DNA of 64,000 bases from Pseudomonas sp. S09G 359 (GTDB lineage Bacteria > Pseudomonadota > Gammaproteobacteria > Pseudomonadales > Pseudomonadaceae): assembly GCF_002843605.1 (NCBI RefSeq), contig NZ_CP025263.1, positions 4,307,501 through 4,371,500 of the forward strand, read 5' to 3'. Within the stretch, counting starts at the first letter, position 1; each line of letters opens with the position of its first letter. The position numbers were made by a program, and so were the translations under genes. A model generated the notes under the pieces. The model searched no databases. It was not told the DNA's origin and saw nothing but the letters and a program-made list of their open reading frames with translations. Shown here piece after piece: positions 1 through 64,000 of this stretch.

Positions 1-3000
1 CGTAGCGGTATTCGGTGATTAGCGCGTGGCCTTTGCCACGGCGTTCGCGGATGAGGTTGCCGAAGGTGTCGTAGTCGTAATGGCGGTCACCCTGGATGGT
101 CAGGCGGTTGCCGGCGACGATGTCGGGGCCGGGGCGGTCTTGCATCAGCAGGTTGCCAGCGGGGTCGTGGGCGAAGCGTTCCTGGATGTCTTGGGAGTGA
201 TCGGCGCGGGTGAGGCGCGAGAGGGGGTCGTAGTGGTAGTGGTGTTCGCCTTTGCGGATGTCGAGCAGGCGGGTGAGGTTGCCGGATTTGTCGTAGTCGT
301 ATTGGCGCTGGTAGAGGGTGTGTTGCTGTTGGGTGACGGCGTGGGCGTGCAGGCGCTGTTGGTCGTCGTAGTGGTAGTGGCTGAGAAGTTGGCCTTGTTG
401 GCGTTGTTGTTCTTGACCCGCTTTGAACAGATGTGAGGTCAGGGTTGTGCCGTTCAGTTCGACGGTGGAAAGGTGGCCGCCTTTACCATGGTTGAACACC
501 AGGCGGTTGTTGTCCGGTAGGCGCAGGTGTTGCAGTTGGCCGCAGGCGTCGTAGCCATAGCGCAAGGTGCCCCAACCCTGGTGTTCGGCGGTGAGGCGGT
601 TTTGGGCGTCGTACTCGTAGGCGAGAAACCAGTGGCTATCGTCGACGCTTAGGAGATTGCCTTGGCGGTCGTAGGTATATTCAACAATGCTTTTGTCAGG
701 CAGGGTTTTTCGTACGAGACGGCCGGCATGATCGCGCTCGTAGCGGGTAACCAGCTGACTGCCGTCGTCACCGTGTTCGGTCTTTTCCTGCAGGTTGCCG
801 TTGAGGTCATAGTCGTAGGCGGTGCGCTGGCCGTCGAACGCGGTTTCCTGCTGGATCAGGCCATTGGGGTGGTAGTCGAGTGTGTAAGTCTCGCCGACTT
901 CGTTTTCTATCTCGGTGAGTAGTAACCGAACATTGTCATAGCGATACTTGACCTGGCTGCCATCGGCATTGATCCGGCGGCTAATCAGGTGCAGCCCATC
1001 GGCGTATTCGTAGCGGGTGACGTTCCCCAGTTCATCGCGTTCAGCGGTGATTTTTCCATAGGGGTTGTAGCTGTATTCCCGCGCCGCGCCGCCTGGCAAC
1101 ACCAAGCGAATCAAGCGGCTCACGCTATCCCACTGATACTGGGTCAGGGACCCAAACTCATCCTCGCGCGCAATCTGCCGCCCAAGATCGTCGTAGCGAT
1201 AACGCTTGATCCCACCATCGGGCAGCTGTTCTTCAACCCGCTGCCCACGCTCATTCCACACCAGCCGATGGCAACTGCCGTCGGGATACCAAACCCCAAT
1301 CAGTTGCCCATATTTGTCGTAGCTGTAATCCGTAACGTGGCCATCAGGATCGGTCTTGCGCACGACATCGCCCTGATCGTTGCGCTCATATTTCCAGACT
1401 GCTTTGCCACGCCGCACGACCCGTACGAAGCCATTGTCATGCTCGTACGAAGTTGGCTCATCGTCCCCCGGAAACAACGCCACCAAGCGGCCGGTTTCGT
1501 CGTATTGATACGCCGTCACCGCACCCAGCGGGTCTTGCTCAACCGTCAGCCGACCTTTGTCGTCATAGGATTTGAAATGCTTGGCGCCATCCGGATCAAT
1601 GCGCTGCACCAGCCGTGCGCGGTCATCGTGGACGTACACTTCCTGGCTACCATCGGCGTTGTGCACCGTGACGCGGCCGTTGTCGTCCCAGGCATAACGC
1701 GTGTCCATCTGTGAAAAGCTGGCCCAGTGCCGGACACAGCGTGCCGCCTTACCCGCGCGTTCCCACTCCCAAAAGAAGCTCGCCCCACCGGCCAGCCCAC
1801 GTTCCAATATGACGTGCTGATCGTCGTACCGATAAACCTCACATTCACCTACAGCATTGGTCGCCGAGGTCAGCCGGCCAGCGTCGTCATAGGCGTAGGA
1901 AACAATGCAAGACTCGGTAACCCATTCAAAGGGTTCATGGCCCTTGGCACGCTGAACCTGATAGTCCACCGCGACGATGCGACCCGACGCATAGCGCAAA
2001 ACCAGCGAGCGCCCGACACCGTTATCCAAACGCTCAATACGCCCGGAGTAGTCCCGAAAAATCCGCAACCGGTTGTCATACGCATCGCTGATCGAGACCA
2101 GCACGCCATCGCGAAAATGATAGAAACGTGAGGCTTGGGCCAGCACCAGTTCATCAGGCGAAGCGCCCAAATAAATGGCCGCTTCAGCCAGGCTATTGGT
2201 AATCGCCGGCCGAGAAACCGTAGGCAAAGGAAACTGAGTACGTCGGTTTTAGTGATCCGTCCACACCACCAAATCACCAGCAACAGAAAGCCGCTGCGCC
2301 AGGGCATGACTCCACCCAAACCCCAACCCGCAATCCACCTCCACCGCGCTGGTGCGATACACCCGCGTCCACTCAAACGGCAGCACCCCATCCAGCGCCC
2401 CATCGGTCAGCGTCAGCAATTCCTCGCCAGTGACCATCGACACCGGGCAGCCATGGGTCGCGGTCTTATCCGCAGAAGCTACCGCATCCCCCTTCGGGTT
2501 TTTCGCCGACAGGGGAACGTCATCTACGTGTTCCTGCCTGACCAACACCGTCTGCTGGGATTTGCTGCGCACCGCTGGCACCGGGTTGGCAACCAACTGC
2601 TCCCCAGCCTTCAACTGCGCAGCCGGTACCGACTTGATCGCCATCGCCGGGCCACCCAGCAAAATCGGCTTCGCCACCTCACCATGGTCATCCAGGCGCG
2701 ATTTGCCGAACCGCGCGGCCATGTGCTCCAGCCACTGTCGCGCCCGATGCGACTTGATACCTCCCAACACCTTCGCACTGATACGCACCGCCATCCCCAT
2801 CCCGGCAGTGGCAAGCGCGAGCAGCAGGTTGATCAGCACCTCGGCGCTGATTTCCCCCAACACCTCATTCATATATGGCGGGGGCAGCAAACGCATCCAA
2901 CTGACCATCGCCGCCACATAAATAAACAACAGCGGCTCATCGCTGAGCACCAGCAAACCTTTGGCGAGGGTTTCGGCGCTGACGGCCAGCAGCTTTTCAA

Positions 3001-3739
3001 ACTCGGCCTGCGACAAGTAATGCAGGAGTTTTTCCGCGTTTTCCAGCGGGTGGCTCAGCCACTGGAGCAGTTGCTGGATGTTGTCCCACACCGAGTACAG
3101 TGCGTCGCCGAACCCACTGGCATAGGCCTTGTGCAACGTCAGATAGCGCTGGAGGAAGTTGACTTCGGAGTAATCCTTCCACAACGGCTCAAACGTGCCC
3201 CTCCACTCACTGCGCAGCCAGCCCTCAAGCGGTGTAATAACCGACTGATACGAGGCATACAGCGCCTTGAAGTGTTCCTTCGAAACGTTGGGGTAAAAGT
3301 TGACCCGGTATTTCTGGTTGCGATCACACTCGGTGATTTCCAGAATGCCGCTGGGCCCGATGGTCTTATGGATCGGCTCGCCCAGCGGACCGCCGTTTGG
3401 ATCAATGCGTTGCAGCACGACAGGCGTATTGCCAATAGGCACGAACCGCGAACTCTGGAACATATGCACCAGGGTCAACGTACCGTCAGCTTTGCACTGC
3501 GCGGTGGTGCTGCTGGGAAACAGCGAGCGGTTGATCGGCGCGACCAACGCCACCTCATCCCCGACCTTGAATACCTGTTCGATATCCAGTGCCGAAAAGC
3601 TGAAATAGCTTTCCGCCCACATGTCGTAGCTGTTTAAGCAGCGCTTGAATTCGCCAATAACTGATTCAACGTCTCGCGTCTTCGAATCCATGGCCGCGAG
3701 CACCAGCAAGCCAATGGTTTGGCCCGTCGCGCCGATCAA
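1..3739 (-). pseudogene. RHS/YD-repeat toxin-type protein, interrupted by an in-frame stop, partial
   Basis: Large YD-repeat protein of the polymorphic-toxin type; any toxin tip lies beyond the left edge. From the right, about 380 residues of N-terminal domain with a hydrophobic helical part near residues 250-310 lead into the RHS entry segment (GCPVSMVTGEELLTL, LPFEWTRVYRTSA), then many YD repeats (YRYDDLGRQ, YEYDAQNRLT, YDYDTFGNL). A TAA at 2249-2251 interrupts the frame inside a normal stretch (VVWTDH stop NRRTQFPLP). The same frame is open on both sides down to base 2, so this is one nonsense change, not an indel. The start is unclear: ATG 3691 or TTG 3739. An ATG at 3780 has a better Shine-Dalgarno (GAGGG) but is in another frame and stops after 14 codons, which hints at a second lesion. 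Two shorter products cannot be excluded. Confidence 0.8.
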
Positions 3740-3985
3740 GAGCCAGCCCCATCAACCCAAACACCCACCAGAAAAACCATCTGCAATCCCTCGCACTGTG
3801 TGATCAGGCGAAGGACTTTGCAGAGGTTTTCAGGAGGGGTCTGTAGTGCCTATCCGTCAGTTACGTGGGATCTTTCGAGGAATATTGTCCTACTTCCACC
3901 ACGCAAACCGCGCAAAACCGGCATACAGTTAAAGCACTCCGTCACCTAGAACGGAGGTGTGCCCTGATGAGTGAGGAACCCAGCG

Positions 3986-4579
3986 ATGCCGTGGAAAAAC
4001 TCCGATACGCGCTACAGCACCATGTCGATTGCGTTGCACTGGTTGATGGTGGTGTTGCTGGCGGTGGTCTACGCCTGCATTGAGTTACGCGGCCAATTTC
4101 CCAAAGGCAGCGGTGCGCGAACGTTGATCGTTGAAATGCACTTTATGTTCGGCCTCACCGTGTTTGTGCTGGTGTGGCTGCGCCTGTTCGCGCGCAGCCT
4201 GGGGGTGGCGCCGAAGATTGTGCCGGCGCCGCCGCAGTGGCAAGCCCTGCTGGCCACGCTGATGCACTTTGCGCTGTATGCGCTGATGATTGGTATGCCG
4301 ATTGCGGGTTGGCTGATCGTCAGTGCCGAAGGGCATTCGGTGATGTTCTACGGCATGGAGTTGCCGCCGTTGATCGGCGAGGACAAGGCGCTGGCCAAGA
4401 CGATTGAAGGCTGGCACGTGCTGTTCGGCAAGATTGGTTACTGGCTGATCGGGCTGCATGCGTTGGCGGGGATTTTTCATCACTATGTGATGCGCGATAA
4501 CACCGCGATGCGCATGATGCCGGGTGGCAGGGGGATTGCTTCCGGTGGCATGGGATCCGCCAACAAATCTGTCGACTGA
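3986..4579 (+). CDS. Cytochrome b561 family inner-membrane protein
   Basis: Diheme b-type cytochrome of the bacterial CybB/YceJ family, a membrane electron carrier thought to pass electrons between quinol and acceptors such as superoxide. The 197-residue product has four hydrophobic segments. Histidines sit where heme ligands are expected: SIALHWL near the N-terminus, VEMHFMFGL in the second helix, and GWHVLF and GLHALAGIFHHY near the end. ATG 3986 is preferred over GTG 3971 because GAGG lies 9 nt upstream and homologues start MPWKNS. It stands alone between a decayed RHS gene and a convergent PLP enzyme, with a single REP hairpin behind its stop. Confidence 0.88.
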   Translation: MPWKNSDTRYSTMSIALHWLMVVLLAVVYACIELRGQFPKGSGARTLIVEMHFMFGLTVFVLVWLRLFARSLGVAPKIVPAPPQWQALLATLMHFALYALMIGMPIAGWLIVSAEGHSVMFYGMELPPLIGEDKALAKTIEGWHVLFGKIGYWLIGLHALAGIFHHYVMRDNTAMRMMPGGRGIASGGMGSANKSVD

Positions 4580-4585
4580 TGCACC

Positions 4586-4613
4586 GTTATCGGGGGCAAG
4601 CCCCCTCCCACAG
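4586..4613. repeat. Single REP palindrome
   Basis: Half-REPIN with the core CGGGGGCAAGCCCCCTCCCAC, between the convergent b561 and PLP-enzyme genes. It matches the dominant REP class of this window and may serve as a transcription stop for both genes. Confidence 0.8.
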
Positions 4614-4623
4614 GGATTTTGTG

Positions 4624-5514
4624 TCAGGCGTCAAACCCGCGGCGGCCTTGTAAACCGCCGGTGTGGAGGAAAATCAGGCGAGTGCCGGGGAGAAAGCGCC
4701 CGGCGTCGATCTGCTGCTTTAACGCCAGTAGCGCTTTACCGGTGTAGAGCGGTTCCAGCGGCAGGCCGCAGGTCTTTTCGGTGGTTTCGATAAACTCCAG
4801 TAACAGCGGATCGACCTTGGCGAAGCCGCCACGACTGGCGTCGAGCAATTCATATCCGCCTTGTGCAATAGCGGCGATGTTCTGCGCCACGCCATGGTCG
4901 TCCGGCACCGCCATCGCGCCGTAGACCGGATGTGCGCCCGCCTCGGCCAGCGCCAAACCCGCCAGCGTGGTGCCGGTGCCCGCCGCCAGCCACCATGCGT
5001 GGTAATCGGACCAACCCAGCACGCTCAACTGCGTGCGGGCGTGTTCGACCAATACGCCACAGCCCAATGCGCCTGCCAGCCCGCCACCGCCCTCGGGCAC
5101 GGGGTGAAACTCAGGATATTGCTCACGCCAGGGCAACCAGAAACCCGCTTCATGCCGCGCACGATAGCCGCCATAACCCAGCCAATGCAGGTGCATGCCG
5201 AAGGCTTTGAGATCGAGGACGGTGGGTGTGTCTTGCGGATGACCCCGCAGCAAACCGACGGTGGCGAAGCCAAAACGCTTGCCCGCCGCCGCCAGCGCGT
5301 GCAGATGGTTGGAATGGGCGCCGCCCAGGCTGATGATCCCGCGGGCACCGGCCTGTTGCGCCAGGGTCAGATGCTCGGTGAGCTTGAACCATTTATTACC
5401 GCTGATCAGCGGGTCGATGCGGTCCAGGCGCAGCACCGCCAACTCCACGCCGTTGAGCCAATCCAGCTGCACGGGTTCAAGGGGAGCGCGGGGAAGCCAA
5501 TCGAAGGGGCCCAT
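4624..5514 (-). CDS. PLP-dependent ACC deaminase / D-cysteine desulfhydrase family protein
   Basis: Fold-type II PLP enzyme of 296 residues. The cofactor lysine is in PLISGNKWFKL, followed by the GGAHSNHLHALA phosphate/substrate loop, a Gly-rich AAGTGTTLAG segment and a C-terminal LHTGGLQGRRG motif, the usual order in the family. Members deaminate 1-aminocyclopropane-1-carboxylate or desulfhydrate D-cysteine, and the sequence alone does not decide which. The length is slightly below the 330 or so of true ACC deaminases, so a broader D-cysteine desulfhydrase-like role is more likely. It stands alone upstream of fadH on the same strand; a short GC hairpin (ccccgcgcgggg, about 5568-5579) separates the two. 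Confidence 0.8.
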   Translation of the reverse strand: MGPFDWLPRAPLEPVQLDWLNGVELAVLRLDRIDPLISGNKWFKLTEHLTLAQQAGARGIISLGGAHSNHLHALAAAGKRFGFATVGLLRGHPQDTPTVLDLKAFGMHLHWLGYGGYRARHEAGFWLPWREQYPEFHPVPEGGGGLAGALGCGVLVEHARTQLSVLGWSDYHAWWLAAGTGTTLAGLALAEAGAHPVYGAMAVPDDHGVAQNIAAIAQGGYELLDASRGGFAKVDPLLLEFIETTEKTCGLPLEPLYTGKALLALKQQIDAGRFLPGTRLIFLHTGGLQGRRGFDA

Positions 5515-5582
5515 CGGAAAAAGTCTGCATGAAAAACGGGGCAGTAGTCTAACACCTGTCCAACACCGCCCCGCGCGGGGTC

Positions 5583-7682
<2,100 letters not shown>

Positions 7683-7778
7683 TTATGTCCCACAGACTAA
7701 GAGGCGGTGGACGACGGCTCAATGACCGAAACTGACAAGTTATTGATCCAAATGCACAGTGCCCGGTTCCCCATTCCC

Positions 7779-8756
7779 TTATTCGTCGGGGTTTTCCAGT
7801 GCCAGTACCAGTGCCTGTAGAAAGTCTGCCGCCTGTTTTCCCGTTACAGCCCGATGGTCGAACGTCAGCGACAGTGGCAGAACCGGGTGCACATGCACTT
7901 CGCCGTTCATCGCTACGGGCTCTTCACGAATGCCACCGGCGCCGATAATCGCGACTTGCGGGGGCATGACGATAGGCGTGGCGTAGCGGCAAGATAACGC
8001 ACCGAAATTCGAAAGCGTTATGGTTGCGCCCTGCAAGTCCGCAGGTTTTAGGGTTCGAGCCCTGGCCTCGCGACGTAGCTGTGCCAGCTGGCGTTTGAGT
8101 TCTGCGGTAGGTCGCGAGCCAACGCCACGCAGCACCGGCACGAATAATCCTTGATCGGTGTTGACGGCAATGCCCAGGTCGACCTGACCATGGGACTTGA
8201 CCGACAGCGATTGCCGCTCGAACCAGCAGTTGAGCGCCGGGTGTAAACGGCATGCGGTGGCTACAGCCTTGATCAAGCGCATCAATGGATCACGCGATTC
8301 ACGCCAACAGTACAAGTCAGCATCGGCAAAAATACTGACGGGTACAACAGACGCAGCTGATCGCTCCATGCTCAACACCATGCTCCGGCTCACGCCCTGC
8401 AGTACCGTCGCGCCAGCGGTAATCCCGAACGCCCGAGTTGAAGGCGACGCGCCGATGAAAAAATCATCACTGTCACTGCATTCGTGGGTGTCCAGGCGCC
8501 CTACCACAGTGCCGGCATCCGCGGCCATGGCGTAGCTGAGCAACGGGGTACCTACCGCCAGAATATCGCCCGGTTCTCCATAGGTTTTTGCAACCAGTCC
8601 GGCGTAAGGGGCCGGAATATCGACAACGGCCTTTGCAGTTTCCACCGATACCAGGAGCTGATCGATTTCGAGACTGTCCCCGACTTGGACATGCCACTTG
8701 AGAATCTGCGCTTCATGCAGCCCCTCACCCAAATCCGGAAGATTAAAATGTTTCAT
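7779..8756 (-). CDS. 2-oxoacid dehydrogenase E2 acyltransferase, lacking most of the peripheral-subunit-binding domain
   Basis: Dihydrolipoyl acyltransferase that would move an acyl group from E1 to CoA. Residues 1-76 are one lipoyl domain with the lipoylated lysine in VETAKAVVD. The acyltransferase domain begins near residue 120 (LQGVSRSMVLSMER) and ends with LTFDHRAVTGKQAADF, carrying the catalytic histidine. Between them there is only a stub (ASPSTRAFGITAGATV) where family members have a roughly 35-residue E1/E3-binding domain, so at 325 residues it is short. Start and preceding stop overlap as TAATG. It is the last gene of the seven-gene operon. No E3 gene is nearby, so lipoamide dehydrogenase must come from elsewhere. 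Confidence 0.85.
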   Translation of the reverse strand: MKHFNLPDLGEGLHEAQILKWHVQVGDSLEIDQLLVSVETAKAVVDIPAPYAGLVAKTYGEPGDILAVGTPLLSYAMAADAGTVVGRLDTHECSDSDDFFIGASPSTRAFGITAGATVLQGVSRSMVLSMERSAASVVPVSIFADADLYCWRESRDPLMRLIKAVATACRLHPALNCWFERQSLSVKSHGQVDLGIAVNTDQGLFVPVLRGVGSRPTAELKRQLAQLRREARARTLKPADLQGATITLSNFGALSCRYATPIVMPPQVAIIGAGGIREEPVAMNGEVHVHPVLPLSLTFDHRAVTGKQAADFLQALVLALENPDE

Positions 8757-9760
8757 TACGCCTCCCTGGTCGAAAACCGGGGTTCAAACATAGGGCTGCA
8801 CGCCGCTAGGATGTCTTCGACAGCCGGAATATAAAGGTGCTCCAGCCGAAAAAGCGGCGGTGGGATATCAAGGGCGGTCACTCGTACAATGGGCGCCACG
8901 AGGCGGTCGAACACATGCTCATATAGGCTCGCTGCGATTTCGGCGCCCACTGCGCAGGAGCGAGGCGCCTCATGGATGATTACACACCGGCCCGTCTTAC
9001 TCACCGACGCCGCCAATGTATGAATATCCAAAGGTTTGAGGCACCCGACATCGATTACTTCGGCGCAAATTCCCTGTGTATACAACGCATCTGCGCACTT
9101 AAGCGTTTCCAGCAAGCTGGCGCCCCAACTGATGAGCGTGATGTCATTGCCCTCGCGCAAAGTAAAACAACTGTCCAGCGGCAGACGTTTTCCGTCATCA
9201 GAAAACCTCGAGGTGTGCGTGCGATACAGGCGAGTCGGTTCAAGGAAGATCACCGGGTCGGGATCGTCAATCGCCGCAAGCAAAAGACCATATGCCCGGG
9301 CAGGTGAAGACGGCACCACTACCCTCAGCCCGGGTATTTGAGCAAATAACGCCTCAGTACTTTCACTGTGATGCTCAGGTGCATGGATGCCGCCGCCCAT
9401 CGGTGTGCGAACAACCATTGGGCAGGTGATCCGACCTCTCGTACGGTTGCGCATCCTGCTGGCATGGGAGATCAGGTGTTCCATGGCTGCATAGATAAAC
9501 CCCATGAACTGAAACTCCACCACCGGCTTCAACCCCTGGGCTGCCATGCCGACCGCCAGGCCACCCAGCATTGTTTCCGCCAGCGGCGTATCAATTACGC
9601 GACCCGTACCGAAACGCTCGCTGAGACCTTGGGTGGCGCGAAACACGCCGCCATTTATCCCCACGTCCTCGCCCATCACCACGACGTTCGGATCCTCGGT
9701 CATGGCACGATGCAGGGCGAGATTCACGGCTTCCAATAGGCTGATTGTTTCAGCAGTCAT
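8756..9760 (-). CDS. 2-oxoacid dehydrogenase E1 component, beta subunit
   Basis: Beta subunit (334 residues) of a heterotetrameric E1 of the branched-chain or acetoin type, which with the alpha subunit decarboxylates a 2-oxoacid on ThDP and acylates the E2 lipoyl arm. Typical features are VVVMGEDVG near the N-terminus, DTPLAETMLGGLAVGMA, MRNRTRGRITCPMVVRTPMG, PEHHSESTEALFAQIPGLRVVVPSSP and the late VIIHEAPRSCAVGAEIA. The gene overlaps the E1 alpha stop by 11 bp and its own stop overlaps the E2 start, so the three are translationally coupled. Which 2-oxoacid is used is not visible. The setting next to a KASIII-like enzyme suggests a starter acyl-CoA supply. Confidence 0.92.
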   Translation of the reverse strand: MTAETISLLEAVNLALHRAMTEDPNVVVMGEDVGINGGVFRATQGLSERFGTGRVIDTPLAETMLGGLAVGMAAQGLKPVVEFQFMGFIYAAMEHLISHASRMRNRTRGRITCPMVVRTPMGGGIHAPEHHSESTEALFAQIPGLRVVVPSSPARAYGLLLAAIDDPDPVIFLEPTRLYRTHTSRFSDDGKRLPLDSCFTLREGNDITLISWGASLLETLKCADALYTQGICAEVIDVGCLKPLDIHTLAASVSKTGRCVIIHEAPRSCAVGAEIAASLYEHVFDRLVAPIVRVTALDIPPPLFRLEHLYIPAVEDILAACSPMFEPRFSTREA

Positions 9761-10850
9761 GGCTGCCTCCCGGCGAGCGGCGCGCCACCCGCTTCATAAG
9801 CTCCAGGCGCTGTGCAGCCAAGCAATTCGGCCAGTCAGCATAGACATAGTCCATCACCGACGCGGGAGCCTGAGCGTTCACAGCCTCAAACCGTTGCACC
9901 GCCTGATCGACGAAGTGCCTGCACTCTGCAATCAGTGCCTGCTCACGTTCGTCATCCCAGAATCCGTTGCCCGCCATATAAGTGCGCAAGCGACTTACCG
10001 GCTCCTGCGACCAGGCTTGCCGGGTTTCCTCGGCATCTCGATAGCGGGTGGCATCATCCGCCGTCGTATGGTCACTGAGCCGATAGGTGACGCATTCAAT
10101 CAGCGTCGCGCCCTCACCTCTGCGCGCCTGGTTCAATGCCGACTTCAGGCATTCGTAAACCGAAAAAACATCGTTGCCATCGACTATCTCACCGCGAATC
10201 CCTGCCCCCACGGCTTTGTCAGCCAAGGTGCGCGCCGCACTTTGAAGCCGCCGAGGCACGGAAATCGCCCATTGGTTATTGTTGACGACAAACACCACGG
10301 GCAATTGCCATACCCCCGCGACATTTAGGGCTTCGAGGAAGTCGCCTTTGCTGGTAGCGCCGTCACCGCACGTAGCCACACACACCCTCGGCTCACCACG
10401 CAGTTTGAAAGCGCTGGCAGCACCGCACGCATGCAGGGCTTGCGTAGCGATCGGAACGCAAACCGGAAAGTCCTGGGCGAATGCAGGTTTGGAGAAAAAG
10501 CTACCGCGTTCATCCCCAGCCCAGTAAAGAAGGATGTCTTCCATCCGCATACCACGCATTAGTTGCACGGCGGAGTCGCGGTAATAAGGGGTCAACACAT
10601 CGTTCTCGGCCATCAAGCTGCCGATGGCAACGCCAATTGCCTCTTGACCCAATGCAGAGGCGTAGGTGCCGATGCGGCCGGTTCGTTGTAGGGCCACCGC
10701 CTTCTGATCGAAGAGCCGAGTCAGAACCATTTGCCGGTACAGCGCCATGACGAGCCCTTTGTCGCCTAAACAATCAGGCAATATTCCCTTTACAACGCCA
10801 TCGGGCCTCAAATAGTGGGTGTAGCGAGAGGAGTTCCTAAAAGTAGACAT
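9750..10850 (-). CDS. 2-oxoacid dehydrogenase E1 component, alpha subunit
   Basis: Alpha subunit (366 residues) with the ThDP/Mg-binding motif GDGATSKGDFLEALNVAG...NNNQWAIS at about 170-210, and the family stretch YRQMVLTRLFDQKAVALQRTGRIGTY near the start. The phosphorylation-loop region YRLSDHTTADDATRYRD resembles branched-chain 2-oxoacid dehydrogenases. The start is ATG 10850 with GGAGG six bases upstream. About 225 bp without a gene separate it from the AveC-like gene, so an internal promoter is possible. Base composition here is closer to the chromosome than in the four genes upstream, suggesting the operon was assembled from two sources. Confidence 0.9.
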   Translation of the reverse strand: MSTFRNSSRYTHYLRPDGVVKGILPDCLGDKGLVMALYRQMVLTRLFDQKAVALQRTGRIGTYASALGQEAIGVAIGSLMAENDVLTPYYRDSAVQLMRGMRMEDILLYWAGDERGSFFSKPAFAQDFPVCVPIATQALHACGAASAFKLRGEPRVCVATCGDGATSKGDFLEALNVAGVWQLPVVFVVNNNQWAISVPRRLQSAARTLADKAVGAGIRGEIVDGNDVFSVYECLKSALNQARRGEGATLIECVTYRLSDHTTADDATRYRDAEETRQAWSQEPVSRLRTYMAGNGFWDDEREQALIAECRHFVDQAVQRFEAVNAQAPASVMDYVYADWPNCLAAQRLELMKRVARRSPGGSHDC

Positions 10851-11074
10851 CCTGCGCCTCCGAAAGAGACCGTTATGGGTCAGCGGCGAATCCCCATGTA
10901 ACTGGGGAACTCAATTGTTGTCACACCGAAACTTCCGATCGCCCAATGCATAACTATCGCAGTGACAAGGACAACATTCACAAATCCAACCATCGCCAAA
11001 AGACGCAAAAAAAGATGCACTCCGACGGAAAATTTATATTGGGGATTGATTCTTTCAATAACGGAATAGCCCTG

Positions 11075-11863
11075 CTACTGAGCCTGAAAACGCAACAATC
11101 CAATGGGGGTGCAGATTGCAGCGATTATCAGTGGCGCGTAGATAGGTATTTGATAGGCCTTACCAGACCACAGAGTCAAATTCGGGATAACAATATTGAA
11201 GGCGTACAACCCCGGAAATACGAAAAACAACTCCAATACAAAGTCTAGAACCGCGAGCAATAAAAAACCTGAAAACACCATACCGAGCGCATTACATTTT
11301 GGCCAAAACCGTTTTATAACGCGTAGGGTCGCACATAAAACCATACCAAACAGGACAAACCACCAGCCATATAATCCCAGCACAAACACTATTGGCTCAG
11401 GCGTAAGATTACCTCCATTAGAAAACCAGCCTGGAATAAATGAATTCCAACTACCCCAATTGATCAGATAAGCATTGTAGATCACTAATGGATTGAAAAA
11501 ATTAATCACCGTATCTAACCAGCCTGCTGACAGCCCCCCACCAACCAGCAAAAAATCCCAAGCAACCTTGCCTTCTCTAACCGATTTTATAACGTTATAC
11601 AGAACACACAAAACCAACAAAAAAACCACATTAAACTGAGTAACCCAAGCCGACACCTTGGTTTCGAATGGAACTCCATCAGCGCCCGTGGAAAAAGGCA
11701 TGAGGTCGGAAAAAAGCAACCAAGATGTAAATACATAAGTCTGCAACCCCGCAAAAAATAACCCTATAATAGCCCAAGCCACCAAAGGCTGCTTAATCAC
11801 TTTCGAAACTTTATAAATATCCGACCACATTACAACACCGAATATATTCCCATGCTTTATCAT
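11075..11863 (-). CDS. AveC-like (spirocyclase family) integral membrane protein
   Basis: Membrane protein of 262 residues with about six or seven hydrophobic segments. The block WLDTVINFFNPLVIYNAYL followed by NWGSWNSFIPGW and TPEPIVFVLGLYGW matches the pattern I associate with the AveC-like family, named after the avermectin spiroketal-forming protein and otherwise mostly seen in actinobacteria. That assignment is from recognition of the motif, not a search. The start is ATG 11863, which has a perfect AGGAGG six bases upstream; GTG 11866 is adjacent. It is strongly AT-rich compared with the chromosome. Sitting directly after a P450, it could cyclise or channel the oxidised product; its biochemical role here is unknown. 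Confidence 0.6.
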   Translation of the reverse strand: MIKHGNIFGVVMWSDIYKVSKVIKQPLVAWAIIGLFFAGLQTYVFTSWLLFSDLMPFSTGADGVPFETKVSAWVTQFNVVFLLVLCVLYNVIKSVREGKVAWDFLLVGGGLSAGWLDTVINFFNPLVIYNAYLINWGSWNSFIPGWFSNGGNLTPEPIVFVLGLYGWWFVLFGMVLCATLRVIKRFWPKCNALGMVFSGFLLLAVLDFVLELFFVFPGLYAFNIVIPNLTLWSGKAYQIPIYAPLIIAAICTPIGLLRFQAQ

Positions 11864-11901
11864 CACCCACCTCCTGCCGAACCGACAGTTGCTTCATAAG
11901 C

Positions 11902-13122
11902 TTATACGGACCATCTGCCATGAAGAGACTGCACACCGCGTAGCGTATGTGCCTTATGCCAATTCAACTCATTAATATTGGTTATCTGCAAGTCGGGCAT
12001 ACGTCCCAGCAATGTCTGCAGAGCGACCTTTATTTCTATAAAAGCGAGACGAGCCCCTAAACAATAATGTTGGCCGCCGCCAAAACTGGTAAGCTCTCGC
12101 GCGTCAAGTCCAGGTCGATCAATCAGAAAGTCATCCGGATTTTCGAATTTAACCGGATCACGGTTGGCAGCCCCTAAACATACAATCACAGTGTCTCCTC
12201 GACGCAGATAATGCCCTTCGAAATGAAAGTCCTCGAGCACTTCACGGGCGGCAATCTGTAAAGAGTTCTCATGGCGAAGGCACTCAAGCACACACTGAGA
12301 GAGAAGTTCGGGATTGTCACGTATACGTGCAAGCGTCTCTGGGTGTCTATAAAGACAAATTATTGCATTACCTATCATATTGCCAGATGTCTCATGACCA
12401 GCAGCAAACAGAAAAATAACATTTGAGATAATTTCCTCATCACTCATCCCCAACGCCTCATCTAACGACAAGAAAAGGGAAATCAAATCATCACCAGGCA
12501 CCTTTCTTCGCTGAGCAAGTTTATTTCGAAAGAAATCGTGCAACTTAAGCGCACCTTCGTTCGCGATAGCCAGATCGTGATAATTGATATTGGCAATTTC
12601 CAATGTTTTTGTTATCGCCGCAGTGAGGTGCCAGAGTTCCTGTTTGAAAAGCCGCGTTTCTTCGGGATCAAGGCCCAATAGATTGCAGATGACAACCACA
12701 GGTATCTGACTAGCATACTGGGCGACCAGATCCGTCTCGCCCTTGGAGTAAATCCCATCAATCAGACCGTGAGTAGTATTTTCCGCTAGCGATGTAAACT
12801 TATCCGTGTAACGGGAACCAAATGCTTTCGCCATCTTAGCTCTGAGTACCGTATGCTCAGGCGGATTCATCATTAACACGGATTGAGTAAATACTTTAAA
12901 TGCCGGACCCGCGGCCGTGACCTCATCATATCGAGTATTTAGATAATGAACAAAATCCCTACCTACGTGTTTGTCACGCAACAATGCCTGCGTAACGGGA
13001 TAACGGCCTGTTATCCAAAGAGTGGGCAACAAACTGACCAAAGCTCCCGCCTCTCTAAGTTCTCGATAAAGCGGATAAGGATTCTCATAAAAAGCGCTCG
13101 ATGAAAAATCAGAAAGATTCAT
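11902..13122 (-). CDS. Cytochrome P450
   Basis: Soluble bacterial class I P450 of 406 residues. All signature motifs are present: the I-helix FAAGHETS for oxygen activation, the K-helix ExxR in LECLRHEN, the meander NRDPVKFENPDDFLIDRP and the heme-thiolate loop FGGGQHYCLGARLA with the ligand cysteine. ATG 13122 is chosen over the far-upstream start at 13233 because the extra 37 residues would overlap the ketosynthase gene and do not look like P450, while GAGG lies 9 nt before this ATG. A ferredoxin and reductase are not encoded nearby. Position after the ketosynthase suggests hydroxylation or further oxidation of the condensed acyl chain. Confidence 0.93.
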   Translation of the reverse strand: MNLSDFSSSAFYENPYPLYRELREAGALVSLLPTLWITGRYPVTQALLRDKHVGRDFVHYLNTRYDEVTAAGPAFKVFTQSVLMMNPPEHTVLRAKMAKAFGSRYTDKFTSLAENTTHGLIDGIYSKGETDLVAQYASQIPVVVICNLLGLDPEETRLFKQELWHLTAAITKTLEIANINYHDLAIANEGALKLHDFFRNKLAQRRKVPGDDLISLFLSLDEALGMSDEEIISNVIFLFAAGHETSGNMIGNAIICLYRHPETLARIRDNPELLSQCVLECLRHENSLQIAAREVLEDFHFEGHYLRRGDTVIVCLGAANRDPVKFENPDDFLIDRPGLDARELTSFGGGQHYCLGARLAFIEIKVALQTLLGRMPDLQITNINELNWHKAHTLRGVQSLHGRWSV

Positions 13123-13172
13123 AGACAATACCTCAATAGCTTTTTCTATACCGATAGACAAGGCACCAGCAA

Positions 13173-14216
13173 CTAAAGGCGGAAGCCAAACGAAGCAAAT
13201 GACATGCCCGCACTCCCGACCCAACCGGCACAATAGTCTCCCTCCTCAACCACTTTGGTATTCCTAGCTTTTGCCAATGCCACAGGAATGGAGGCCGATA
13301 CAAGATTCCCATACTCCGGATATATGAATTGGATTTTATCCTGTACGTTGAGTTTGCAACCCATTTCCCACCAAGCCTGTAAGGATGCAGCGTGTGGGAA
13401 AATCGCTTTTATTGAGTCAAAAGAAACACTCAACTTTTCAAAGATGGCTAAAGCGTGAGGCTTGCCAAGATCAAACATTTCACTGGCAAACGAATAAAAA
13501 CTGTTCACGCCATTGCATCCCAGCTTATCCGTCGGCTGACAGTACAAGTCATAAGCATCCAGCGGTACGGCACACAGGTCGCTGGCACCGTTCTCACTAC
13601 TGAAATGAAACTCCCAGGGGTTTCCATCGTCCTTGACCAGTACCGTTGCGCTCGCGGCTTCGCCGATGGTGTACGCGGCAAGATTGTGTTCGACCTGCTC
13701 TATTTTTGTAAGATTAAAGCATCCTGGAAACACTCTACCACCAGCACGCATTGAACACTCACAATTGACAATCAGCGCGTTCCGATAACAGTTGGTAGCC
13801 ATCAGATTTGAAACTACAAATGCAGCACGCGTCCAACTCATACAGGCATCAACAATGTCAAAGCAATGGGCATTTGGCATACCCAATGCGGAGCCGACCA
13901 TATAAGCCATTGCAGGCTCAAGAAACCCGCGATCTACCCCGGTGTAAATAATCAGCTCTATTGCAGAGGGTTTCAGTTGCGCTTCTGCCAATGACTCACT
14001 CACCGCTCTGGACAAGAGTTCAAATGGACGCTCGCCTTCTGCCAACCAGCGACGCTCTCGTGCCCCGGAGAATGTTAAAAAGAAATTGATACGCCGTAAC
14101 ACCAGATTTAATTCCTCGCCCACCAAGGTCGGACTCAGTTCAGTCACGAGGCGCTGTATATCGAGGTTACCGACTGTCCGCGACGGTAACACTGCACTGA
14201 GCCCGGCGATTTTCAT
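13173..14216 (-). CDS. KASIII/FabH-like 3-oxoacyl-ACP synthase
   Basis: Thiolase-fold condensing enzyme (347 residues) of the FabH type. The nucleophile cysteine is in FDIVDACMSW, the histidine in IFPHAAS and the asparagine in YPEYGNLVSASIP, so the Cys-His-Asn triad is complete and decarboxylative or Claisen condensation is chemically possible. The start ATG 14216 overlaps the stop of the FAAL-ACP gene (ATGA), indicating tight coupling. Divergence from housekeeping FabH (for example an N-terminal TELSPTLVGEELN segment) and the cluster context argue for a secondary role, joining an ACP-bound fatty acyl chain with a CoA-derived acyl group. Substrates are not known. Confidence 0.87.
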   Translation of the reverse strand: MKIAGLSAVLPSRTVGNLDIQRLVTELSPTLVGEELNLVLRRINFFLTFSGARERRWLAEGERPFELLSRAVSESLAEAQLKPSAIELIIYTGVDRGFLEPAMAYMVGSALGMPNAHCFDIVDACMSWTRAAFVVSNLMATNCYRNALIVNCECSMRAGGRVFPGCFNLTKIEQVEHNLAAYTIGEAASATVLVKDDGNPWEFHFSSENGASDLCAVPLDAYDLYCQPTDKLGCNGVNSFYSFASEMFDLGKPHALAIFEKLSVSFDSIKAIFPHAASLQAWWEMGCKLNVQDKIQFIYPEYGNLVSASIPVALAKARNTKVVEEGDYCAGWVGSAGMSFASFGFRL

Positions 14217-16246
14217 GGACGGTTCTCCGCCAGGTAATAACTCAGTTGGTCGATACTCGGATAGTCGACAAGCAAGTCAGAAGGCAGTTGGCATCGTAAT
14301 TTCTCACCTAACCAATCCGTCAGTTCCAATATTTCAATCGAATCCAATCCAAGGCTGTTGAACGTCCTGCTGCAATCGAGAGAAGTGGCGGGAATATTTT
14401 TTACGTCCGATAAATATTCCAGCATGTACCCGCGCAATGTCGCAATGTTCGACTTGCTGGCAATGCGCTCAACCGTATTCTGTGCGGAGCTCTTAAGGCT
14501 ATACACACATTCCAGTGCCTGAGCCAAATATTCGGCTCGCGCCTTTGCTCTCTGGACTTTCCCACTGGACGTTAATGGAAATGTCCCTGAGCGCACCAGA
14601 ATAATATCTTCCAACACAACTTCATGATCGCGCCCAACAGCATCTTGAATGGCCAGCACAACGACAAGCGGCTCCAAGTGATGGCGTTCGGATCGTTCTA
14701 TTTCGACTACAACGACTACTTTTTCACCCGATGGCATTTCCATACCAAACGCACAACAACGTCCTGCCCGCAAGGCGGGATGAGCATTCTCCACCGTAAG
14801 TTCCAGATCTTGCGGGTAAATATTCTGGCCATTAACTATTATTACATCGTTAATACGACCTGAGACATATAGTTCGCCTTCATGAACAAAACCTAAATCA
14901 CCCGTCCGCAGGAAGACCCCATCGACACCATCCAAGCGAGCGCCGAATGTCTGTTTCGTCAATTCAGGCTGATTCCAGTATCCCATTGCGACACTGGTAC
15001 TTTTAACCCAAATCTCACCCACTTCATTGCTTTGAGACTGACTGAGCAATACCGGATCTACGATACGCAAGTCCGCGCTTATATTCGAACCTCCGCAACT
15101 TTGCAAACGCCGCCCTTCTGGACTGTCAGCCAAGTCTTGACGAGCGACAACTTTTCTTCGTGCATACGCTTCGTTATCGACCCATACAGTTTTTGCAACT
15201 TTGTCGACACTAACGCTCGATACTTTCAACGTTGCCTCCGCAAGACCATAACCCGGCCGTACAACATTCGCGCCTAGCCCGCACCCTGCAAAAGCGCTGT
15301 GGAATCCGAATAGGGTTTTTGGGCGCACCGGTTCTGCTCCATTGGATGCAACGACCCACGAACGCAGGTCAAGCCCTTCCTTCATCTCTTGGGTTATTTT
15401 ATTAATACACAGTTCATAGGCAAAATTAGGTGCCGCGCTGTGGGTACCTCGGTACTTTGAAACCGCTTGAAGCCAACGCACAGGCTGTTGCAACACTACC
15501 GCTGGCAACAATGAATAAATTGCAAACCCCAAATATAACGGGGTCAGCATTCCATAGACTAACCCCATATCATGATAAACGGGTATCCAAGTGATCATCA
15601 CAGACGTTTCATCATGTCGGTTACCACCCTCCATATCTTGAATACCTGAGACCAAGTTCGCTTGTGAAACCATTACGCCTTTTGGCGTAGCCGTCGACCC
15701 TGAGGTATATTGCAGGAGGGCTATATCGTGATTGCGCGTTCTACCTAGATATTCTTCTTCGGCGAGAGTGTCTGCGCTTACTAATATCCATTGTGCACTA
15801 TTAAAATAACTGGAGACCCCTCCCAGTTCTTGAACTCTATCTTTCATATAACTGTCGCACAAAACAACACTCGGTTTTGCATCTTCCGTAAGGGTTACCA
15901 CGCGTTGCGTATTACGATTCACCCCGCGTGCCTTGCCTGAGCCTCGAATAGGATAACAGGGCACGGCCACTAATCCGGCTAACAGACAAGATAAAAATGC
16001 CACCACAAAATCTGCGCCGCCCGGCACCAGAATCAACACGCGGTCGCCGCAGTTCGTACACCCATACATCATTTTCGCGAGCGCTCTTGCTCGCGACATG
16101 ATCTGCGCATATGTAAAACTTTCCTTGACGTCACCAGACGGTGAAATCTCGTGATAGACAATGAAATCGGGTTTGTTTGACTCATGATGTTCCATCGCTT
16201 CAATCAGCGTCGTATGACCTTTGAAAAATTCCGAATACAGACTCAT
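14213..16246 (-). CDS. Fatty acyl-AMP ligase fused to an acyl carrier protein
   Basis: Adenylate-forming enzyme (677 residues) that activates a fatty acid as acyl-AMP and probably loads its own C-terminal carrier domain. Motifs in order: QYTSGSTATPKGVMVS (P-loop), WIPVYHDMGLVYGML, RPGYGLAEATLKVSS (typical of FAALs), RTGDLGFVHEGELYVSGR, and the hinge/terminal GKVQRAKARAEYL. An ACP follows at about 600-677 with the phosphopantetheine serine in NSLGLDSIEILEL. ATG 16246 (MSLYSEFFKGHTTL) is preferred. A GTG at 16321 would add 25 residues not expected in the family. It is the first gene of the operon and is AT-rich, with a gene-free AT-rich leader upstream. Confidence 0.9.
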   Translation of the reverse strand: MSLYSEFFKGHTTLIEAMEHHESNKPDFIVYHEISPSGDVKESFTYAQIMSRARALAKMMYGCTNCGDRVLILVPGGADFVVAFLSCLLAGLVAVPCYPIRGSGKARGVNRNTQRVVTLTEDAKPSVVLCDSYMKDRVQELGGVSSYFNSAQWILVSADTLAEEEYLGRTRNHDIALLQYTSGSTATPKGVMVSQANLVSGIQDMEGGNRHDETSVMITWIPVYHDMGLVYGMLTPLYLGFAIYSLLPAVVLQQPVRWLQAVSKYRGTHSAAPNFAYELCINKITQEMKEGLDLRSWVVASNGAEPVRPKTLFGFHSAFAGCGLGANVVRPGYGLAEATLKVSSVSVDKVAKTVWVDNEAYARRKVVARQDLADSPEGRRLQSCGGSNISADLRIVDPVLLSQSQSNEVGEIWVKSTSVAMGYWNQPELTKQTFGARLDGVDGVFLRTGDLGFVHEGELYVSGRINDVIIVNGQNIYPQDLELTVENAHPALRAGRCCAFGMEMPSGEKVVVVVEIERSERHHLEPLVVVLAIQDAVGRDHEVVLEDIILVRSGTFPLTSSGKVQRAKARAEYLAQALECVYSLKSSAQNTVERIASKSNIATLRGYMLEYLSDVKNIPATSLDCSRTFNSLGLDSIEILELTDWLGEKLRCQLPSDLLVDYPSIDQLSYYLAENRP

Positions 16247-16321
16247 ACCCCGCACCCCGTTTCTCGTTGAAGATACCGCATGCGCTAAACCATGATTCGA
16301 ATAAACATCAAGCGTCCGCAC

Positions 16322-16645
16322 CCAACCTGATCGAGCACAGTAAAGACGCAGTCAGTATTCCAGAGCACAGAGTATTTACTACTGTGAAACTTGACAGTTA
16401 TCCATAACATTAAGAGATAACAACCATAGCCAAGGGAAATAAACTTCAAAACTTTCTTGACCTACTACTTCAACGGCTACTCACGCCAACTATAAGAAAC
16501 ATTCAAGCCAAATCATTGTTCATATCATTAGCGCTTCATGGCCACATGACATCTTTTCCCGCAAATAGTCAGCGCCCCTTGGCAATTTGTCTTATGAGCC
16601 ATACCCTAGCGGGATATTTCAGAAAGAAACCCTCATTGCTTTCCC
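16322..16645. other. AT-rich divergent intergenic region
   Basis: About 320 bp between the FAAL operon (leftward) and the nitrilase-like gene (rightward). It is clearly richer in A and T than the chromosome to its right, and contains no open frame I would call a gene. Promoters for both directions must lie here, but I could not pick a convincing -35/-10 pair for the cluster or a regulator palindrome. Confidence 0.5.
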
Positions 16646-17776
16646 ATGCGTAAACTTCTAGCGTTCACCGTCACCATGGCCCTGGTTGCCGCCGTCGCCG
16701 CGTATCTGGTCTGGACCCAGGAGCGCCCCGTGGCGCATTACCTGTCCGACCTGCGCATCACCCTCGCGGTGAATGAAGGGCTGCCTGCCGATCGCGGCAA
16801 CCTGCTGGGCATCCAGCCGGAGCTGTTTCCCGCCGACTACCAGAGCCTGGAACGCCTGCACTTGAAACTCGCGGCCTACCTGCAAAAGGCTCGCGACCAG
16901 GGGCTGATCAACGACAAGACCATCGTGGTGCTGCCGGAGCATATCGGCACCTGGCTGATGCTCACCGGCGAAAAGAATGAGGTGTACCAGGCGCTGCATG
17001 CCAAGGATGCGATGAACTGGTTTTCGCTGAGTAACCCGCTGCTGTTTGCACGTGCCTGGATCAGCGCGACCGGCGACAACCGCAGCGACGACGCCTACCT
17101 GCGCATGAAGGCGGCCGGCATGGCACGCGACTACCAGGTGCTGTTCGGCGGTCTGGCCAAGGAGTTTGGCGTGACCTTGGTGGCCGGCTCCATCGCCCTG
17201 CCCAACCCGAGTGTCAGCCAGGGCCAGCTGCAGATCGGCCATGGTGCGCTGTACAACGCCAGCCTGGTGTTCAATGCCGACGGTTTGCCGGTGGGCCAGC
17301 CGCAACGCCAGCTCTATCCGATCTACGATGAACGTGGCTTTATCCAGCCTGGCGATGAAAACGTGGTCAGCGTGGTCGACACGCCGGCCGGCCGTTTGGG
17401 CGTGCTGGTGGGCAGTGACAGCTGGTACCCGGACAACTACCGCAAGCTCAACGAGCAAGGCGCGCAACTGGTCGCTGTGCCGGCTTTTGTACTCGGTCGC
17501 GACACCTGGAACCGCCCGTGGCGCGGGTTCAAGAGTGTGTCCACACCGCCGGAAATCAGCCTCAAGCCCGAAGAACTCAGCGAGGGCGAAGCCTGGCGCC
17601 GGCTGACCCTGATCAGCCAGCAGCCCATCAGCCAGGCCGGCGCGGGCATGAGTGTGTTCCTGCGCGGGCAGTTCTGGGACCTGGGCACTTCCGGGCAGAG
17701 TTTCTTGAGCAGTAACGGGCAAGTCAGTGCCGACGGCGATGCACGTGGTGCGCGCTTGCTGAATATCTGGCTGTAA
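16646..17776 (+). CDS. Membrane-anchored nitrilase-fold protein lacking catalytic Lys and Cys
   Basis: Carbon-nitrogen hydrolase superfamily protein of 376 residues with one N-terminal membrane segment (KLLAFTVTMALVAAVAAYLVW), so the domain probably faces the periplasm. The catalytic glutamate is kept (IVVLPEHIG), but the usual Lys segment reads PQRQLYPIYDE (Gln in the Lys position) and the nucleophile segment reads GVLVGSDSWYP where active members have GVxICYDxxFP, so Cys is replaced by Gly. It is therefore predicted not to be a standard amidase. Spacing of 4 bp to the AraC gene implies co-transcription. In P. aeruginosa an uncharacterised homologue appears, from memory, next to fadH1. Confidence 0.75.
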   Translation: MRKLLAFTVTMALVAAVAAYLVWTQERPVAHYLSDLRITLAVNEGLPADRGNLLGIQPELFPADYQSLERLHLKLAAYLQKARDQGLINDKTIVVLPEHIGTWLMLTGEKNEVYQALHAKDAMNWFSLSNPLLFARAWISATGDNRSDDAYLRMKAAGMARDYQVLFGGLAKEFGVTLVAGSIALPNPSVSQGQLQIGHGALYNASLVFNADGLPVGQPQRQLYPIYDERGFIQPGDENVVSVVDTPAGRLGVLVGSDSWYPDNYRKLNEQGAQLVAVPAFVLGRDTWNRPWRGFKSVSTPPEISLKPEELSEGEAWRRLTLISQQPISQAGAGMSVFLRGQFWDLGTSGQSFLSSNGQVSADGDARGARLLNIWL

Positions 17777-17780
17777 CGCC

Positions 17781-18809
17781 GTGAAGCCGGTGCGCCTCGG
17801 GGATCTGTCGGTGGGCTTCGTGCACACCCTGGCGGATGCCATCCACAGCCACGGCCTGGACCCGCAACCGCTGCTGCTGCAATACGGTCTCGACCCGGCG
17901 CGGCTGGCCGAAGCGGGTGCGCGCTTGTCGATCCCGCGCTACATGCGCCTGGGCCATGCGGCCATCCAGCTCACCGGCGACCCCGGCCTGGGCCTGCGCA
18001 TGGGCCAACTCAGCCGCCTGAGCCAGGCCGGGCTGGCCGGGGTCACCGCCGCCCAGGCGCCCAACGTGCGCGAGGCGGCCCGCGCGCTCACACGTTTCGA
18101 AGCGCTGTACGGCTCCAACTATCGCGGGCAATCCAGCTTTGATGAGGACGCCGAAGGCGCCTGGCTGCGGTTCTATTCCATCAGCCCCTACAACGCCTAT
18201 AACCGCTTTGTGGTGGATTCGATCATCGCCGGCTGGTTGCACCAGTTGTCGAGTTTGGCCCAGCAACCGCTGAAGGCGCAGCGCATCGACATCGAGTTCG
18301 AAGCGCCGCAATACAGCGAAGACTACAACGCGCTTGGGGACATTCACTTCGGTGCCGACGCCAATCAACTGCGCCTCAACCAGCAAACCCTGGCCCTGCG
18401 CAACCCACAGCATTGCCCGAGCACCTGGCATTTACTGCTGCAATTGTGTGAACGGGAATTGGAGCAATTGACCCGCACCCGCAGCCTGCGCGAGCGCATC
18501 ACCCGGTTGCTGGGGCCGATGCTCAATGGCGGCCGGGAACCCGACCTGGAAGAAGTGGCGGCACGCTTGAAGCTGCCGACCTGGACGCTGCGCCGCAAAC
18601 TGGCGGAAGAAGGCACTCAGTTTCGCGCGATTCTCAACGACACCCGCCGCGACCTGGCCATGACCTACATTCGCGATACGGAACTGGCGTTCGGCGAAAT
18701 CGCCTATTTGCTCGGTTTTGCCTCAGCCCAGGCGTTTCAACGGGCGTTCAGGCGTTGGAACAACCAGACCCCAGGGGAATTTCGCCGCAGTCAGCGGCAT
18801 TCCGCCTGA
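17781..18809 (+). CDS. AraC-family transcriptional regulator
   Basis: Regulator of 342 residues: an N-terminal 'arabinose-binding domain'-type region (about 1-220) and a C-terminal AraC helix-turn-helix pair (DLEEVAARLKLPTWTLRRKLAEEGTQF, then ELAFGEIAYLLGFASAQAFQRAFRRWNNQTPGEFR). GTG 17781, four bases after the previous stop, is taken as start. This arrangement (OruR/PsrA-neighbour type AraC regulators with about 340 residues) is common next to fatty-acid genes, but its target is not visible. It is encoded in an apparent two-gene operon with the nitrilase-like protein. Confidence 0.88.
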   Translation: MKPVRLGDLSVGFVHTLADAIHSHGLDPQPLLLQYGLDPARLAEAGARLSIPRYMRLGHAAIQLTGDPGLGLRMGQLSRLSQAGLAGVTAAQAPNVREAARALTRFEALYGSNYRGQSSFDEDAEGAWLRFYSISPYNAYNRFVVDSIIAGWLHQLSSLAQQPLKAQRIDIEFEAPQYSEDYNALGDIHFGADANQLRLNQQTLALRNPQHCPSTWHLLLQLCERELEQLTRTRSLRERITRLLGPMLNGGREPDLEEVAARLKLPTWTLRRKLAEEGTQFRAILNDTRRDLAMTYIRDTELAFGEIAYLLGFASAQAFQRAFRRWNNQTPGEFRRSQRHSA

Positions 18810-18817
18810 AGTCGGTC

Positions 18818-18904
18818 TTACAGCTCTGTTGCATCGTCTGCGGGTTCCAGCGGGTCCAACTCAATCGCGTGGTACTCGAGCAGTTCTTCCTGGTAATCGT
18901 CCAT
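18818..18904 (-). CDS. 28-residue acidic microprotein
   Basis: Very short frame with a strong Shine-Dalgarno (AAGGAG, six bases before ATG 18904). The product starts MDDYQEELLEYHAIELD, is strongly acidic (about ten Asp/Glu in 28 residues) and ends with ATEL. It is convergent with the AraC gene, whose stop lies only 8 bp away. The ribosome site, the compact placement and the coherent amphipathic acidic sequence favour a real gene. I recognise no family and assign no function. Confidence 0.55.
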   Translation of the reverse strand: MDDYQEELLEYHAIELDPLEPADDATEL

Positions 18905-19076
18905 GCTGGACTCCTTTTTAATGTAAAAGCGGCTGCAGGTAACTGACCTGCATCACCAGCCTAAAGTGCCGTTGTGACGAAAAAATGTCCGCGCCATGAC
19001 GTTCCTGCACTTCAAGATTAAACGTAGCAGCACCAGGCGGATTTAGCACTGAGGCTTCAAGGCTTACGCCAACTCA

Positions 19077-19088
19077 TTGCAATTGCAA
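19077..19088. promoter_or_regulatory. Palindrome TTGCAATTGCAA, probable MarR operator
   Basis: Perfect 12-bp palindrome 46 bp upstream of the half-length E1 gene. The same 12-mer occurs upstream of the full-length E1 gene at 21245, beside the divergent MarR gene, which makes MarR the obvious candidate binder. Confidence 0.6.
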
Positions 19089-19134
19089 CCATATTTCCAT
19101 TAGGGTGCAGGCATCCCTTGCCAGGTAACTGCCC

Positions 19135-20130
19135 ATGACCACGCATTGCGCACAACACTGTATCGACGCCCTGAGTAACGTCCGCCCCTGCGCCAACTCG
19201 CCGCTGTACACCGTGATAAGCATGGCCAACACCCTCGAATTCAGCCGCCAGGCCTGGGTTATCCGTGGGCAGTCACGCTCGCGCCGCGTGGGTGGCTGGC
19301 CCACCTGGTTCGCGCGCAATACCGGCGAAAAGCCAATGCTCTACCTGCACAGCGCCACGTCGTCGGCGCAGTTGTGTGCGCTGGTGGACGAAACCGCGCA
19401 GCGCGGCATCCTGTGCAACGACATCGAAACCCAGCCCTCGCCCTGGCCCAAGGGTACGCAACCTTCCCTGCCGTTGTGGCTGGCGACCCATCCGCGCTGC
19501 ACCCCGTATGACCCCGCCTCCGGGGACGAGGCACGCGCGATTGTGCTGGCGGGGTTACACGCGCTGTATATCGACGGCCAACCGGGGTTTTATTACCTGG
19601 CGCTGCATGACCATCAGAGCACCGTACCGCTGAGCGAGCAGGCCTATGGGGATGCACTCAAAGGCATGTATCGGGTCCAGGGTGACCAATCGGCAGATGT
19701 GCGATTACTTGGCGCAGGGCGTGCACTGGAAGAAGTCGTACAGGCCGCGCGCCTACTGGAGCAGGACTGGAATATCACCGCGCAGCTGTGGAGCTGCCCC
19801 AGCTACACACGGCTGGCCCGCGAGGCAGCGGCGGCTGAGCGCTGGAACCGCCTGCATCCCACAGCCCCCAAGCGCAGTTGCCATCTGCGTGACTGCCTGG
19901 CGGGAAGCGGCGCGCCGGTGATTGCCGTCACGGGCTACCCGCAACCGATTGTCGACCCGTTGGCGGCCTATGTGGATGCGCGATATGTGGCGCTGGGGGC
20001 GGGTTCAGTGCAGGCAGCGGCGCCGAGTCGGTACTGGATTGTGGTGTCTGCGTTAAGGGCATTGGCGGATGCAGGGCAGATCGAGGCGCCGCAAGTGCAA
20101 ACCGCAATGCACCGCTACCCACTGAAATGA
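19135..20130 (+). CDS. Half-length pyruvate dehydrogenase E1 (AceE-like) homologue without ThDP domain
   Basis: 331-residue protein that aligns by eye only with the C-terminal half of homodimeric E1. DALKGMYRVQGDQSADVRLLGAG, EEVVQAARLLEQDWNITAQLWS and AAERWNRLHPTAPK match the corresponding parts of the 886-residue E1 encoded downstream (ILKGMYRL, VQLMGSGS, AVERWNLLHP). The ThDP motif (GDG...NN) of the N-terminal half is absent, so it cannot decarboxylate by itself. It has its own upstream palindrome shared with the full-length gene. It could be a decaying duplicate or a regulatory/partner subunit. Its last 80 bp are part of a 221-bp unit repeated three times. Confidence 0.75.
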   Translation: MTTHCAQHCIDALSNVRPCANSPLYTVISMANTLEFSRQAWVIRGQSRSRRVGGWPTWFARNTGEKPMLYLHSATSSAQLCALVDETAQRGILCNDIETQPSPWPKGTQPSLPLWLATHPRCTPYDPASGDEARAIVLAGLHALYIDGQPGFYYLALHDHQSTVPLSEQAYGDALKGMYRVQGDQSADVRLLGAGRALEEVVQAARLLEQDWNITAQLWSCPSYTRLAREAAAAERWNRLHPTAPKRSCHLRDCLAGSGAPVIAVTGYPQPIVDPLAAYVDARYVALGAGSVQAAAPSRYWIVVSALRALADAGQIEAPQVQTAMHRYPLK

Positions 20131-20145
20131 CTTGGAATGCAGTCA

Positions 20146-20236
20146 ATGTGGGAGGGGGCTGGCCCCCGATAGCGGTAAATCAGTCGATATCTCCATGGCT
20201 GACCCACTGCCATCGGGGGCAAGCCCCCTCCCACAT
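20146..20236. repeat. REPIN, class GGGGGCTTGCCCCC, copy 1
   Basis: Two inverted REP arms (ATGTGGGAGGGGGCT and GCAAGCCCCCTCCCACAT) separated by about 50 bp, inside the first tandem unit. One base of the left core is changed (GGGGGCTGGCCCCC). Confidence 0.88.
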
Positions 20237-20366
20237 TGGATCTCTATTGTTTCTTGGAGCTGCGTCGTCTGCGTTAAGGGCATTGGCGGATACAGGGCAC
20301 ATCGATGCGCCGCAAGTGCAAACCGCAATGCACCACGACCCACTGAAATGACTTGGAATGCAGTCA

Positions 20367-20456
20367 ATGTGGGAGGGGGCTTGCCCCCGATAGCGGTAAA
20401 TCAGTCGATATCTCCATGGCTGACCCACTGCCATCGGGGGCAAGCCCCCTCCCACA
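20367..20456. repeat. REPIN, class GGGGGCTTGCCCCC, copy 2
   Basis: Same REPIN as in unit one, including the spacer with tcagtcgatatctccatgg, with the canonical left core. Confidence 0.88.
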
Positions 20457-20590
20457 GTGGATCTCTATTGTTTCTTGGAGCTGCGTCGTCTGCGTTAAGG
20501 GCATTGGCGGATGCAGGGCAGATCGATGCGCCGCAAGTGCAAACCGCAATGCACCACGACCCACTGAAATGAGCTGGAATGCACTCAAAA

Positions 20591-20681
20591 ATGTGGGAGC
20601 GGGCTTGCTCGCGAAGGCGGTGGTTCATTTGAAACACCTGTGGCTGACACACCGCTTTCGCGAGCAAGCCCCCTCCCACAT
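20591..20681. repeat. REPIN of a second class (GTGGGAGCGGGCTTGCTCGCGAAGG), hybrid
   Basis: The third tandem unit carries a different spacer and a left arm GGGAGCGGGCTTGCTCGCG. The right arm is mixed: CGCGAGCAAGC from this class followed by CCCCTCCCACA of the other class, suggesting recombination or conversion between REPIN classes. Confidence 0.85.
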
Positions 20682-20688
20682 TGGATCT

Positions 20689-21174
20689 CTATTGTTTCTT
20701 GGAGCTGCGTCGTCCTCGAACCTGTACACCGGCCTCCACAGCCAGCCCGGCAGTACGCTCCAACGCATCGGCAAAGGCCTGGCGCTGCTCCGGCTCGATC
20801 TGTGACAAAAACAATTCATCTACCGTACTTTCGTAGATTTTCCACATTTTTTTGCGCAACACCCGGCCCGCATCGGTGATCGAGGCAAACGCCGCGCGGC
20901 CGTCGCTGTCGCCGTCGGAGCGCGAACGCAGCACCAGGCCGTCTTTTTCCAGGCGGTCGACCAGGCGCGTGAGGTTGTAGCGCTCGATGGCCAGCACATC
21001 GGCCAATTCGTGCATGCGGCGGGTGCCATCGGGGCCGCTTTCCAGGCCCCACAGGGCGTCGTACCAGGCGTAGGGCGGCAGGTCGGCAGCGGCCAGGCGG
21101 CGTTCGATTTCACGGATGACGGTCCTGTGGGCCCTGACAAAACGGAACCATACATCAGGCTCTTTCGACGACAT
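20689..21174 (-). CDS. MarR-family transcriptional regulator
   Basis: 161-residue winged helix-turn-helix regulator. The DNA-binding part is RRMHELADVLAIERYNLTRLVDRLEKDGLVLRSRSDGDSDGRAAFASITDAGRVL, the classic MarR helix plus wing with the DxRxxxxxLT-like end. ATG 21174 (MSSKEPDVWF) is chosen; the longer frame would need a TTG at 21198. It is divergent from the full-length E1 gene. The 145-bp gap holds the 20-bp imperfect palindrome around TTGCAATTGCAA and a half site, so autoregulation and control of both E1-like genes is a reasonable inference. The inducer is not known. Confidence 0.87.
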   Translation of the reverse strand: MSSKEPDVWFRFVRAHRTVIREIERRLAAADLPPYAWYDALWGLESGPDGTRRMHELADVLAIERYNLTRLVDRLEKDGLVLRSRSDGDSDGRAAFASITDAGRVLRKKMWKIYESTVDELFLSQIEPEQRQAFADALERTAGLAVEAGVQVRGRRSSKKQ

Positions 21175-21240
21175 GCAACACCATCCGGGGGATTTCAAGA
21201 AGGTTGCAATAGTAGCTCATCCCGCGCTAGATTCGGTTTT

Positions 21241-21260
21241 GTAGTTGCAATTGCAATTAC
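21241..21260. promoter_or_regulatory. Operator-like palindrome GTAGTTGCAATTGCAATTAC
   Basis: Central TTGCAATTGCAA (21245-21256) extended by GTA and TAC arms with one mismatch pair, in the divergent MarR/E1 promoter region. A further half site TTGCAA lies at 21204-21209. The 12-bp core is repeated upstream of the half-length E1 gene. Confidence 0.65.
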
Positions 21261-21319
21261 TTTGACGGCACTCCCACAAGGAATCCGCCACTTGAAATCC
21301 GCCTACCCTGGAGCCTCAC

Positions 21320-23980
21320 ATGACCCCGAATAACGCAGTCAGACGCGATGACGATCCACAGGAAACCCGCGAGTGGCTGGAATCTATCGAATCGGTGCTG
21401 TCCACCGAAGGCCGCCCGCGCGCCCACTACCTGATCGATCAGTTGCTGGATTTCGACGTGGCGCGGCATGGCGACTTCTACGGGCGGGTGACCACCCCTT
21501 ACGTCAATACCATCCCGGTGGACCGCCAGTTGCCCTACCCCGGCAACCTGGCCATCGAACGCCGGACCAACGCGTTTATCCGCTGGAACGCCATGGCCAT
21601 GGTGCTGCGCGCCGGCAAGCATTCCGGTGTGGGTGGGCATATCGCGACCTACGCGTCAGCCGCCGTGCTGTACGACGTAGGCTTCGACCACTTTTTCCGT
21701 GGCCGTACGGATACCTTCGACGGCGACCTGGTGTATATCCAGGGCCACTCCTCGCCGGGCATCTACGGCCGCGCGTACCTCGAAGGCCGTATCAGCGAAG
21801 CGCAGTTGGACAACTTCCGGCGTGAGGCCGGTGGCGAGGGCATCTCGTCCTACCCTCACCCGCGCCTGATGCCGGACTTCTGGCAATTTCCTACGGTATC
21901 CATGGGCCTTGGGCCGATCACTGCCGCCTACCAGGCGCGCTTTATGCGCTACCTGGAATTGCGTGCTCTCAAGCCACACCAAGGTCGCAAGGTGTGGGCC
22001 TTTCTCGGTGATGGCGAAATGGACCAGCCGGAATCCCTGGCCGCCATCTCCCTGGCCGGGCGCGAGAAACTCGACAACCTAATCTTCGTAGTCAACTGCA
22101 ACCTGCAACGCCTGGACGGCCCGGTACGTGGCAATGCCAAAGTGATCCAGGAGTTCGAAAGCCTCTACCGCGCCGCCGGTTGGAATGTGATCAAGGTGAT
22201 TTGGGGCGGTGGCTGGGACGCGCTGCTCGACAAGGACACCAGCGGCTTGCTGCGCCAACGCATGATGGAATGCGTGGACGGCGACTATCAGAACTACAAA
22301 TCCCAGAACGGCGCCTATGTGCGGGAGCATTTCTTCGGCAAATATCCGGAGCTGCTGGCACTGGTTGCAGACATGTCCGACGACGATATCTGGAAACTCT
22401 CACGGGGCGGGCATGACCCGGACAAGGTCTACAACGCCTACGCCGCCGCCGTGCGCCATACCGGACAACCCACGGTGATCCTGGCGAAAACCGTCAAGGG
22501 CTTCGGCATGGGCGAAGCCGGCGAAGGCCAGAACATCAACCACCAGCTGAAGAAGATGGGGGCCGACGCCGTCAAAGCCTTCCGCGACCGTTTCAGCCTG
22601 GAAGTGGCCGACGAGCAGCTGGCCGACATTCCTTACCTCAAGCCGGCCGCCGACAGCGAGGAAGCGCGCTACTTCGCCGCCAGACGCCAGGCCCTGGGCG
22701 GTTATGTGCCGGCGCGGCACACCGCCGTCGAAGCCTTGCAGATCCCCGAACTGGCGGCCTTCGCTACCCAGCTCAAGGACACCGGCGAGCGCGCCATTTC
22801 CACCACCATGGCGTTTGTGCGCATCCTCGGCACCCTGCTCAAAGACCCGCACTTGGGCAAACTGATCGTGCCCATCGTGCCGGACGAATCGCGCACCTTC
22901 GGCATGGAAAGCCTGTTCCGTCAGATCGGCATCCACTCGGCCGTCGGCCAGCTCTACACCCCACAGGACGCAGGGCAACTCAGCTACTACAAGGAGAGCA
23001 AGGACGGGCAGATCATGCAGGAAGGCCTGAATGAATCCGGCGCAATTTCCTCATGGATCGCGGCGAGCACGTCCTACAGCAACCACGGCCTGATGACCGT
23101 GCCGTTCTATATCTTCTATTCGATGTTCGGCTTCCAGCGCGTCGGCGACCTGGCCTGGGCTGCGGGCGATGCGCGTGCACGTGGTTTCCTGCTGGGCGCC
23201 ACGGCCGGGCGCACCACCCTGATGGGCGAAGGCTTGCAGCATGACGATGGCCACAGCCATATCCTGGCGTCGGTGATTCCCTGCTGCGTGGCCTACGACC
23301 CGACGTTTGCCTACGAACTGGCGGTGATTATTCGCGAGGGCATGCGGCGCATGTATGTCGAGCAGCAGGACATTTACTACTACATCACCCTGCTCAACGA
23401 AAACTACCCACACCCGGCAATGCCTGAGGGCGTGGAGGACGGCATTCTCAAGGGCATGTATCGCCTCAGCGAAAACCCACAGGCCCAGGTGCAACTGATG
23501 GGCAGCGGTTCGATCCTGCGCGAAGTGATCGCCGCTGCGGCACTGCTCGCCAAGGATTTCGCCGTGCAAGCGAATGTGTGGAGTGTGACCAGCCTGACCG
23601 AGCTGCGCCGTGACGGGCACGCCGTGGAGCGCTGGAACCTGCTGCACCCGGACAGCGCGCCGCGGGTGAGTTATGTGGAGCAGTGCCTGGACGGGCAAAC
23701 GGGACCGGTGGTGGTGGCGACGGACTACATGAAGCTGTTTGCCGATCAGATCCGCCCGTTCGTACCGGGCCGACGTTTTGTCGCGCTGGGCACCGACGGT
23801 TTCGGGCAGTCGGATACGCGGGAAACCTTGCGCGAATTCTTCGAAGTGGATCGCCACTTCATCGCACTGGCGGCCTTGAAGGCACTGGCAGATGACGGTG
23901 TGGTCGGTCGCGAGAAGGTCAGTGAGGCAATCAAACGCTACGGGATCAACGTCGACAAGGTCGACCCCGTAGCGGTCTGA
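21320..23980 (+). CDS. Homodimeric pyruvate/2-oxoacid dehydrogenase E1 (AceE/MdeB-like)
   Basis: Full-length homodimeric ThDP-dependent E1 of 886 residues, acting on pyruvate or a related 2-oxoacid such as 2-oxobutyrate. ThDP/Mg motif GDGEMDQPESLAAISLAGREKLDNLIFVVNCNLQRLDG (about 230-268), pyrimidine domain with ESGAISSWIAASTSYSNHG and DDGHSHILA, and C-terminal domain ending SEAIKRYGINVDKVD. SD TGGAGCC precedes ATG 21320. No E2 or E3 gene is adjacent, so it is not the housekeeping aceEF locus. Such orphan E1 genes (mdeB of P. putida is one) serve special catabolic routes. It is divergent from MarR and probably controlled by it. Confidence 0.9.
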   Translation: MTPNNAVRRDDDPQETREWLESIESVLSTEGRPRAHYLIDQLLDFDVARHGDFYGRVTTPYVNTIPVDRQLPYPGNLAIERRTNAFIRWNAMAMVLRAGKHSGVGGHIATYASAAVLYDVGFDHFFRGRTDTFDGDLVYIQGHSSPGIYGRAYLEGRISEAQLDNFRREAGGEGISSYPHPRLMPDFWQFPTVSMGLGPITAAYQARFMRYLELRALKPHQGRKVWAFLGDGEMDQPESLAAISLAGREKLDNLIFVVNCNLQRLDGPVRGNAKVIQEFESLYRAAGWNVIKVIWGGGWDALLDKDTSGLLRQRMMECVDGDYQNYKSQNGAYVREHFFGKYPELLALVADMSDDDIWKLSRGGHDPDKVYNAYAAAVRHTGQPTVILAKTVKGFGMGEAGEGQNINHQLKKMGADAVKAFRDRFSLEVADEQLADIPYLKPAADSEEARYFAARRQALGGYVPARHTAVEALQIPELAAFATQLKDTGERAISTTMAFVRILGTLLKDPHLGKLIVPIVPDESRTFGMESLFRQIGIHSAVGQLYTPQDAGQLSYYKESKDGQIMQEGLNESGAISSWIAASTSYSNHGLMTVPFYIFYSMFGFQRVGDLAWAAGDARARGFLLGATAGRTTLMGEGLQHDDGHSHILASVIPCCVAYDPTFAYELAVIIREGMRRMYVEQQDIYYYITLLNENYPHPAMPEGVEDGILKGMYRLSENPQAQVQLMGSGSILREVIAAAALLAKDFAVQANVWSVTSLTELRRDGHAVERWNLLHPDSAPRVSYVEQCLDGQTGPVVVATDYMKLFADQIRPFVPGRRFVALGTDGFGQSDTRETLREFFEVDRHFIALAALKALADDGVVGREKVSEAIKRYGINVDKVDPVAV

Positions 23981-23981
23981 G

Positions 23982-24761
23982 TCACTGCGCAGGCGTCGGC
24001 AGCGGTGGAATCGCCTCTGTCGGCGGTGGCAGGTCTGAAGTAGCCGGCGCCGGTGCAGGTGCCGGCTCTTCCTGTGGCGCAATCGGCGCAGGCTCGGCTG
24101 GTGGCGTCACAGGCTCAGAAACGGTCGGTTCTGTCTTCGGCGCCTCGACCTTCTCGGCAACCGGCGCCGCCTTGGGCTCCGGCACACCCAGGTCTGCCTT
24201 GGGCGTCTCGGGAATATGCGCAGCCTTCTTCACTTCCTGGGGCAGGAACACGTCCACCAGGGCAAAGTAACGGTCGTAGAACTTCGGCGCGGACACCGTC
24301 TCGCTGGCGACCTTGACCATCGAGTCATCGGTGGAGCCAATCGGCATCGACACCGAACCCAGTACACCCACCCCCAGGCTCGCGGAGTTGTTGACCTTCT
24401 TCAGCGCATAGCGATCCTGCAAGGCGTTGGCGAACATCGTCGAGTGGTTGACGCCCTTGCCGTCATCCGCGCACACCACGTTGAAGCTGATCTGCAGGTG
24501 CGTTTCGCCGGTCTGCTGGAAGCTCTTGTTACCCACCACCAGTTTTGGATCGTTACTGGTGATGATGTAGCCCTGACTCAGCAACGCACGTCGCGCGGCT
24601 TCGCACGCGGCGACATCAGTGACCGGGTAATCCCGGGAAAACGTGCCGGAGTCGTCGAAATTCTCATGTTCATAAATAGCGGTCTTGGGTGACGAGCAGC
24701 CCGCGGCGCCCGCCAACACCAGCGCCAGCCCGAGGCTACGCAAGTGAAATGATGTCGACAT
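23982..24761 (-). CDS. DUF2242-type lipoprotein with Pro/Ala-rich tail
   Basis: 259-residue envelope protein with a signal peptide and lipobox (LVLAGAAGCSS, Cys at about residue 22), so an acylated lipoprotein. The core (YEHENFDDSGTFSRDYPV..., LSQGYIITSNDPKLVVGNKSFQQ) resembles a DUF2242 family of unknown function. Residues after about 185 form a low-complexity Pro/Ala/Glu tail (PAEPAPIAPQEEPAPAPAP) that could span the periplasm or peptidoglycan. It is convergent with the E1 gene with a one-base gap. Function unknown. Confidence 0.75.
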   Translation of the reverse strand: MSTSFHLRSLGLALVLAGAAGCSSPKTAIYEHENFDDSGTFSRDYPVTDVAACEAARRALLSQGYIITSNDPKLVVGNKSFQQTGETHLQISFNVVCADDGKGVNHSTMFANALQDRYALKKVNNSASLGVGVLGSVSMPIGSTDDSMVKVASETVSAPKFYDRYFALVDVFLPQEVKKAAHIPETPKADLGVPEPKAAPVAEKVEAPKTEPTVSEPVTPPAEPAPIAPQEEPAPAPAPATSDLPPPTEAIPPLPTPAQ

Positions 24762-24850
24762 TGAAAATCCTGAGGAAAACAGTCCGGGCGGTATTGTGCA
24801 ACAGAACGGACCCTTGGCGCGTGCATTCCTGTAGGTAAAACATCACAGGC

Positions 24851-25750
24851 TTATGGGACGGCGCCTGCAGGAAATAGCCCGGCACACATATGATCAATAA
24901 ACACGCGCAATTTGGCCGAAGCATGGCGACTTGATGGCCACAACATCCAGAAACTGCCACGGTGTTCCAGGTAATCATCCAGCACTCGTTGCAGGCGGCC
25001 CTCTGCCACCGCGTGGTTGACCATATAGTCCGGCAGGCAGGCGATGCCCAACCCTTCGTGTACCACATGGTTGAGGGACTCGATCGTGGTGCTGACCAAC
25101 GGTGTGCGCAAGGTCGGTTCGGCGCCGCCCGGTACGAGGCGCAATGGCCAGGGCTCGAGTTTGCCGGTGGCGCAGAACTTGTGGCGCAGGCACGCGTGGT
25201 CGCTCAAGTGCTGGGGCTGTTGCGGCGTACCGTGCTGTTCAAAGTAGGCCGGCGTACCCACCAGCACCAGGTGGTAATGCCCCAGGTGGCGCGCCATCAA
25301 ACGCGAATCTTCCGGCTTGCCGGTGCGAATCACCGCGTCAAAACCTTCCTCGATCACGTCCACCATGCGGTCGGAGAAATCCACATCCAGCTCGATTTGC
25401 GGGTAAGCCCGCATAAAGTCGCTGAGCACCGGCATCAACAAGCCCCGCACTTGCGGCACACTGATGCGCAATTTGCCCCGGGGCGTGGCGCCGGCCTCCG
25501 TCAACTCGCGCTCCGCCGCCTCCACCTCGGCCAAAATACGCCGCGAGCGCTCAAGGAACAGCGCGCCTTCGCTGGTCAGGGTGATGCTGCGGGTACTGCG
25601 ATGAAACAGCCGCACACCCAGGCGCTCTTCCATGCGTGCAATGCTTTTGCCGACTGCCGAAGAGGACACCCCCAGTACGCGGCCGGCGCCAGTGAAACTG
25701 CGCGTCTCCGCCACCTGCACAAAGACCGAGAGGCTGCCCAAGCTGTCCAT
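24851..25750 (-). CDS. LysR-family transcriptional regulator
   Basis: 299-residue LysR regulator: winged HTH at the N-terminus (MDSLGSLSVFVQVAETRSFTGAGRVLGVSSSAVGKSIARMEERLGVRLFHRSTRSITLT) followed by an effector-binding domain (GKLRISVPQVRG... FDAVIRTGKPEDSRLMARHLG). ATG 25750 with GGAGAGAG upstream is used. The longer frame would begin inside the MFS gene. It is divergent from an MFS exporter 118 bp away, the normal LysR target layout, so it most likely controls that transporter. Confidence 0.92.
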   Translation of the reverse strand: MDSLGSLSVFVQVAETRSFTGAGRVLGVSSSAVGKSIARMEERLGVRLFHRSTRSITLTSEGALFLERSRRILAEVEAAERELTEAGATPRGKLRISVPQVRGLLMPVLSDFMRAYPQIELDVDFSDRMVDVIEEGFDAVIRTGKPEDSRLMARHLGHYHLVLVGTPAYFEQHGTPQQPQHLSDHACLRHKFCATGKLEPWPLRLVPGGAEPTLRTPLVSTTIESLNHVVHEGLGIACLPDYMVNHAVAEGRLQRVLDDYLEHRGSFWMLWPSSRHASAKLRVFIDHMCAGLFPAGAVP

Positions 25751-25868
25751 GACTCTCTCCTTGGCGATTACGGACACCTGCGTCCGATAAGTTCGGAACC
25801 TTAGCCTGTTTTTCCGCGAACGACAGCCCCATACCCTACATCCTTGCCCTTTTGCATGGATCGACATC

Positions 25869-27062
25869 ATGAGCAACAACCCTAACCTGCCCCCGGATAC
25901 TCTGCCGCTGGGTGGCCTATTGGCACTGGCCTGCGCCGGTTTTATCACCATCCTTACCGAAGCCATGCCTGCCGGGCTGCTGCCGCAAATGGGCGAAGGC
26001 CTGGGCGTGTCGCCCGCACTGGTCGGCCAATTGGTCACCCTCTACGCCTTGGGGTCGTTGCTTGCAGCCATCCCCCTCACGCTGCTGACCCGTGGCTGGC
26101 GCCGACGGCCGCTATTGCTGGTGGCCATTGGCGGCTTTGCCCTGGTCAACAGCGTGACCGCACTTTCCAGCCACTACGGCCTCACGCTGGTGGCGCGTTT
26201 TTTTGCCGGGGTCTTCGCCGGGTTGCTCTGGGCGCTGCTGGCGGGGTATGCCAGCCGGATGGTGGCCCCGCACCTGCAAGGCCGCGCGATTGCCATCGCC
26301 ATGCTCGGCGCGCCGCTGGCGCTATCCCTGGGGGTGCCGGCTGGCACATTACTCGGCACGCTGGTTGGCTGGCGCTTGAGTTTTGCGATCATGACCGGGC
26401 TGACCCTGGTGCTGCTGGTCTGGGCTCGCTGGCAGCTCCCGGACTTTGCCGGCCAACCCGCGCAAAAACGCCTGGGCCTGGGCCAAGTACTGCGGCTGCC
26501 GGGGATTCGTCCGGTGCTGTGGGTGACGTTAACCTACGTGTTGGCCCACAACATTCTGTACACCTACATTGCGCCGCTGCTGGTGCCCGCCGGGATCGCT
26601 GCGGACGTTGACCAGGTGTTGCTGGTATTTGGCCTGGCCGCACTGGTGAGCATCTGGCTTGCAGGCCTGTTGATTGACCGCTGGTTGCGCCTGCTCGTGT
26701 TGATCAGTTGCTCGCTGTTTGGCCTGTTGGCCTTGGCACTGGCGTTATGGATCGAGTCGCAGCTGGTTATCTACACCGCCGTGGCCTTATGGGGCCTGGC
26801 ATTCGGCGGATTACCGGCCTTGCTGCAGACGGCGCTGGCAAAATCGGCGGGAGACTCGGCCGATGCCGCCCAATCGATGCTGGTCACCGTATGGAACCTC
26901 GGGATAGCGGGCGGCGGACTGGCTGGAGGAGTGCTGCTCCAGGGCTGGGGCGTCGCGGTGTTCCCCTGGGCGGTGATTGTGTTGATGCTATTGGCCATCG
27001 CCGGCGCTGCCAAGGCTTCGCCCCAGCAACTGGCCGGGCCAGCCCTCCAGGTCGAAGGTTGA
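25869..27062 (+). CDS. MFS transporter, DHA1 family (AraJ/PbuE-like)
   Basis: 397-residue major facilitator with 12 hydrophobic segments, and the loop motif between TM2 and TM3 in the form LLTRGWRRRPLLL. The N-terminal EAMPAGLLPQMGEGLGVSPALVGQLVTLYALG is characteristic of the DHA1 efflux group that exports sugars, purines or drugs. It has a divergent LysR regulator. Its last 75 bp overlap the 3' end of the convergent acetyltransferase gene, so the two transcripts are antisense to each other there. Substrate not known. Confidence 0.9.
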   Translation: MSNNPNLPPDTLPLGGLLALACAGFITILTEAMPAGLLPQMGEGLGVSPALVGQLVTLYALGSLLAAIPLTLLTRGWRRRPLLLVAIGGFALVNSVTALSSHYGLTLVARFFAGVFAGLLWALLAGYASRMVAPHLQGRAIAIAMLGAPLALSLGVPAGTLLGTLVGWRLSFAIMTGLTLVLLVWARWQLPDFAGQPAQKRLGLGQVLRLPGIRPVLWVTLTYVLAHNILYTYIAPLLVPAGIAADVDQVLLVFGLAALVSIWLAGLLIDRWLRLLVLISCSLFGLLALALALWIESQLVIYTAVALWGLAFGGLPALLQTALAKSAGDSADAAQSMLVTVWNLGIAGGGLAGGVLLQGWGVAVFPWAVIVLMLLAIAGAAKASPQQLAGPALQVEG

Positions 27063-27533
27063 GAGTCGCGCATAGCCACAGGATTCGTAAAAACGCACCA
27101 GGTCGCCCGTGCCGCCAGCGTAGCAGTCCACGCGCAGGCGGCTGACACCGGCCGCACGGGCGCGGTCTTCGGCAAAGGCCAGCAGACGCCGGCCAAGGCC
27201 GCGTACACGCACGTCACGGCCAACGATCAACCAGCGCACATAGACCTCGGGCTCGGTCGCGGCTGGCACATAAGGCATCGCCTCACCTAATACGAGCGCG
27301 GCGTGTATACGCCCTTCAGAATCTTCGACGACCCACGCCTCCGGCATCGCACACGCTTGTTCTGCTTGTGCAACTCGCCGGGGCACGGCCGACCACGGCG
27401 CAGTGCCCCATTGAGCGTGATTGCCGATGGCGACGAACCAGGCAATCACCTGATCAAAAACCTCTAGCACCGCCGGCGCGTCTGCCACGCTGGCACGACG
27501 AATCGCCAAGCCCTCCATTCCTTGAATCAACAC
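26988..27533 (-). CDS. GNAT-family N-acetyltransferase
   Basis: 181-residue acetyltransferase. Acetyl-CoA binding motif A is VYVRWLIVGRDVRVRGLGRRLLAFAEDRAR (RxxGxG form RVRGLG), with the C-terminal motif B FYESCGYAR. The GTG start at 27533 is supported by AAGGAG eight bases upstream. The last 75 bp lie inside the MFS gene on the opposite strand, an unusually long convergent overlap, and the residual C-terminus (WPGQLLGRSLGSAGDGQ) may simply be read-through into that gene. Substrate unknown. Confidence 0.85.
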   Translation of the reverse strand: MLIQGMEGLAIRRASVADAPAVLEVFDQVIAWFVAIGNHAQWGTAPWSAVPRRVAQAEQACAMPEAWVVEDSEGRIHAALVLGEAMPYVPAATEPEVYVRWLIVGRDVRVRGLGRRLLAFAEDRARAAGVSRLRVDCYAGGTGDLVRFYESCGYARLSTFDLEGWPGQLLGRSLGSAGDGQ

Positions 27534-27582
27534 GTTTGAAACTCCTTGATCGGGGACACTCAGCGTCCAGTCTAACGCACAT

Positions 27583-27621
27583 AAAAAAGCCCCCGGACTT
27601 TTCAGGCCGGGGGCTTTTTAC
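27583..27621 (-). terminator. Rho-independent terminator of ppiD
   Basis: GC stem AAAGCCCCCGG / CCGGGGGCTTTTT with a short loop, directly behind the ppiD stop. T-runs on both strands make it potentially bidirectional. Confidence 0.88.
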
Positions 27622-27632
27622 TCAAACCGACA

Positions 27633-29507
27633 TCAGAACTTCTTGATGTCAGCCTTGGTTTCCAACTGCTTGCGGTACGCCGCGAAGTCCTGCTGGCCGA
27701 CACGGGAAGCGAGGAAGCGGCGGTATTGCGCCTTTTCTTCGTCCGTAGGGGCTGCAGCTTCATTGACGCCGTTCAAGCGCACGATCACCAGGCTACCATC
27801 CGCCAGGGTCACGGTGGTGAAGGTCGGCTTGTCCTTGGCCGCAGGCTTGGGCATGCGGAACAGGGCTTGCAGCACGGCCGGCTCGATCGCTTCGGCGCTA
27901 CGGGTAGCCGCTTCAGTGACTTTCCAGGCCTGGCCGTCAACCGGCTGGTTCAGCGGGGTCTTGCCATCACGCAGGCTGGCGATCAGCTCGTCAGCGTGAG
28001 TCTTGGCAGCCGCGCTGGCGCGCTCCTTGGCCATCTGTGCGCGAATCGCGGTATTGACGCTTTCCAGCGGCAGTTGCGCAGGTTTGCGGTGCTCTTTCGC
28101 ACGCAGCACGATGATGGTTTCCGGGTCCAGCTCGATGGCGCTGCTGTTGGCACCTTCATCCAGCACTTCCGGGCTGAATGCTGCGGTGACCACGGCACGG
28201 TTGGCCGCAACACCTTCACCACCTTCACGGCCAAACGGCGCGGAGGTGTGCACGGTCAGCTTCAGGTCGGAGGCAGGCTGGGCCAGGTCAGACGCTTCGA
28301 ATGCCGCATCTTCCAATTGCTTGGTCGCTTCGACAAAGCGCTGCTCGACCTGTTGGGTCTTCAGCTCGCGGGTCAGCTTGTCTTTCAGGCTGGCAAACGT
28401 CGGCACTTGCGGTGCTTCAACGCCCAACAGCTTGATCAGGTGCCAGCCGAAAGTGCTACGCACCGGCGCCGATACTTGATCCTGCTTCAACCCGTACAGA
28501 GCCGTCTCGAAGTCTGGATCGTAGACACCAGGGCCCGCAAAACCGAGGTCACCGCCATTGTTGGCCGAACCTGGATCCTGGGAGAACTCCTTGGCCAGGG
28601 CTTCAAACTTCTCACCCTTGGCCAGGCGCGCCTGGATTTCTTCGACCTTGGCCTTGGCTTGCGCGTCGGTGACCTTATCGTTGACTTCAATCAGGATATG
28701 CGCGGCACGACGCTGTTCAGCGAGGTTGGCGGTTTCTTTCTGATAGGCCGCCTGCAGGTCTTCATCCTTGACGTTGACCTGGTCGAAGAACGACGACTTC
28801 TTCAGCTCCAGGTAGTCGATGACCACTTGGTCCGGGGTCATGAACTCTTTGGCGTGCTGGTCGTAGTAAGCCTTGACCTCGTCGTCGGTGAGTTTCACCG
28901 CCGCGGGATTGGCCTTGATGTTGACGGTGGCGAAATCGCGGGTCTGTTTTTCCAGACGGGCGAATGCCAGCACCTCGGCGTCGGTGACGAAACCGCTGCC
29001 GGCGATACCTGCGCGCACCTGGCCGATGAGCATTTCCTGGGTCAGCATCTGACGGAACTGCATGCGGCTATAGCCCAGTTGACGGATCACCTGGTCAAAG
29101 CGTTCGGCGTTGAACTTGCCGTCCACCTGGAATTCCGGCGTCTGCAGGATTACCTGGTCCAGTGCAGCTTCAGAGAAGCCAAACTTGGAATCGGCCGCAC
29201 CTTGCAGCAGCAGCTTGCGATCGATCAGGCCCTTGAGGGCCGCGTCGCGCAGCAGTTTCTCGTCCAGCAGCGAAGCATCGAAATCCTTGCCCAGCTGTTG
29301 CATCAGCTGGCGGCGTTGCATATCGACAGCCTGGCTCAGTTCGGTCTGGGTGATTTCTTCACCGTTGACCTTGGCCACGTCCTGCTTACTGTTACCCGAA
29401 GCCTGGAAAATGGCTTCGATACCGGTGAACGCCATCAATGCGACGATGATCCCGATAATGGTCTTGGCAATCCAGCCTTGTGAATTGTCCCTGATATTTT
29501 GCAGCAT
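27633..29507 (-). CDS. ppiD: SurA N-terminal/parvulin peptidyl-prolyl isomerase PpiD
   Basis: Periplasmic folding factor anchored in the inner membrane, acting at the Sec exit. 624 residues: N-terminal membrane segment (GWIAKTIIGIIVALMAFTGIEAIF), SurA-like chaperone region (about 40-170), a parvulin domain around 270-360 (RRAAHILIEVNDK, FEALAKEFSQDPGSANNGGDLGF, VRSTFGWHLIKLLG) and a C-terminal chaperone part. Length and order match pseudomonad PpiD. It is downstream of hupB on the same strand but is separated by a relic tRNA and a terminator, so it has its own promoter. Confidence 0.96.
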   Translation of the reverse strand: MLQNIRDNSQGWIAKTIIGIIVALMAFTGIEAIFQASGNSKQDVAKVNGEEITQTELSQAVDMQRRQLMQQLGKDFDASLLDEKLLRDAALKGLIDRKLLLQGAADSKFGFSEAALDQVILQTPEFQVDGKFNAERFDQVIRQLGYSRMQFRQMLTQEMLIGQVRAGIAGSGFVTDAEVLAFARLEKQTRDFATVNIKANPAAVKLTDDEVKAYYDQHAKEFMTPDQVVIDYLELKKSSFFDQVNVKDEDLQAAYQKETANLAEQRRAAHILIEVNDKVTDAQAKAKVEEIQARLAKGEKFEALAKEFSQDPGSANNGGDLGFAGPGVYDPDFETALYGLKQDQVSAPVRSTFGWHLIKLLGVEAPQVPTFASLKDKLTRELKTQQVEQRFVEATKQLEDAAFEASDLAQPASDLKLTVHTSAPFGREGGEGVAANRAVVTAAFSPEVLDEGANSSAIELDPETIIVLRAKEHRKPAQLPLESVNTAIRAQMAKERASAAAKTHADELIASLRDGKTPLNQPVDGQAWKVTEAATRSAEAIEPAVLQALFRMPKPAAKDKPTFTTVTLADGSLVIVRLNGVNEAAAPTDEEKAQYRRFLASRVGQQDFAAYRKQLETKADIKKF

Positions 29508-29577
29508 GCGTCCCCCAGAAACGGTTGAACTTCAAAAATTGGCAACCGTGGAGCGTGGGTAGAGTCCGGATAGAAGA

Positions 29578-29606
29578 AAGGCGCATCCGAGGATGCGCCT
29601 TCTCGT
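29578..29606 (-). terminator. Hairpin terminator after hupB / tRNA relic
   Basis: AAGGCGCATCC gag GGATGCGCCTT stem. On the minus strand it is followed by TTTCTTCT, so it can end transcripts coming from hupB through the tRNA relic. Confidence 0.8.
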
Positions 29607-29609
29607 AAC

Positions 29610-29684
29610 TGGCGGAGCGGACGGGGGTTAGAACCCACACCCCCGGCGTGGCGGCCCATGGATACGTGGGCCAACTGCCGCTCC
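29610..29684 (-). pseudogene. Degenerate tRNA-Asp-like gene
   Basis: On the minus strand 75 nt start with GGAGCGG and end with CCGCTCCGCCA: a perfect seven-pair acceptor stem, G73 and an encoded CCA identical to bacterial tRNA-Asp. The T arm is kept in outline (GTGGGTTCTAACC...CCCGT) and the anticodon-stem remnant GGCCGCCACGCCGG recalls GGCCTGTCACGCCGG of tRNA-Asp, but the loop is a base short and GTC is lost. The D arm is replaced by an unrelated hairpin (GGCCCACGTATCCATGGGCC). It cannot fold as a normal tRNA. It lies between hupB and ppiD, followed by a terminator. Confidence 0.7.
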
Positions 29685-29738
29685 GCTGCCAGGCCAGACC
29701 TAGGTCCGACCCGGGTAGGTAAAGGCTTGGATCGAAGC

Positions 29739-30011
29739 TTAGTTAACGGCTTCTTTCAGGGCTTTACCGGCTTTGAAACCTGGTTTCTTGGCAGCAGCGA
29801 TTTGCAGTGCTTTGCCAGTCTGTGGGTTACGGCCAGTGCGAGCTGGGCGGTCAGTCACAGAGAAAGTACCGAAGCCTACCAGTACCACGGAGTCGCCGGC
29901 CTTCAGAGCGCCAGTGACGGATTCGATTACTGCATCCAGCGCACGGCCAGCAGCAGCTTTCGGGATATCAGCGGATGCGGCGATAGCATCAATCAGTTCC
30001 GACTTGTTCAC
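29739..30011 (-). CDS. hupB: DNA-binding protein HU-beta
   Basis: 90-residue nucleoid protein that bends DNA as a dimer. The whole HU signature is visible: N-terminal [46 protein letters not shown] in the DNA-binding arm, and C-terminal [15 protein letters not shown]. The GTG start at 30011 is preferred because GGGG lies about 9 nt upstream and the length then equals the family. It lies downstream of lon on the same strand, the conserved lon-hupB-ppiD order. Confidence 0.96.
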
Positions 30012-30159
30012 TCTAAGTCCCCTTATATATCTATTGAGTATGATTCTAAGTTTTTTGGTAAAAGCAAAAACCAGTGCTGAATGGCCTACAGACACTTAAG
30101 AGCCGCTTTATAACAAGGGCTCTAAAAAGCTGTCAAGGAAGCCCCCAGGCTTTAACACA

Positions 30160-32556
30160 TTAATGCGTGCTAATTCTTTCCTTGGAATCAGACTCGCGTT
30201 TTTCGTCCTTGGCGACTATCTCCGGAGCCACATCCGGCAAGGGCTCCGGCGCGTATTGCAGCGCAATTTGCAGGACCTCGTCAATCCATTTAACCGGTTT
30301 AATCTGAAGATCTTGCTTGATATTGTCAGGAATTTCCTTCAAGTCGCGAACATTCTCTTCGGGAATGATCACGGTCTTGATGCCACCACGGTGTGCGGCC
30401 AACAATTTCTCTTTCAACCCACCGATGGCCAATACCTGGCCACGCAGGGTGATTTCACCGGTCATGGCCACATCGGCGCGCACCGGAATGCCGGTCAGTG
30501 CCGAGACCAGGGCCGTGCACATGCCTACGCCTGCGCTAGGGCCGTCTTTCGGGGTCGCCCCTTCCGGCATGTGGATGTGGGTGTCGTGCTTCTCGTGGAA
30601 GTCCAGGGGGATCCCCAGGCTCTTGGCGCGACTGCGCACCACGGTCTGCGCGGCGGTGATGGATTCGACCATCACATCACCCAGGGAACCGGTCTTGATC
30701 AGTTGGCCTTTACCTGGAATCACGGCGGCTTCGATGGTCAGCAATTCGCCACCCACTTGGGTCCAGGCCAGGCCAGTCACCTGCCCTACCTGATCCTGCT
30801 GCTCAGCCAGGCCGTAGCGGAATTTCTTCACGCCCAGGAAGTGCTCCAGGGAGTCGGCAACCACCTTCACCGAGAAGCGTTTTTCCAGCGCATGCTCCTT
30901 CACCGCCTTGCGGCAGATCTTCGCAATCTGGCGCTCAAGGCCCCGTACACCGGCCTCGCGGGTGTAGTAACGGACGATGTCGCGGATCGCCTCGACCTCG
31001 AACTCGATCTCGCCTTTTTTCAGGCCGTTGGCCGAAATCTGCTTGGGCGCGAGGTATTTGACGGCGATGTTGATTTTCTCGTCTTCGGTGTAACCCGGCA
31101 GACGAATCACCTCCATCCGGTCCAGCAAGGCTGGCGGAATGTTCATGGAGTTGGAGGTGCACAGGAACATTACGTCGGACAGGTCGTAGTCGACTTCCAG
31201 GTAATGGTCGTTGAAATTGTGGTTCTGCTCAGGGTCGAGCACTTCGAGCAACGCCGAGGCCGGATCGCCACGCATGTCGCTGCCCATTTTGTCGATTTCA
31301 TCAAGCAGGAACAGCGGGTTGCGTACGCCCACCTTTGTCATCTTTTGAATCAATCTTCCTGGCATCGAACCGATGTAAGTCCGGCGATGGCCACGGATTT
31401 CCGCTTCATCACGCACACCGCCGAGGGCCATGCGCACGAATTTACGGTTGGTGGCATTGGCGATGGACTCGGCCAGGGAGGTTTTACCCACACCAGGCGG
31501 ACCGACCAGGCACAACACCGGGCCACGAATCTTCTTCACGCGCTTTTGCACGGCGAGGTATTCGAGGATGCGTTCTTTGACTTCTTCGAGGCCGTAGTGG
31601 TCGGCGTCCAGGATATCCTCGGCACGCGCCAGGTCCAGGCGCACCTTGGTCTGGGCCTTCCACGGCACCTGCACCAGCCAGTCGATGTATGAACGCACCA
31701 CAGTGGCTTCGGCCGACATCGGCGACATTTGCTTGAGCTTGTTCAGCTCGGCATTGGCCTTGGTCAGAGCGTCTTTCGGCAGGCCGGCGGCATCGATGCG
31801 CTTTTTCAGCTCTTCGATTTCGTTGTGGCCTTCCTCGCTGTCGCCGAGCTCCTTCTGAATGGCCTTCATCTGCTCATTCAGGTAGTACTCGCGCTGGCTG
31901 CGCTCCATTTGTTTTTTCACGCGACCGCGGATGCGCTTTTCAACCTGCAGCAGGTCTATTTCGGCATCCAGCAACGCCAGCACGTGTTCAACACGGGTCG
32001 ACAGGTCGATGATTTCGAGGATGTCTTGCTTCTGTTCGATTTTCAGCGCCATGTGCGCGGCCATGGTGTCGACCAGGCGGCTTGGCTCATCGATGCTGTT
32101 AAGCGAAGACAGGACTTCAGCCGGGACTTTCTTGCCCAACTGCACATACTGCTCGAATTGCGAGAGCAGGCTGCGTACAAAAACTTCGGATTCGCGCTCA
32201 GGGGCTTCGACTTCGTCGATCAGCGCCACTTCGGCGCGCAGGTGGCCGTCCACCTCCATGAAGCGCTCGACCGCGCCGCGCTGTTCGCCTTCCACCAGCA
32301 CCTTGACGGTGCCATCGGGCAGCTTGAGCAATTGCAGGACGGTGGCAATGGTACCAACGCGATACAGGGCGTCTTCGCCTGGATCATCATCAGCAGGATT
32401 CTTCTGGGCCAACAGCAGGATCTGCTTGTCGCCCGTCATCGCGGCCTCGAGGGCTTCGATAGACTTCTCGCGCCCCACGAACAGCGGGATAACCATGTGC
32501 GGATAGACGACGACATCACGCAACGGCAGGAGAGGCAATTCGATGGTTGTCTTCAT
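30160..32556 (-). CDS. lon: ATP-dependent Lon protease
   Basis: Cytoplasmic AAA+ serine protease (798 residues) that removes misfolded and regulatory proteins. N-terminal LON domain (ELPLLPLRDVVVYPHMVIPLFVGREKS), coiled middle part, Walker A GPPGVGKTS, Walker B PLFLLDEIDK, and the protease domain with catalytic serine in DGPSAGVGM and lysine in GGLKEKLLAAHRGG. ATG 32556 has GAGG at the proper distance; the longer frame to 32631 adds a non-homologous hydrophobic start. A heat-shock-type promoter candidate lies 42 to 70 bp upstream. Confidence 0.97.
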   Translation of the reverse strand: MKTTIELPLLPLRDVVVYPHMVIPLFVGREKSIEALEAAMTGDKQILLLAQKNPADDDPGEDALYRVGTIATVLQLLKLPDGTVKVLVEGEQRGAVERFMEVDGHLRAEVALIDEVEAPERESEVFVRSLLSQFEQYVQLGKKVPAEVLSSLNSIDEPSRLVDTMAAHMALKIEQKQDILEIIDLSTRVEHVLALLDAEIDLLQVEKRIRGRVKKQMERSQREYYLNEQMKAIQKELGDSEEGHNEIEELKKRIDAAGLPKDALTKANAELNKLKQMSPMSAEATVVRSYIDWLVQVPWKAQTKVRLDLARAEDILDADHYGLEEVKERILEYLAVQKRVKKIRGPVLCLVGPPGVGKTSLAESIANATNRKFVRMALGGVRDEAEIRGHRRTYIGSMPGRLIQKMTKVGVRNPLFLLDEIDKMGSDMRGDPASALLEVLDPEQNHNFNDHYLEVDYDLSDVMFLCTSNSMNIPPALLDRMEVIRLPGYTEDEKINIAVKYLAPKQISANGLKKGEIEFEVEAIRDIVRYYTREAGVRGLERQIAKICRKAVKEHALEKRFSVKVVADSLEHFLGVKKFRYGLAEQQDQVGQVTGLAWTQVGGELLTIEAAVIPGKGQLIKTGSLGDVMVESITAAQTVVRSRAKSLGIPLDFHEKHDTHIHMPEGATPKDGPSAGVGMCTALVSALTGIPVRADVAMTGEITLRGQVLAIGGLKEKLLAAHRGGIKTVIIPEENVRDLKEIPDNIKQDLQIKPVKWIDEVLQIALQYAPEPLPDVAPEIVAKDEKRESDSKERISTH

Positions 32557-32597
32557 GATTTCGCCTCTATGACAGTTGAAAAGTAAGCTTGAAACCA

Positions 32598-32626
32598 AGA
32601 TGGGGGCTACGTGTAAAAAAAACAAG
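32598..32626 (-). promoter_or_regulatory. Candidate sigma-32 promoter of lon
   Basis: On the minus strand CTTGTTT (32620-32626), a 14-bp spacer and CCCCATCT (32598-32605). The heat-shock consensus is CTTGAAA, 13-15 bp, CCCCATNT. The -10 is an excellent fit and the -35 is partial. Confidence 0.5.
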
Positions 32627-32664
32627 CTCAATGCCAGCAGTTACACGTAGTAAAAATCTTCATG

Positions 32665-32699
32665 AAAAACAAAGGGGCCCCGAAAGGCCCCTTGTTTGT
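32665..32699 (-). terminator. Terminator between clpX and lon
   Basis: AAAGGGGCC / GGCCCCTTT stem followed on the minus strand by a T-run (TTTGTTTTTC). It separates clpX transcription from lon. Confidence 0.87.
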
Positions 32700-32717
32700 A
32701 CCGAAACTGCGAAACGC

Positions 32718-34001
32718 TTACGCGTCTGGCGCAGCCTTGGCAGCCGGCTCACTGTTTTCGTAGATATACAGTGGCTTGGACTTACCTTCTATAACGCTTT
32801 CGTCGATCACCACTTTACTCACCTCGGACTGCGAGGGAATTTCGTACATGGTGTCGAGCAATACACCTTCGAGAATCGAACGCAGGCCACGTGCACCGGT
32901 CTTGCGCTCCAGTGCCCGTTTGGCCACCGATTTGAGTGCGTCGGTACGGAACTCGAGGTCTACACCTTCCATTTCGAACAGCTTGGCATATTGCTTGGTC
33001 AGGGCGTTTTTCGGCTCGGTGAGGATCTGAATCAGCGCAGCCTCATCCAGCTCGTCCAGCGTGGCCAGGACCGGCAGACGGCCAACGAATTCCGGGATCA
33101 GACCGAACTTGACCAAATCGTCAGGCTCGACTTCACGCAGGGACTCGCCCACCTTCTTGCCTTCTTCCTTGCTGCGCACTTCCGCACCGAAACCAATGCC
33201 GCCACGGGTCGAACGCTGCTGGATAACCTTTTCCAGACCGGAGAACGCACCACCACAGATAAACAGGATGTTACGCGTATCAACCTGAAGGAATTCCTGC
33301 TGCGGGTGCTTGCGGCCGCCTTGTGGCGGTACGGAAGCAACCGTGCCTTCGATCAGTTTCAACAGGGCCTGCTGCACGCCTTCACCGGAAACGTCCCGGG
33401 TGATAGACGGGTTGTCGGACTTGCGCGAGATCTTGTCGATTTCATCGATGTAGACAATACCCATCTGGGCCTTCTCTACGTCGTAATCGCACTTTTGCAG
33501 CAGTTTCTGAATGATGTTCTCGACGTCTTCACCTACGTAGCCAGCCTCGGTGAGGGTGGTGGCGTCGGCGATGGTGAAGGGAACGTTCAGCAGGCGAGCG
33601 AGGGTTTCTGCAAGCAGGGTTTTACCCGAGCCTGTAGGACCGATCAGCAAGATGTTGCTCTTGCCAAGCTCAACTTCGTCGCCTTTCTTGTCACGCTGGT
33701 TCAGGCGCTTGTAGTGGTTGTACACCGCTACGGCCAAAACCTTCTTTGCACGCTCTTGACCGATGACGTATTGATCAAGGATGCCGCTGATTTCTTTAGG
33801 CGAAGGCAATTTATGCGCGCTGCTTTCGGCCTGGGCTTCCTGCACCTCCTCACGGATGATGTCATTGCACAGGTCGACGCACTCGTCGCAGATAAAGACC
33901 GAGGGGCCGGCAATCAATTTGCGTACTTCATGCTGGCTTTTGCCACAGAAGGAGCAATAGAGCAGCTTGCCGTTGTCCTCGCCGTTGCGGGTGTCAGTCA
34001 T
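32718..34001 (-). CDS. clpX: ATP-dependent protease ATPase subunit ClpX
   Basis: Unfoldase partner of ClpP (427 residues). N-terminal zinc domain with four cysteines ([12 protein letters not shown] ... [10 protein letters not shown]), Walker [20 protein letters not shown], Walker [10 protein letters not shown], the pore and sensor motifs downstream ([11 protein letters not shown]). The IGF-type ClpP-contacting loop region is present ([10 protein letters not shown]). ATG 34001 gives the family length. It lies 112 bp after clpP, with two small hairpins (GCGGGCTT...AAGCCCGC and GGTCGG...CCGACC) in the gap. Confidence 0.97.
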
Positions 34002-34113
34002 TCGTTCGATCCAAATCCGATAGGCTTGCAACACAAGATGAAGGCTTATGCGGGCTTTTTCAAGCCCGCCAGTGGTCGGACATGCCGACCAGCCCTATTT
34101 TGAGCGGCTTAGA

Positions 34114-34749
34114 TTAAGCGGGGCGCTTGTCGATCACTGCGTCGATCAGGCCGTAGGCCTTCGCAGCTTCCGCACTCATGAAGTTGTCGCGGTTGGTATC
34201 GCGCTCGATTTCTTCCAGGGTGTGCCCGCTGTGCTTGGCCATCAATGTATTGAGGCGTTCGCGAATAAACAGGATTTCCTTGGCGTGGATTTCGATGTCC
34301 GAGGCCTGGCCCTGGAAACCGCCCAGCGGCTGGTGAATCATCACGCGCGAGTTAGGCAGGCAATAACGCTTGCCTTCGGCACCGGCGGTCAGCAGGAACG
34401 CACCCATGCTGCAAGCCTGGCCAATGCAGGTGGTCGACACGTTCGGCTTGATGAACTGCATGGTGTCGTAGATCGACATACCTGCCGTTACCGAGCCGCC
34501 CGGGGAGTTGATGTAGAGATGGATGTCCTTGTCCGGGTTTTCCGCTTCAAGGAACAGCAGCTGCGCACAGATCAGGTTGGCCATGTAGTCCTCTACCGGG
34601 CCCACCAGAAAGATCACTCGCTCCTTTAGCAGGCGCGAGTAGATGTCGTAGGCGCGTTCGCCACGAGCGGACTGCTCGACAACCATCGGGACCAGGCCGC
34701 CTGCGGCCTGGATATCAGAGTTCTGCTGAATATAGGAATTACGGAACAT
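34114..34749 (-). CDS. clpP: ATP-dependent Clp protease proteolytic subunit ClpP
   Basis: 211-residue serine peptidase forming the tetradecameric barrel used by ClpX and ClpA. Catalytic serine in [11 protein letters not shown], histidine in [10 protein letters not shown], and the acidic residue later in the handle region ([14 protein letters not shown]). The N-terminal part contains the short propeptide and [22 protein letters not shown]. Order tig-clpP-clpX-lon is the conserved proteobacterial arrangement. Confidence 0.97.
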
Positions 34750-34787
34750 GCTCTGCAGTTACTCCCAAATAGTCATGTCTTGAAAAC

Positions 34788-34815
34788 GCATAAGCCAGCG
34801 CGAGGCTGGCTTATG
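34788..34815 (-). terminator. Hairpin between tig and clpP
   Basis: Perfect inverted repeat CATAAGCCAGC / GCTGGCTTATG with a short loop; on the minus strand it is followed by CGTTTTC. It probably attenuates tig transcripts before clpP. Confidence 0.78.
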
Positions 34816-34840
34816 GTTGAATTTCCAACGAGTTGGACAA

Positions 34841-36151
34841 TCAGTCGGCTTGTGCTGCTTCCGCCGGCTTGACTGCTTCTTCGTAAGAGACCGCTTTATC
34901 GGTCACCTTAGCCTTCTGCAGAACAGTATCCACAACTTGTTCTTCCAGCACAACCGAACGTACTTCGTTCAGCTGTTGGTCGTTCTTGTAGTACCAAGCC
35001 ACGACCTGCTCAGGCTCCTGGTAGGCCGAAGCCATTTCCTGGATCATTTCGCGAACGCGGTCTTCGTCAGGCTTGAGGTCGAACTGCTTGACCACTTCAG
35101 CCACGATCAGGCCCAGCACGACGCGGCGCTTGGCTTGCTCTTCGAACAGCTCGGCCGGCAGTTGGTCAGGCTTGATGTTGCCACCAAACTGCTGAACAGC
35201 TTGAACGCGCAGGCGATCCACTTCGTTGGACAGCAGAGCCTTAGGCACTTCGATCGGGTTGGAGGCCAGCAGACCGTCCATAACCTGGTTCTTGACCTTG
35301 GACTTGATGGCCTGACGCAGCTCGCGCTCCATGTTCTTGCGAACTTCGGTGCGGAAGCCTTCGATGCCGGTTTCCTTGATGCCGAATTGAGCGAAGAACT
35401 CTTCGTTCAGCTCTGGCAGCTTAGGCTCGGAGACGCTGTTGACTGTCACGGTGAACTCGGCGGCTTTGCCAGCCAGGTCCAGGTTCTGATAGTCAGCAGG
35501 GAAAGTCAGGCTCAGAACGCGTTCTTCACCGGCTTTGGCGCCAACCAGGCCGTCTTCGAAGCCCGGGATCATGCGGTTGGAACCCAGCACCAGCTGAGTG
35601 CCCTTGGCGGAGCCGCCAGCGAACACTTCGCCGTCAACCTTGCCGACGAAATCGATGTTCAGCTGGTCTTCGTTCTGGGCGGCACGGTCGGCCACTTCGA
35701 AACGGGTGTTTTGCTTGCGCAGGATTTCCAGCATGTTGTCCAGGTCGGCATCAGCAACTTCAGCGCTCAGACGCTCGATTTCGATACCTTCAAAACCAGC
35801 AACCGTGAACTCCGGGAACACTTCGAATACGGCTACGTATTCCAGGTCCTTGCCAGCTTCCAGGGACTTAGGCTCGATCGAAGGCGAGCCAGCCGGGTTC
35901 AGCTTTTGCTCGACAACAGCTTCATAGAAAGAAGCCTGGATCACGTCGCCTACAGCTTCCTGACGCGCATCAGCACCAAAACGGCGCTTGATTTCGCTCA
36001 TTGGCACTTTGCCTGGACGGAAACCAGCGATCTTGGCTTTTTGGGCGGTCTGCTGCAGACGCTTGTTGACCGCAGTCTCGATACGCTCTGCCGGCACGGT
36101 GATGCTCAGGCGGCGCTCGAGAGCAGTAGTATTTTCAACAGAAACTTGCAT
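34841..36151 (-). CDS. tig: Trigger factor
   Basis: Ribosome-bound chaperone and prolyl isomerase of 436 residues. N-terminal ribosome-binding domain with the signature [17 protein letters not shown], a FKBP-like PPIase domain (about 150-245, [28 protein letters not shown]) and the helical C-terminal chaperone domain. ATG 36151 (MQVSVENTT) has GAGGAAT at the proper distance. It is the first gene of the tig-clpP-clpX series. Confidence 0.96.
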
Positions 36152-36360
36152 GAATATTCCTCGTTGCACAGACGTTAGCCGGCCGTTTCCGACCCCAGAA
36201 TCAAGGGCATGCATTCTAGAGGGTCAAACTCAAGAAGTCACCCTACTGGAAACGGGTAAAAAAACAGCAGGCCATTTATAGGTTCAAGTGCACGCATGCA
36301 CCCTATCCCGTTAGCAAATACAGTTCATCACGCCAAGGCTCTGCGCCAGCCCTTCTATAT

Positions 36361-36483
36361 ATAGAAGAGCTCGCAAGCACAGCCCTGGCCGCCCACCTTG
36401 CGGACAAGGCCGGCGAGTACGGCGGCAGCATCGAGAAACACAAATACGATGAAGCGCCCCACCCTGAACACTCGAAACACTGA
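36361..36483 (+). pseudogene. Coding-like remnant without a start codon
   Basis: The plus frame ending at TGA 36481 reads IEELASTALAAHLADKAGEY and then GGSIEKHKYDEAPHPEHSKH. Its composition (Ala/Glu/Lys/His, no rare residues, G/C-ending codons) looks like real protein, unlike the flanks. No plausible start or ribosome site is upstream. It could be the tail of a lost gene next to the tRNA cluster. Family not recognised. Confidence 0.3.
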
Positions 36484-36488
36484 AACAA

Positions 36489-36524
36489 AAACGGCGCAGT
36501 CCTTTTTCAGGTACTGCGCCGTTA
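36489..36524. terminator. Hairpin terminator-like element
   Basis: AACGGCGCAGT / ACTGCGCCGTT perfect 11-bp stem with a 12-base loop, six bases after the TGA of the coding remnant. It supports the idea that a gene once ended here. Confidence 0.65.
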
Positions 36525-36677
36525 TTCGCTATTAAATAGCTGGACCGACCCGCATATAGCCAAGGATCAGTTCCACACGCTCAAAACCGGCAACGATTCT
36601 AACGCCAAGGCATTGAGAATGCTTGTTTTTTCTTGGCGTCAATGGCCGTCGCATGCCAGGCATTTTCCCGGGGCAAA

Positions 36678-36710
36678 AAAAAGCGCCAGATGATTAATCT
36701 GGCGCTTTTT
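36678..36710 (-). terminator. Terminator of tRNA-His copy 2 / tRNA operon end
   Basis: Perfect 14-bp stem AAAAAGCGCCAGAT / ATCTGGCGCTTTTT with loop GATTA, immediately behind the last tRNA-His on the minus strand. Confidence 0.9.
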
Positions 36711-36716
36711 AAAATA

Positions 36717-36793
36717 TGGGGTGGACGAAGGGGATCGAACCCTCGACAACGGGAGTCACAATCCCGTGCTCTACCAACTGAGCTACGCCCACC
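36717..36793 (-). tRNA. tRNA-His (GTG)
   Basis: Complete cloverleaf on the minus strand, beginning with the extra G(-1): GGTGGGCGTAGCTCAGTTGG, anticodon loop TTGTGAC, T loop GGTTCGATCC, encoded CCA. Identical in sequence to the second tRNA-His at 37011. Confidence 0.96.
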
Positions 36794-36869
36794 ATATTGC
36801 ATTCGCAAGGAACTCAAACATCTTCCTTACTGAACCTCACCTGGCCTGACGACCGGGCAAAGCTTTAAT

Positions 36870-36954
36870 TGGTGCGGATGAAGAGACTCGAACTCTTACG
36901 CCTCGCGGCGCTGGAACCTAAATCCAGTGTGTCTACCAATTCCACCACATCCGC
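36870..36954 (-). tRNA. tRNA-Leu (TAG)
   Basis: 85-nt class II tRNA: acceptor GCGGATG/CATCCGC, anticodon stem-loop CTGGA TTTAGGT TCCAG (anticodon TAG), long variable arm GCGCCGCGAGGCGT, T loop GAGTTCGAGTCTC, encoded CCA. Confidence 0.95.
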
Positions 36955-36972
36955 GCTTGAAGCTCTTAAAGC

Positions 36973-37004
36973 AAAGGCGCCAGATGATTAATCTGGCGCC
37001 TTTT
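36973..37004 (-). terminator. Terminator-like hairpin after tRNA-His copy 1
   Basis: AAAGGCGCCAGAT / ATCTGGCGCCTTTT with the same GATTA loop as the hairpin at 36678. It lies between the first tRNA-His and tRNA-Leu, so it may be a processing or attenuation site. Confidence 0.75.
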
Positions 37005-37010
37005 AAAATA

Positions 37011-37087
37011 TGGGGTGGACGAAGGGGATCGAACCCTCGACAACGGGAGTCACAATCCCGTGCTCTACCAACTGAGCTACGCCCACC
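37011..37087 (-). tRNA. tRNA-His (GTG), duplicate
   Basis: Same 77-nt sequence as the gene at 36717, including G(-1) and CCA. Together with its downstream hairpin it forms a duplicated cassette around the tRNA-Leu gene. Confidence 0.96.
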
Positions 37088-37118
37088 ATATAGCGCTACT
37101 TGTGCCAAAGCTGCCTAA

Positions 37119-37195
37119 TGGCGCACCCGGCAGGACTCGAACCTGCGACCATCCGCTTAGAAGGCGGATGCTCTATCCAGCTGAGCTACGGGCGC
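37119..37195 (-). tRNA. tRNA-Arg (TCT)
   Basis: 77-nt tRNA: GCGCCCGTAGCTCAGCTGG start, anticodon loop CTTCTAA (TCT), T arm GCAGGTTCGAGTCCTGC, encoded CCA. First gene of the tRNA operon. Confidence 0.96.
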
Positions 37196-37313
37196 CTTAT
37201 TAATCTGTACTCTTGGAGGATTACAAACTAAGTGCTTCCAGCCTTGCAGAACAACCATCTATTCTGCTCGACCTTCTTAACCAGTGCTAGGCTGTGCCCG
37301 ACAAGTGCGACGA

Positions 37314-37342
37314 ATATTATAGAGGGTCCTGAAACCCGTCAA
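37314..37342 (-). promoter_or_regulatory. Sigma-70 promoter of the tRNA operon
   Basis: On the minus strand TTGACG (37337-37342), 17-bp spacer, TAATAT (37314-37319), about 120 bp upstream of tRNA-Arg. A near-consensus promoter. Confidence 0.8.
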
Positions 37343-37474
37343 ATCTTTTTTGAAAAAAATTCATTTTATTTAAGGGGTTAGGCCAATTTGCAGACCAAGC
37401 GCCTTTGCCCTCACGCCTTGGCGTGCGAGAATGCGCGCACTTTTCTTCCCCCTCTCGATGGTTAATCACGCGTA

Positions 37475-38329
37475 ATGACTGCACAACTTATCGACGGCAA
37501 ATCAATCGCCGCCAGCCTGCGCCAGCAGATCGCCAAACGAGTCGCCGAGCGTAGCCAGCAAGGCCTGCGCACACCGGGCCTCGCGGTGATCCTGGTCGGC
37601 AGCGATCCTGCCTCTCAGGTTTATGTCTCGCACAAGCGTAAAGACTGTGAAGAGGTCGGCTTTATTTCCAAGGCCTACGACTTACCTTCCGAGACCACCC
37701 AGCAGGCCCTGACCGACCTGATCGACGGCCTCAACGATGACCCGGGCATCGACGGCATCCTGCTGCAACTGCCGCTGCCCGAGCACCTCGATGCCTCCAA
37801 GCTGCTGGAGCGCATCCGCCCGGACAAAGACGTCGACGGCTTCCACCCTTATAACGTCGGCCGCCTGGCCCAGCGCATCCCATTGCTGCGCCCGTGCACG
37901 CCCAAAGGCATCATGACCCTGCTGGAAAGCACCGGTGTCGACCTGTACGGCCTCGACGCCGTGATCGTCGGCGCTTCCAACATCGTCGGCCGCCCGATGG
38001 CCATGGAACTGCTGCTGGCCGGCTGCACCGTGACCGTCACCCACCGTTTCACCAAGGACCTCGCCGGCCACGTCGGCCGCGCTGACCTGGTGGTGGTTGC
38101 CGCCGGCAAGCCGGGGCTGGTCAAAGGTGAGTGGATCAAGGAAGGCGCCATCGTCATCGACGTGGGCATCAACCGCCAGGAAGACGGCAAGCTGGTCGGC
38201 GACGTGGTGTACGAAACCGCCCTGCCCCGTGCCGGCTGGATTACCCCGGTGCCAGGCGGTGTAGGCCCGATGACCCGCGCTTGTCTGCTGGAAAATACCC
38301 TGTACGCCGCAGAAACCCTGCACGCGTAA
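37475..38329 (+). CDS. folD: Bifunctional methylenetetrahydrofolate dehydrogenase/cyclohydrolase FolD
   Basis: Interconverts 5,10-methylene-THF and 10-formyl-THF in one-carbon metabolism. 284 residues, with substrate motif [23 protein letters not shown] (catalytic Lys), [28 protein letters not shown], the NADP site [18 protein letters not shown] and the C-terminal [18 protein letters not shown]. Length and motifs are canonical. It is transcribed away from the tRNA cluster and followed by a clear terminator. Confidence 0.97.
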
Positions 38330-38343
38330 TAACCAGGCGTACT

Positions 38344-38376
38344 GAAAAAGCCCTGCCTTATCGCAGGGCTTTTTAT
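38344..38376 (+). terminator. Rho-independent terminator of folD
   Basis: AAAAAGCCCTGC / GCAGGGCTTTTT stem with loop CTTATC, 15 bp after the folD stop. Confidence 0.92.
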
Positions 38377-38536
38377 TGCCCGCAATAAACCCGATTTTTT
38401 CTTAGTTTTTAAGCACTTTCGTCTGGTTCTCGAAGAACATTCGACAGTTCTTCGTCCATACTCCTAAAATGTAACGGCATTTATCAAAAAACCGTTCCTG
38501 AACGGTATTTCCTTACTTTTTAGCGAGTTCATCCGC

Positions 38537-39460
38537 GTGAAAATTCGTCTCTCTATTGTCAGCCTATTTTTTGCATTTACAGGCACCTTCGCGCACGCCG
38601 CCGAAACCACCCAGGCCCCGCGTGATACTTCCAAACTGCAAATCGCTTCCGGCAGCGCCATGCTGGTGGACCTGCAGACCAATAAAGTCATCTACTCCAG
38701 CAACCCGGACGTGGTGGTACCCATCGCGTCGGTGAGCAAATTGATGACCGGCCTGATTGTGCTGGAAGCCAAGCAGAACATGGACGAGTACATCGATATC
38801 AACATCAAGGACACGCCGGAAATGAAAGGCGTGTTCTCCCGCGTGAAAATCGGCAGTGAAATGCCGCGTAAGGAAATGCTGCTGATCGCCCTGATGTCCT
38901 CGGAAAACCGCGCCGCCGCCAGCCTGGCTCATCACTACCCGGGCGGCTACCCGGCCTTTATTGCAGCGATGAACGCGAAGGCCAAGGCACTGGGGATGAC
39001 CAGCACGCATTACGTCGAGCCTACCGGCCTGTCGATCCACAACGTATCCACTGCCCGCGACCTGAGCAAACTGCTGGCCGCCGCACGCCACTACCCCTTG
39101 CTGAGCCAGCTGAGTACCACCAAGGAAAAGACCGTTGCGTTCCGCAAGCCCAACTACACCCTGGGTTTCTCCAACACCGATCACCTGATCAACCGCGCCA
39201 ACTGGGATATCAAGCTGACCAAGACCGGCTTCACCAACCAGGCCGGCCATTGCCTGGTGCTGGTGACCAGCATGGGCAACCGCCCGGTGTCGTTGGTGAT
39301 CCTGGATGCATTCGGCAAGTTCACCCACTTTGCCGATGCCAGCCGCATTCGCAACTGGGTCGAAACCGGCAAGAGCGGTTCGGTGCCGGACGTAGCGTTG
39401 CGCTATAAGGCTGACAAGAATCTGAAGAATCGCCCGAATGCGGCGCAAGTGCAGCGCTGA
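38537..39460 (+). CDS. pbpG: D-alanyl-D-alanine endopeptidase PBP7
   Basis: Low-molecular-weight penicillin-binding protein that cuts DD cross-links in peptidoglycan. 307 residues with signal peptide ([21 protein letters not shown]), SxxK motif ASVSKLM carrying the nucleophile, SxN motif SSENRAAAS and KTG motif [15 protein letters not shown] 38537 is used as start; the ribosome site is weak. A REP hairpin directly follows the stop. Confidence 0.94.
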
Positions 39461-39477
39461 ATAACCTGCTGATCCAA

Positions 39478-39506
39478 TATGGGAGGGGGCAAGCCCCCTC
39501 CCACAT
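39478..39506. repeat. REP arms fused into a single hairpin
   Basis: ATGGGAGGGGGC / GCCCCCTCCCACAT: two REP arms with no spacer, a perfect hairpin between the convergent pbpG and C39-like genes, likely acting as a terminator. Confidence 0.82.
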
Positions 39507-39521
39507 TTTGATCTTCGTCGT

Positions 39522-40184
39522 TTACTTGCGCTCTGCCAACACCTTGAGCGCCTGCGCTGCTGCGCGCTCCTGCCCCGCCTGGCCGGTGGCATTGGCTGCA
39601 TCGCGCCAGCGCTGCGCGTCCACATTGGCCGGTAACTGGCTCGGGCGTTGGGTGAGGATTGCCCAGTGCCCGGCGCTGCTCCACTTCGACTCAAAGTCGC
39701 TGAAACTCATCAGCAAGCGCCGGTCCATGCCTGAGCGCAACAGCACCGTACTTTTCTGCTGATTGAAGCCCACTACGACCACGTAGCGCGCGTCAGACCA
39801 TAGCCCGCCACCCACCCGCGCCATCACCGGGTAACCCGCCGCGACCTGCGCCAGCACGGCCGTCAGCTTGGCATCCAGCGGATACACCATCAGCCCGTAC
39901 TCACGCGCCAGCACTTGCATATTGCGCTCCAGGTCGGCTTCACCGCCCGGCAAGTGCAGCGGTTTATCCAGCAAGCCGGGTGTCATGACAATGCCTTGTT
40001 GCGACAGCATGCTAGCCAAAGCCGTAGGGCCGCTTTGATACGCCTCGCTGCGAAAGGTCGGCACGCCATTGAGTTCGACACGCTCCGGCAAGCCCGCCAG
40101 CTTCGGGGGCTGCCCGGAACAGGCCGCGAGCCCCAAGGCACAGGCCAGCAACACGGATGTTTTAAGGTTCGACCGTAACCGCAA
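39522..40184 (-). CDS. C39-peptidase-like lipoprotein lacking catalytic Cys and His
   Basis: 220-residue lipoprotein (lipobox GLAACSG). The papain-like C39 fold is suggested by VPTFRSEAYQSGPTALASMLSQQG and ARYVVVVGFNQQKSTVLL. Active members have a Cys where this one has Ser (QSGPTALA rather than xCGPxALA) and a His where this one has Tyr (RYVVVVG rather than HxVVVxG), so it is predicted to be a non-peptidase, perhaps a binding or assembly protein. The start is TTG 40184 with AAGAGAG upstream. It is convergent with pbpG. Confidence 0.65.
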   Translation of the reverse strand: MRLRSNLKTSVLLACALGLAACSGQPPKLAGLPERVELNGVPTFRSEAYQSGPTALASMLSQQGIVMTPGLLDKPLHLPGGEADLERNMQVLAREYGLMVYPLDAKLTAVLAQVAAGYPVMARVGGGLWSDARYVVVVGFNQQKSTVLLRSGMDRRLLMSFSDFESKWSSAGHWAILTQRPSQLPANVDAQRWRDAANATGQAGQERAAAQALKVLAERK

Positions 40185-40394
40185 TTTTTTACTCTCTTGA
40201 TCAACTGCCGGTAAGGGCCCTGATCATAGGACGCTCTGCCACGCGGGTATAGCCCGCAGGCTTAGTAAAGAGGGCGGATAGAACAAACAAGTTGGACGAA
40301 CACGACCATTGGTCAATAGCAGGCAACCGCCAGCTAGCTAGACTGTCCATTGAGAAGACTGTGTGTGCCCCCTGCGGGGCGAAAGGAGGCCCGA

Positions 40395-40556
40395 ATGAGC
40401 CTTGCAACAACGATTTTCATGTTGGTCTGCGGTTGGCTGGCAGTTGCCGGCGCCATGTTGTGGGGGGTGTTGCGCATTACTCGCCGCCACCATCACCCCC
40501 ACGTCACACCCGCTGCACCCGCCAAGCCCCATAAGGTGGCGGTACACCACGCCTAG
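40395..40556 (+). CDS. Small membrane protein with His-rich tail
   Basis: 53-residue product with one membrane segment (IFMLVCGWLAVAGAMLWGVL) and a basic, histidine-rich end (ITRRHHHPHVTP ... VAVHHA). A perfect AGGAGG lies six bases upstream of ATG 40395, which supports translation. The stop overlaps the end of the convergent lipoprotein gene by 4 bp. No family recognised. Metal binding by the tail is possible but unproven. Confidence 0.65.
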   Translation: MSLATTIFMLVCGWLAVAGAMLWGVLRITRRHHHPHVTPAAPAKPHKVAVHHA

Positions 40557-40972
40557 CCAGGCATGCAATTGAAGTCCTGAGTCGCCGCGACTTCCTTGCC
40601 GTGGCCATCCATCAGGGATGCGCGCACGGTAGTGCCCAGGCTGGACTCCACCAGCGTGTAGTGCTCACCCGCCTTGAAATTCTTGTACTCGACCCGGCCC
40701 TGACAGTCCTGCTGGTTGTCGTCGCCTGGCTCCTCTTCAAACAGTGTCACATCCAGGCGATGGTCGCCCGGAGTCACTTCAAAAAAGCGCCCGTCATCCA
40801 CCCGTTTGCCATCCACGCGCTCGGCCATCAGGTCATTCGGCGCTTCTTCCTTTAAACCTATCCAGGCTTCGCTCGGGTCGGCCTTGGGGATCGGGCCGGC
40901 GCACGCCGACAACAGCAACACCGCACCGAGGGCGGGAATCAACAACAGAGGCTTAAGTGTTTTAAGTGACAT
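40553..40972 (-). CDS. Hypothetical lipoprotein
   Basis: 139 residues starting MSLKTLKPLLLIPALGAVLL with lipobox LLSACAG, followed by a small beta-rich domain (EAWIGLKEEAPNDLMAERVDG, FFEVTPGDHRLDVTLFEEE, KAGEHYTLVESSLG) that looks like a PEGA-type surface domain. Two cysteines (QQDCQGR and NFNCMPG) could form a disulfide. ATG 40972 is chosen because the lipobox is then at the right distance. Function unknown. Confidence 0.72.
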   Translation of the reverse strand: MSLKTLKPLLLIPALGAVLLLSACAGPIPKADPSEAWIGLKEEAPNDLMAERVDGKRVDDGRFFEVTPGDHRLDVTLFEEEPGDDNQQDCQGRVEYKNFKAGEHYTLVESSLGTTVRASLMDGHGKEVAATQDFNCMPG

Positions 40973-41179
40973 AGCTGGCAGGGCTCCAAAGAACATCAGA
41001 AAAAGTCGCATTTGATGGGGAACAAGCTTGGAGAGCTGACCTTTGTAGAACAAATGAATACATATGAAACGATCTTCAGCCCTTACCTAAATGTTCCTTC
41101 ACCTGGCTGAAAGGCGCGTGTTAGGTGGGTCGCGTGAGACTGCCGGGGTTTGCAATCCTGCACTGAAGGAGGTTCACGC

Positions 41180-44100
41180 ATGCTCGGGCTGGTAAAGACC
41201 GCACTGCAAAAGCCATACACGTTTATCGTGTTGGCCATATTCATCTGCATCATCGGGCCGATGGCGGCCCTGCGAACTCCTACGGATGTTTTCCCCGATA
41301 TCGGCATCCCCGTGGTCGCCGTGGTATGGCAATACAACGGCCTGTCGCCAGATGCCATGGCCGGTCGGGTGATCTACACCTACGAACGCTCCTTGAGCAC
41401 CACCGTCAACGACATCGAACACATCGAATCGCAATCTTTGCCCGGCATGGGCATCGTCAAGATCTTCTTCCAACCGGGCGTGGATATCCGCACCGCCAAC
41501 GCCCAAGTGACGGCGGTGTCACAAACCGTGCTCAAGCAGATGCCGCCCGGCATCACGCCGCCGCTGATCCTCAACTACAGCGCCTCCACGGTGCCGATCC
41601 TGCAAATGGCGTTTTCCAGCCCCAGCCTGTCCGAAGCCCGGATCCGCGACCTGGTACAGAACAATATCCGCCTGCCCTTGAGCGCCCTGCCCGGCCTGGC
41701 CATGCCCACGCCGATGGGCGGCAAGCAGCGGCAGATCACTCTCGACCTCGACCCCCAGGCACTGGCCGCCAAAGGCTTGTCGGCCCAGGACGTGGGCAAT
41801 GCGCTGGCGCTACAGAACCAGATTATCCCGGTGGGCACCGCCAAACTCGGCCCCAATGAATACACGATCCTGCTCAACAACAGCCCCAAGGCGATTGATG
41901 AGCTCAACGACCTGCCGATCAAAACCGTCGACGGCGCGATCATCACCATCGGCCAAGTGGCCCACGTGCGTGACGGCTCGCCACCGCAAACCAACATCGT
42001 GCGGGTTGACGGCCACCGCGCCGTGCTGATGCCGGCGTTGAAAAACGGCAGCATCTCCACCCTGTCGATCATCGACGGTATCCGCCAGATGCTGCCGCGC
42101 ATCAACGAAACCCTGCCGCCGTCGCTGAAGACCTCGCTGCTGGGCGACGCCTCGGTGTTCGTCAAGCAATCGGTGGGCAGCGTGGCCCAGGAAGGCATCA
42201 TCGCCGCGCTGCTGACCAGCGCGATGATACTGCTGTTCCTCGGCAGCTGGCGCTCCACGCTCATTATTGCCGCGTCGATTCCCCTGGCGGTGCTGTCAGC
42301 GATTGCACTGCTGGCGGTCAGTGGGCAAACCCTCAACGTGATGACCCTCGGCGGGCTCGCATTGGCGGTGGGGATTCTGGTGGATGACGCCACGGTGACC
42401 ATCGAAAACATCAACTGGCACCTGGAACAAGGCAAGGCGGTGAAGGCCGCGATCCTCGACGGCGCCGCGCAAATTGTCGGCCCGGCGTTCGTCTCGCTGC
42501 TGTGTATCTGCATCGTGTTCGTGCCGATGTTTTTGTTGCAAGGCATCGCCGGCTACCTGTTCCGGCCGATGGCCCTGGCGGTGATTTTCGCCATGGCCAG
42601 TTCGTTTATCCTCTCACGCACCCTGGTACCCACGCTGGCGATGTTCCTGCTCAAGCCGCACGTGCCCGAGCAAGGCCCAGGCCATCATCCGGAAGATGCA
42701 TTCATCAACCACCATGAAGGCGAGCAGCACAAGAAACCGCGCCATGCCGCCCTGCAAGCCGTACTGAATTTCCAGCAGGGTTTCGAGCGGCATTTCTCGA
42801 ATATCCGCGACACCTACCATGGCCTGCTGCTGCTCGCGCTGGGCCATCGCAAGCGCTTTATCGTCGGCTTCCTGGCCTGCGTGCTGGCCTCGTTCCTGTT
42901 GTTGCCGAGCCTGGGCCAGGACTTTTTCCCAGCCACCGACGCCGGCGCCCTGGCGCTCCATGTGCGCCTGCCGTTGGGCACACGTATCGAAGAAAGCGCC
43001 GCCGCCTTCGACCGGATCGAAGCGCGGATTCGTGAAGTGATCCCGGCGCAGGAGCTGGATACCATCGTCGATAACATCGGCATCCCGCTCAGCGGCATCG
43101 ACATGGCCTACAGCAGCAGCGGCACCATCGGCCCGCAGGATGGCGATATCCAGGTCACGCTGAAACAGCACCACGCCCCCACCGCCGACTACGTGAAAAA
43201 ACTGCGTGAGGCCCTACCGCAAAGTTTCCCCGGTAGCCACTTCGCCTTCCTGCCGGCGGATATCAGCAGCCAGATCCTCAACTTCGGCGCCCCGGCCCCG
43301 CTGGACGTGAAAATTTCCGGGCGCAGCGATGCGCAAAACCGCACCTACGCCGTGGAGCTGGAGCGTCGCCTGCAGCACGTACCGGGCATCGCCGACCTGC
43401 GTATCCAGCAGTCCACCGGCTACCCGTCGCTGCAGGTGAATGTCGACCGCATGCGCGCCAACGGCCTGGGCATTACCGAGCGTGACGTGACCAACAGCAT
43501 GGTCGCCTCCCTCGCCGGCAGCTCCCAGGTGGCGCCGACCTTCTGGCTCAACCCGGCCAACGGCGTGTCCTATTCCATCGTCGCCGCCACCCCGCAATAC
43601 CGCCTCGACAGCCTGCCGTCGCTGGAAGCCTTGCCGGTGACCGGTGCCGATGGCCAGTCGCAGATCCTCGGCGGCGTCGCCAACATCTCCCGCGTGCAAA
43701 GCCCGGCGGTGGTGACCCACTACAACATCGAACCGACCCTGGACCTGTACGCCAACGTGCAAGGCCGCGATCTCGGCGGCGTGGCCCGTGACGTGCAGAA
43801 AGTGCTGGATGACACCGCGTCCATGCGTCCCAAAGGCGCGGTGATCAGCCTGCACGGGCAGATCGATGCGCTGCATGAAGCCTTCAGCGGCTTGAGCTTT
43901 GGCTTGCTCGGCGCGGTGGTGCTGATCTACCTGCTGATCGTGGTCAACTTCCAATCCTGGGCCGACCCGTTCGTGATTATCACCGCACTCCCGGCGGCGC
44001 TGGCGGGGATTGTGTGGATGCTGTTCCTCAGCGGCACCTCGCTGTCGGTGCCGGCACTCACCGGCGCGATCCTGTGCATGGGCGTGGCCACCGCCAACTC

Positions 44101-44401
44101 GATCCTGGTGGTGAGCTTCTGCCGCGAACGCCTGGCCGAACATGGCGACGCGTTGAAGGCCGCGATGGAGGCCGGCTACACGCGCTTCCGCCCGGTGTGC
44201 ATGACCGCCCTGGCGATGATCATCGGCATGTTGCCGCTGGCGATTTCCGAGGAGCAGAACGCGCCCCTCGGCCGGGCGGTCATCGGCGGTCTGATCTTCG
44301 CCACCATCGCCACTTTGTTGTTTGTTCCCGTGGTCTTCAGCTTGGTCCACGGTCGTCACCCTACTCGCGCAGCAGCAGGAGTTACCCCACATGTCGTCTG
44401 A
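41180..44401 (+). CDS. RND efflux transporter permease
   Basis: Inner-membrane proton/drug antiporter of the AcrB superfamily, 1073 residues. N-terminal TM1 (PYTFIVLAIFICIIG), large periplasmic loops, and the proton-relay acidic pair in LAVGILVDDATVTIENINW (TM4). A second repeat starts near residue 550 (FIVGFLACVLASFLL). AAGGAGG nine bases before ATG 41180 fixes the start. A cytoplasmic linker near residues 495-520 is rich in histidine and charged residues (GPGHHPEDAFINHHEGEQHK), which is not typical. The gene order permease, adaptor, outer-membrane factor is reversed relative to most operons. Substrate not evident. Confidence 0.93.
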   Translation: MLGLVKTALQKPYTFIVLAIFICIIGPMAALRTPTDVFPDIGIPVVAVVWQYNGLSPDAMAGRVIYTYERSLSTTVNDIEHIESQSLPGMGIVKIFFQPGVDIRTANAQVTAVSQTVLKQMPPGITPPLILNYSASTVPILQMAFSSPSLSEARIRDLVQNNIRLPLSALPGLAMPTPMGGKQRQITLDLDPQALAAKGLSAQDVGNALALQNQIIPVGTAKLGPNEYTILLNNSPKAIDELNDLPIKTVDGAIITIGQVAHVRDGSPPQTNIVRVDGHRAVLMPALKNGSISTLSIIDGIRQMLPRINETLPPSLKTSLLGDASVFVKQSVGSVAQEGIIAALLTSAMILLFLGSWRSTLIIAASIPLAVLSAIALLAVSGQTLNVMTLGGLALAVGILVDDATVTIENINWHLEQGKAVKAAILDGAAQIVGPAFVSLLCICIVFVPMFLLQGIAGYLFRPMALAVIFAMASSFILSRTLVPTLAMFLLKPHVPEQGPGHHPEDAFINHHEGEQHKKPRHAALQAVLNFQQGFERHFSNIRDTYHGLLLLALGHRKRFIVGFLACVLASFLLLPSLGQDFFPATDAGALALHVRLPLGTRIEESAAAFDRIEARIREVIPAQELDTIVDNIGIPLSGIDMAYSSSGTIGPQDGDIQVTLKQHHAPTADYVKKLREALPQSFPGSHFAFLPADISSQILNFGAPAPLDVKISGRSDAQNRTYAVELERRLQHVPGIADLRIQQSTGYPSLQVNVDRMRANGLGITERDVTNSMVASLAGSSQVAPTFWLNPANGVSYSIVAATPQYRLDSLPSLEALPVTGADGQSQILGGVANISRVQSPAVVTHYNIEPTLDLYANVQGRDLGGVARDVQKVLDDTASMRPKGAVISLHGQIDALHEAFSGLSFGLLGAVVLIYLLIVVNFQSWADPFVIITALPAALAGIVWMLFLSGTSLSVPALTGAILCMGVATANSILVVSFCRERLAEHGDALKAAMEAGYTRFRPVCMTALAMIIGMLPLAISEEQNAPLGRAVIGGLIFATIATLLFVPVVFSLVHGRHPTRAAAGVTPHVV

Positions 44402-45560
44402 TCACAAACCCTCGCGCAAGCGTCTGATGCTCATGGGTGTCGGCGGCCTGACCCTGGCCGCCCTGTTGGTCGCCAACGGCCTGCACGCCCGCACACTGCA
44501 CGAACAATCGGTTACCGCCTGGACCGAAACCGCCGCTACCCCCCAAGTGCTGGTGTTCCAACCCCAGCAGAATGCCAGCGGCGATACCCTGCGTTTGCCG
44601 GCCCACCTGGAAGCCTGGAGCAAGGCGCCGATCCACGCACGCGTCAGCGGCTACTTGAAGGACTGGAAAGTCGACATCGGCAGCCAGGTCAAGGCCGGGC
44701 AAATCCTGGCCGAAATCGACAGCCCTGACCTCGACCAGCAACTGGCGCAAACCCATGCGCGCCTGATCCAGGAACAGGCCAATGCACGCCTGGCCGAAAC
44801 CACCGCCACGCGCTGGCAGAACCTGCTGGCCAGCCATTCGGTGTCGCGCCAGGAGGCCGATGAAAAAACCTCCAACGCCGCCGCCGCCAAGGCCAACGCC
44901 GAAGCCGCGGCTGCCGACTACGCGCGGCTGTCCGCGCTGGAAAGCTACAAGACCCTGCGCGCGCCGTTCGCCGGCACCATCACCGCGCGCAACACCGATA
45001 TCGGCCAATTGATCAAGGCCGACACCGACAGCGACCCGGAGTTGTTCAACATCGCTGACACCCACCAACTGCGCCTGTATGTGCCGGTGCCGCAGAACTA
45101 CGCGTCAGTGATCCGCCCCGGCCTTGAAGCCGAATTGACCGTGCCCGAGCACCCCGGCGAGCACTTCAAGGCGCGCCTGATCGGCGACTCCACCGCCATC
45201 GACCGGCGCTCCGGCACCTTGCTCGCGCAGTTCGTGGCCGACAACCCCAACGATGAACTACTGCCCGGCGACTACGCCGAAGCCACCCTGCCGATTCCGG
45301 CCGACACCCATGGCGTGAGCATCCCGGCCAGCGCCTTGATCTTCCGCGCCCAAGGCACGCAGGTGGCGGTGCTGGATGCGCAGAACCATGTGCACTTGCA
45401 AACCATCCATATCGGCCTGGATCTGGGCGAACGCCTGGTGATCGACCAAGGTTTGAAACCCGCCGACCGCGTGGTCGACAACCCGCCCGACGCCCTGCGC
45501 GAAGGCGACCCGGTACAACTCGCCGATGCCTCGGGAGGTGCGCATGCGCCCAAGGCTTAA
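44391..45560 (+). CDS. RND efflux periplasmic adaptor (membrane fusion protein)
   Basis: 389-residue adaptor joining the permease to the outer-membrane channel. N-terminal anchor (RLMLMGVGGLTLAALLVANG), lipoyl half motifs (HARVSGYLKDWKVDIGSQVKAGQILAEIDSPDL), an alpha hairpin (QEQANARLAETTATRWQNLL), the returning lipoyl part (YKTLRAPFAGTITARNTDIG) and a C-terminal beta barrel. ATG 44391 follows GCAGGAG and overlaps the permease stop by 11 bp, so the two are coupled. Confidence 0.93.
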   Translation: MSSDHKPSRKRLMLMGVGGLTLAALLVANGLHARTLHEQSVTAWTETAATPQVLVFQPQQNASGDTLRLPAHLEAWSKAPIHARVSGYLKDWKVDIGSQVKAGQILAEIDSPDLDQQLAQTHARLIQEQANARLAETTATRWQNLLASHSVSRQEADEKTSNAAAAKANAEAAAADYARLSALESYKTLRAPFAGTITARNTDIGQLIKADTDSDPELFNIADTHQLRLYVPVPQNYASVIRPGLEAELTVPEHPGEHFKARLIGDSTAIDRRSGTLLAQFVADNPNDELLPGDYAEATLPIPADTHGVSIPASALIFRAQGTQVAVLDAQNHVHLQTIHIGLDLGERLVIDQGLKPADRVVDNPPDALREGDPVQLADASGGAHAPKA

Positions 45561-46962
45561 GCCCCTCGCGGCGCTGGTGCTGCTGGCCTTGCAGGGTTGC
45601 TCGATGGCACCCACTTACACCGTGCCTGCGGTTGACCTGCCGGCGGGCTACCGCGAACAGACCAGCGATGGCCCATGGCACAGCGCGCAACCGTCCGACC
45701 AACTGGCGCCCGAATGGTGGAAGCTCTATAACGATTCGCGCCTGAACGACCTGCAACAGCAACTGCTCAAGGCCAACCCGGACCTGGCGGCGGCGCTGGC
45801 GCACTTCGATGCGTCCCAGGCGTATGCCAGCCAGTTGCACGCCGGGCTGTTCCCGCAGATCACCGCCAGTGCGCAGCCGCTGCGCCAGCGGCAATCCGAT
45901 TCGCGACCGTTGCGCGGCGACACCCAGCCATCGGTGTACAACAGCAATAGCGCAGGTTTCTCGTTGAGCTACGACCTGGACCTGTGGGGCAAGATCCGCA
46001 ACCAGGTGGCGGCCGGTGATGCCCAGGCGCAAGCGTCTGGCGATGACCTGGCGGTGGCGCGCTTGAGCCTGCAACACCAACTGGCGAGCTTGTATGTGCA
46101 GCTCAATGGGCTGGACGCACAGGCGCGGATACTCAATAGCTCGCTGGATGATTTCAGCCAGGCGTTGCAGTTGACGCGCAGCCGCTATGAAGGCCAGATC
46201 GCCTCGGAACTGGACCTGACCCGCGCGCAAAATCAATTGGCCGAAGCCAAGGCGCAACTGGATGAGGTGCGCGGGCAACGCAATCTGACCGAGCATGCCA
46301 TGGGTGAGTTGGTGGGTGTGGCGGCCAGCGATTTCACCTTGCCGCCGAGCCAACGATTGATCGCCTTGCCAGGCATTCCTGCGCAACTGCCGAGCCATCT
46401 GCTGCAACGTCGCCCGGACATTGCCGCGGCGGAGCGCCGGGTGTTTGCGGCCAACGCCAACATCGGCGTGGCCAAGGCCGCGTGGTACCCGGATTTCGGT
46501 TTGACCGGGTTGATTGGCGGTCAGACGCAAGGGGTTGGCAACCTGCTGTCGGCGGGCAACCGTTATTGGGCGCTGGGGCCGCTGGTGAATCTGCCGATCT
46601 TTGACGGTGGGCGCTTGAGTGCCAACGAACGCCAGGCCAAAGCCGAGTTCGAACAAGCCTGCGCGCAGTACCGCAGCCAGGTGTTGAGGGCAGTGCGCGA
46701 AGTGGAAGATAACCTGGGCCAACTGCGGGATTTGCAGCAGGAGGCGCAGGATGAACAGGCAGCGGCGGACGCCGCAGAGCACACACAAGCCTTGGCGATG
46801 AACAGCTATCAGGCGGGGGCCGTGAGTTATCTGGATGTGGTGACGGCGCAGACGGCGGCGCTGCAGGCGCAAAGGACGTTGCAGGCGGTGCAGACGCGGC
46901 AGCTGCAGGCGAGTGTCGGGTTGGTCACTGCGCTGGGCGGGGGCTGGGAGCCTGGCGCCTGA
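45544..46962 (+). CDS. Outer-membrane efflux lipoprotein (NodT/OprM family)
   Basis: 472-residue trimeric outer-membrane factor. Signal peptide and lipobox LLALQGCSMAPTY, then two OEP repeats with long coiled helices (QQQLLKANPDLAAALAHFDASQAYA; RSRYEGQIASELDLTRAQNQLAEAKAQL) and the late SYQAGAVSYLDVVTAQTAALQAQRT, typical of the family. GGAGGT precedes ATG 45544, which overlaps the adaptor stop by 17 bp. A hairpin (GATCGTTCCC / GGGAACGATC) follows the stop. Confidence 0.93.
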   Translation: MRPRLKPLAALVLLALQGCSMAPTYTVPAVDLPAGYREQTSDGPWHSAQPSDQLAPEWWKLYNDSRLNDLQQQLLKANPDLAAALAHFDASQAYASQLHAGLFPQITASAQPLRQRQSDSRPLRGDTQPSVYNSNSAGFSLSYDLDLWGKIRNQVAAGDAQAQASGDDLAVARLSLQHQLASLYVQLNGLDAQARILNSSLDDFSQALQLTRSRYEGQIASELDLTRAQNQLAEAKAQLDEVRGQRNLTEHAMGELVGVAASDFTLPPSQRLIALPGIPAQLPSHLLQRRPDIAAAERRVFAANANIGVAKAAWYPDFGLTGLIGGQTQGVGNLLSAGNRYWALGPLVNLPIFDGGRLSANERQAKAEFEQACAQYRSQVLRAVREVEDNLGQLRDLQQEAQDEQAAADAAEHTQALAMNSYQAGAVSYLDVVTAQTAALQAQRTLQAVQTRQLQASVGLVTALGGGWEPGA

Positions 46963-46966
46963 GACC

Positions 46967-46999
46967 CGATCGTTCCCACACTGAGTGCGGGAACGATCA
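46967..46999. terminator. Hairpin between convergent efflux and immunity genes
   Basis: Inverted repeat GATCGTTCCCaCAC / GTGcGGGAACGATC between the stops of the outer-membrane factor and the small membrane protein. No strong T-run, but well placed for both. Confidence 0.65.
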
Positions 47000-47002
47000 A
47001 TT

Positions 47003-47455
47003 TCAGCCCTCTGGCCGGCTACTCAGAAAAATGTTCACCACTGTGTAGTCACTGCCATTGGCATGTCGATACAGAGTGCTACTGTGATAGTCAGACACTT
47101 CGCCCACCACCGAAACGGCTACCGCACTGCCTTGAACATCAACCTTTGCGGCGGCATCTCGCGTAATCAAAAACGGAGTGGCGCTTTCCAGCGCAGACAA
47201 TACTTCTCGGTCGGCCCCCAGGGTTCGATAAACATAGTATCGGTAGCTGAATGGCACGGTTGCACCACCACGGTCATCCTTGACGCCGTAGAGGGATGCC
47301 TCGCCGTTCAAAGGCACTTGGAGTACGACTTCGGTCAATTGCGGGCGACCCGGCGAAAACAGCCAGTCAGCAGCGATATATAACAGACACAGCGCCAGCA
47401 GGGCCGTGGTGACCATCGAATAGAGCGACGTTCTAGTAGAACCTGAACCTGGCAT
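47003..47455 (-). CDS. Small membrane protein, probable immunity protein of the toxin fragment
   Basis: 150 residues from ATG 47455 (AAGGA upstream) with one membrane segment (SMVTTALLALCLLYIAADWLF) and a periplasmic-type beta-rich domain (EVVLQVPLNGEASLYGVKDD, SDYHSSTLYRHANGSDYTVVN). Its start lies inside the end of the truncated type-44 toxin frame (overlap about 20 bp), the layout of toxin-immunity pairs. The role as immunity protein is inferred only from this position; I do not recognise the family. The longer frame to 47611 runs over the toxin codons and is rejected. Confidence 0.62.
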   Translation of the reverse strand: MPGSGSTRTSLYSMVTTALLALCLLYIAADWLFSPGRPQLTEVVLQVPLNGEASLYGVKDDRGGATVPFSYRYYVYRTLGADREVLSALESATPFLITRDAAAKVDVQGSAVAVSVVGEVSDYHSSTLYRHANGSDYTVVNIFLSSRPEG

Positions 47456-47714
47456 ACCTGATTCCTTCCTTGAACCAATATTGGTCGACCGGATCATCAC
47501 CGAAGGGCGCATCCCCCCACCAACGACCAAACTCGGGTCTATCTGTGCCGGCTCTGGTTTGAGCAAGCCCGGCTGCGCGCAAAAGCACTTCTTCACTGAA
47601 TCCGGCAGCAATGCCTACTGCACCGTAATGGAAGTTTCCAAACGCTTCATATTCTTTGGAGATTTGCTTGTAGTCCCAAGGCCCGCACCCATAGGGGCAG
47701 TGGCAGTTCCGGCC
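47433..47714 (-). pseudogene. Decapitated polymorphic toxin, type 44 C-terminal domain
   Basis: An open frame of 93 codons with no start, bounded upstream by a TGA inside a REP element (47715-47717). It reads NCHCPYGCGPWDYKQISKEY, then EAFGNFHYGAVGIAAGFSEE, VLLRAAGLAQTRAGTDRPEF and GRWWGDAPFGDDPVDQYWFK, ending GIRYARFRFY. The blocks GPWDYKQ, FGNFHYGA, AAGFSEEVLLRAAG and FGDDPxDQ fit the toxin_44 (Ntox44) family of contact-dependent or RHS effectors, where such domains form the C-terminal tip. The carrier part is missing, apparently lost at the REP boundary. Family call is by recognition, not search. Confidence 0.62.
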
Positions 47715-47756
47715 TCATCGGGGGCAAGTCGAATCGTCGAACCGCCCCTCCCACAG
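47715..47756. repeat. REP variant with an inserted 16-bp loop
   Basis: CATCGGGGGCAAG then TCGAATCGTCGAACCG then CCCCTCCCACA. The 16-bp insert also occurs at 53432 and 56251 (with C for one A). Confidence 0.8.
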
Positions 47757-47799
47757 TGACCCTGTACTAGACACACAATGTATGAACACTGCGGGACCA

Positions 47800-47829
47800 A
47801 TGTGGGAGGGGGCTTGCCCCCGATGGCGG
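47800..47829. repeat. REP palindrome upstream of the RAYT gene
   Basis: ATGTGGGAGGGGGCTTGCCC followed by CCGATGGCGG, the dominant REP class, 90 bp before the transposase start. Confidence 0.88.
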
Positions 47830-47919
47830 CCTATCAGACACATCCCGCCAAAAGCCTGTCGATCACTCTTGTAACAGCCGATCTAGCCTCTCAGAACCAT
47901 CTGGAAGAGAGGCCAAGGA

Positions 47920-48378
47920 ATGGCAGACTTACCCGCTTCACACCGCCTGCGCATCGGGCGCTTCAGCGAACCCAACCGCATCTACCTCATCACCACCAAC
48001 ACTCACGAACGCATTCCCATTTTCAGCAACTTCCACTTGGGTCGGCTGCTGGTCTGGCAATTTCGGCTGGCACAACACCAAGGGCTCGCGAACTCCCTTG
48101 CGTGGGTGATCATGCCGGACCATTTTCATTGGATTATTGAGTTGAAAAAAGGCTCCCTTGCAGATCTGATGCGACAGGTAAAATCCAAGAGCACGCGGTC
48201 CGTTAATGGCGTAAGTGGTCGCAAGGGAAGACTATGGCAGGAAAGCTTTCATGACCGCGCACTGCGCAAGGAGGATGATCTAGTGAAGATGGCGAGGTAT
48301 GTAGTGGCTAATCCATTGCGAGCAGGCTTGGTGAAAAAAATCGGCGACTACCCGTTGTGGGATGCCATCTGGATCTAA
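47920..48378 (+). CDS. REP-associated tyrosine transposase (RAYT, IS200-like Y1 family)
   Basis: 152-residue single-strand DNA transposase. The HUH metal motif is in VIMPDHFHWIIEL and the catalytic tyrosine in MARYVVANPLRAGLV, with the RAYT-typical GRLWQESFHDRALR between them. AAGGA precedes ATG 47920. It is flanked by a single REP on the left and a REPIN on the right of the same class found through the window, the usual setting of the enzyme that cuts and spreads these palindromes. Both catalytic motifs are intact. Confidence 0.93.
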   Translation: MADLPASHRLRIGRFSEPNRIYLITTNTHERIPIFSNFHLGRLLVWQFRLAQHQGLANSLAWVIMPDHFHWIIELKKGSLADLMRQVKSKSTRSVNGVSGRKGRLWQESFHDRALRKEDDLVKMARYVVANPLRAGLVKKIGDYPLWDAIWI

Positions 48379-48395
48379 CATCACACACTGTTCAA

Positions 48396-48468
48396 ATGTG
48401 GGAGGGGGCTTGCCCCCGATAACAGGGTGACTGACCCACCGCTATCGGGGGCAAGCCCCCTCCCACAT
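48396..48468. repeat. REPIN downstream of the RAYT gene
   Basis: ATGTGGGAGGGGGCTTGCC and GGCAAGCCCCCTCCCACAT arms with a short spacer, starting 17 bp after the transposase stop. Confidence 0.9.
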
Positions 48469-48482
48469 TTTTCAACCGTATT

Positions 48483-49766
48483 TCAGGCGGCTAACTTGCC
48501 GCTGGCGATGGCTGCAGAGGCTGCCACCATCGCCCGCAGCAACACCGCACACCCCGCTGCCAAATCATCCGGCGCCGCATTCTCGATCTCGTTGTGGCTG
48601 ATGCCGCCCTCGCACGGCACGAAAATCATCCCCGCCGGGCCGAGTTCGGCGACGAAGATCGCGTCGTGCCCTGCCCCGCTGACGATGTCCATGTTCGACA
48701 GGCCCAAACCATTCGCGGCATCGCGCACGGCGTCCACGCAGCCCTTGTCGAAATACAGCGGCGGGAAATCGGCGGTAGGCTCCATCTCATACGTCAGCCC
48801 ATGCTTGGCGCAGGTCTCATCGATCACCTTGCGCACCTGGGCAATCATCGAGTCCAGCCGCGCCGGCTCCAGGTGACGAAAATCCAGGGTCATGCGCACT
48901 TCGCCAGGGATCACGTTGCGCGAGCCGGGATAAGCCTGCAGGCAACCCACGGTGCCACACGCGTGCGGCTGATGCCCCAACGCCGCCGCATTCACTGCGG
49001 CAACCACGGCGGCAGCCCCCACCAGCGCATCCTTGCGCAGGTGCATCGGCGTCGGCCCCGCATGGGCTTCAACGCCGCGCAGCTTCAGGTCGAACCACTT
49101 CTGCCCCAACGCGCCGAGCACCACGCCGATGGTTTTTTTCTCATCTTCAAGAATCGGCCCTTGTTCGATATGCGCTTCGAAATACGCGCCGACCTTGTGC
49201 CCACTCACAGCACGCGAACCGGCATAGCCAATCGCATCAAGTGCGTCACCCACCGTCACGCCATCGGCATCGGTCTTGGCCAAGGTATCGGCCAGGGTAA
49301 ATTTCTCGGCAAACACGCCGGAACCCATCATGCACGGTGGAAAGCGCGAGCCTTCCTCGTTGGTCCACACCACCACCTCCAGCGGCGCTTCGGTTTCGAT
49401 ATTGAGGTCATTCAGTGTGCGCAACACCTCCACACCGGCCAGCACGCCAAAGCAGCCATCGAACTTGCCGCCGGTGGGCTGGGTATCGATATGGCTGCCG
49501 GTCATCACCGGTGGCAGGTTGGGATTGCGCCCAGGGCGACGGGCGAAGATATTGCCGATGCCGTCGACCGTCACGGTACAACCCGCCGCCTCGCACCACT
49601 GCACAAACAGGTCGCGGGCCTTGCGGTCCAGATCGGTGAGGGCCAGGCGGCACACACCGCCCTTGGGGGTGGCGCCGAGCTTGGCCAGGTCCATCAGCGA
49701 CTGCCACAAGCGGTCGCGGTTAACGTGCTGATGGGTCGATTGCAGAACGTCGAGGGCAGCGTTCAT
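48483..49766 (-). CDS. Zn-dependent N-carbamoyl amidohydrolase (beta-ureidopropionase type)
   Basis: M20-family amidase/carbamoylase of 427 residues. Metal ligands are in TGSHIDTQPTGGKFDG, WTNEEGSRFPP (catalytic Glu pair), AHIEQGP, and the terminal GISHNEIE; the dimerisation loop contains GVEAHAGPTPM. In this cluster it should release beta-alanine (or 3-aminoisobutyrate), CO2 and ammonia from the carbamoyl product of dihydropyrimidinase, the last step of the reductive pyrimidine route. Allantoate or hydantoin specificity is possible by fold but less likely here. It lies behind the NCS1 gene on the same strand, separated by a REPIN. Confidence 0.87.
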   Translation of the reverse strand: MNAALDVLQSTHQHVNRDRLWQSLMDLAKLGATPKGGVCRLALTDLDRKARDLFVQWCEAAGCTVTVDGIGNIFARRPGRNPNLPPVMTGSHIDTQPTGGKFDGCFGVLAGVEVLRTLNDLNIETEAPLEVVVWTNEEGSRFPPCMMGSGVFAEKFTLADTLAKTDADGVTVGDALDAIGYAGSRAVSGHKVGAYFEAHIEQGPILEDEKKTIGVVLGALGQKWFDLKLRGVEAHAGPTPMHLRKDALVGAAAVVAAVNAAALGHQPHACGTVGCLQAYPGSRNVIPGEVRMTLDFRHLEPARLDSMIAQVRKVIDETCAKHGLTYEMEPTADFPPLYFDKGCVDAVRDAANGLGLSNMDIVSGAGHDAIFVAELGPAGMIFVPCEGGISHNEIENAAPDDLAAGCAVLLRAMVAASAAIASGKLAA

Positions 49767-49810
49767 ATGGATCTCCTCAGGATGTATTTCTTATGGATTG
49801 ACCCGGTCAA

Positions 49811-49899
49811 ATGTGGGAGCTGGCTTGCCTGCGATACAGGCAACTCGATGTTTCTGCCGAACCGAGGTGATGCAATCGCAGGCAAGCCGGCTCCCACAG
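49811..49899. repeat. REPIN of a third class (GTGGGAGCTGGCTTGCCTGCGAT)
   Basis: Arms ATGTGGGAGCTGGCTTGCCT and AGGCAAGCCGGCTCCCACA around a 45-bp spacer, between the transporter and amidohydrolase genes. A different core from the dominant class. Confidence 0.87.
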
Positions 49900-49908
49900 T
49901 AACCGTGT

Positions 49909-51396
49909 TTACAAGGGTGATTTAGCGGCAACCGGACGGATGCCGCGCTTGGCATTGAGGCCGTAATACAGCAAGCCACCCAGCGCCGAACCGGTGAACC
50001 AGCCGTAGCTGTAGAACCAGCTGAACGCATCGCTGCCCAACGACAGCAAGGTCAGCACCACCGGCACGCCAAAGGCGATAAAGCCGCTCCAGTTCCATGC
50101 CGGGTAGACGTCATCGCGATACAAACCGGCCAGGTCGAGCTGTTGTTTGCGGGTGATGAAGTAGTCCACCACCATGATCCCGGCAATCGGCCCCAGCAGG
50201 CTTGAGTAGCCCAGCAACCAGTTGGAATACACGGTTTCCAGGCTCACATCCGAGACGATCAGCCCGAGCTTTTTCAACAGTTCATGCCCCATCAGCGCCA
50301 GCCCGACCAGGCCGGTGAGGATCACCGCGGTGGTGCGGTTGATCAGCTTGGGGGCAATGTTCTGGAAGTCGTTGGTGGGCGAGACGATGTTCGCCGCCGT
50401 ATTGGTGGACAAGGTGGCGATGATGATCAGCGCCATGGCGATGGCCACCCACACCGGGCTTTGGATATGCCCGATCAGGGTCACCGGGTCGGACACGCTC
50501 ACGCCGACCAGTTTCACCGAGGCGGCGGTCATGATCACGCCAAGGGCGGCGAACAGGAACATGGTCAGCGGCAGGCCGAAAATCTGCCCGAGTATCTGGT
50601 CCTTCTGGCTTTTGGCATAGCGGCTGAAATCCGGGATATTCAGCGACAAGGTGGCCCAGAAACCCACCATCGCGGTGAGGCCGGCCATGAAGTAACCCGT
50701 GAGGCTCGCACCTTCAGGACGTTTCGGCGGGATCGCCATCAGTTCGCTCAACGACACATTGGGCATCGCCCACACCAGCAGACCGACGCCCACCGCCACC
50801 AGCAGCGGCGCCGACAAGGTTTCCAGGCGCTTGATCGACTCGGCACCACGCAGCACCACCCACAAGTTCAGGCACCAGAAAATCATGAAGCCGATCACTT
50901 CACCGGTGCCGCCAAGGGACTTCCAGCCCTCGAAAATCGAACCGAGAAACAGGTGGATCGCCAGCCCGCCGAACATCGTCTGGATGCCAAACCAGCCACA
51001 GGCCACCAGCGCGCGAATCAGGCACGGCACATTGGAGCCGAGGATGCCGAACGACGAGCGCAACAGCACCGGGAACGGAATACCGTACTTGGTGCCAGGA
51101 AACGCGTTAAGCGTCAGCGGGATCAGCACCACGATATTGGCCAGCAAGATGGCCATCAGCGCCTCGCCCACCGACAATCCGAAATACGCGGTCAGCACCC
51201 CGCCCAAGGTGTACGTGGGCACGCAGATCGACATGCCGACCCACAGCGCGGTGATGTGCCACTTGTTCCAGGTGCGTTCGTGCACCTTCGTCGGTGCCAT
51301 GTCGTGGTTGTAGCGAGGGCTGTCGAGGACGTCGGGGCCGGCGTCGAGTTCGTACAGGCCGTTGCGTTCAATGACTTGCGATCTGTTCTGTTGCAT
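49909..51396 (-). CDS. NCS1-family nucleobase/hydantoin permease
   Basis: 495-residue sodium- or proton-coupled importer of the Mhp1/CodB type, with 12 membrane helices. Family marks are RTWNKWHITALWVGMSICVPTYTLGG, GTKYGIPFPVLLRSSFGI, GWFGIQTMFGG, NIPDFSRYAKSQKDQ and NTAANIVSPTNDF. It is divergent from dihydropyrimidinase across a 590-bp regulatory region and precedes the amidohydrolase gene, so it most likely imports uracil, thymine or dihydropyrimidines. The exact substrate cannot be read from sequence. Confidence 0.9.
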   Translation of the reverse strand: MQQNRSQVIERNGLYELDAGPDVLDSPRYNHDMAPTKVHERTWNKWHITALWVGMSICVPTYTLGGVLTAYFGLSVGEALMAILLANIVVLIPLTLNAFPGTKYGIPFPVLLRSSFGILGSNVPCLIRALVACGWFGIQTMFGGLAIHLFLGSIFEGWKSLGGTGEVIGFMIFWCLNLWVVLRGAESIKRLETLSAPLLVAVGVGLLVWAMPNVSLSELMAIPPKRPEGASLTGYFMAGLTAMVGFWATLSLNIPDFSRYAKSQKDQILGQIFGLPLTMFLFAALGVIMTAASVKLVGVSVSDPVTLIGHIQSPVWVAIAMALIIIATLSTNTAANIVSPTNDFQNIAPKLINRTTAVILTGLVGLALMGHELLKKLGLIVSDVSLETVYSNWLLGYSSLLGPIAGIMVVDYFITRKQQLDLAGLYRDDVYPAWNWSGFIAFGVPVVLTLLSLGSDAFSWFYSYGWFTGSALGGLLYYGLNAKRGIRPVAAKSPL

Positions 51397-53427
<2,031 letters not shown>

Positions 53428-53431
53428 GACC

Positions 53432-53473
53432 GCTATCGGGGGCAAGTCGAATCGTCGCACCGCCCCTCCCACA
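53432..53473. repeat. REP variant with the inserted 16-bp loop
   Basis: TATCGGGGGCAAG then TCGAATCGTCGCACCG then CCCCTCCCACA, same insert as at 47715 and 56251. Confidence 0.8.
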
Positions 53474-53506
53474 ATGACCTCATTCCAACAGGATAAACGC
53501 GGTCAA

Positions 53507-53535
53507 ATGTGGGAGGGGGCTTGCCCCCGATGAGG
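53507..53535. repeat. REP palindrome
   Basis: ATGTGGGAGGGGGCTTGCCC with CCGATGAGG, tail-to-tail with the variant REP just upstream, between hydA and preT. Confidence 0.85.
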
Positions 53536-53597
53536 CCCGAACAGGCAACAAAAATGCCCGCTAGAGGCAATCCAAAAAAAACCGTGAGGCCAAAACC

Positions 53598-54965
53598 GTG
53601 ATCCAGACCCTGACCCACCTCCCCCATCCCGTTGAGGATGGTGCAACCCTCGCCAGCCATTTCACCGACCTGGCGCCGCCGCTGAATGCGCGCCAGGCGC
53701 AACTGGAGGCCTCGCGCTGCCTGTATTGCTACGACGCGCCGTGCGTGAACGCGTGCCCCAGCGAAATCGACATCCCGTCGTTCATCCGCAATATCCACAC
53801 TGAAAACGTGCAAGGCGCCGCGCAAAAAATCCTCTCGGCCAATATCCTCGGCGGCAGTTGCGCGCGGGTTTGCCCCACGGAGATTCTTTGCCAGCAAGCC
53901 TGTGTGCGTAACAACGCCGAAGAATGCGCCCCGGTGCTGATTGGCCTGCTGCAACGCTACGCCATCGACAACGCACACTTCAGCGAGCACCCATTCCAGC
54001 GCGCCGCGCCGACCGGCAAGCGTATCGCCGTAGTCGGCGCCGGGCCGGCCGGCCTCGCCTGCGCCCACCGCGCAGCCTTGCACGGGCATGACGTGGTGAT
54101 TTTCGAAGCCCGGGAAAAAGCCGGCGGCCTGAATGAATACGGGATCGCCAAGTACAAGCTGGTGGATGATTTTGCCCAGCAGGAGCTGGACTTCCTCCTG
54201 CAAATCGGTGGCATCGAGATCCGCCACGGCCAACGCCTGGGTGGCAACCTGACCTTGAACGAACTGCACCAGCAATTCGATTCGGTGTTTCTCGGCTTGG
54301 GCCTCGCGGCGAGCAAACAGCTCGGTTTGCCCCATGAGGACGCGCCCGGGCTGCTCGCCGCTACCGACTATATCCGCGAACTGCGCCAGGCCGATGATCT
54401 CACCCAACTGCCCCTGGCTGACCGCTGCATCGTGCTCGGCGCCGGCAACACGGCCATCGACATGGCCGTGCAAATGGCCCGCCTCGGTGCCCGCGATGTC
54501 AACCTGGTGTACCGCCGTGGCCTGTCCGACATGGGCGCGACCCAGCATGAGCAGGACATCGCCAAGGCCAACCAGGTGCGCCTGCTGACCTGGGCCCAAC
54601 CCGAGGAAGTCTTGCTGGATGATCAGGGCCATGTGCGCGGCATGCGTTTCCTGCGTACGCGTATGGAAAACGGCCGCCTGCTCCCGACCGGCGAAACCTT
54701 CGAGCTGGCCGCCGATGCAGTCTTCAAAGCCATCGGCCAAGGGTTTGACAGCGAGGCGCTGCACGACCCGCTGGCCCAGCAACTGCACCGCGTGGGCGAG
54801 CGGATTTTCGTCGACGAACACCTGCAAACCAGTATTCCCGGGGTGTACGCCGGCGGCGACTGCGTCAGCCTCGGCCAGGACCTCACCGTGCAGGCGGTGC
54901 AACACGGCAAGCTGGCCGCCGAAGCCATGCACGCCCAACTCATGCTGACTGTGGAGGCTGCGTAA
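53598..54965 (+). CDS. preT: Dihydropyrimidine dehydrogenase, NAD(P)H-oxidising flavin subunit PreT
   Basis: 455-residue FAD/Fe-S subunit that takes electrons from NAD(P)H to PreA. N-terminal 4Fe-4S cysteines (ASRCLYCYDAPCVNACP and GSCARVCPTEILCQQACV), FAD site [17 protein letters not shown], second nucleotide site IVLGAGNTAIDMAVQMARLGA and the closing VYAGGDCVSLGQDLTVQAV. The GTG start at 53598 has GAGG upstream. Its TAA overlaps the preA ATG (TAATG), so both subunits are made together. Confidence 0.94.
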   Translation: MIQTLTHLPHPVEDGATLASHFTDLAPPLNARQAQLEASRCLYCYDAPCVNACPSEIDIPSFIRNIHTENVQGAAQKILSANILGGSCARVCPTEILCQQACVRNNAEECAPVLIGLLQRYAIDNAHFSEHPFQRAAPTGKRIAVVGAGPAGLACAHRAALHGHDVVIFEAREKAGGLNEYGIAKYKLVDDFAQQELDFLLQIGGIEIRHGQRLGGNLTLNELHQQFDSVFLGLGLAASKQLGLPHEDAPGLLAATDYIRELRQADDLTQLPLADRCIVLGAGNTAIDMAVQMARLGARDVNLVYRRGLSDMGATQHEQDIAKANQVRLLTWAQPEEVLLDDQGHVRGMRFLRTRMENGRLLPTGETFELAADAVFKAIGQGFDSEALHDPLAQQLHRVGERIFVDEHLQTSIPGVYAGGDCVSLGQDLTVQAVQHGKLAAEAMHAQLMLTVEAA

Positions 54966-56239
54966 TGGCCGATCTCTCGATTGTATTTGCCGGTATCAAA
55001 GCCCCCAACCCCTTCTGGCTGGCCTCCGCACCGCCCACCGACAAAGCCTACAACGTGGTCCGCGCCTTTGAAGCCGGCTGGGGCGGCGTGGTGTGGAAAA
55101 CCCTCGGCGAAGACCCGGCCGCGGTGAATGTGTCGTCACGCTACTCGGCGCACTACGGTGCCAACCGTGAAGTGCTGGGCATCAACAACATTGAGCTGAT
55201 CACCGACCGCTCCCTGGAGATCAACCTCAAGGAAATCACCCAGGTCAAAAAAGACTGGCCCGACCGCGCGCTGATCGTGTCGCTGATGGTGCCGTGCGTG
55301 GAAGAATCCTGGAAAAACATCCTGCCGCTGGTGGAAGCCACCGGTTGCGACGGCATCGAGCTGAACTTCGGCTGCCCCCACGGCATGCCCGAACGGGGCA
55401 TGGGCGCGGCGGTGGGCCAGGTGCCGGAATATGTGGAACAGGTGACGCGCTGGTGCAAGACGTATTGCTCGCTGCCGGTGATCGTCAAGCTCACGCCAAA
55501 CATCACCGATATCCGTGTGGCGGCGCGCGCGGCCTATCGCGGTGGCGCGGATGCGGTGTCGCTGATCAACACCATCAACTCCATCACCAGCGTCGACCTG
55601 GAACGCATGGTCGCGCTGCCGATGGTCGGCACCCAGAGCACCCACGGCGGCTATTGCGGATCGGCGGTGAAGCCGATTGCATTGAATATGGTCGCAGAAA
55701 TCGCCCGCGACCCGCAGACCCAAGGCCTGCCGATCTGCGGCATCGGCGGTATCGGCAACTGGCGCGACGCGGCGGAATTCGTCGCCCTGGGCTGCGGCGC
55801 GGTGCAGGTGTGCACGGCCGCGATGCTGCACGGGTTTCGGATTGTCGAGGAAATGAAAGACGGCCTGTCGCGCTGGATGGACAGTCAAGGGTACGCGAGC
55901 TTGCAGGAATTTTCCGGGCGGGCGGTGGGCAATACTACGGATTGGAAGTACCTGGACATCAACTACCAGGTAATCGCCAAGATTGACCAGCAGGCCTGCA
56001 TCGGCTGTGGGCGTTGCCACATAGCTTGTGAGGATACGTCGCACCAGGCAATCGCCAGTTTGAAACAGGCAGATGGCACGCATAAGTACGAGGTGATTGA
56101 TGACGAGTGCGTGGGTTGTAACCTGTGCCAGATCACCTGCCCGGTGGCGGATTGCATCGAGATGGTGCCGATGGACACGGGCAAGCCGTTTCTGAATTGG
56201 ACGCAGGATCCGAGGAATCCTTACCGAGAGGCTGTGTAG
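54965..56239 (+). CDS. preA: Dihydropyrimidine dehydrogenase, catalytic subunit PreA
   Basis: 424-residue FMN barrel related to dihydroorotate dehydrogenase, fused to a C-terminal ferredoxin domain. It reduces uracil and thymine to dihydropyrimidines, the first step of the route. The barrel has IKAPNPFWLASAPPTDKAYNV, IELNFGCPHGMPERGMGAAVG (catalytic Cys region), VIVKLTPNITDI and PICGIGGIGNWRDAAEF. The tail carries two 4Fe-4S sets (QQACIGCGRCHIACED and DDECVGCNLCQITCPV). Confidence 0.95.
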   Translation: MADLSIVFAGIKAPNPFWLASAPPTDKAYNVVRAFEAGWGGVVWKTLGEDPAAVNVSSRYSAHYGANREVLGINNIELITDRSLEINLKEITQVKKDWPDRALIVSLMVPCVEESWKNILPLVEATGCDGIELNFGCPHGMPERGMGAAVGQVPEYVEQVTRWCKTYCSLPVIVKLTPNITDIRVAARAAYRGGADAVSLINTINSITSVDLERMVALPMVGTQSTHGGYCGSAVKPIALNMVAEIARDPQTQGLPICGIGGIGNWRDAAEFVALGCGAVQVCTAAMLHGFRIVEEMKDGLSRWMDSQGYASLQEFSGRAVGNTTDWKYLDINYQVIAKIDQQACIGCGRCHIACEDTSHQAIASLKQADGTHKYEVIDDECVGCNLCQITCPVADCIEMVPMDTGKPFLNWTQDPRNPYREAV

Positions 56240-56246
56240 GTCTCTA

Positions 56247-56295
56247 GGCCCTCATCGGGGGCAAGTCGAATCGTCGCACCGCCCCCGATGAGGCC
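56247..56295. repeat. REP-derived hairpin with the 16-bp insert as loop
   Basis: CTCATCGGGGGC / GCCCCCGATGAG perfect 12-bp stem around AAGTCGAATCGTCGCACC. It lies between the convergent preA and TetR genes and may terminate both. Confidence 0.8.
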
Positions 56296-56314
56296 ATAAG
56301 CCCCAGCAAAAAAC

Positions 56315-56935
56315 TCAAGGCTCCAACCCAATCCCCCGCAAAATCACCCCTGTCACCGTCTGAATCGCCTTCTCGAACTGCATATCCGACAACGGCTGGT
56401 GATCATTCAAGATCTTCACCTGATGATCAAAGTCTGCGTAGTGCTGGGTCGAAGCCCAGATCATATACAGCAGGCTCGACGGTTCCACCGGCAGGATGCG
56501 TTTGTCCTCAACCCATTGGCGAATTTTCGCTTCCTTCATCTTGGCCCAGTCGTACAGGCTTTCATCCAATGCCTCACCGAGGGTGGGCGCGCCGTGGATG
56601 ATTTCATTGGCCCAGACTTTCGAACCATAGGGCCGCGTGCGCGAGCGCTGCATCTTGGCGCGGATATAGCTGCTGAGCACCACCCGTGGGTCATCGAAGG
56701 TTTCAAAGCTCAGGGCGTCCTGCTTCCACACTTCCAGCAAGTCGAACAACACCGCGCTGTACAGCTCACTCTTGGTGGTGAAGTAATAATGCAGGTTGGA
56801 ACGCGGCAGTTGCACTTCTTCGGCAATATCCGCCATGGCGGTGCTGCCATAGCCTTTCTCGGCGAAGATTTTCTCCGCCGCCAACAGGATTTTTTCGACG
56901 TTGTTCCGACGAATTCCGATCTTGTGATTGCCCAT
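56315..56935 (-). CDS. TetR-family regulator, RutR-like
   Basis: 206-residue repressor. The N-terminal HTH is KILLAAEKIFAEKGYGSTAMADIAEEVQLPRSNLHYYFTTKSELY and the C-terminal part (SKVWANEIIHGAPTLGEAL, HYADFDHQVKILN) resembles the YcdC/RutR ligand-binding domain that senses uracil or thymine. ATG 56935 has GGGAG upstream; the longer frame to 57052 is not homologous. Position at the end of the pyrimidine genes makes it the likely local regulator, perhaps through the inverted repeat at 51891. Confidence 0.86.
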   Translation of the reverse strand: MGNHKIGIRRNNVEKILLAAEKIFAEKGYGSTAMADIAEEVQLPRSNLHYYFTTKSELYSAVLFDLLEVWKQDALSFETFDDPRVVLSSYIRAKMQRSRTRPYGSKVWANEIIHGAPTLGEALDESLYDWAKMKEAKIRQWVEDKRILPVEPSSLLYMIWASTQHYADFDHQVKILNDHQPLSDMQFEKAIQTVTGVILRGIGLEP

Positions 56936-57051
56936 AAGGGCTCCCTGACAACTACGTGGCTCAAAGACTACCATCCGCTCTAGATCGGGGCGACAGGCTG
57001 AGCCGAAACTTCGTACACTGCCCGCTCCTAACCATTGATTGGTATTGCACA

Positions 57052-57417
57052 ATGTTGATCAAGAAAACCCTCACCACCCTTGCCCTGCTTGCCTCCCTGC
57101 TGGGGGCTTCGACGGCCTTTGCCCACGCCCACCTCACCGGCGCCACGCCGGCGGCCGACAGCAGCGTCGCCGCGCCTGCGGATCTGCGCCTGACCTTCAG
57201 CGAAGGCGTCGAGGCCACGTTCACCAAGGTGTCCCTGAGCAAGGACGGCACCGAACTCGCCATCAAGGGCCTGGAAACCCCGGACGCCGACAAAAAAGTG
57301 CTGGTGGTCACGCCTGCCGCGCCGCTGGCCGCCGGCACCTACAAGGTGGTGTGGAACGCGGTGTCGGTCGACACCCACAAGAGCAACGGTGAATACAGCT
57401 TCAAGGTCGGCCAATAA
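57052..57417 (+). CDS. copC: Copper resistance protein CopC
   Basis: 121-residue periplasmic copper carrier. Signal peptide ending AFAHAH places His at the mature N-terminus, the classical Cu(II) ligand, and the beta-barrel CopC fold follows (ATPAADSSVAAPADLRLTFSEGV, YKVVWNAVSVDTHKSNGEYSFKV with a second conserved His). ATG 57052 is preferred because the signal peptide then has normal length. Four bases separate it from copD. Confidence 0.93.
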   Translation: MLIKKTLTTLALLASLLGASTAFAHAHLTGATPAADSSVAAPADLRLTFSEGVEATFTKVSLSKDGTELAIKGLETPDADKKVLVVTPAAPLAAGTYKVVWNAVSVDTHKSNGEYSFKVGQ

Positions 57418-57420
57418 CCC

Positions 57421-58278
57421 ATGGCGACCCTGCTGGTGCTGTGCCGGTTCGTGCATTTTGTAGTCGTGTTGCTGATGTTCGGGGCCTGTGTGTTCAGGCC
57501 CTGGTTGCTCGGCACGGGCGCCCAGCCAGCGCTGGACCGGCAGTTGCTGCGCATCAACCGTGGCCTGGCCTGGGTGGGGCTGCTTTCCGGCGTCGCCTGG
57601 CTGTTGTTGATCACGGCAAGCATGGCCGGCAGTTGGGACGCCGCGTTGCAACCCGCCACCGTGCAATTGTTGCTGGGCAAAACCTTTTTTGGCCAGGTGT
57701 GGGTCTGGCACCTGTTGCTCAACCTGCTACTGGTGATGGTGCTGGCCAAACCCTGGCCGGCCCTGCGCCTGCCGTTGACCGCCCTGCTGCTGGCGACGCT
57801 GGCCCCGGTCGGCCACGGCGCTATGCTCGATGGGCTGAGCGGGCAATTGCTGATCCTCAACCAGGTGGTGCATCTGGTATGCGTGGGCGCCTGGCTCGGC
57901 GGGCTGTTGCTGCTGGTGTTGATCCTCCGGCAGCCGCAGGGTTTTGCACTGGAGCCGATTCTGCGACGCTTCAGCGGCGTGGGTTATGGCTTGGTCGCCG
58001 GGTTGCTGGTGACCGGCTTGATCAACGTGCGCGTGCTCACCGGGCAGTTGTGGCCCACCCCGTTGTTCAATGGTTTTGCCCTGATTTTGCTGATCAAGGC
58101 GATGTTGGTGCTGGGCATGTTGGCGTTGGCCTTGCTGAATCGATTGCGCGTGGAGCGCTGCGAAGACAGGGTGGGTGCCTTGAAGACCAGTGTGATGGTG
58201 GAATGGCTACTAGGTGTTTCAGCGGTGGCGGCCGTGTCGCTGCTTGGCACACTTCCGCCCATGGTCATCCCCCACTGA
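57421..58278 (+). CDS. copD: Copper homeostasis membrane protein CopD
   Basis: 285-residue inner-membrane protein with about eight helices, partner of CopC in moving copper across the inner membrane. Conserved histidines in RFVHFVVVLLMFGACVF, VWVWHLLLN, GHGAMLDG and NQVVHLVCVGAWLGGLLLL match the family. It forms a two-gene unit with copC. No CopAB or CopRS genes are in the window, so the copper operon is the short CopCD form. Confidence 0.92.
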   Translation: MATLLVLCRFVHFVVVLLMFGACVFRPWLLGTGAQPALDRQLLRINRGLAWVGLLSGVAWLLLITASMAGSWDAALQPATVQLLLGKTFFGQVWVWHLLLNLLLVMVLAKPWPALRLPLTALLLATLAPVGHGAMLDGLSGQLLILNQVVHLVCVGAWLGGLLLLVLILRQPQGFALEPILRRFSGVGYGLVAGLLVTGLINVRVLTGQLWPTPLFNGFALILLIKAMLVLGMLALALLNRLRVERCEDRVGALKTSVMVEWLLGVSAVAAVSLLGTLPPMVIPH

Positions 58279-58301
58279 TAACCTTCTCTTGAAATGCGCT
58301 C

Positions 58302-58392
58302 AGTGTGGGAGGAGGCTTGCCCCCGATAGCGGAGTGTCAGCAGTACTCATGTTGACTGACACACTGCTACCGGGGGCAAGCCCCCTCCCACA
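58302..58392. repeat. REPIN between copD and oprD
   Basis: GTGTGGGAGGAGGCTTGCCC (one base off the class core) and GGGCAAGCCCCCTCCCACA arms with about 45 bp between. Confidence 0.87.
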
Positions 58393-58483
58393 TTGATTGT
58401 GCTCACTTCACATCGCCGCGACCTGGTCATCGTATAACTTCCGCTTGACACCCCACGAAAACCTCGCAAATATCAGCCCCAAT

Positions 58484-58503
58484 GTTGTACGACGACGTAT
58501 AAC
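58484..58503. promoter_or_regulatory. Operator-like site GTTGTACGACGACGTATAAC
   Basis: Imperfect inverted repeat (GTTGTACG, ACGA, CGTATAAC) 38 bp before the porin start. Fifteen of 20 bases match the site at 59986 upstream of udh, in the same orientation. Shape fits a GntR/FadR-family dimer. Confidence 0.65.
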
Positions 58504-58540
58504 AAATAATAAAAACAACAAAAGAAAAGGGAGCTTCACT

Positions 58541-59803
58541 GTGAGTCAATTCGCCCGCAATTCCTCCTCTCGTCTCGGTCTCATCAGCCTCAGCAGCCTC
58601 GCCTTCACCCTTCCCCTCGCCGCCCAGGCCGATGGGTTTGTCGACGATGCCAAGGCCACGCTGAACCTGCGCAACGCCTACTTCAACCGCAACTTCACCA
58701 ACCCGAGCAATCCTCAGGGCAAGGCGGAAGAGTGGACGCAGAACTTCATTCTCGACGCCAAGTCCGGCTTTACCCAGGGCACCGTCGGCTTCGGGATTGA
58801 TGTGCTGGGCCTGTACTCGCAGAAGCTCGATGGCGGCAAAGGCACCGGCGGCACGCAACTGCTGCCGATCCACGACGATGGCCGCCCGGCCGACAACTTC
58901 GGGCGCCTGGGCGTGGCGCTGAAAACCAAGCTGTCGAAGACCGAATTGAAAGTCGGCGAATGGATGCCGGTGCTGCCGATCCTGCGTTCCGACGATGGCC
59001 GCTCCCTGCCCCAGACCTTTCGTGGCGGCCAGGTGACGTCCAGTGAAATCGCGGGCCTGACCCTCTATGGCGGGCAGTTTCGCGGCAACAGCCCGCGCAA
59101 CGACGCGAGCATGGAAGACATGTTCATGAACGGTAAAGCCGCGTTCACCTCAGACCGGTTCAACTTCGGCGGCGGCGAATACAGCTTCAATGACAAACGC
59201 ACCCAGGTCGGCGTGTGGTACGCCGAATTGAGCGACATCTACCAGCAACGCTACTTCAACCTGACCCACAGCCAACCCGTGGGCGACTGGACCCTGGGCG
59301 CCAACCTGGGCTACTTCACCGGCAAGGAAGACGGCAGCGCCCTGGCCGGCGACCTCGACAACAAAACCGCATTCGCCCTGCTCTCGGCCAAATACCTAGG
59401 CAACACCTTCTATGTGGGCCTGCAGAAACTCACCGGCGACAGCGTGTGGATGCGCGTCAACGGCACCAGCGGCGGCACCCTGGCCAACGACAGCTACAAC
59501 GCCAGCTACGACAACGCCAAGGAAAAATCCTGGCAGGTGCGCCACGACTTCAACTTCGTGGTGCTGGGCATTCCCGGGTTGACGATGATGAACCGCTATA
59601 TCAGCGGCAGTAACGTGCATACCGGGGCGATCACCGACGGCAAGGAATGGGGCCGCGAATCGGAACTCGCCTACACGGTGCAGAGCGGTGCGCTGAAGGA
59701 CTTGAACCTGAAGTGGCGTAACTCGACCATGCGTCGGGATTTCAGCAACAACGAGTTTGATGAGAACCGGATCTTTATCAGCTACCCGATCTCACTGTTG
59801 TAG
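58541..59803 (+). CDS. OprD-family outer-membrane porin
   Basis: 420-residue substrate-specific porin. Signal peptide (LGLISLSSLAFTLPLAAQAD), N-terminal GFVDDAKATLNLRNAYFNRN, repeated beta strands with the OprD signature LKVGEWMPVLPILRSDDGRSLPQTFRGG and FGVGYxxGNTFYVGLQ-like LGNTFYVGLQKLTGDS, and the terminal aromatic-poor strand ending ISYPISLL. GTG 58541 is chosen for GGGAG at the right distance; the longer frame reads through the REPIN. Its operator-like site and position suggest uptake of a uronic or aldaric acid. Confidence 0.92.
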   Translation: MSQFARNSSSRLGLISLSSLAFTLPLAAQADGFVDDAKATLNLRNAYFNRNFTNPSNPQGKAEEWTQNFILDAKSGFTQGTVGFGIDVLGLYSQKLDGGKGTGGTQLLPIHDDGRPADNFGRLGVALKTKLSKTELKVGEWMPVLPILRSDDGRSLPQTFRGGQVTSSEIAGLTLYGGQFRGNSPRNDASMEDMFMNGKAAFTSDRFNFGGGEYSFNDKRTQVGVWYAELSDIYQQRYFNLTHSQPVGDWTLGANLGYFTGKEDGSALAGDLDNKTAFALLSAKYLGNTFYVGLQKLTGDSVWMRVNGTSGGTLANDSYNASYDNAKEKSWQVRHDFNFVVLGIPGLTMMNRYISGSNVHTGAITDGKEWGRESELAYTVQSGALKDLNLKWRNSTMRRDFSNNEFDENRIFISYPISLL

Positions 59804-59831
59804 GACTCAATCTTCCAGCCACAAAAAATCC

Positions 59832-59925
59832 CCTGTGGGAGGGGGCTTGCCCCCGATGGCGGTGGGTCAGTCACACATTCATCTACTGACAGTCTCTCAT
59901 CGGGGGCAAGCCCCCTCCCACATTT
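59832..59925. repeat. REPIN between oprD and udh
   Basis: CTGTGGGAGGGGGCTTGCCC and GGCAAGCCCCCTCCCACAT arms, dominant class. Confidence 0.88.
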
Positions 59926-59985
59926 GAACGCGGTCATCTGGAGAACGTTGACAACCTGGGGAATCCCTAACAATACTTCGCTATA

Positions 59986-60005
59986 GTCATACGACAACCT
60001 ACAAC
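59986..60005. promoter_or_regulatory. Operator-like site GTCATACGACAACCTACAAC
   Basis: Lies 18 bp before the udh ATG. Matches the site upstream of oprD at 15 of 20 positions (GT..TACGAC.AC.TA.AAC). Confidence 0.6.
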
Positions 60006-60022
60006 AAAAATTTGGAATTCCC

Positions 60023-60841
60023 ATGACCACCACAACCACGCCTGCTCCCTTCAACCGCCTGCTGCTCACCGGTGCCGCCGGCGGCCTGGGCAAAGTCCTG
60101 CGCGAGCGCCTGCGGCCGTACGCCAATGTGCTGCGTCTGTCGGATATCGCCGACATGGCCCCGGCCGGTGCCCACGAAGAAGTGCAACCCTGCGACCTCG
60201 CCGATAAACAGGCGGTGCACCACCTGGTGGAAGGTGTCGATGCCATCCTGCATTTTGGCGGTGTGTCGGTGGAGCGCCCGTTTGAAGAAGTGCTCGGTGC
60301 CAATATCAGCGGTACCTTTCATATCTACGAAGCCGCCCGTCGCCATGGGGTAAAACGCGTGATCTTCGCCAGTTCCAACCACGTGATCGGCTTCTACAAG
60401 CAAACCGAAACCATCGACGCCCACTCGCCACGCCGCCCGGACAGCTACTACGGCCTGTCCAAGTCCTATGGCGAAGACATGGCCAGTTTCTACTTCGATC
60501 GCTACGGCATCGAAACCGTGAGCATCCGTATCGGCTCCTCGTTCCCGGAACCGCAGAACCGCCGGATGATGCACACCTGGCTGAGTTTCGACGACCTGAC
60601 CCAACTGCTTGAGCGCGCGCTGTACACGCCGAATGTCGGCCACACCGTGGTCTACGGCATGTCGGATAACCTGGGCATCTGGTGGGACAACCGCTACGCC
60701 GCCCACCTGGGCTATGCCCCCAAAGACAGCTCCGAAGTGTTCCGCGCCCAGGTCGAAGCCCAACCGCCGGTGGCTGACAACGACCCGGCCAAGGTCTATC
60801 AGGGCGGTGCGTTCTGCGCGGCCGGCCCGTTCGGTGATTGA
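60023..60841 (+). CDS. udh: Uronate dehydrogenase
   Basis: NAD-dependent dehydrogenase of 272 residues oxidising glucuronate and galacturonate to the aldarolactones. SDR/epimerase fold with NAD motif LLTGAAGGLGKVLRERL, then LHFGGVSVERPFEEVLGANI, catalytic Ser region FASSNHVIGFY and YYGLSKSYGED with the active Tyr-x-x-x-Lys. The terminal KVYQGGAFCAAGPFGD matches known Pseudomonas Udh. ATG 60023 follows the operator-like site, heading the operon udh, SMP-30, dctP, dctQ, dctM. Confidence 0.92.
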   Translation: MTTTTTPAPFNRLLLTGAAGGLGKVLRERLRPYANVLRLSDIADMAPAGAHEEVQPCDLADKQAVHHLVEGVDAILHFGGVSVERPFEEVLGANISGTFHIYEAARRHGVKRVIFASSNHVIGFYKQTETIDAHSPRRPDSYYGLSKSYGEDMASFYFDRYGIETVSIRIGSSFPEPQNRRMMHTWLSFDDLTQLLERALYTPNVGHTVVYGMSDNLGIWWDNRYAAHLGYAPKDSSEVFRAQVEAQPPVADNDPAKVYQGGAFCAAGPFGD

Positions 60842-60870
60842 TACCGACCAGCCCAAAGGAATGAGTGGCC

Positions 60871-61746
60871 ATGACTGCTGAATTGATTGTCGACGCCCGC
60901 AATGCCGTGGGCGAATGCCCGGTGTGGGTGCCCGAGGAAAACGCGCTGTACTGGGTGGATATCCCCAACGGCGGCCTGCAACGCTGGAGTGCCGCCAACG
61001 GGCATGTGGCGGCGTGGAAAGCCCCGCAGATGCTCGCCTGTATTGCCCGCACCAGCGCGGGCAACTGGGTCGCGGGGATGGAAAGCGGCTTTTTCCAACT
61101 CACCCCGCACAACGACGGCAGCCTCGACACCACGGCGTTGGCCGCTCTGGCGCACCCACGCGCAGACATGCGCCTGAACGACGGCCGCTGTGATCGCCAG
61201 GGCCGCTTCTGGGCTGGCAGCATGGTGCTGAACATGGGCCTGAACGCCGCCGACGGCATTCTGTACCGCTATGCGGCAGGTTCGCCGCCCCAGGCGCTGC
61301 TCGACGGCTTTATCACCCTCAACGGCCTGGCCTTCAGCCCCGATGGCCGCACCATGTATGCCTCGGACTCACACCCGCTGGTCCAACAGATCTGGGCGTT
61401 CGACTACGACACCGAGACCGGCACGCCGTCCAACCGCCGCGTGTTCGTTGACATGCACCGGCACCTCGGGCGCCCCGACGGTGCGGCCGTGGACGCCGAC
61501 GGTTGCTACTGGATCTGCGCCAACGACGCCGGCCTGATCCACCGTTTCACCCCCGATGGCCGCCTGGACCGCTCTCTGGTTGTGCCGGTAAAAAAACCCA
61601 CCATGTGCGCCTTTGGCGGCAGCCGCCTGGACACCCTGTTCGTCACTTCGATCCGTGATGACCACAGTGAACAGTCGCTGGCCGGTGGCGTGTTTGCCCT
61701 CAACCCCGGCGTCAGCGGATTGCCGGAGCCCACGTTCACCGTCTAG
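60871..61746 (+). CDS. SMP-30/gluconolactonase-family lactonase (probable aldarolactonase)
   Basis: 291-residue six-bladed propeller hydrolase. Metal and substrate residues appear in the family order: GECPVWVPEENALYWVDI, MRLNDGRCDRQGRFWAGSM, TLNGLAFSPDGRTMYASDS and GRPDGAAVDADGCYW. In this operon it should hydrolyse the lactone formed by Udh to glucarate or galactarate. ATG 60871 is used rather than GTG 60865 or the out-of-frame ATG at 60861; the choice is not certain. Confidence 0.87.
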   Translation: MTAELIVDARNAVGECPVWVPEENALYWVDIPNGGLQRWSAANGHVAAWKAPQMLACIARTSAGNWVAGMESGFFQLTPHNDGSLDTTALAALAHPRADMRLNDGRCDRQGRFWAGSMVLNMGLNAADGILYRYAAGSPPQALLDGFITLNGLAFSPDGRTMYASDSHPLVQQIWAFDYDTETGTPSNRRVFVDMHRHLGRPDGAAVDADGCYWICANDAGLIHRFTPDGRLDRSLVVPVKKPTMCAFGGSRLDTLFVTSIRDDHSEQSLAGGVFALNPGVSGLPEPTFTV

Positions 61747-61799
61747 TTACACCGCCGTGCCTTGAATACAACAAAAATAAAACACAGGAGTGACACCTC

Positions 61800-62762
61800 A
61801 TGGACTTCAAACGCACCTTGCTCGTCGCCGCAATGTTCACCCTCAGCAGCGCGGCCCACGCGCTGGAAATCAAATTCGCCGACATCCACCCCGCCGGCTA
61901 CCCCACCGTCGTCGCCGAAGAAAACATGGGCAAGGCCCTGACCAAGGCAAGTAACGGCGAGCTGACCTTCAAATACTTCCCCGGCGGCGTGCTGGGCTCC
62001 GAAAAAGAAGTGGTCGAACAGGCCCAGGTCGGCGCGGTGCAGATGACCCGCGTCAGCCTCGGCATCGTCGGCCCGGTGGTACCGGACGTGAACGTGTTCA
62101 ACCTGCCGTTCGTGTTCCGCGACCAGGCGCACATGCGCAAGGTCATCGATGGCGAGATCGGCGACGAGATCCTCGGCAAAATCACCAACTCCGAATTCGG
62201 CCTGGTGGCCCTGGCCTGGATGGACGGTGGCACGCGCAACCTCTACACCAAGAAGCCGGTACGCAAAATTGAAGACCTCAAGGGCATGAAGATTCGCGTA
62301 CAGGGCAACCCGCTGTTCATCGAAGCCTTCAATGAAATGGGCGCCAACGGTATCGCCATGGACACCGGCGAGATCTTCAGCGCCTTGCAGACCGGGGTTA
62401 TCGACGGTGCCGAAAACAACCCGCCGACCCTGCTCGAACACAACCATTTCCAGAACGCCAAGTACTACACCCTCACCGAACACTTGATCCTGCCCGAGCC
62501 CATCGTGATGTCGAAAATCACTTGGAACAAACTCACCCCCGCCCAGCAGGACATGGTGAAAACCGCCGCCAAGGCCGCCCAGGCTGACGAGCGCGTGCTG
62601 TGGGACGCCAAGTCCGCCAGCAGCGAGGCAAAGCTCAAGGCCGCCGGCGTCGAGTTCATCACCGTCGACAAAAAACCCTTCTATGACGCCACCGCTCCGG
62701 TTCGCGCCAAATACGGTGCGGCCTACGCCGACATCATCAAGCGCATCGACGCCGTCGAGTAA
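61800..62762 (+). CDS. dctP: TRAP transporter solute-binding protein DctP
   Basis: 320-residue periplasmic receptor of a TRAP carrier. Signal peptide (TLLVAAMFTLSSAAHA), then the DctP fold with FKYFPGGVLGSEKEVVEQAQVGAVQMTRVSL, LPFVFRDQAHMRKVIDGEIG, KKPVRKIEDLKGMKIRVQGNPLFIEAFNEMGANGIAMD, FSALQTGVIDGAENNPPTLLE and the helix near the end. The arginine in KIRVQGNP is the usual carboxylate ligand. CAGGAG precedes ATG 61800. Context points to a uronate. Confidence 0.93.
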   Translation: MDFKRTLLVAAMFTLSSAAHALEIKFADIHPAGYPTVVAEENMGKALTKASNGELTFKYFPGGVLGSEKEVVEQAQVGAVQMTRVSLGIVGPVVPDVNVFNLPFVFRDQAHMRKVIDGEIGDEILGKITNSEFGLVALAWMDGGTRNLYTKKPVRKIEDLKGMKIRVQGNPLFIEAFNEMGANGIAMDTGEIFSALQTGVIDGAENNPPTLLEHNHFQNAKYYTLTEHLILPEPIVMSKITWNKLTPAQQDMVKTAAKAAQADERVLWDAKSASSEAKLKAAGVEFITVDKKPFYDATAPVRAKYGAAYADIIKRIDAVE

Positions 62763-62817
62763 TCACCCTCCCCTTTAGCAAGGCCCGGCGCGGTCCGCAT
62801 CGACGCGCCCGGTTACG

Positions 62818-63354
62818 GTGAACGCCATGAAGAATTTGCTGCTGCGCATCAACGACCGCATTTACATGACCTGCATCTGGGTCGCCGGCCTCTCGGTGCT
62901 CGGGGTGGCGCTGATCATTCCCTGGGGCATCTTCGCCCGCTACATCCTCGGCGCCGGCTCCAGTTGGCCGGAGCCCACCGCGATCCTGCTGATGCTGGTA
63001 TTCACCTTTGTCGGCGCCGCCGCCAGCTACCGCGCCGGGGCGCATATGTCGGTGGCCGTTGTCACTGACCGCTTGTCTCCCCCCCAACGCCGGATCGTCG
63101 GCATTGTTTCCCAACTGCTGATGGCGACCATCTGCCTGTTCATGGCCATTTGGGGCACCAAGCTGTGCCTGTCCACCTGGAACCAGTTCATGAGCGCCAT
63201 CCCGACCCTGCGGGTGGGCATTACCTATATGCCCATCCCGATTGGTGGCGTGCTGACCCTGGTGTTTGTGCTGGAAAAACTCCTGCTCGGTGACCAGAGC
63301 AACCGGCGCGTGGTGCGCTTTGACCTGGTGGAAGAAAACGAAGGGGCTGCCTGA
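62818..63354 (+). CDS. dctQ: TRAP transporter small membrane subunit DctQ
   Basis: 178-residue inner-membrane protein with four helices (VAGLSVLGVALIIPWGIFARYILG, TAILLMLVFTFVGAAASYRAG, ISQLLMATICLFMAIWG, PIPIGGVLTLVFVLEKLL) and the DctQ motif WPEPTAILLMLVFTFVGAAASYRAGAHMSV. GTG 62818 (homologues start MNA) is preferred to ATG 62827. It lies one base before dctM. Confidence 0.9.
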   Translation: MNAMKNLLLRINDRIYMTCIWVAGLSVLGVALIIPWGIFARYILGAGSSWPEPTAILLMLVFTFVGAAASYRAGAHMSVAVVTDRLSPPQRRIVGIVSQLLMATICLFMAIWGTKLCLSTWNQFMSAIPTLRVGITYMPIPIGGVLTLVFVLEKLLLGDQSNRRVVRFDLVEENEGAA

Positions 63355-63355
63355 T

Positions 63356-64000
63356 ATGGACGCATTGATTCTGTTGGGCAGCTTTATCGCCTTGATCCTG
63401 ATCGGCATGCCGGTGGCCTACGCCCTCGGGCTGTCGGCGCTGATCGGCGCATGGTGGATCGACATCCCGTTCCAGGCCTTGATGATTCAGGTGGCCGGCG
63501 GGGTGAACAAGTTCTCGCTGATGGCGATTCCGTTCTTTGTGCTGGCCGGTGCGATCATGGCCGAGGGCGGCATGTCGCGGCGGCTGGTGGCATTTGCCGG
63601 CGTGCTGGTGGGGTTTGTGCGCGGCGGTCTGTCGCTGGTCAACATCATGGCCTCGACGTTCTTTGGCGCGATCTCCGGCTCGTCGGTGGCCGACACCGCC
63701 TCGGTCGGCTCGGTACTGATCCCGGAGATGGAGCGTCGCGGTTACCCCCGCGAATTCGCCACGGCGGTCACCGTCAGCGGCTCGGTGCAGGCGTTGCTGA
63801 CCCCGCCCAGCCATAACTCGGTGCTCTACTCCCTGGCGGCCGGCGGCACGGTGTCCATCGCCTCGCTGTTCATGGCAGGGGTTGTGCCAGGGCTGCTGAT
63901 GAGTGCGTGCCTGATGGTGCTGTGCCTGATTTTCGCGAAAAAGCGCAATTACCCCAAAGGCGAAGTCATCCCCCTCAAGCAGGCGCTGAAAATCGCCGCC
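63356..64000 (+). CDS. dctM: TRAP transporter large permease subunit DctM, partial
   Basis: First 215 residues of the 12-helix large TRAP permease; the gene continues past the right edge. Visible family marks are FIALILIGMPVAYALGLSALIG, FSLMAIPFFVLAGAIMAEGGMSRRLVAFAG, STFFGAISGSSVADTASVGSVLIPEMERRGYPREFATAVT and TPPSHNSVLYSLAAGG. ATG 63356 starts one base after the dctQ stop, so the three TRAP genes are co-translated. Confidence 0.94.
   Translation, partial: MDALILLGSFIALILIGMPVAYALGLSALIGAWWIDIPFQALMIQVAGGVNKFSLMAIPFFVLAGAIMAEGGMSRRLVAFAGVLVGFVRGGLSLVNIMASTFFGAISGSSVADTASVGSVLIPEMERRGYPREFATAVTVSGSVQALLTPPSHNSVLYSLAAGGTVSIASLFMAGVVPGLLMSACLMVLCLIFAKKRNYPKGEVIPLKQALKIAA

Follow-up and report, generated by a model that had tools for sequence, protein, structure and literature searches.

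Our analysis of the window (the whole stretch of 64,000 nucleotides considered here, from Pseudomonas sp. S09G 359) makes it fairly probable that seven of its genes form an acquired, insertion-borne biosynthetic operon, in which a NocG-like head-to-head condensation would give a ketone core that a P450 may then oxidise and an AveC-like protein cyclise, possibly to a spiroketal. A sequence-only reading of the same DNA could match the genes to no described pathway. This still holds for the combination as a whole, of which we found no description, but not for the loading and condensing pair, which is of the NocH/NocG kind.

An inserted island and its dehydrogenase genes

The island, its genes and its flanks are as follows.

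5583-7637, minus strand: NADH:flavin oxidoreductase gene, island flank
7765..16640, no strand assigned: the whole inserted island, between the NADH:flavin oxidoreductase and nitrilase-like genes
7779..8756, minus strand: E2 acyltransferase with lipoyl and catalytic domains (325 aa; Pfam Biotin_lipoyl and 2-oxoacid_dh)
8756..9760, minus strand: 2-oxoacid dehydrogenase E1 beta (Pfam Transket_pyr/Transketolase_C)
9750..10850, minus strand: 2-oxoacid dehydrogenase E1 alpha (Pfam E1_dh; NCBIfam)
10880..11074, minus strand: rest of the AveC-like frame past the stop, matching the C-terminus of the homologue P0001
11075..11866, minus strand: AveC-like membrane protein, truncated by a stop (Pfam AveC_like)
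11902..13122, minus strand: cytochrome P450 (406 aa; Pfam p450), complete by its motifs
13173..14216, minus strand: ketosynthase of the NocG/OleA-like kind (347 aa)
14213..16246, minus strand: fatty acyl-AMP ligase (FAAL) fused to ACP, NocH-like (677 aa from ATG)
16646-17776, plus strand: nitrilase-like gene, island flank

The open reading frames of the window confirm the earlier description of seven genes on one strand, some of them overlapping: all seven lie tightly packed on the minus strand from 7779 to about 16246, with overlaps of 4 bases (FAAL/ketosynthase), 11 bases (E1 alpha/E1 beta) and 1 base (E1 beta/E2), and gaps of 50 bases between ketosynthase and P450 and of 35 bases between P450 and AveC-like gene. 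The earlier domain assignments are likewise recovered by Pfam, as AMP-binding, DIP2-like and PP-binding, ACP_syn_III_C, p450 and AveC_like, and so is the call of E1 alpha, E1 beta and E2, by the domains given above.

Among seven related loci picked for reading, the two flanks are only 63-72 bases apart, without the island, in three, and enclose different inserts of about 1.5-4 kb in the remaining four. Since the flanking genes adjoin in these three loci, we regard 7765-16640 as one inserted island. Third-position GC is 0.43-0.64 in the island genes versus 0.80-0.83 in three flanking genes, and overall GC falls into two blocks, 42-49% in the FAAL, ketosynthase, P450 and AveC-like genes versus 57-58% in the dehydrogenase genes. 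A search for a direct repeat joining the two island ends found none, and promoter-like and terminator-like sites are about as numerous as in shuffled sequence. The flavin oxidoreductase gene was considered as an eighth member and rejected because relatives carry it without the island; a plasmid source was set aside, the four plasmid records covering at most 3% of the query.

How do the dehydrogenase genes relate to the other four? The earlier claim of an E1 alpha/E1 beta/E2 set stands as regards the domains, lipoyl and acyltransferase included, with the reservation that the E2 lacks an E3-binding domain: Pfam gives no PF02817 match in the window protein, alignments show a gap there, and both relatives scanned (the E2s of L120 and L099) have the domain. 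It is unlikely, though far from negligible, that these genes are hitchhikers beside a four-gene cluster, outside its pathway. Their kin in Pseudomonas (E1 beta 74.8-79.8%, E1 alpha 63.7-69.4% and E2 54-55% identical) sit in leucine-dehydrogenase-type operons in all eight loci read; the island differs from these in having no ELFV-family dehydrogenase gene in front and in its E2, which lacks the E3-binding domain. We collected loci of related ketosynthases by a contig scan with two peptide patterns, which gave at least 80 candidates, so that the 67 loci used here are a lower bound; in none of these 67, some of them short, is there a match to E1 alpha, E1 beta or E2 within 8 kb. In Paraburkholderia tuberum the best E1 beta match (62%) lies on another contig than the cluster. 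The GC difference also favours a hitchhiker, and so does the finding that leftover linkers are different in three further E2s lacking the E3-binding domain, which indicates that this loss can recur.

On the other hand, the dehydrogenase genes share island and strand with the other four and begin about 30 bases past the end of the full AveC-like frame. Moreover, the best outside matches of E2, ketosynthase and AveC-like protein come from the same source with the same longest contig figure (15,039), the E2 there being 73% identical and likewise 325 aa long, so that the dehydrogenase seems to travel with the cluster. The earlier reading named dehydrogenase genes unrelated to the other four as a finding that would speak against it. 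Judged by the 67 loci and the leucine-dehydrogenase-type kin, the dehydrogenase does look like a separate recruit by origin, but it appears now to be linked to the cluster. With the empty sites in relatives and the link of E2, ketosynthase and AveC in a second lineage, the earlier claim of one operon is supported in the form of an acquired operon.

The P450 and the interrupted AveC-like gene

The P450 had been called complete, and it is, having the p450 domain together with ECLR, AGHETSG and FGGGQHYCLG, which we take to be P450 motifs. The AveC-like protein falls in PF17198 with 103.6 bits against a curated cut-off of 26.6, in agreement with the earlier assignment; its gene, however, has a stop codon in frame at 11075-11077, beyond which the Pfam match continues. 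The product has 263 aa, versus 318-378 aa in five database homologues, and the stop falls after about six of seven long helices as predicted, with low confidence, on P0001, the one of these five that, at 327 aa, is an intact copy and is identical to the window protein over the shared part. Because of this stop the AveC-like step is probably impaired in this particular strain.

Is the island then decaying, with no product in this strain? We think this rather unlikely. The stop and the missing E3-binding domain would fit such a fate, as would the broken frame of a P450 gene in Paraburkholderia tuberum too, but the other six frames of the island are open, intact AveC copies exist, and ketosynthase and E2 are equal in size and 73-74% identical to those of the second lineage.

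The Paraburkholderia tuberum locus (L033) is among the closest arrangements we read. It has the order FAAL, ketosynthase, P450, AveC, with identities of 69% for the ketosynthase, 59% for the P450 adjacent to AveC and 49% for AveC; it differs in having an extra P450 gene (FAAL-KS-P450-P450-AveC, the AveC-adjacent P450 being the frame-broken one) and no dehydrogenase. The island has no nocuolin aminotransferase; P450 and AveC-like gene stand in its stead, as in this one Paraburkholderia locus.

The loading and condensing pair

The FAAL-ACP (for which a longer start, GTG at 16321, is possible) has AMP-binding, AMP-dom_DIP2-like and PP-binding domains in Pfam, with the carrier-site Ser in GLDSIE, and FAAL models rank first among stand-alone ligases in NCBIfam. 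The ketosynthase had been described as FabH-like with an intact Cys-His-Asn; the triad is confirmed (Cys125, His275, Asn304), but the enzyme is not an ordinary FabH, a candidate that we set aside because the OleA-type Glu100-Pro101 is kept. This Glu-Pro pair is found in 66 of the 67 related loci, the one exception being a fragment; of 549 database matches, the best 120 have it in 119 cases.

In OleA of Xanthomonas campestris the corresponding Glu117, followed by Pro, is reported to be essential, and the LstAB thiolases are grouped with OleA for the Glu-Pro catalytic base and Cys-His-Asn. OleA is also the top match of the ketosynthase family profile among PDB sequences. On the other hand, it is only about 20% identical to the window enzyme and uses acyl-CoAs, whereas the island has an ACP-fused ligase; an OleABCD-like olefin or beta-lactone cluster was set aside, OleBCD-like genes being absent among the seven.

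The nocuolin A system is nearer. According to a review, NocG joins two acyl-NocH thioesters to a beta-keto acid. Trichormus NMC-1 has been named as noc-bearing (PMC5333925), and we read the noc gene order at its locus, L041. As in the island, a FAAL fused to ACP lies beside a ketosynthase of the same family that keeps Glu-Pro and Cys-His-Asn, and the window enzyme is 45-48% identical to those of seven cyanobacterial loci. In a ketosynthase tree of 71 rows, from which four of the 67 loci were left out as incomplete or gapped, the window enzyme lies inside an 11-row set (100/100) nested in a 38-row set (99/96) that contains L041, the branching order inside the latter not being settled by the tree. 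The first branch of the 11-row set joins P0016 and the acidobacterial L034, which retains FAAL and a NocF-like aminotransferase, and in 24 of the 67 loci a FAAL lies immediately upstream of the ketosynthase. Thus FAAL-ACP and ketosynthase are shown by their sequences to belong among the NocH/NocG pairs of the nocuolin A kind. Judged by gene content, the island is nevertheless not a nocuolin cluster: its seven genes include no NocF-like ABC1-aminotransferase fusion, no flavin monooxygenase or N-monooxygenase and no DUF3419, Rieske or acyl-CoA-dehydrogenase-like gene, and it has instead the P450, the AveC-like protein and the 2-oxoacid dehydrogenase.

We consider it improbable that the ketosynthase is a decarboxylative enzyme of the FabH type, joining a branched acyl-CoA starter from the dehydrogenase to malonyl-ACP or capping the FAAL-loaded chain. 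Such a starter supply would suit it, Pfam and NCBIfam class the enzyme as KASIII, and FabH is its best single-sequence PDB match, level with OleA by fold (NocG is absent among the structure matches listed, which carries no weight either way); yet FabH 2ebd reads FPST where the window enzyme has Glu-Pro, and the tree places it among NocG-type ketosynthases.

Long-chain hydroxyketones serve as signals in Vibrio and Legionella. That the product is such a long-chain ketone autoinducer instead of an antibiotic-like metabolite is just as improbable: 30 of the 67 loci have a match within 8 kb to the hybrid histidine kinase of L056, whose kinase part has the NCBIfam model of the quorum sensor LuxN as its best match, at a score far under that model's cut-off, but the island's seven genes include no kinase and 27 of the 28 kinase-linked ketosynthases in the tree form a separate set of their own.

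Further carriers are few. A FAAL match reaches the cut-off in 317 of 398 Pseudomonas genomes, of which the other ones listed are 34-40% identical, most of them in open frames longer than 1,100 aa. For a frame of 686 aa (G130), 19 kb of sequence gave no match to ketosynthase, P450 or AveC. In 353 Pseudomonas genomes there are ten ketosynthases besides the strain's own (34-35% identical in the nine compared), with no FAAL or AveC match in nine stretches of 4 kb and four of 15 kb. Three more occur in 390 genomes of the order and two in 369 of the class; the six stretches read (two of them, L141 and L146, on contigs of the same length as those of L052 and L090, loci already collected) contain no AveC or E1/E2 match, and one has a distant P450 match (24%). 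Of 349 genomes in the Paraburkholderia tuberum family, three have AveC, that species included; in the two others, stretches of 3.9 kb gave no match besides AveC. The collections and literature searched yielded no nearly identical cluster whose product is known, and titles and abstract openings, mostly from outside subscription journals, gave no FAAL-KS-P450-AveC cluster.

A proposed pathway and its meaning

How could these enzymes act together? By analogy with the noc relative and OleA, the ligase would activate fatty acids as acyl-AMP and load them on its own ACP, and Cys125 of the ketosynthase would accept one of the chains. A second acyl thioester would lose a proton from its alpha carbon to Glu100, contributed as in OleA by the partner subunit; the ensuing non-decarboxylative Claisen condensation would yield a 2-alkyl-3-oxo acid and, after loss of CO2, a mid-chain ketone. 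Hydroxylation by the P450 may follow, on one arm or on both, and the AveC-like membrane protein may dehydrate the product or close a ring. More tentatively, one acyl partner might be made by E1 alpha, E1 beta and E2 from a 2-oxoacid, branched-chain or other. The earlier plan, in which the ketosynthase joins a ligase-loaded chain to a dehydrogenase-made one, stays possible; the known noc relative, unlike that plan, draws both chains from FAAL-ACP.

AveC of avermectin turns a dihydroxyketone into a spiroketal; the island has no modular PKS, and its own AveC-like gene is truncated. By this analogy spiroketal formation is a reasonable guess. Rather doubtful is the full PKS-free route, in which P450 hydroxyls on the arms of a NocG-like mid-chain ketone would allow AveC-like closure of both rings, one arm coming from the dedicated dehydrogenase, whose E2, having no E3-binding domain, would pass on its acyl group for condensation.

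Two lineages seem to have retained an E2 that lacks the E3-binding domain, which raises the question of how its acyl group is handed over. More generally, the unusual chemistry of NocG/NocH, known from the synthesis of a nitrogen heterocycle in cyanobacteria, is now placed in a tractable genus beside oxidising and cyclising enzymes. Head-to-head condensation and P450 hydroxylation could give a dihydroxyketone, the substrate type of AveC in avermectin synthesis, and this leads to a concrete, testable prediction: a small spiroketal or related ring.

Operon layout and island borders

Our analysis confirms the seven gene calls of the sequence-only reading, which had proposed a cryptic operon with a FabH-like ketosynthase (KS): FAAL-ACP through E2 are found in order on the minus strand at 7779-16246 of the window, in a genome that is a single contig of 6.77 Mb.

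Genes of the operon, in transcription order
14213-16246, minus strand, FAAL-ACP (first)
13173-14216, minus strand, ketosynthase (second)
11902-13122, minus strand, P450 (third)
11075-11866, minus strand, AveC-like gene (fourth)
9750-10850, minus strand, E1alpha (fifth)
8756-9760, minus strand, E1beta (sixth)
7779-8756, minus strand, E2 (seventh)

Neighbouring genes overlap by at most 11 bases or stand at most 50 bases apart, the sole exception being the 224 bases between the AveC-like stop and E1alpha; these are taken up by the remainder of the AveC-like frame, which ends about 30 bases short of E1alpha.

When 15 kb of the window was searched against 115 genomes, its own included, the same-genus matches listed (68-90%) covered its two flanks, one with the flavin oxidoreductase and reaching to about 7764, the other with the nitrilase and beginning near 16640. 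These flanks lie 63-72 bases apart in three of seven hand-picked related loci (in genomes G017, G067 and G048), and the other four hold other inserts of about 1.5, 1.9, 3.1 and 4 kb, so that the island at 7765-16640 either arrived as one block or grew where inserts often land. The junction of the flavin-oxidoreductase and nitrilase-like flanks is likely an insertion hot spot, with differing inserts at loci L113, L114, L115 and L116; that of L113 contains a chemoreceptor gene and that of L114 an autotransporter. Third-position GC is 0.43-0.64 in the island genes as against 0.80-0.83 in three flanking genes, and within the island GC is 42-49% in the four upstream genes and 57-58% in the three dehydrogenase genes. 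A search for a direct repeat linking both island ends found none.

The ketosynthase and its nocuolin relationship

Cys125, His275, Asn304 and Glu100-Pro101 are invariant in an alignment of 24 KS family sequences. A genome scan with 80 candidates listed gave at least 67 KS loci; the Cys is present in all 67 and in all of the best 120 of 549 database matches, and the Glu100 position is conserved in 66 (the remaining locus is a fragment) and in 119 of those 120. Searching with the family profile brings up OleA as the top PDB sequence, its Glu117, an essential base followed by Pro, aligned with Glu100. The single KS sequence retrieves a FabH first, and in fold comparison OleA and FabH tie.

Neighbour genes within 8 kb were counted by tblastn, with matches of 100 residues or more accepted at E values no higher than 1e-6. 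FAAL-ACP lies directly upstream of the KS in 24 of 67 loci (22/63 where at least 2.5 kb of upstream sequence is present), and FAAL lies within 8 kb in 26. A NocF-like ABC1-aminotransferase fusion also accompanies 26 loci, from several phyla. The counts for other neighbours are 15 for an acyl-CoA-dehydrogenase-like gene, 12 for DUF3419, 11 for P450, 7 for a Rieske gene and 1 for AveC; E1alpha, E1beta and E2 each gave 0/67 near the other KS loci.

The comparison with the cyanobacterial nocuolin A (noc) cluster runs through L041, a locus of Trichormus sp. NMC-1; PMC5333925 lists the genome of this strain among the noc carriers. In L041, FAAL-ACP and KS are followed by an aminotransferase, a flavin monooxygenase, a P450 and a putative methyltransferase (read from unscanned sequence), an order that agrees with nocH to nocD as given in that paper, the single-gene assignment being ours. 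That text annotates nocG as an acyl-ACP reductase, as are some database members of the window KS family. According to a review, NocG couples two acyl-NocH thioesters to give a beta-keto acid; a table in that review marks the nocuolin FAAL substrates as in vitro data. By Pfam, an ABC1 atypical kinase domain is fused to a class-III aminotransferase at L041 11138-13756.

In a midpoint-rooted tree of 71 rows, with 4 of the 67 loci left out, the window KS groups with metagenomic proteins and with the KSs of Pararobbsia and Paraburkholderia tuberum, adjoining an acidobacterial locus that retains FAAL and aminotransferase; it falls within a 38-row set that contains the noc KSs and carries no settled internal order. 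The simplest history is that the aminotransferase was lost and the P450 and AveC-like genes were gained.

Of 353 Pseudomonas genomes, 10 besides the window's own carry a more distant KS; the nine that were compared (L148-L156) are 34-35% identical to it, and the stretches read gave no match to FAAL or AveC. A hybrid histidine kinase lies within 8 kb of the KS in 30 of 67 loci, 20 of them titled Paraburkholderia (L056, L057, L059, L060, L062-L075, L077, L079-L081, L085, L087-L089, L091, L093, L094, L096). That of L056 has HisKA, HATPase, two receiver and Hpt domains, and its kinase part scores highest against the NCBIfam model LuxN, far under the cut-off. Possibly these loci encode a KASIII-type signal synthase and its sensor.

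Putative tailoring genes, dehydrogenase and proposed route

The Paraburkholderia tuberum locus L033 has two P450 genes; the window P450 shares 48% identity with the first and 59% with the second, which adjoins AveC. In this second gene (L033 12380-13731) a short tandem duplication breaks the reading frame. The Pararobbsia locus reads FAAL-KS-P450, and a search of that genome for AveC gave no match. The window AveC-like gene is interrupted by a stop, beyond which the Pfam match runs on. In the predicted model of P0001, an intact 327-aa database copy (three member sequences, two contigs), which has seven long helices at low confidence (mean pLDDT 63.8), the stop would map near the end of the sixth. 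AveC-like genes also occur on plasmids of Mycobacterium branderi (L130 10425-12996) and Paraburkholderia sprentiae (L131 9953-10903), with no KS match in either stretch. In the former the neighbour is a P450, among genes we read as catabolic; in the latter it is a gene carrying the annotation ecdysteroid 22-kinase family.

Related E1alpha-E1beta-E2 genes come after an ELFV-family (leucine/valine/phenylalanine-type) dehydrogenase gene in all eight Pseudomonas loci examined (called by Pfam on one, the other seven being 69-79% identical to it). The island has no such gene. The window E2, of 325 aa, is without the E3-binding domain present in both relatives scanned; precomputed domains show the same in five of the 120 E2 matches listed, P0126 and P0127 included. 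P0127 is the nearest outside E2 among the matches listed (73% identical, also 325 aa), as P0007 is the nearest KS (74%) and P0002 the nearest AveC (53%). Since the longest contig is 15,039 for all three and they share one source, we infer that one contig encodes them. The other three E2s of the five, P0150, P0166 and P0225 (323-337 aa), lack the domain probably through separate losses, since their residual linkers differ. Elsewhere in the genome that contains the window there is no further dehydrogenase of this type, the next E1alpha being 36% identical.

By analogy with the noc pair and OleA, FAAL-ACP would load fatty acids and the KS would condense them head to head; the product may then be decarboxylated to a ketone, oxidised twice and closed into a ring. 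AveC itself carries out spiroketalisation and dehydration of a dihydroxyketone (PMC13303154). The dehydrogenase could supply acyl groups, which is the weakest link of the route.

Beyond the earlier gene calls, the analysis adds the AveC-like truncation, the lack of an E3-binding domain in E2, the borders of the island and the relationship to nocuolin. The seven genes form a real, acquired operon for biosynthesis, apparently uncharacterised so far, in which a NocG/NocH core can be recognised.
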